A DNA stretch of 20,153 nt from a virus: IMG/VR virus record IMGVR_UViG_3300042261_000353, positions 1-20,153 of that record; one strand, given 5' to 3'. Positions 1 to 20,153 of the stretch are shown piece after piece; within the stretch, counting starts at the first letter, position 1; each line of letters opens with the position of its first letter. The position numbers and the translations under genes are program-made. The notes beneath the pieces were generated by a model, which was given only the letters and a program-made list of their open reading frames with translations, made no database searches and had not been told where the DNA came from.

Positions 1-182
1 TGTTGCCCTATGTCCTGTCAATTGGCAGGTAAGAAATACAGCTTGTCTTTCGCGCTTTACTTTTTCGAGGTACTTTGTCAAGGATTTTTCATTGCCCTGG
101 CTTGTTTCTCAGAACTCGCATATAAAATGCAAAAAAATTCTGGCTTTACCGTCAGGTACTTTTTTCAAGGAGGGAGCTTAGC
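1..182 (+). other. Leader region before the first clear gene; possible end of an upstream gene
   Basis: No complete gene is identified here. Two forward frames stay open across it: one from the window edge (first ATG at 10) to a TAG at 187-189, and one from base 2 to a TAG at 179-181. Either could be the C-terminus of a gene entering from the left. The second would end one base before the GTG start at 183, the same spacing as the 491/493 junction. Neither translation is recognised, and both are rich in Cys and Phe, so both may be chance. Bases 14-29 form an imperfect palindrome (CCTGTC, loop AATT, GGCAGG) without a following T run. A TATAAA at 121-126 resembles a -10 box but has no convincing -35 box at the right distance. 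Confidence 0.3.
68..171 (+). repeat. Imperfect direct repeat pair ahead of the first gene
   Basis: AGGTACTTTGTCAAGGA at 68-84 is nearly repeated as AGGTACTTTTTTCAAGGA at 154-171, differing by one inserted base and one substitution. The second copy runs directly into the Shine-Dalgarno sequence of the gene starting at 183, while the first copy has no start codon nearby. The copies lie 86 bases apart, so they are not in the same reading frame, which argues against a protein repeat. They may be the trace of a small duplication around a ribosome binding site or a regulator site; function unknown. Confidence 0.45.
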
Positions 183-491
183 GTGGTAGAGAAGGTTCTT
201 TTATTGGTAATAACAGCAATAATCTCAGCATTAATTACTTATTTTATTACTTCTTTAGCAGGAAACAGTTCTTCTAAAAAACAAATTAAAGAAGCAATAG
301 AAAACCATGAAAAACTGTGGCACCAAGATAGTATGTATAAGTATGTCGATATTCAGCTTAAAGAGCATGTTAGCTCTTGCGGCATTGAGGGTGTAAAAGA
401 CGAGTTAAGTGCCATGCGATCTGCTCTGATCTTCTTGGTTCTAAAGCAAGGTGGAAATCCAAAAGACTTCAATTTACTGAAAGAGGTGTAG
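183..491 (+). CDS. Small membrane-anchored phage protein, possibly lysis-associated
   Basis: Starts at GTG 183, preceded by a strong AAGGAGGG at 167-174. The 102-residue product opens with one hydrophobic stretch (about residues 5-26) that should be a transmembrane helix or uncleaved signal anchor. A charged, probably helical region follows (KKQIKEAIENHEK near residue 35). The C-terminal part carries one Cys and a second moderately hydrophobic patch (SALIFLVLKQGG). A single N-terminal anchor followed by a polar helix fits an inner-membrane spanin subunit or a holin/antiholin-type protein, and the holin-like gene at 808 supports a lysis context. No family is recognised with certainty. The stop lies one base before the next start, so the two genes are probably translated together. 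Confidence 0.6.
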   Translation: MVEKVLLLVITAIISALITYFITSLAGNSSSKKQIKEAIENHEKLWHQDSMYKYVDIQLKEHVSSCGIEGVKDELSAMRSALIFLVLKQGGNPKDFNLLKEV

Positions 492-492
492 T

Positions 493-795
493 ATGGCAGC
501 TTGGAGCGGTGGTTCGTTTGATGCTAATAAAGCTAGATACGAAGTAGTTATTGTTGGTAGCCCAACAAAAGTTACTGCTTCAGACAGTGCCCAAGTCACT
601 GTTAGTGGAAGATACCCACGAGGACTTTTAGTTAAAACGGCTGGTACAGTGACTCTTGTAGGCGTAGACGGCACTAAAGTTGATCTTGGTAGTTTGTCAG
701 CTGGTGCGGTAATATACTGCACATATATAGGTGTGGCAGCGACTGCGGAGGATAACTCTACTTCAGTCACTGGTGCTATTCTAATGTTACCTTAA
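493..795 (+). CDS. Spike-base-like small virion protein
   Basis: A 100-residue protein starting one base after the stop of the preceding gene, with AAAGAGGTG just upstream overlapping that gene's end. The sequence is rich in Val, Thr, Ala and Gly and predicts short beta strands. It has the pattern SAQVTVSGRYPRGLLVKTAG, then a VDGTKVDL turn, then SAGAVIYCTYIGVAATAED. This ordering (D/S-x-V-T, R-G-L-x-V-x-T-A-G, aliphatic-G-x-V, G-A-V-I-Y, aliphatic-x-V-x-A-T) recalls the small spike-base/trimerisation proteins near tail-fibre genes of phages and gene transfer agents. The family call rests on pattern resemblance only; a gpFII-like or decoration role is an alternative. Confidence 0.55.
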   Translation: MAAWSGGSFDANKARYEVVIVGSPTKVTASDSAQVTVSGRYPRGLLVKTAGTVTLVGVDGTKVDLGSLSAGAVIYCTYIGVAATAEDNSTSVTGAILMLP

Positions 796-807
796 ACGGA
801 GGCTTCT

Positions 808-957
808 ATGTTAAAGTCAAAGACTTTTTGGGCTGGGTTAGTTTCAGTGGTTTCTGGGATCGGCCTAGTGGTTCAAGGTGAGATGGCTGATGGTGCTCAG
901 CTAATAGTTACAGGTCTTTTAGCTATCTTTTTAAAAGATGCAATAAACAAAAAATAA
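808..957 (+). CDS. Holin-like 49-residue membrane protein
   Basis: ATG at 808 follows ACGGAGGC by a good distance, and the frame ends at TAA 955-957. The product begins MLKSKTFWAGLVSVVSG and ends LLAIFLKDAINKK. It has two hydrophobic segments (about residues 8-22 and 32-42) separated by a short polar turn (QGEMADGAQ), plus Lys at both ends. This layout, and the LKSKTFWA opening, is common in tiny phage proteins annotated as holins or holin-like and encoded near lysis and tail-tip genes. It would act in the inner membrane. Only 12 bases separate it from the upstream gene, so it belongs to the same transcription unit. It is real by spacing and ribosome binding site; holin function is inferred. 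Confidence 0.65.
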   Translation: MLKSKTFWAGLVSVVSGIGLVVQGEMADGAQLIVTGLLAIFLKDAINKK

Positions 958-966
958 GGGTCTACA

Positions 967-1056
967 AGATGCGTTAAAGTCACCCTCATCAGAGAACACA
1001 GACATGTAAAAGACACCTCGTGTGTCGCAACTCTGAGCAAGGTAAAGAGCGCATCT
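967..1056 (+). ncRNA. Nested inverted repeat; candidate structured RNA or DNA recognition element
   Basis: The gap between the holin-like gene and the gene at 1085 holds three nested, perfectly complementary arm pairs. AGATGCG (967-973) pairs with CGCATCT (1050-1056). TCAGAG (989-994) pairs with CTCTGA (1031-1036). GACAC (1012-1016) pairs with GTGTC (1022-1026) around the loop CTCGT. Weaker pairing is possible between them, for example ACC 982-984 with GGT 1041-1043. There is no T run after it, so it is not a simple terminator. It ends 28 bases before the next start codon and so could be a 5'-UTR structure, a processing site, a small RNA, or a DNA site for a packaging protein. Confidence 0.5.
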
Positions 1057-1084
1057 AAATTTTAAACCACAGAGAGGTATTATT

Positions 1085-1444
1085 ATGGCATGGACACTAC
1101 AGCAAGCGTATAATCTTGACAAAGAACTTGCACTTACAACAGCTGTGACAAACTGGCAAAAACTTGATGCATCAATGAAAAAACATTGTCAAGCTATACT
1201 TGAGGGTGCAATAACCGAGACGCACGCCTCTTTTGTCGGTAAAGGCGTAACTGATAAACAGCTTATCGAATTCGCTAATAACTACCCTAGTGGTAAGTAT
1301 AACGGGACATTGCGCCCAAGTTTAATACACAATGAGAGGTGGCCAGCTGATCCATATGGTAACATGACAGATGGGGCGCTTAATCTTATTGCTCTAGAAG
1401 CCATTTGGCCAACTTGCAATAAAATCGGCACAGGTGTAATTTAA
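1085..1444 (+). CDS. Hypothetical 119-residue phage protein
   Basis: ATG at 1085 is preceded by GAGAGGT at 1072-1078, and the gene ends 12 bases before the next start. The N-terminal half looks helical and polar (AYNLDKELALTTAV, then DASMKKHCQAILEGAI). The C-terminal half is richer in Pro, Gly, Asn and Trp (NERWPADPYGNMTDGALN). It has two Cys, no signal peptide and no membrane segment. I do not recognise the family. Its place between a holin-like gene and a LamG-type appendage gene, upstream of the terminases, suggests a virion tip component or a chaperone for the following protein, but that is context only. Confidence 0.7.
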   Translation: MAWTLQQAYNLDKELALTTAVTNWQKLDASMKKHCQAILEGAITETHASFVGKGVTDKQLIEFANNYPSGKYNGTLRPSLIHNERWPADPYGNMTDGALNLIALEAIWPTCNKIGTGVI

Positions 1445-1456
1445 TAGGAGGTTCTG

Positions 1457-2530
1457 ATGGGTTTCCCTGTAGGAACAACCAAAATTGCCGCGGTTAAGAT
1501 TGCGGCAAATGCTGACTACCCAAATACAACAAATAACTGCATAAATTTTGATTTGTCAAAATGTAGTGCAGCTTGGTGGGGCGCGGTCACGGCTTTAAGT
1601 GATATTGTCGTGTATGACGCAGTGTCTGACACGTTACGGCCACGATACATTTGCCCGACATCCAGTATAGCAGGCAAAACAGGTTGGGGTGTATGTGATA
1701 GCGCAATCTCACCTCTTGGAAAAACGTTATATTTGTGTATCGTACCTGGGGCTGGCGCTGTTAACGCTGCTACCGCGCACACTAATAGTAATTGTTTTTC
1801 GGCTCATGGTTACGATGTAGCGAGCGGTAATATTCCTGACAAGACAGGCGCGTATACCGGAACGGTGTCTAACTGTACATATAGCCAAGCTGGTGTGATT
1901 TGCAAATCATTACTTTTAAACGCCGCAAATTCGAGGGTTGACCTTGGAGTCATTACTCAAGTTAGTGGAGCAACCCAGTTTTCATGGGTTCTCCTATTTA
2001 GCAAAAACGTGATAGGGTCGGGTGGATCTTTTTTGTGGAGAGCAAGTGCTAGCTCTACCGATTATTTAAATATCTATTTTTCGGGCACGGATTTTGGGGT
2101 CACTATTAGAATAGGTGGTGTATCGTCATACGGAGTTGTCTCAAACTATCCATCATTTTTAACAGCCAACGTGTTTTCGTTGTTGACTATTCAATATGAC
2201 GGTACACAGGTCAACGGTAACACTGCATTGCAAAACGCAGCAAGGTTAAAAGTTCAATTTGACAACTCTGCAAAAAGTATCACGTTTTCGGGTGCGGCTA
2301 TACCTGCCGCGCTGCCAATTGTTACAGACTCTTCATACGCAGGTTACCCGACAACCAACTTTGAGGGTAAGTACGATGAAGACAGGTATTATAGCAGGCC
2401 AATATCGCTAAGCGAAGTTGCATTAATGTATAAAAATTTAAAAGATCACAGCAATTTTGCAACGTACAGCGATTATAGCTTATTACGTACACCCTATTCT
2501 TTTAACATGGGTATGGCTTATGTCTACTGA
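1457..2530 (+). CDS. Virion appendage protein, DUF2341-like plus LamG/concanavalin-like
   Basis: A 357-residue protein with AGGAGG at 1446-1451. Residues about 10-115 follow the pattern of DUF2341-like domains: a conserved WW region, DIVVYDAVSDTLRPRYI, an ISPLGKTLYLCIVPG strand and a final HGYD. Residues about 130-340 resemble a LamG/concanavalin A-like jelly roll: SLLLNAANSRVDLG, FSWVLLFSK, FSLLTIQYDGTQ, and the signature-like ending EGKYDEDRYYSRPISLSE followed by VALMYKNL. This architecture occurs in surface and carbohydrate-binding proteins, including phage tail appendages, so attachment to the host envelope is the likely role. The product is Ser/Thr/Asn-rich and Cys-containing, with no signal peptide. 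Its 3' end overlaps the small terminase gene by 11 bases. The family call is by pattern and needs a profile search. Confidence 0.6.
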   Translation: MGFPVGTTKIAAVKIAANADYPNTTNNCINFDLSKCSAAWWGAVTALSDIVVYDAVSDTLRPRYICPTSSIAGKTGWGVCDSAISPLGKTLYLCIVPGAGAVNAATAHTNSNCFSAHGYDVASGNIPDKTGAYTGTVSNCTYSQAGVICKSLLLNAANSRVDLGVITQVSGATQFSWVLLFSKNVIGSGGSFLWRASASSTDYLNIYFSGTDFGVTIRIGGVSSYGVVSNYPSFLTANVFSLLTIQYDGTQVNGNTALQNAARLKVQFDNSAKSITFSGAAIPAALPIVTDSSYAGYPTTNFEGKYDEDRYYSRPISLSEVALMYKNLKDHSNFATYSDYSLLRTPYSFNMGMAYVY

Positions 2531-3128
2531 AGAAATACATATTCCTAGAAAATATTTTATTGAGAGGGGTGGGTTTACTCAGCCAGATCTTACAACCTTT
2601 TTAAAACGTAATGATATTACCTGCAACTCAGACGGTTTTTACCCTGTTATGAGGATAGTTGAGGCGCTAAACAGTGAAAGAAAAAAGAAAAGGTTTGATA
2701 GCGATGGCGATGATGACCTAGAAATAGAATTAAAGAGAGAGAAGATTCAGAAGGAACGAATAATAAATCAGCAGAGACTGGGTAGATTAATCGAGAGAGA
2801 CAGAGCTAAAGAAAGAGTTCGAATAGCTTTCTCTGCAGTAGCTAATAAGATAAGGTATTCGATTAAACTAGTAACGCCTAAACTTGTTCAATATGTTTGG
2901 GCTGTAAAGAATAGTGAAATACAAGAACCAAGCGCCCGAGAAATCGAGGCGCTATTGTCCAATGAGTATAATGGTGCAATAGAGTTGCTATACAGTGAGG
3001 TAAACAATGTCACCTGGGAACAAGACGGAAGTGAAGTTAAGCTCAGAAGAACTGAGTTGGCTGAAGATTCCGGAGAAAGTGTCACCTCTACAGGTAGTAC
3101 CGAAGATACGAGTACCGCTGAAGAGTAA
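2520..3128 (+). CDS. terS: Terminase small subunit (Nu1-like)
   Basis: The start is taken at ATG 2520 (MSTEEIHIPRKYF). An in-frame ATG at 2457 lies deep inside the LamG-type gene, lacks a ribosome binding site and would add an unlikely hydrophobic leader. The 202-residue product has a helix-turn-helix-like N-terminus (about residues 18-51, GGFTQPDLTTFLKRND onward). A long charged coiled-coil region follows (about 66-105, with ELKREKIQKERI), as in gpNu1-type small terminases where it drives oligomerisation. The C-terminus is acidic and Ser/Thr-rich. It would recognise the packaging start site and load the large subunit encoded next. Its last 122 bases are also read in another frame as the N-terminus of the large terminase. 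Confidence 0.75.
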   Translation: MSTEEIHIPRKYFIERGGFTQPDLTTFLKRNDITCNSDGFYPVMRIVEALNSERKKKRFDSDGDDDLEIELKREKIQKERIINQQRLGRLIERDRAKERVRIAFSAVANKIRYSIKLVTPKLVQYVWAVKNSEIQEPSAREIEALLSNEYNGAIELLYSEVNNVTWEQDGSEVKLRRTELAEDSGESVTSTGSTEDTSTAEE

Positions 3129-4908
3129 CGTACTTGACAAAATAGATCTGACATTGACTCCTTACCTAAACGCTCCTATCTCTTTGATAGGAGACAGTAG
3201 GGTTAAGTGGCTTATAGCCATTGCTCCTACTCAGAGCGGAAAAACAGTTCTGTTGCAGGTATCTGTTGCGGATACAATAGATCAAGATCCCGGTCCTGGT
3301 TTATACCTTCTGCCAGATCAAATCTCTAGTAAGAAAAACTTACAGGAGAAAATAATAAACATGATCACTTCGTCACCTGCGTTAGCTGCGCATATGACTG
3401 GCAGAGTAAGGGATATATCTAAGACTGAAATAGAATTAGATAACATGACAATATACCCTGGGTGGGCTGGTTCTCTTGGGACCACATCCTCCCTCCCGAT
3501 GAAGCGAGTCTGGATTGATGAAGCACGACTTATGGGTCTTACCGTGGGCAATGAGTCAAACGCAATTCAAACCGGAGAGGATCGGCTCACTACTTATTTT
3601 AAAGCTGGCATAGGCCAAGGTATTATTGTTTCATCTCCTTCTGTCGTAGGAGATTTATTACATAGTCAGTTGGACGCAAAAGGTACCTCTATATGGGCCT
3701 GGGCAGTTCCGTGCCCAGCATGTCGTAAGTACCAGAGACTTGATTTCTTTAAGAATGTAAAAATTAAAGATGATGTAAAGTGTGTATGTAAGTTTTGTGG
3801 TGCTGGGTTTACTGACTTAGATGACAAAAGAGAGTGGAATAATAAAGGCATGTATATGCGTCTGCTCTTAAATGATAATAATGAATTGGTGGAGACTGAG
3901 ATTGATGAGGACGGTAACGCAGAGTATCCTTTTGAAGTTACACCTCGTATGGCCTTTATGTGGGATTCTCTTGTTTCTCCGTTTAGAACTTTTTATGCTA
4001 TAGGGCATAAATACTTAGAGACAAAGGATAAGCTGTATGACTATAAGCACTTTATTCAGTGCTGGTTAGCTCGTTTTTGGATTGACGATATTAGTAAAAC
4101 AACAGTGACGAATTTAAAATCTCACTGTAAAGGGTATTCTAAGAAGGATGTTCCAGCTAAAGTAAAGGTCTTATTTACTGGTATAGATACACAAGACAAT
4201 GGGTTTTATTGTGTGACACGGGGACATGGAGCTAATAAATTCACTGCTTTAGTGGATGAATTCTTCTGCCCTTGTCCTATAGATATAGCCGATGAACGAG
4301 ATATTATAAAAATAATAACTCGTGACATAATGGATAGAGTCTATGTGGGTGAGAAAGGCGAGTCTTGGAAGATAGCTATGGCTGCTATAGATACAGGTGG
4401 CCACAGGACTAAGACTATTTATCGTGTGGCTACGAATTTTCCTAAGCTGATAATGGTCAAGGGAAGAGATAATCAAAGTACAACTTATTCCTACAATAAG
4501 GAGTTGAATTTATACCTTGTTAGAACCAGTGAGTACTTGGAAGAGACAGAAAAGAAATGTGAGTCTCCTTCTTGGTGGTTGCCAGAGAATATAAGTACTG
4601 ATTATCTTACTCAGTTTGTAGCTGTTAGAAAGATAAGAGAAAAGAATAAGAAGACTGGTACCGAGACGATCATTTGGAAGAAAATTGGTAAGACAGATTA
4701 TCGTATGGCTGACATACATACTTTCATACCTTTAGACATTCCAAGTGATGACTATGGTGTTTTACGTTCTCGTATAGAAGAAGATGTCTTTGTTTTAAAC
4801 CCAGCTATGCAAGAAAAAAAGCAAGCTGAAATCCGGTCTGAGTCTTCTACAATGAACGTAGAAGAACAAGAAGACGACTTTGTAAACATTTCAGGAGGTT
4901 GGCTATAA
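3007..4908 (+). CDS. terL: Terminase large subunit, lambda GpA family
   Basis: The 633-residue protein is the ATP-driven DNA packaging motor and nuclease. The ATPase domain has a Walker A motif APTQSGKT at residues 73-80 and a Walker B-like segment KRVWIDEA at 166-173. A Cys4-type ribbon follows (CPAC at 236-239, CKFC at 261-264), in the GpA-typical position after VP. The nuclease part carries acidic residues in GIDTQD (D394), AAIDTGGH (D462) and YRMADIH (D569). Length and motif order match lambda GpA-type enzymes. The start at ATG 3007 has GAGG at 2997-3000. The next in-frame Met lies beyond Walker A, so the 122-base overlap with the small terminase gene is probably genuine. It ends as TAATG with the next gene. 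Confidence 0.95.
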   Translation: MSPGNKTEVKLSSEELSWLKIPEKVSPLQVVPKIRVPLKSNVLDKIDLTLTPYLNAPISLIGDSRVKWLIAIAPTQSGKTVLLQVSVADTIDQDPGPGLYLLPDQISSKKNLQEKIINMITSSPALAAHMTGRVRDISKTEIELDNMTIYPGWAGSLGTTSSLPMKRVWIDEARLMGLTVGNESNAIQTGEDRLTTYFKAGIGQGIIVSSPSVVGDLLHSQLDAKGTSIWAWAVPCPACRKYQRLDFFKNVKIKDDVKCVCKFCGAGFTDLDDKREWNNKGMYMRLLLNDNNELVETEIDEDGNAEYPFEVTPRMAFMWDSLVSPFRTFYAIGHKYLETKDKLYDYKHFIQCWLARFWIDDISKTTVTNLKSHCKGYSKKDVPAKVKVLFTGIDTQDNGFYCVTRGHGANKFTALVDEFFCPCPIDIADERDIIKIITRDIMDRVYVGEKGESWKIAMAAIDTGGHRTKTIYRVATNFPKLIMVKGRDNQSTTYSYNKELNLYLVRTSEYLEETEKKCESPSWWLPENISTDYLTQFVAVRKIREKNKKTGTETIIWKKIGKTDYRMADIHTFIPLDIPSDDYGVLRSRIEEDVFVLNPAMQEKKQAEIRSESSTMNVEEQEDDFVNISGGWL

Positions 4909-5138
4909 TGGCTTTTACAACTTGGGCGGCTATGCTATCTGATTTTAGAGACGCCATAGCCAATAGAAGAGTAGAACAGTGGTTTGTTAGCAGCACTGAA
5001 AATAATCGGGAAATGCGAACTACCTTCACAAAAATGCCTAACGTGATGGAGATGCATGACTGGTTAGAAGCAAAGGCTTCAGAAGAATCTGTAGGATTTT
5101 CAAGCGGTAACGTTCCTTTTTCAGTTGGAGGTTACTGA
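4908..5138 (+). CDS. gpW-like head-tail joining protein
   Basis: A 76-residue protein between the large terminase and the portal, the position of lambda W. ATG 4908 has a clear AGGAGG at 4893-4898; an in-frame TTG at 4899 would sit right against that site and was rejected. The pattern is helix (TTWAAMLSDFRDAIANRR), beta hairpin (VEQWFVSSTENNREMRTTF), helix (NVMEMHDWLEAKASE) and a Gly/Ser tail ending SVGGY. This matches the alpha-beta-alpha layout of gpW, which plugs the portal after packaging and forms part of the platform for tail attachment. The start overlaps the TerL stop, and the stop overlaps the portal start as TGATG. Confidence 0.75.
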   Translation: MAFTTWAAMLSDFRDAIANRRVEQWFVSSTENNREMRTTFTKMPNVMEMHDWLEAKASEESVGFSSGNVPFSVGGY

Positions 5139-6685
5139 TGGCTATAGGTTTTAAGGCAGCAGAGAATAATGCCTACAATATGTCTTGGCAGGTATTACCA
5201 GAGATGACTCCCGACAGGGAGTTAGAGACTGGTAATGCCCTACAGACCTTACGTAGACGTTCTCGTCAGTTGCATAAGGATAATATCACTGTTGCGGGTA
5301 TACAACAAGCCATAATAAATGTTGTAGGCTCTCCTAATTCTGTGAAGGTCTTCTCCACGAATAGGATTCAACAGAAACAGGCTCAAGAAGTAATAGATAA
5401 TTTTTTAAAATCTTCTGATTTTGAAGATAAACCTCTGTGGCAAATTGGAGACGAAATTATAAGTTCTGCCGTGCAGGATGGTGACGTACTTATTAAGTTA
5501 CCGATAGACAGAAAAAAAGAAGGTGTAAAGACAGTCGTAGAAGTTGTTGAAGCTAATAGAATTTTGACTCCGGCAGAAAAGGCTAAAGATGATAATGTAA
5601 ATCATGGTGTAAGAAAAGATTCTGAGGGCAGAATAGTTTCTTTTTATGTTAAAAAACATGATAAAGTCAATAACTATGGAAATAGTTTATCTTCCTTTGA
5701 TGAAGTCTTTCGTAGCGTAAAGGGAAGAGATTTACCTGTTGCTGAGCTTTTTAAGGCACCACTGAACTCTAGACCCAGATCAGCTAGACAGTATCCTTTG
5801 GTAACTCCGGCAATACCTTTAATAAAATTGTTGGATGACTACTTAGAAGCTGTTATCGTTGGCGCCAGAGTAGCTGCTTGTTTTAGTGCTTTTATAAAGA
5901 CTAACAATCCAGCAGGAACGTTTCAAGGTTTTACTACCGATGCAGCGGGCAATGTAGTAGACCCACAAGATGCAAATGGTACTCGTAGAGTGCAGAAGTT
6001 GTTTCCTGGGCAGATATTTTATTTAAAACCTAATCAGGACATAACCTTTGCTTCTCCGAATAGACCGAATGACAATGTTGATGCTTTTATTGTTAGAATA
6101 CAGAAGATAATTGCAGCGTACTTAAGGATACCTTACCCTATTCTGTTTTTAGATTTGTCTGAAGTTAATTATTCTTCTTGGCGTGGCGGTGCTAATGAAA
6201 TGAAAAAGTTCATTAATCGTTGGCGTTGGTCACTGGAGAGAATATTTGAGTGGGTGTTAAAGGCAGTATTGTTGGAAGCTACCCTGCTCGGCAAAGTTCG
6301 CGGGGATGTAAAAGATATTAAGTTTACAATAAGATGGCCAAGCTTTAATATCCTAGATCCAGAGAAGGAAGCTAGAGCTAATAAGACAGCGTTGTTAAAT
6401 GGCACTACTTCTGTTCAGAAGATTTGTGAAGAAGAAGGTACAGACTACGAGCAAGTTTTAGCGGATAAAGAAGAGCATGCCTTACGCATGCTAGAAATTG
6501 AGGCTAAAAAACTGGCTAAGAAAAAAGAACTGGAAACAAAATATGGGATAGTCTTTGATCCTGTAGACCCTAAATCCGAATCTGCGGACGGTAATGGTAA
6601 GAACAATAAACCTCGTCCAGGCGAAGGCGATGATCTGGATGAGGACGAAAAGAAAGAAAGGAGAAAAGACGATGGAAATTGGTAA
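5138..6685 (+). CDS. Portal protein, lambda gpB family
   Basis: A 515-residue portal subunit, forming the ring at the capsid vertex through which DNA passes. Its start overlaps the gpW-like stop and has GGAGG at 5127-5131. Lambda-type features are the N-terminal LQTLRRRSRQLHKDN region, the conserved stretch around WQIGDEIISSAVQDGDVLIK, and a YSSWRGG motif at about residues 344-350 followed by FINRWRWSLERIFEWVLKAV. The last 40 or so residues are very acidic and basic (DDLDEDEKKERRKDD) and probably disordered, as is common in portals that enter the head interior. The gene overlaps the protease start by 14 bases, so translation is likely coupled. Confidence 0.92.
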   Translation: MAIGFKAAENNAYNMSWQVLPEMTPDRELETGNALQTLRRRSRQLHKDNITVAGIQQAIINVVGSPNSVKVFSTNRIQQKQAQEVIDNFLKSSDFEDKPLWQIGDEIISSAVQDGDVLIKLPIDRKKEGVKTVVEVVEANRILTPAEKAKDDNVNHGVRKDSEGRIVSFYVKKHDKVNNYGNSLSSFDEVFRSVKGRDLPVAELFKAPLNSRPRSARQYPLVTPAIPLIKLLDDYLEAVIVGARVAACFSAFIKTNNPAGTFQGFTTDAAGNVVDPQDANGTRRVQKLFPGQIFYLKPNQDITFASPNRPNDNVDAFIVRIQKIIAAYLRIPYPILFLDLSEVNYSSWRGGANEMKKFINRWRWSLERIFEWVLKAVLLEATLLGKVRGDVKDIKFTIRWPSFNILDPEKEARANKTALLNGTTSVQKICEEEGTDYEQVLADKEEHALRMLEIEAKKLAKKKELETKYGIVFDPVDPKSESADGNGKNNKPRPGEGDDLDEDEKKERRKDDGNW

Positions 6686-7994
6686 TCTATTACTCAGCAA
6701 ATTAGCAATAACACCCTGGTGTCTGCATAATGGAATGTTAGAGGTGTTTCAGAATGTATTTACTAACAAAGTAAACAACCTTCCTCTCAGTAAGCTAGAA
6801 AAAGCTGAGCCTGTGAGGGACAGGGATGCTTATATCAGTTATCAAGTTATCAATGAAAGGGCTATAATACCTATTCATGGTGTAGTTCTAAAAAAATCTA
6901 TGGGTATGGAAGGCTACTCCGGCATGGAGACAACTTTAAACATAGAAAACACTCTTTTACATGCTGAAGAGAATAAGGCAGTAAAAGAAATTATTATGGA
7001 CTATGATACACCTGGCGGCAGTTCAGAGGGTATAGCTGAAGTGTCTGCTCTTATTCGCCGCATAAGGGAGACGAAGCCAATTTTTTCTATTGTTAATGAT
7101 TCTATGTTTTCTGCAGGTTACTGGATGGGAGCACAGGGAAGTGCAATCTATGGCTGGAAGACATCTGGAGTCGGTTCTATTGGCGTTTACATGATGCACG
7201 TAGATCAGAGTGAACGTAATGCCAGTGAGGGCATAAAAGTTACCTATATAAAGGCTGGAAAATATAAAGCTATGGGTAACCAACATGAGCCTTTATCTTC
7301 TGAAGCTAAAGATGAATTGCAGAGAATAGTAGATAGCACTTATTCTCTTTTTATTGAAGAGGTGGCTCTCGGTAGGGGTAAGTCAGTAGAGGACATAGTT
7401 TCCATTGCTGACGCGAAACTATTTTTTGGTCAGGAGGCCAAAGATGCAGGTTTAATTGATGAACTTAAAACTTTTCAGGACGTTATTTCTTATTCAAATA
7501 CATACGGGTTCTTAAAATCGAAAGGAGATCCTATGTTCGACAAAAAACTCAAAGATGCAAGTCTCGATGAGTTGAAAGCAGAAAGGTCTGATTTAGTTGC
7601 AGCCATTCAGGCTGAAGTTAAAGCAGAAATAAGCGCAGAGCTTGAAGCTCTTAAAGCAAGGAATGAACAAGCTTCAAAGATTCGTAAACTTGCTGCTAAC
7701 CTTAACAAGCATGCTGAAGGAGAGGCCCTTATTAGCGAAGGTAAGTCTGTTGAGGATGCAGCTCTTTCTTTGACAGAAGCAAGTCAAGAAGAGCGTAAAG
7801 AAAAGCAGGAGATTTTTTATAAATCTGCTCCCGCTGCTTCTGGTTCATGTTCTGAGGGAAGTAAAGAAGACCTTTTAGAGCCACAAACAATGCAAGAGGC
7901 TTTTGAGTACGTAAAAAAGACCCAGGATGTCAAAAGTAAATCGGCTACCTGGAAAGCAGCAAGAAAAGAATTCCCACACATATTCCGAAACTAA
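6672..7994 (+). CDS. Prohead S49 (SppA/ClpP-fold) protease with C-terminal scaffold, lambda gpC-like
   Basis: The 440-residue product starts at ATG 6672 with AAAGGAG at 6657-6663; a longer form from 6594 lies inside the portal gene and was rejected. Residues about 60-275 form the S49 peptidase domain: IIPIHGVV, a DTPGGSSEG turn, the nucleophile region SMFSAGYW with Ser147, then SGVGSIGVYM and AGKYKAMGN, where Lys199 is the probable catalytic base. From about residue 288 the chain becomes Glu/Lys/Ala-rich and coiled coil (LDELKAERSDL onward), matching the assembly scaffold fused to gpC in lambda. The enzyme would clear the scaffold and trim head proteins during maturation. The strongest oddity is a complete internal start for the scaffold at 7533. 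Confidence 0.9.
   Translation: MEIGNLLLSKLAITPWCLHNGMLEVFQNVFTNKVNNLPLSKLEKAEPVRDRDAYISYQVINERAIIPIHGVVLKKSMGMEGYSGMETTLNIENTLLHAEENKAVKEIIMDYDTPGGSSEGIAEVSALIRRIRETKPIFSIVNDSMFSAGYWMGAQGSAIYGWKTSGVGSIGVYMMHVDQSERNASEGIKVTYIKAGKYKAMGNQHEPLSSEAKDELQRIVDSTYSLFIEEVALGRGKSVEDIVSIADAKLFFGQEAKDAGLIDELKTFQDVISYSNTYGFLKSKGDPMFDKKLKDASLDELKAERSDLVAAIQAEVKAEISAELEALKARNEQASKIRKLAANLNKHAEGEALISEGKSVEDAALSLTEASQEERKEKQEIFYKSAPAASGSCSEGSKEDLLEPQTMQEAFEYVKKTQDVKSKSATWKAARKEFPHIFRN
7521..7527 (+). promoter_or_regulatory. Internal ribosome binding site for the nested scaffold
   Basis: A perfect AAAGGAG lies five bases before the in-frame ATG at 7533, inside the protease gene. In the long product it is read as part of the linker between the protease and scaffold domains, exactly where an internal start would release the scaffold alone. 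Confidence 0.75.
7533..7994 (+). CDS. Nested capsid assembly scaffold, Nu3-like
   Basis: An in-frame start inside the protease gene gives a 153-residue protein beginning MFDKKLKDASLDELKAERS. Its own AAAGGAG sits five bases upstream, at the domain boundary. The sequence is highly charged and alanine-rich with heptad-like Leu/Ile spacing (LVAAIQAEVKAEISAELEAL), typical of scaffold proteins that line the procapsid and are then digested. The C-terminal region is basic and Trp/Phe-containing (SATWKAARKEFPHIF), a plausible capsid-binding tail. In lambda, Nu3 is made the same way from within C and is needed in far higher amounts than the protease. The nested product is inferred from the start signals and this precedent. 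Confidence 0.7.
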   Translation: MFDKKLKDASLDELKAERSDLVAAIQAEVKAEISAELEALKARNEQASKIRKLAANLNKHAEGEALISEGKSVEDAALSLTEASQEERKEKQEIFYKSAPAASGSCSEGSKEDLLEPQTMQEAFEYVKKTQDVKSKSATWKAARKEFPHIFRN

Positions 7995-8005
7995 GGAGGA
8001 AGTAA

Positions 8006-8884
8006 ATGTCTATTCGAGCACAAGTAGGGGAACGGATTCTTCCGTTACAACTTACAGCAGCTTCGCAGTTGCTGATCAATCGTCTTGTAAAGCTCACCGC
8101 AGGCGTACCTTCATACGCTACGTATGGTGAGGTTGTTGCAGGTGTTACCAGAGCTACTGGAGATGCAAATGATTATGTTGTCACGGCATTTCCACTTGAC
8201 CAGATTAACACCACCTTTTTCGTGACTTTGGCGTCGTCCATAGCTGCTCACTCACCTCTCTTTGCTTCGGCAGATGGAAAAGTAAGAGGAGCCGCTTATA
8301 CCTTTGTAGATCGATCTCAGAAAGATCGACCTTCTCCCAGTGCCAACGCTGTTTATATTGTGCCTGCAGGTGCCTGGGCAACAGGTGGTGCGACGGCTGG
8401 ACAGATTGCTACATATACCCACGTTGGCACGTCTTGGGCATATGCCGATCCTGCTGCAGGTGCCCTTGGTTACATCACTGAAGAAGGTCGTTATATTGTT
8501 TATAACGGCTCTGCTTGGGTAGACGCAAAAATCGTTGCTTATGCTTGCGAGGAAGGTGTTGCCGGAGAAACGATTTCAGCCTACGTAATGAACAGAACTC
8601 GTCTCTTAACCAGAGAAGACTTCCCAACTTCGCTGGACCAGTGCGTAAGATTTGTTTGTGCCGGCAAGTCAACGTCTGAGACTGATGCAGATGCTTCAGT
8701 GGTTATTTCAGATGGGCGTATTGTTTCTGGCGATGCAGCCATAGTAACTGTTGTAGCCCAGGCAGGAACAGCTACAATACAAAAAGCTGTAGTCACTGCA
8801 GGTACTATTACTGTAACACTTTCTGGCAACGGTGGAGCAGGTACTATTCTGTCTTACATCGTATTCCGTTCACTTGATGCTTAA
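8006..8884 (+). CDS. Capsid cement/decoration protein with an inserted domain
   Basis: A 292-residue protein with AAGGAGG at 7993-7999 overlapping the protease stop, directly before the major capsid gene (the place of lambda D). Residues about 25-95 and 173-292 resemble DUF2190-type cement proteins: a strand and turn pattern VKLTAGVPSYATYGEVVAGV, then AYACEEGVAGETISAYV. Between them, about residues 115-172, lies a segment like the small DUF2793 domain: IVPAGAWATGGATAGQIA, then SWAYADPAAGALGYI and YIVYNGSAWVD. Such domains in phage virion proteins are thought to display on the outside. The protein would lock the expanded capsid. Both family calls rest on pattern resemblance; the cement role is also supported by position. 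Confidence 0.65.
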   Translation: MSIRAQVGERILPLQLTAASQLLINRLVKLTAGVPSYATYGEVVAGVTRATGDANDYVVTAFPLDQINTTFFVTLASSIAAHSPLFASADGKVRGAAYTFVDRSQKDRPSPSANAVYIVPAGAWATGGATAGQIATYTHVGTSWAYADPAAGALGYITEEGRYIVYNGSAWVDAKIVAYACEEGVAGETISAYVMNRTRLLTREDFPTSLDQCVRFVCAGKSTSETDADASVVISDGRIVSGDAAIVTVVAQAGTATIQKAVVTAGTITVTLSGNGGAGTILSYIVFRSLDA

Positions 8885-8899
8885 TAAGGAGAAATAACA

Positions 8900-9904
8900 A
8901 TGGCAGCAGCACAGAGAGGTACAAGCGTAACTCTTAGACAGGATCTTATCGATCTTGTTGAAGAGATTCAATTTGAGGATCTTAACTTAACAGCAGAACG
9001 TATTGCTCCGTCTATTTCGGTATCCGAGAGAGCAGCAGAATACCCAGTTCTGCCACGTGAAGCTAAGATGAAACTGTACAATGCCAGAAGAAAGTCTGAT
9101 GGTGGGTATACTAGAATCCAGTATGACTGGGGATCAGATACCTACATCTGCTACGAATATGGTGTTGAAGCAGTTGTTGACAACGTGAGCAAGTTGGAAA
9201 ATGCTCGTTTTATTGATGAAGAAGAGCAAGCAGCTAATCGAGTCTATGAAGGTCTTCATTTGGCCCGTGAGTCTCGTGTAGCTGAAGCTTTGTTAGATAC
9301 TTCAGTCTTTACCGGAGCCACTAACACTTCAGCAATAACAAACGAGTGGGATGATGCAGCTAATGCAACGCCTAAAGCTGATATAGATGCAGCTTTATCT
9401 ATTTTGCGCGGTAAGTGTGCTTATGGAAAGAAAATGTTCTCAGTCATTCTTTCTGATGACTTGGTAGACTATTTCTTTGCCACTACCGAAATCAAAAACA
9501 TTACCCAGTATACGAGTTATGCTGGCTTAATGACTGCACCACGTGACGTAAGGGTCCGATGGATGGCTGAATACTTCGGTGTAAAAGAAGTGATCGAGAC
9601 CAGTGCAATGTTTGATACTTCCAAGCTTAGTAATGCTGCAAGTATTGGAAAATTCTGGTCAAACGAATACATCTTTGTTGGAAAGTTGTGTCCTCCCGGC
9701 TCAAAAATAACAACTGAAGGTGTGGTCAAGCAGTTGAAATGGTCTTTGTATTCTGACGACTACATTATCGAGGATTACGAAGAACCTTCTTATAACCGAA
9801 TGGTTTATAGGGCACGTGAGTATAGAGGTATTAAAGTCAACACTGACTACGGAGTGCTTCTGACTAACGCGAAGACAACTGTAAGTTCGTCCACTAATAT
9901 CTAA
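8900..9904 (+). CDS. Major capsid protein, lambda gpE-like (HK97 fold)
   Basis: The 334-residue product starts at ATG 8900 with AAGGAG at 8886-8891. It fits the length and position of lambda E-type major capsid proteins: after protease/scaffold and cement, before the tail genes. The N-terminal LRQDLIDLVEEIQF region is helical. A long middle helix follows (RFIDEEEQAANRVYEGLHLARESRVAEAL), then DDAANATPKADIDAALSILR, a pattern common in gpE-type proteins just before the P-domain, and FSVILSDDLVDYF. There is no large cleavable N-terminal scaffold, consistent with the separate Nu3-like scaffold. It should be the most abundant virion protein, and a strong terminator follows at once. Confidence 0.88.
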   Translation: MAAAQRGTSVTLRQDLIDLVEEIQFEDLNLTAERIAPSISVSERAAEYPVLPREAKMKLYNARRKSDGGYTRIQYDWGSDTYICYEYGVEAVVDNVSKLENARFIDEEEQAANRVYEGLHLARESRVAEALLDTSVFTGATNTSAITNEWDDAANATPKADIDAALSILRGKCAYGKKMFSVILSDDLVDYFFATTEIKNITQYTSYAGLMTAPRDVRVRWMAEYFGVKEVIETSAMFDTSKLSNAASIGKFWSNEYIFVGKLCPPGSKITTEGVVKQLKWSLYSDDYIIEDYEEPSYNRMVYRAREYRGIKVNTDYGVLLTNAKTTVSSSTNI

Positions 9905-9911
9905 CAATAAG

Positions 9912-9942
9912 GGTATACTTGGCTAGCCAAGTATACCTTTTT
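9912..9942 (+). terminator. Strong intrinsic terminator after the major capsid gene
   Basis: Bases 9912-9937 are a perfect 26-base palindrome (GGTATACTTGG, CTAG, CCAAGTATACC) followed at once by TTTTT at 9938-9942. In RNA this gives an 11-bp stem with a CTAG tetraloop. It starts eight bases after the capsid stop codon and ends ten bases before the next start, filling the gap. Its likely role is to reduce transcription of the tail genes relative to capsid protein, or to protect the 3' end of the capsid message. Confidence 0.9.
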
Positions 9943-9951
9943 GAGGTTTAA

Positions 9952-10563
9952 ATGGTAAAACTAAATGATAGGGCGCACCAGATAAGAGTAAAGAGACTCT
10001 TAAGAGAAGATCGAAAGATAGTGTTTAAAACAATATCAGATACTATAGATGCTATAAGATTTGACGCTGTATCAAACATTATCCCTAACATCGTGGGTAA
10101 GAAAATGTCACCTGCTCGTATGGCTAAGTTGCAGCCATCCGTGCCAGGTAAACTAACCGAACGAACCGGTAGACTGATAAAAATGTTGCAGAGTAAAGGG
10201 ACATGGAATATAACTTCTCAGAGAGCTAATCTGACAACCAATTCTCTAAAGGGGATAGTTAAAGTTAGCTCAGGAAAAAATTTAGTCTCCGAACGATATG
10301 TGGGCACTCTTAGAGCTGCTGTGGATGACGCTAATCCTTTTATAGGCCAGGAGTTTGGAGCCATTCAAAGAAGAGACCCAGAGACTGGAAAAATAATAAA
10401 TTTCTTTAGGCCTGTTACAAAACAAAGCCTTGTTATGCGTTTTAAGTGGGAGACAGGAATAAGAGGAAAGAAGAGACAGTTTATAGATCCATCGGCTAAA
10501 CGAAAAATAGCAGAGTTACCTCCACTCTTTGCAAGTAGGCTAGAAAGGTTAAAAACAATATGA
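9952..10563 (+). CDS. Putative neck/tail-completion protein (Z- or gp10-like)
   Basis: A 203-residue, strongly basic protein with GAGG at 9943-9946 immediately after the terminator. The N-terminus is rich in Arg/Lys (QIRVKRLLREDRKIVFK). The centre has a LTERTGRLIKMLQSKG segment, where an RTGRL-type motif followed by beta strands recalls gp10/Z-type tail completion proteins, then NPFIGQEFGAIQRRD. The C-terminus is again basic (KWETGIRGKKRQF). Position between the major capsid and the U-like gene matches lambda Z, which sits at the top of the tail. Homology is not certain. The stop overlaps the next start as ATGA. Confidence 0.6.
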   Translation: MVKLNDRAHQIRVKRLLREDRKIVFKTISDTIDAIRFDAVSNIIPNIVGKKMSPARMAKLQPSVPGKLTERTGRLIKMLQSKGTWNITSQRANLTTNSLKGIVKVSSGKNLVSERYVGTLRAAVDDANPFIGQEFGAIQRRDPETGKIINFFRPVTKQSLVMRFKWETGIRGKKRQFIDPSAKRKIAELPPLFASRLERLKTI

Positions 10564-11021
10564 GTGCATTCAGTGATTTTCTCTTGCTGTTAGATGCAAA
10601 ATTAAAAACGTGTAGTGTCATAACTTCTGCAGACAATGTTGTTTTTGGGGAGACAACAGACATTATGGGTCTACAAGACTCGTCTTTTCCTAGATTAGAG
10701 ACTCTTATAGTTAAGATTCCAGATGAGGGCTATCAAGCACAAACGGATAAAAAATGGAATCTTAGCATGGCCACAGCAGGATATATTAAACTGACAGAAG
10801 ACAGTGATTTTGTTTCTGCTGCAGACTATTCAAGGATAATAGATATGGCGTATGAGGTTTCTACTCTTATAGCTTCGTTTAACGAGGACAAGCAAACAGG
10901 CCTCATTACGGTAGATAGTTTCTTACAAGTTGGAGATTTTTCTGATATATTTATTGACAAAGAACTTATTCCGCAAACACTGTCAATGATGTTTGCTTAC
11001 TCATTTGATTTTTATCTATAA
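10560..11021 (+). CDS. Putative tail terminator protein (U-like)
   Basis: A 153-residue acidic protein whose ATG overlaps the preceding stop. It opens with a helix (SAFSDFLLLLDAKLKTC), continues with mixed strands (PRLETLIVKIPDEGY) and a helix around YSRIIDMAYEVSTLIASF, and ends with strands (MMFAYSFDFYL). This alpha-beta order, the length and the place just before the tail tube gene match tail terminator proteins, which cap the tube at its final length and bind the head. No specific motif confirms it, so the name follows order and architecture. Confidence 0.55.
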   Translation: MSAFSDFLLLLDAKLKTCSVITSADNVVFGETTDIMGLQDSSFPRLETLIVKIPDEGYQAQTDKKWNLSMATAGYIKLTEDSDFVSAADYSRIIDMAYEVSTLIASFNEDKQTGLITVDSFLQVGDFSDIFIDKELIPQTLSMMFAYSFDFYL

Positions 11022-11033
11022 AAAGGAGGCAGT

Positions 11034-11984
11034 ATGTCTGCTAAGGTATTAAAGAGACTGACAGCTCAATTACAGGCTGGAAGTACTTACGAGTCAAATG
11101 CGCCCATTGAAATTCCCTTTAAAACGGAAACGTTATCGCAGAAATATGACCCCATTAACGATGAGGCATATTTAGGCCAAGCTTTTGCGTCTTTGCCGCA
11201 ACAAGGTAACCGGCACACAAAGGGATCTATATCTCAGAACTTGGATATAGTATCCTGTTTCCCTATCTTTGAAGCTGCTTTTGGGGCTAATTCTTCTGGA
11301 GTTTTTACCTTGGGGAGCAACAGCAAGAAGCTATCCATGTGTGGGCTGAACAGTGTTAATGCTTCTCAGTATGCTAATGTATACGTAACAAAGATAAAAA
11401 TCTCTGGCTCTGCAGGTAACTTAATGTCTGTAGAGTATGATGTTATGTCTGTCACAGCCCAATCACGTCAAGCAACAAGTGCTTTTCCAGCTTCTCCAAC
11501 TGCTCCAGGAATTCCTTTTACTTTCTCTGAAGCAGGAGGAACAGGGTATGTTAGAGTGGGGGACCAGGCCGATGCTTTAAGTGCCTCAGATGAGATTAAT
11601 ATTGAAGAGTTCTCTATCGATATTACTACTGGTTTTGATGAACAGTTTTGTAACGAAGGCACTGGAACGTTGACACCTACTTTTGGTATGGTAACTCCTA
11701 CCATTGAAGGTTCTTTTAAGCTGTCTAGGCACACTAACGATAACTTCCAAGCTTGGAGTGACAATGAGACAGCTCTTCAGATGGCAATAAGTCTGTACAA
11801 GAGTTCGACAGCTAATATTCTACTTGAGATTCCTAACTTTTTATGTACGGTAGAGCTTAGTGACGAAGAGCTAACTAAACCCACTGTCACCATGATGATA
11901 GGTAGAAATGGCGTAGGAACAAGTTACTCTAACTCAAACATGAGTTTTGTTTCTCCCTTGCGAATCACTGTAGACAACTCATAA
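11034..11984 (+). CDS. Tail tube protein, first copy (V-like)
   Basis: A 316-residue protein with AAAAGGAGG at 11021-11029. Features of the phage tail tube family are seen: an N-terminal strand region with KTETLSQKYD, then SISQNLDIVSCFPIFEAAFG, paired strands VYVTKIKISGSAGNLMSVEYDV, and a second half INIEEFSIDITTGFDEQF, then GSFKLSRHTNDNFQAW. It would stack as rings to form the tail lumen. The next gene has the same order of landmarks (AAFG/WAFG, GVFTLG/GVFVLTA, KLSRH/VLSRY, a following W), so the two are probably paralogues. Where the second copy has an inserted domain, this one has only a short GANSSGVFTLGSNS link at about residues 84-97. Confidence 0.75.
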   Translation: MSAKVLKRLTAQLQAGSTYESNAPIEIPFKTETLSQKYDPINDEAYLGQAFASLPQQGNRHTKGSISQNLDIVSCFPIFEAAFGANSSGVFTLGSNSKKLSMCGLNSVNASQYANVYVTKIKISGSAGNLMSVEYDVMSVTAQSRQATSAFPASPTAPGIPFTFSEAGGTGYVRVGDQADALSASDEINIEEFSIDITTGFDEQFCNEGTGTLTPTFGMVTPTIEGSFKLSRHTNDNFQAWSDNETALQMAISLYKSSTANILLEIPNFLCTVELSDEELTKPTVTMMIGRNGVGTSYSNSNMSFVSPLRITVDNS

Positions 11985-11995
11985 GGAGATAAATA

Positions 11996-13333
11996 ATGGC
12001 TGAGTCAGTAAAGGTTTTACAGACAGGCGCTTTCCAAATGGAAGCTGGTCAGGCTGGAGCGGGACAATCTCCTGGGTGGGGTCAGTCTGGCTCAGAAGAA
12101 ACTTTAGGCACTAACAATGCCTTTCCATATTTAGAACTTGGTAAAGGTAAGACTATTAATTATGAAAAGGACAACAGTGTAACAACTAATGCCTTCGAAG
12201 ACCTCCCAAGAAAAGTAACTGATTATGTTGAGAAGTCTCTTTCTATGAACGCAAGAGTGGCCGACATTGATCAGTTTATGTATTGGGCTTTTGGTTTTGA
12301 GTTGCCTGTAGTAACTGTGGGTGTTTTTGTCCTTACTGCTCCGAGTGTAGAACCTGTTGCAGGAGCTACATACAGAGATACAGATTTAAACGATTTTACT
12401 TTCATGAGAAAAGAAGTAAATAGAACTACCACATACTACATATTTCGATGTGACGATTCTCATGTACCTACCCTTGCTACAGGTAATTTGACAAAGCAAG
12501 CCGGTACAGGGGGCGCAACACTGGCTTTTACAGCACACAGTGTTTTGATGTATGAGCATACTTTTGAACTTGATTCAAGAGAAAGGCATTTTACATCTTT
12601 TTGCTACCCTGAACAGATAGCTGGGTATTCAGCAGGAGACAAAAAGAATCGTATGGCCACCATAGGAATTAAGATGGGCACTAACGATTATCGTTACAAA
12701 AACTCCATGTGCAAAAAGTTCAATTTTAAAAGCTCTGCAGCTCAGTTCGCTCAGATGGCTTTTGACTTTGTCGCACATTCAGAGGACAGAGGAGATTATA
12801 GTAGTTCCTCCTGGACATATCCCGCGGGTCTAACAGCCTCTGCCAACATCATAACTCATGCTCAGTTAAGAGTAGAGTTAGGCACAGCAGAAGGGTCTTT
12901 AACGGCAGTGGGAGCCACTGATGTAGAAGTTGGGTTTGATGCTCCGTTAAAACTAGAGCAGGATACAAACAGTGGAGTATATCTTGCTGAGCCTCAGATG
13001 GAAGGCAAGTATGGGCTTACTTGTAACATTGTTTTATCTCGTTATGCTGCTGAAACTTGGCAGGGTTATCGAGACAATTGGACAACTGTTATAGGCCGAA
13101 TATCGGCTGAGTACGGTTATTACAGAACAGAGTTTCTGGTAAATTCTGCTACTCTGCCTGAAGCAGGCCCAGATGATAGTGAGATAGCTAAGGAAAACTT
13201 AAGTCTAGTTGTTGGCTATAGTGCAACAAACAACTGGTCTTCCTGGCTATATGGAAATACTTTAGTTCACAAAAGTCCACTGATTATGCGGGTACGCAAC
13301 CTGTCCAGCACTAATCAGATGTTTGCAATTTAA
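11996..13333 (+). CDS. Tail-tube-family protein, second copy with inserted domain
   Basis: The 445-residue protein has AAGGAG at 11983-11988. It shares the tube-protein landmarks of its upstream neighbour: SLSMNARVADIDQFMYWAFG near residues 81-100, ELDSRERHFTSF, KKFNFKSSAAQFAQMAFDFV, then NIVLSRYAAETWQGYRDNW. About residues 111-182 are an extra domain with APSVEPVAGATYR, then LATGNLTKQAGTGGATLAF. A similar module lies in the hub-like protein encoded from 17083. It could be a second tube subunit, a tail-tip or tube-initiator ring, or an outward-facing decorated tube. Paralogy is my reading by eye. Confidence 0.68.
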   Translation: MAESVKVLQTGAFQMEAGQAGAGQSPGWGQSGSEETLGTNNAFPYLELGKGKTINYEKDNSVTTNAFEDLPRKVTDYVEKSLSMNARVADIDQFMYWAFGFELPVVTVGVFVLTAPSVEPVAGATYRDTDLNDFTFMRKEVNRTTTYYIFRCDDSHVPTLATGNLTKQAGTGGATLAFTAHSVLMYEHTFELDSRERHFTSFCYPEQIAGYSAGDKKNRMATIGIKMGTNDYRYKNSMCKKFNFKSSAAQFAQMAFDFVAHSEDRGDYSSSSWTYPAGLTASANIITHAQLRVELGTAEGSLTAVGATDVEVGFDAPLKLEQDTNSGVYLAEPQMEGKYGLTCNIVLSRYAAETWQGYRDNWTTVIGRISAEYGYYRTEFLVNSATLPEAGPDDSEIAKENLSLVVGYSATNNWSSWLYGNTLVHKSPLIMRVRNLSSTNQMFAI

Positions 13334-13352
13334 TTTTAACCTGGGAGGGTTT

Positions 13353-13700
13353 ATGCCTTTTGTAGTTAATCCAATACGTAAGAAAACCTTTAAACGTGAA
13401 ATCGACGGAGAGTCTTTTGAAGTTGATTTTGAGTTTGAGTGCCATGAGGATTCTGATTTCGAAGCCGTGATGAATAGAGAAGGGACTCAAATAAATACCT
13501 TCTATCTACGGCTAAGGAGATCTTTAAAAGCTGTTAGAGGTATAGTTGGTCCTGATGGTGAGCTGGACATGAAGAAGGAAGATGAGCAAAAAGCTGTCTT
13601 CGAATTCTTGACAACTTGTCCAGGGTTGTTGATTGAGATACAGGATGCTTATTTGGGATTAAACCCAAAAAACTCAAAATCTGGTGTGATGCAACAATAG
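13353..13700 (+). CDS. Tail assembly chaperone, G-like
   Basis: The start is ATG 13353 (MPFVVNPIRKKTF) with GGGAGGG at 13343-13349; an in-frame ATG at 13323 overlaps the end of the previous gene and has no ribosome binding site. The product is 115 residues, charged, with an N-terminal strand part (EIDGESFEVDFEFE) and a helical remainder. It lies directly before the tape measure gene, the invariant place of the G/GT chaperones, which coat the tape measure protein and recruit tube subunits. Near its 3' end are tandem slippery heptamers, so it is probably also the N-terminal part of a longer frameshift product. Confidence 0.8.
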   Translation: MPFVVNPIRKKTFKREIDGESFEVDFEFECHEDSDFEAVMNREGTQINTFYLRLRRSLKAVRGIVGPDGELDMKKEDEQKAVFEFLTTCPGLLIEIQDAYLGLNPKNSKSGVMQQ

Positions 13701-14008
13701 ATTGGAACTGGCAACCGTCTACGTGTAGCACATGCCAGAGTAACTGTTCTGGGTGTCCGTTCGTGCCAGATCAAACAATAGACCTTAAGAGGTTGACTAA
13801 GATATTTGGGAAGTTCTGGTCTATGTACATGACAATAGTGACAGTAAGCCCGTTAGACTCTAACGGGTTTTTAACTGCTTCTGCTGCTGGGGACGTCTTG
13901 ATGACTTCCCCAGAAGTGTTTGAGTGGACACACTCAGAGTTCTGGAGAGCTCTTGGGTATACTTTAGATAGGCACAACACAAGATTAAAAATAAAGAGAG
14001 GTAAATAA
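13353..14008 (+). CDS. Tail assembly chaperone, GT-like, made by -1 frameshift
   Basis: A -1 shift at 13664-13673 would join the G-like chain to the frame ending at TAA 14006-14008, giving about 218 residues. The -1 frame is open from 13637 to 14008, while the zero frame stops at 13700. After the shift the chain reads through a Cys-rich stretch CSTCQSNCSGCP (CxxCxxxCxxC, about 13724-13759), then DLKRLTKIFGKFWSMYM and a Trp-containing C-terminus (FEWTHSEFWRALGY). Read alone, the frame has only a GTG at 13763 without a ribosome binding site, so independent translation is unlikely. In lambda GT binds the tube subunit through its T part; the Cys4 cluster may bind a metal here. The fusion is inferred from sequence. 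Confidence 0.75.
13664..13739 (+). promoter_or_regulatory. Programmed -1 frameshift signal: tandem slippery heptamers and downstream stem
   Basis: In the zero frame the sequence reads C CCA AAA at 13664-13670 and A AAA AAC at 13667-13673; both fit X XXY YYZ. After a six-base spacer, TCTGG-TGTG (13680-13688) can pair with CACA-TG-CCAGA (13729-13739, TG bulged), a 9-bp stem that could stimulate slipping. The -1 frame is closed upstream by TGA 13634-13636, so the shift must happen between 13637 and 13700. Confidence 0.75.
13849..13872 (+). terminator. Terminator-like hairpin inside the GT extension
   Basis: CCCGTTAG (13849-13856) pairs with CTAACGGG (13860-13867) around a three-base loop and is followed by TTTTT (13868-13872), the full form of an intrinsic terminator. 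It lies within the frame read only after the -1 shift (peptide SPLDSNGFL) and 137 bases before the tape measure start. It may attenuate transcription into the tape measure gene or be masked by ribosomes. Confidence 0.6.
13887..13936 (+). other. Two further hairpins in the GT extension
   Basis: CTGGGGA-C-GTC (13887-13897) can pair with GAC-T-TCCCCAG (13903-13913) around TTGAT, with one internal mismatch. TGAGTG (13921-13926) pairs with CACTCA (13931-13936) around GACA. With the terminator-like hairpin at 13849, this makes three hairpins in 88 bases, just before the tape measure start. Confidence 0.5.
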
Positions 14009-14009
14009 C

Positions 14010-16652
14010 ATGGCAGGGTCATTAATCTTACAGATAGGCATAGATGATAAAGGCAATCCAGCTATAATGAAGCTCGGTACCAATGCAAAAAAAGCCAAGG
14101 GAGACGTGGCACCCTTAGGCGATGTCTTACAGAAGGTTTTTGCCTCTGCCGTTATGCTAAAAGGACTAGAAGTAATCAACACCCAGCTAATGGCCGCTGT
14201 TAAAGGTGCGCAGGAGTTTGAGTTAGCCATAAAGAAAGTATCTGCGATAGGTGGAGCTACTGGAGACGCCCTGTCTGCTGTTAGAGATACGGCTAAGCAG
14301 CTATCTGTGGAGACAGAACATAGCGCTGTTGCGTTGTCTAATTCTATGCTTGAATTAACTAAGATGGGTTATGAGTCTGACGATGTAAATAAAATGATAA
14401 AGCACACAGCCAACTTAGCTACGGCAGCGCAGGAAGATTTAGCTTGGTCTACTGTAAACACAGCTAACTTAATGAAGGCTTTTGGCCTAGGAGCTGCAGA
14501 TACTGAAAAAACTGTAAATACTGTAGCTAATGCTTTAAACCTTACCTCTTTGAATCTTGAAGAGTATATGGATGCAATGAAGTACGTTTCTCCTATTGCG
14601 AAGACACTTAACGTATCCTTTGAGGAAACGACTGCTTTACTTGGTCTACTCTCTGACAGGGGTATAAAAGGCTCTTTAGCTGGTACAAGCATAAAGAACA
14701 TGATGTTAAAGCTAATCGCCCCTACTGGGAATGTAGCTAAGGCGTTGCAGGACGTAAATTTTGAAGGTATGAACCTAACTGAAGTTATGGGAGTATTGCA
14801 TGATAAGGGCGTCAATACTAGTTCTATGTTAAAGCAGTTCGATTTACGTGCCTTAACAGGTGCTTTGGCCGTAGGAGAGAATGCAAAAGAGGTAGCTAAA
14901 TTAACGGCTATATTGGAAGGACAAGGTAAGACTGCTAAAGAAGTCGCTGACATTATACGTGAGTCATTTATCATGCAGCTAGCCGAATTAAAGAATACCG
15001 TTATGTTAGTGGGTATAGAATTAAACGAGGCTCTTGGGAGTAATGGAGTTTCTCTTCTCCAGAACCTAAAAGGTCATTTAATGGAGGCAGTAACTTGGAT
15101 AAAGGCAAATAAAGAAGAGTTGTCTGAAGCGGCAGAGAAGATATCCCAGATAGCTAACGCACTAATGAATGTTTTGCTCAACTCCCTTAAGGTCAATAAA
15201 ACAGAAATACTGGCTCTAGGTAGTGCTTTGGCCGCTATAACAGCCGTTAAGACGTATACCAGTATAGTTAAAGTGGGTAAGGCTTTCACTGATTGGAAGT
15301 TAAAGACGTTGACAACAGACGTTAAGGGTTTAGAGATGGCAATGCTTGCTGCTGTAGGTGTTGGGTTGACCTTACGCAGTATAATAATAGAGATGGCAAA
15401 CAAAAAATTAGTTCAAGCAGATGCTAATGCTTTTGGTGCGGCCAATTATAGGACACAAGAACACCTCGATGCTCTAATGAAAATGGCTCCTCTGTATGAA
15501 GATATAAGAAAGAAAGAACAGGCTCTTGTAGATGTAGGAGTTAAAGCAGAAGATGCACACAAAGGTCTATTCGACGAGTATAAAAAACTTAACGATGCTT
15601 TAACCTCATACGAGCAGAAATGGGGTCGTGCCGGAAGAGACATGGTTGATACTTATAAGGAGTGGGCTGACACTGTAAAGACTTTAAATAAGTTGTTGCC
15701 AAAAGAGCTGACTAAGCCCGAAGGACCAAGTGCAAAACCTAAAGAAGGTCCAGGTTTTGGCAACAAAATAGACATGAATGAATTCTTGTATGATCAAAAA
15801 TTATTGGAAATAGAAAGACAAAAAGAGTCAATAGATAGGACGAAAGCCGCTTTAAAGGCAAACAAATCTGAGATATCTAAATACGAAGGTATCGCTATAA
15901 AAGGAAGAAAAGGCGAAAAGGAAGCAGAAAAAGCTCTCAAAGAAATAGCTACATTTAATGCTAAGTCGAGAGAAATGGAACTAAAGTCCATTTCTGAGAT
16001 CGGGGATGCTGGTGTAGATATCTATGCAAATATTCAAGAACGCATGTTCTCTAAATATGAGGAGAGAATAAATAAAGAATTAGAGTTACTACAAGCTTCA
16101 AGTGATGCTGAGTTAACCTTGGCGGGTGACAATGCTTTTAGAAAGCAGATGATCCTAGACAAGACAGCCAGCAAAGAATTAGCTATAAAAAAGAAACTCG
16201 AGGCAGAGCGAAAGGCTTTTGAGAAAAGACAGGCTATAATAGATATAGCTAGAGCAACTGCCGATGCTGTTAGAGGTGTTGTCTCTGTTATGGCAGACAC
16301 TAGAGGAGGGCTTGTCAGCAGACTTGCATCCGGTTTAGCTTATGGGGCTATCGCTGCTTCGTATGTTGCGCAACTTAGTGCAGTGAATTTCCGTTACGGT
16401 TCCAAAGAACCGATTAGAGGGAACGGTACATCTGATACTATACCCACTCTAATGAGTCCTGGTGAGCGAGCTCTTTCTGTAAATGAAATTGATCGTTTAG
16501 GAGGCAATCAGAACCTACAAAAAATGATTGACAGGGGAGACAGCTATACCACTAATTCAAGCGTGAACGTATATATTAAACAAGTAGTAGGGCAAAAACA
16601 ATATGTGAGGGATACTATCATTCCTATTATTAAAAAGGAGATGGCTAGATGA
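14010..16652 (+). CDS. Tail tape measure protein, TP901 type
   Basis: The 880-residue protein starts two bases after the GT stop with GAGAGG at 13996-14001. The N-terminal 250 residues hold the TP901-type core: FELAIKKVSAIGGATGDAL, SNSMLELTKMGYESDDV, TANLMKAFGLGAADTEK, MKYVSPIAKTLNVSFEET and DRGIKGSLAGTSIKNMMLK. Hydrophobic stretches occur at about residues 400-460 and near the C-terminus (ASGLAYGAIAASYVAQL), as in tape measure proteins that later enter the cell envelope. A Lys/Glu-rich coiled coil fills about 590-760. The end is a common tape measure tail: DTIPTLMSPGERALSVNE. By the usual rule of about 0.15 nm per residue, the tail would be near 130 nm. The stop overlaps the next start as ATGA. 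Confidence 0.93.
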   Translation: MAGSLILQIGIDDKGNPAIMKLGTNAKKAKGDVAPLGDVLQKVFASAVMLKGLEVINTQLMAAVKGAQEFELAIKKVSAIGGATGDALSAVRDTAKQLSVETEHSAVALSNSMLELTKMGYESDDVNKMIKHTANLATAAQEDLAWSTVNTANLMKAFGLGAADTEKTVNTVANALNLTSLNLEEYMDAMKYVSPIAKTLNVSFEETTALLGLLSDRGIKGSLAGTSIKNMMLKLIAPTGNVAKALQDVNFEGMNLTEVMGVLHDKGVNTSSMLKQFDLRALTGALAVGENAKEVAKLTAILEGQGKTAKEVADIIRESFIMQLAELKNTVMLVGIELNEALGSNGVSLLQNLKGHLMEAVTWIKANKEELSEAAEKISQIANALMNVLLNSLKVNKTEILALGSALAAITAVKTYTSIVKVGKAFTDWKLKTLTTDVKGLEMAMLAAVGVGLTLRSIIIEMANKKLVQADANAFGAANYRTQEHLDALMKMAPLYEDIRKKEQALVDVGVKAEDAHKGLFDEYKKLNDALTSYEQKWGRAGRDMVDTYKEWADTVKTLNKLLPKELTKPEGPSAKPKEGPGFGNKIDMNEFLYDQKLLEIERQKESIDRTKAALKANKSEISKYEGIAIKGRKGEKEAEKALKEIATFNAKSREMELKSISEIGDAGVDIYANIQERMFSKYEERINKELELLQASSDAELTLAGDNAFRKQMILDKTASKELAIKKKLEAERKAFEKRQAIIDIARATADAVRGVVSVMADTRGGLVSRLASGLAYGAIAASYVAQLSAVNFRYGSKEPIRGNGTSDTIPTLMSPGERALSVNEIDRLGGNQNLQKMIDRGDSYTTNSSVNVYIKQVVGQKQYVRDTIIPIIKKEMAR

Positions 16653-17086
16653 TAACAATTACTTTGACTCAAGGTACCAACGCAGTATCGGTATCCGGCT
16701 CCTTGGTCTACGGTAGTGATTTCGTTCCTGTCCGGCTAAATCAAATAGAGCAGAAGGCTGCAGACGGTACAGATATTATAATAGATTTAGGTCCCACTGA
16801 AATAAGAGGTGCCCTTATTATTAAGGGTGCTTCTTTAACGGATGGTGAGGCTCTTAGAACTTGGTTAGAGACTAAAACTGTCTTTGCCAAAGAGACCTTT
16901 ACTATTTCTGCGGTCATTGGAGTTAATTTGGGGAATGGTCCAGGTGTCGCTATATCGACAGCAGCTGAACCACTCCCTACTACAAGTAATGCGAGGTATA
17001 ACGGAGGCCCTACGTTAGAAGGTGTTTTTGAAAAAGTAGCTCCAGGTGTTTTTAACATTAAACTCCCATACAGGTTTTTAAGATGA
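16649..17086 (+). CDS. Small distal tail protein
   Basis: A 145-residue protein starting at the ATGA overlap with the tape measure gene, with AAAAAGGAG at 16632-16640. It is mostly beta: MITITLTQGTNAVSVSGSL, DIIIDLGPTEIRGALIIKG, a TWLETKTVFAKETFTISAV strand pair and VAPGVFNIKLPYRF at the end. The place right after the tape measure, where distal tail and tip proteins are encoded, suggests a tip ring subunit linking tube and hub (lambda M/L position). No family is recognised firmly. It ends in another ATGA overlap with the hub-like gene, so the three genes from the tape measure on are a coupled set. Confidence 0.65.
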   Translation: MITITLTQGTNAVSVSGSLVYGSDFVPVRLNQIEQKAADGTDIIIDLGPTEIRGALIIKGASLTDGEALRTWLETKTVFAKETFTISAVIGVNLGNGPGVAISTAAEPLPTTSNARYNGGPTLEGVFEKVAPGVFNIKLPYRFLR

Positions 17087-19911
17087 ACTATTCATATGTA
17101 GCAATATACCCTAATAGCTCAGATGACTGGACTACTACTAGCCCAGTCTCTGGTTACAATTTGTCGGGAGGCAAGACAGCTCTCGTGTTCGGTACTTTAC
17201 CTTCAGATTCTTTCACTAATTTTAAGCGTATCCCTGGAAAGCTCCTTAGTATGTCACCCAAGCACCAGTCAGTAGAGATCCTAACCAAACCTGCAAAGGG
17301 TGTAGGCGGTGTAGCCAAATCTTCTGACATGGAGATTACTTTGGCTATTACGGGGATAACAGCATCTGGGTTGATAGGCAGAGCTGCGAAGGTATTTATA
17401 GGGAGCGGTTCTGCGTTGTCTGAGTCTGCTAACTGCATACTCAGTGGTTCTGTTTTTGATATAGATAAGAGTAAGAATTCTCTGTCTTTTAACATTAGAG
17501 GTAATTCACAGCTATGGGATGCTGAGATAGGGCAGTTATCAGGATCAACTAATGATTTATATAAGAGTAAAATAACTCCTATTACCTACGGAGATTTTTC
17601 CGATTCGGCAGGTTTTATGCCCATGGTTTTGACAGATGAGTTTTCTAACTCTCCTCAGTTAAAAACTTCAGCCAGGGAGTTGTCTGAGATAACTGACGTT
17701 GTTTGTTGGGATGAAGAAGGTAAGGTAGCCTACCAAGCCTTTCACGGAAGCAATATAGTTATATCTGCAGACAACACTATCTTAACTTTAGCTGCTTCGT
17801 CAGACGTAAAAGTAGTCGAAGCCACCGGAACAGTATCATCGATAAAGATATGGAATCCTCGTAAGGTAATTATGTCGTTAGTTGGTGAACCTTCCTTGGA
17901 TACGACATCTGTATACCACATAACAGGAGACTCTGACCCTTTTCACAAATTCCGATTTATAGAGGTTAGCGGAGGGTTCTATATATTCGCTGTTGTCCGA
18001 GACTGGACAACTTTAGGGGGGGTAAGTTCGGGAGAGCTAACTAAAGATTCAGGAACCGGAGACGCTACAATAGATTTTACTTGGATTAGCAACCCACAAC
18101 CAGATTCTTTTTATCTAGAGGGTGCTTTTGAAGAATACTCAGACGTTACAGATTCTCTTATAGGAATAATACCTAAACCTTGTGTCATAAAGATAGATAG
18201 TGAGCAGATATTAGTGCATTATATGGTAGACAGGACAGACTCAGATGTAGGTTACGAATACACTGAATGTTTATGTGTAAGAGGTTATAATGGATCTACA
18301 TCTGCAAACCATGCTATAGACGCACCTGTTTTTTATTCTGATCAGGTGACAGGGTCTAAGTGGTTAGTTAAACATACGTTCTTTCCTTCGGACCTGTCTG
18401 GTATAACTTTCTTAACTTTTTCAAAGCCAGGGGTAGAACTGTGGTATTCTGACTATGCGAGATATACCGATTTTAGTACCTTAGGGAACTTGGTGGCTGC
18501 CTATAAAAATAAGTTAATTTTGCCTCAGAAATATTCTGGCGCGTTAGATGACTATGAGGCCACAATAACGTTAGATGCCGCAGGGGCCGCAGATGACTCC
18601 TTGATTGGCGATGCTCTTCTTCTTATTGGACTTGTATTCCCCAAAATATCTGTGCAAGGCGATATAGCAGCCATGTACATGCAAGGGTCTTACAATGTTA
18701 TTGCCACGAATGTAGGAGATTATCAGCTAGGTATAGGCATAAGTGTCGGGCCAAGACCCATACCTCAGTTTGTTGATAGCTCAGACGACGCCGATGTCTT
18801 GGGCACCTGTGGCTCTTATAGAAAAAAACCTTGGAATAGCGAAGAGGTGACATTGATTGAAGAAGGTGGTTTAGCAAATAGAAGCGTGGTCTTTGGCCTA
18901 CAGGACAAAATTATAAGTCTTGATGCTGCTAGGGGGTGGGACGATGAAGATACCTTCACACTAGATCACTCTGACTTGAAAAGAAATGGGTTGCTTAGCA
19001 AATTGGATGAGTTGAATACTCAGAGGATAACTTTAGCTTGTCTAGGTAGCTGGCAATATTCCAAACCGATCGGAAAGGTGGTTTGGAATATAGCAGCACC
19101 AGGAATATTGATTTATTTCTACGTGGACCCTACTAAGAACGTATTTTGGGCGAGAGGTAAAGGTGTTGTTGATGGAACAAGTACCTTAATAGAGAACCCT
19201 GTTTATGTAATAAAAGATTTATTGTCTGAGGAAGGAGTAGTTCCTGTGGGATCTATAGAGACTCCTGCTTCTTCTATATCGGAGAGGGCTGGGTGGAAAG
19301 TAGCTTTGTCTTTACATGAAGATCCTGTTCAGGCTCAAGAAGTTTTAGAGCAGATATCTAGAGAGCATGGATTAATTATAATGGAAACCAATTCCGGGGA
19401 ACTTAGCATAAAAACATTGGATATACCTTCGAGAGCTTCGGTAGATCATCTTATAAACAACTACAATATTTTAGGAGATGGTTCAGAAATATCTTGGGTG
19501 GAGAGCTATACTTCAACAGATTATTTGATTACGGAAATTGAAGCTAAATACAAGAAGAGACTGACTGATAAGGTCTACACTGCTACTGAAGCAGACACAT
19601 ACACTGTGGAGTCTCTGGACCTAGATAGAAAAGCTGTCCTATCTTTAGAAACAATAAGAGACCGGACGACGGTACAGAATCTTCTTGGTTTAATGGAGTC
19701 TTATTATACGCAACCTATGAGGGTGGGTGAGTTAGTTGTAGACTTAAGCAAATGGGAGATAGAAGTTGGCGACTGGGTAGGCCTTACTTCGGATACTTAC
19801 ATACCTAACGTATCGACTAAAGTGTTCTTGGTGCTGGAGACTGAATTAACTCCACCGTGTTTAGATAATGAGCCTGGTCTCAAATTAACTTTATTGGAGG
19901 TTCCAACATGA
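17083..19911 (+). CDS. Large tail tip/hub-like protein
   Basis: A 942-residue beta-rich protein at the baseplate-hub position. Several parts are visible. Residues about 1-260 are strand-rich, with SAREL and ITDVVCWDEEG. About 267-335 is a module with LVGEPSLDTTSVYHIT, then SSGELTKDSGTGDATIDF, like that in the second tube protein. About 363-420 carries KIDSEQILVHY and LCVRGYNGSTSANHAIDAPV, close to the widespread phage pattern of R-G-x-x-G-T/S then H-x-x-x-A-x-V. About 740-942 resembles the hub/J-type domain, with PVQAQEVLEQISREHGLIIM, GELSIKTLDI and VDLSKWEIEVGDWVGL. It probably forms the tail tip that contacts the host. Calls are by pattern; the overall role rests on position, size and these modules. 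Confidence 0.7.
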   Translation: MNYSYVAIYPNSSDDWTTTSPVSGYNLSGGKTALVFGTLPSDSFTNFKRIPGKLLSMSPKHQSVEILTKPAKGVGGVAKSSDMEITLAITGITASGLIGRAAKVFIGSGSALSESANCILSGSVFDIDKSKNSLSFNIRGNSQLWDAEIGQLSGSTNDLYKSKITPITYGDFSDSAGFMPMVLTDEFSNSPQLKTSARELSEITDVVCWDEEGKVAYQAFHGSNIVISADNTILTLAASSDVKVVEATGTVSSIKIWNPRKVIMSLVGEPSLDTTSVYHITGDSDPFHKFRFIEVSGGFYIFAVVRDWTTLGGVSSGELTKDSGTGDATIDFTWISNPQPDSFYLEGAFEEYSDVTDSLIGIIPKPCVIKIDSEQILVHYMVDRTDSDVGYEYTECLCVRGYNGSTSANHAIDAPVFYSDQVTGSKWLVKHTFFPSDLSGITFLTFSKPGVELWYSDYARYTDFSTLGNLVAAYKNKLILPQKYSGALDDYEATITLDAAGAADDSLIGDALLLIGLVFPKISVQGDIAAMYMQGSYNVIATNVGDYQLGIGISVGPRPIPQFVDSSDDADVLGTCGSYRKKPWNSEEVTLIEEGGLANRSVVFGLQDKIISLDAARGWDDEDTFTLDHSDLKRNGLLSKLDELNTQRITLACLGSWQYSKPIGKVVWNIAAPGILIYFYVDPTKNVFWARGKGVVDGTSTLIENPVYVIKDLLSEEGVVPVGSIETPASSISERAGWKVALSLHEDPVQAQEVLEQISREHGLIIMETNSGELSIKTLDIPSRASVDHLINNYNILGDGSEISWVESYTSTDYLITEIEAKYKKRLTDKVYTATEADTYTVESLDLDRKAVLSLETIRDRTTVQNLLGLMESYYTQPMRVGELVVDLSKWEIEVGDWVGLTSDTYIPNVSTKVFLVLETELTPPCLDNEPGLKLTLLEVPT

Positions 19912-20153
19912 GTCATATAATAAGAAAGAAGTCTGCTAGCACTACTTATGGTCCTGAGTGTATTTGCTATGATGGTACATATTTTTGGGGCGTTGCTGCC
20001 ACTGGTACTAGCACTACTTCAATAATAAGATATTCAGTCAACGCTACTACATATGCAGTAACAGCTACACGGTATACTGTCTCAGGAGCTAACTCACTGA
20101 ACTCCTTTGACGGTGTTGTTGCAGACGGTACCTATTTATATGCTGTAATAGTT
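19908..20153 (+). CDS. Start of a repeat-containing tail protein, cut by the window edge
   Basis: ATG 19908 overlaps the hub-like stop as ATGA and has GGAGG at 19896-19900. Eighty-two codons are visible and the frame is open at the edge. The sequence is Thr/Ser/Tyr-rich with two matching blocks about 51 residues apart: CYDGTYFWGVAA near residue 20 and VADGTYLYAVIV near residue 71, with SIIRYSVNATTYAV between them. Repeating D-G-T-Y then alternating hydrophobic strands suggests a beta-propeller, as in receptor-binding or tail-fibre proteins. Function and full length cannot be judged from this fragment. Confidence 0.7.
   Translation, partial: MSHIIRKKSASTTYGPECICYDGTYFWGVAATGTSTTSIIRYSVNATTYAVTATRYTVSGANSLNSFDGVVADGTYLYAVIV

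Follow-up and report, generated by a model that had tools for sequence, protein, structure and literature searches.

The window analysed here is the whole of the 20,153-base IMG/VR virus record IMGVR_UViG_3300042261_000353, and it carries siphophage-like head and tail genes. A gpA-type terminase is encoded at 3007-4908 and a major head protein at 8900-9904. The tail genes follow in the order tail tube (11034-11984, two genes 5' of G), a 445-aa tail protein (11996-13333, directly upstream of G), G, T, and tape measure (14010-16652), the last four on the plus strand. G, a probable tail assembly chaperone of 115 aa, has a GGGAGG upstream, begins with ATG at 13353 and ends with TAG at 13698-13700, and its frame is taken here as the zero frame. 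T is an extension read in the -1 frame (13637-14008). The tape measure protein (880 aa) was recognized by Pfam (PhageMin_Tail, 2.2e-32) and by many PHROG tape measure families, and it is presumed to be the client of the chaperones. Its start codon stands two bases past the T stop in the window; in two relatives (L034, 8102-8121; L037, 5437-5444) it falls within the last part of T. One stretch of some 35 residues, YYIF...G.LTK..GTG.AT..F, is common to the 445-aa tail protein (residues 147-179; 12434-12532) and to a 942-aa protein encoded at 17083-19911 (residues 299-333; 17977-18081); similar matches are present in relatives, and the stretch is a small repeated module in two tail genes. Regarding clues to the host, the scanned pieces held no tRNA and no integrase.

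Close to the 3' end of G the zero frame reads ...AAC CCA AAA AAC TCA AAA..., so that, as described in the earlier note, the heptamer C CCA AAA (13664-13670) overlaps A AAA AAC (13667-13673), both on the plus strand and both in the zero frame. The -1 frame is closed by TGA at 13634-13636 and is open thereafter to the TAA at 14006-14008, which leaves 113 T residues from the slip site; entry into the fusion would be at 13667-13673. The G stop lies 10 codons past the start of the slip codons. The overlap of the two frames holds four in-frame strings of the form X XXY YYZ (TTTGGGA at 13652, AAACCCA at 13661, CCCAAAA at 13664 and AAAAAAC at 13667). AAAAAAC is not rare in the window (10 found versus 7.05 expected) and the wide 97-nt fold is unremarkable (z -0.72), so the window by itself is not decisive. 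The decisive evidence comes from the relatives: all 14 distinct phages place A AAA AAC at one and the same codon, and the stem covaries.

IMG/VR was scanned for relatives with three queries (head protein, 445-aa tail protein and T). These scans gave 13 further distinct phages and one 99.9% identical twin of the window, for a total of 14 distinct phages. Twelve of the 13 relatives were reached via the head or tail protein, a route that is blind to the slip site. The remaining one (L052) is not independent with regard to the slip site because it was found by a T pattern beginning with KKL. The 14 phages are related, so the conservation counts below are not counts of independent events; the 445-aa tail protein is 31 to 71% identical in the relatives, and their G proteins are 23 to 49% identical to that of the window. 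A DNA pattern scan for WCD[AG]xx[IV]DxxW, which is also blind to the slip site, returned family members that were known before, each of which has the slip site, and otherwise only chance hits to unrelated genes. None of the annotated phage genomes was close enough to help; tblastn searches of INPHARED with G, with T and with the 445-aa tail protein gave nothing, and scans of genome contigs gave no useful match. The largest relative (L047; see also L094, 8722-10017) lies on the 208,085-base contig IMGVR_UViG_3300032123_000052, which also encodes an MCM-like P-loop protein and a protein with a Fib_succ_major domain. This is a hint, and only that, of a large phage or of a host out of the ordinary. 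The 80 kb of this contig that were sampled held no tRNA.

In the relatives, G, T and a long following gene come in the same order, and this long gene is tape measure-like in every relative that is long enough to show it. G, the T frame in -1 and the exact heptamer A AAA AAC are present in all 14 distinct phages, with the codon and frame of the heptamer unchanged; a relative with both frames that had lost both heptamers was not found. The third base of the codon preceding AAA AAC is A in every phage, even though the encoded amino acid varies (P, S, G, T, A, or E); the product of the codon frequencies would be about 6e-6 if the phages were independent, which they are not. The asparagine codon of the slip site is always AAC, even where AAC makes up only 7 to 15% of the asparagine codons. 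The final C is not kept merely to encode leucine in the -1 frame, since one phage (L046) has KKR instead of KKL there. The distance from the opening of the -1 frame to the slip site does not exceed 30 nt in 12 of the 14 phages and 48 nt in any of them. Counted from the start of the slip codons, the G stop of the relatives comes after 2, 3, 10 or 34 codons; it falls within 10 codons in 13 of the 14 phages, and the G frame of L035 continues for 34. A TAA stands directly after the heptamer in four relatives (L034 at 7720, L036 at 7799, L042 at 7791 and L052 at 5001). This pattern strongly supports the proposal of the earlier note that we are dealing with a -1 frameshift of the lambda G/G-T type directly before the tape measure gene.

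The same comparison bears on the suggestion that the two overlapping heptamers are both used and give the window phage a distinct frameshift rate. Both strings are in frame, and some slippage on C CCA AAA is plausible, as its sister C_CCA_AAG is shifty in E. coli (PMC5009743). However, C CCA AAA is confined to the window phage and its twin and is absent from the 13 other distinct phages. The three bases before AAAAAAC vary freely (CCC, CTC, AGG, CAC, TGC, TGA, CGA, AGA, GGA, TAC), L030 having CTC in place of CCC, so that CCC precedes the conserved heptamer in only 1 of 14. Strings of this form also arise easily in the overlap, as TTTGGGA and AAACCCA are in frame as well, and the products of the two sites would be only one residue apart (NPKKLK for C CCA AAA and NPKNLK for A AAA AAC). 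Because C CCA AAA is limited to the window phage and its twin and the preceding triplet is unconstrained, we read it as probably incidental, which removes the basis for a distinct rate; use of both sites in tandem seems very improbable to us. A AAA AAC is taken as the working site.

A putative frameshift-stimulating hairpin lies at 13680-13739 on the plus strand. As noted earlier, its 9-bp stem (arms 13680-13688 and 13731-13739, loop 42 nt) starts 6 nt past the AAC; the nine pairs are contiguous and include two G-U wobbles, and a one-base bulge sits just inside the ninth pair. Taken as a tight stem-loop of 71 nt, the structure is unusual (z -2.82), with 3 of 200 shuffles being equally stable. 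The same hairpin is present in 13 of the 14 phages with a spacer of 5 to 6 nt and with repeated compensatory changes, and the single-sequence folds of 13 of the 14 gave z values of -1.5 to -4.4. When alignment columns 12-22 are set against columns 65-75, 90.3% of the cells are paired compared to 31 to 42% for slid versions. The covariation score of the stem was 0.359 compared to 0.190 in shuffled alignments, a value reached by none of 500 and also above that of the slid controls, and two-sided changes were seen in 14 cells compared to 4.5 in the shuffles, with again none of 500 reaching 14. The shuffles do not keep the relatedness of the phages, and for that reason the slid controls and the tree also matter. 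On the tree of the 445-aa protein, pair 14-73 underwent at least five changes of state among A-U, U-A, G-C and one A-C, and in pair 15-72 the change from C-G to U-A arose twice. RNAalifold recovered the same stem unaided. The exception is the most divergent relative (L042, 7791-7868), where the stem is broken and the fold is no better than shuffles although the slip site is kept. In this phage T reads WCTATSD instead of WCDATxD. As its TAA directly follows A AAA AAC, it may rely on the adjacent stop codon in place of the hairpin. A pseudoknot is not supported: pairing of the loop with sequence 3' of the stem was inconsistent across phages, and the best matches in single sequences were mostly at chance level; an Rfam search gave no useful match.

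The arms of the stem also code for protein. In the -1 frame they encode the Trp-Cys (x-W-C-D) and Cys-Gln (C-Q-x) motifs of T. Residues 5 and 25 of this protein covary across the phages (D with F, L or S; N with F; C with H; L with S; V with T), and these combinations track base pairing and differ from what protein chemistry would lead one to expect.

T itself is conserved in every one of the 14 phages; its invariant residues are W6, C7, D12, C20, C23, W51, G67, F92, L100 and N104. Every member has two more cysteines after C23, which makes five conserved cysteines in all, and the four-cysteine pattern suggests that T may bind metal. Sequence searches of Pfam, PHROG and PDB gave no sound match for T. 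The AlphaFold2 model is mainly helical (mean pLDDT of 84). It had no significant fold match, and Foldseek against the PDB gave nothing; among viral proteins there were weak fold matches, some of them to annotated tape measure proteins or tail chaperones (CcrColossus, F20, Loki), which we consider only a lead.

The earlier note had called T startless. This stands insofar as no start codon is conserved, or placed, for the whole domain; it goes slightly too far, as GTG, TTG and ATG codons occur in the T frame of the window from T residue 33 on. T might be a separate gene translated from a start of its own, for example, the GTG at 13763, which has a counterpart in an equally placed GTG of L030. 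The start codons are not conserved across relatives, however, and no ribosome binding site is evident for the frame at 13763. Two relatives (L038 and L041) have no T start codon before residue 100 of 123 and 129, respectively, so in these phages the whole of T can be reached only by shifting. The starts in the window come only after the most conserved part of the protein, which extends from KK(L/R)xxWCD to the cysteines, and a separate gene would leave the invariant heptamer and the stem unexplained. We therefore rejected an independent start and give this explanation almost no credence. We think it just as hard to believe that the frames are joined by RNA polymerase slippage on the run of 6 to 7 A residues or by a sequencing error, as six bases are a short run for polymerase slippage, 14 separate contigs share the change of frame, the final C and an RNA hairpin at a fixed spacing, and errors would not hit the same codon in every phage.

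We consider it very likely that a programmed -1 frameshift at A AAA AAC, with C CCA AAA being incidental, lets the locus produce both G (115 aa) and G-T (about 218 aa) as tail assembly chaperones. Comparison of the phages shows selection on the frame and the slip site as well as on the hairpin and T, and we infer the act of shifting, the shift rate and the chaperone role. Searches of Pfam, PHROG and PDB gave no match of sound score for G either; one member of the G family weakly matched phrog_313, 'Tail assembly chaperone' (E of 0.013), and Foldseek with the G model gave annotated tail assembly chaperones at E values of 0.03 to 0.5 with weak query TM-scores of 0.29 to 0.42. With no sound family match for either G or T, the argument for a chaperone role is drawn from position, architecture and weak fold matches. 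Ribosomes translating G would arrive at A AAA AAC and be held by the hairpin 6 nt ahead, and a minority would slip back by one base to AAA AAA. The slipped ribosomes would bypass the stop codon of G and continue in the T frame as far as 14008, and the remainder would stop at 13700. The predicted junction peptide for a shift at A AAA AAC is ...GLNPKNLKIWCDATIDWN..., with NPKN-LKIW at the junction. By analogy with lambda, the tape measure protein made from 14010 would be covered by many copies of G and few of G-T, and recruiting the subunits of the tail tube would fall to the T part; in lambda, G-T links the tape measure and the tube protein (PMC5009743).

The likeness to lambda is that a small gene stands before the tape measure gene with a -1 shift near its 3' end and that the extension ends right before the tape measure gene (PMC5009743). 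Unlike in lambda, the slip site in the window is A AAA AAC, the hairpin is supported by covariation, T has five conserved cysteines, and neither G nor T has detectable sequence homology to described families. The same heptamer is reported for Acinetobacter phage Loki (gp12/gp13; PMC5313236) and for Caulobacter phage phiCbK (gp93/gp94; PMC3556154). In both, G ends with ...KN, T begins with KKL and TAA comes right after the heptamer (L061 at 10020 for Loki and L062 at 9278 for phiCbK), as in the four relatives with an adjacent stop, whereas in the window the G stop lies further on. The T domains of Loki and phiCbK do not have the cysteine motif, and homology of our T to either was rejected (hhalign probability of <1%). 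As the A AAA AAC TAA junction is found in four relatives and in two phages with an unrelated T, a stop right after the slip site may be a recurrent design. A_AAA_AAC is also the reported g-t shift site of HCTV-2 (PMC5009743), a virus of haloarchaea rather than of bacteria, and the same heptamer has been given tentatively for Paenibacillus phage Dragolir (PMC6003738).

A AAA AAG is a far more efficient shift site in E. coli than A AAA AAC (PMC5009743), and the re-pairing from AAC to AAA is described as something that bacterial ribosomes tolerate less well than eukaryotic ones do (PMC4066793). The shift rate is possibly low because A AAA AAC is weak in E. coli, a species that may not represent the host. 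Either a low rate suffices for these phages or their hosts differ. A further proposal, which is speculative and in our view on the unlikely side, has two parts: that T is a metal-binding chaperone domain, of the zinc or iron-sulphur kind, whose cysteine motif lies in the same bases as the hairpin, with the RNA pairing dictating residues beside the metal site, and that a junction with A AAA AAC at or near the G stop recurs as a design among phages with hosts prone to shifting when they decode AAC.

The device is already well known in phages; what is new is the lineage, which is absent from the annotated phage collection that we searched. Beyond this there are modest novelties, namely, a cysteine-rich T family, a covarying hairpin coded inside T and an invariant slip site of the AAC type. 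The locus provides a clean tail-chaperone frameshift supported by comparison, with a hairpin backed by compensatory changes, in a lineage without a close annotated match. The whole of the conserved T domain, which has no entry in the family libraries searched, is reached only via the shift, and ordinary gene calling would cut T or miss it. Lastly, given how poorly the invariant A AAA AAC performs in E. coli, it becomes testable whether the hosts of these phages decode it differently or the phages need only a low rate of shifting.
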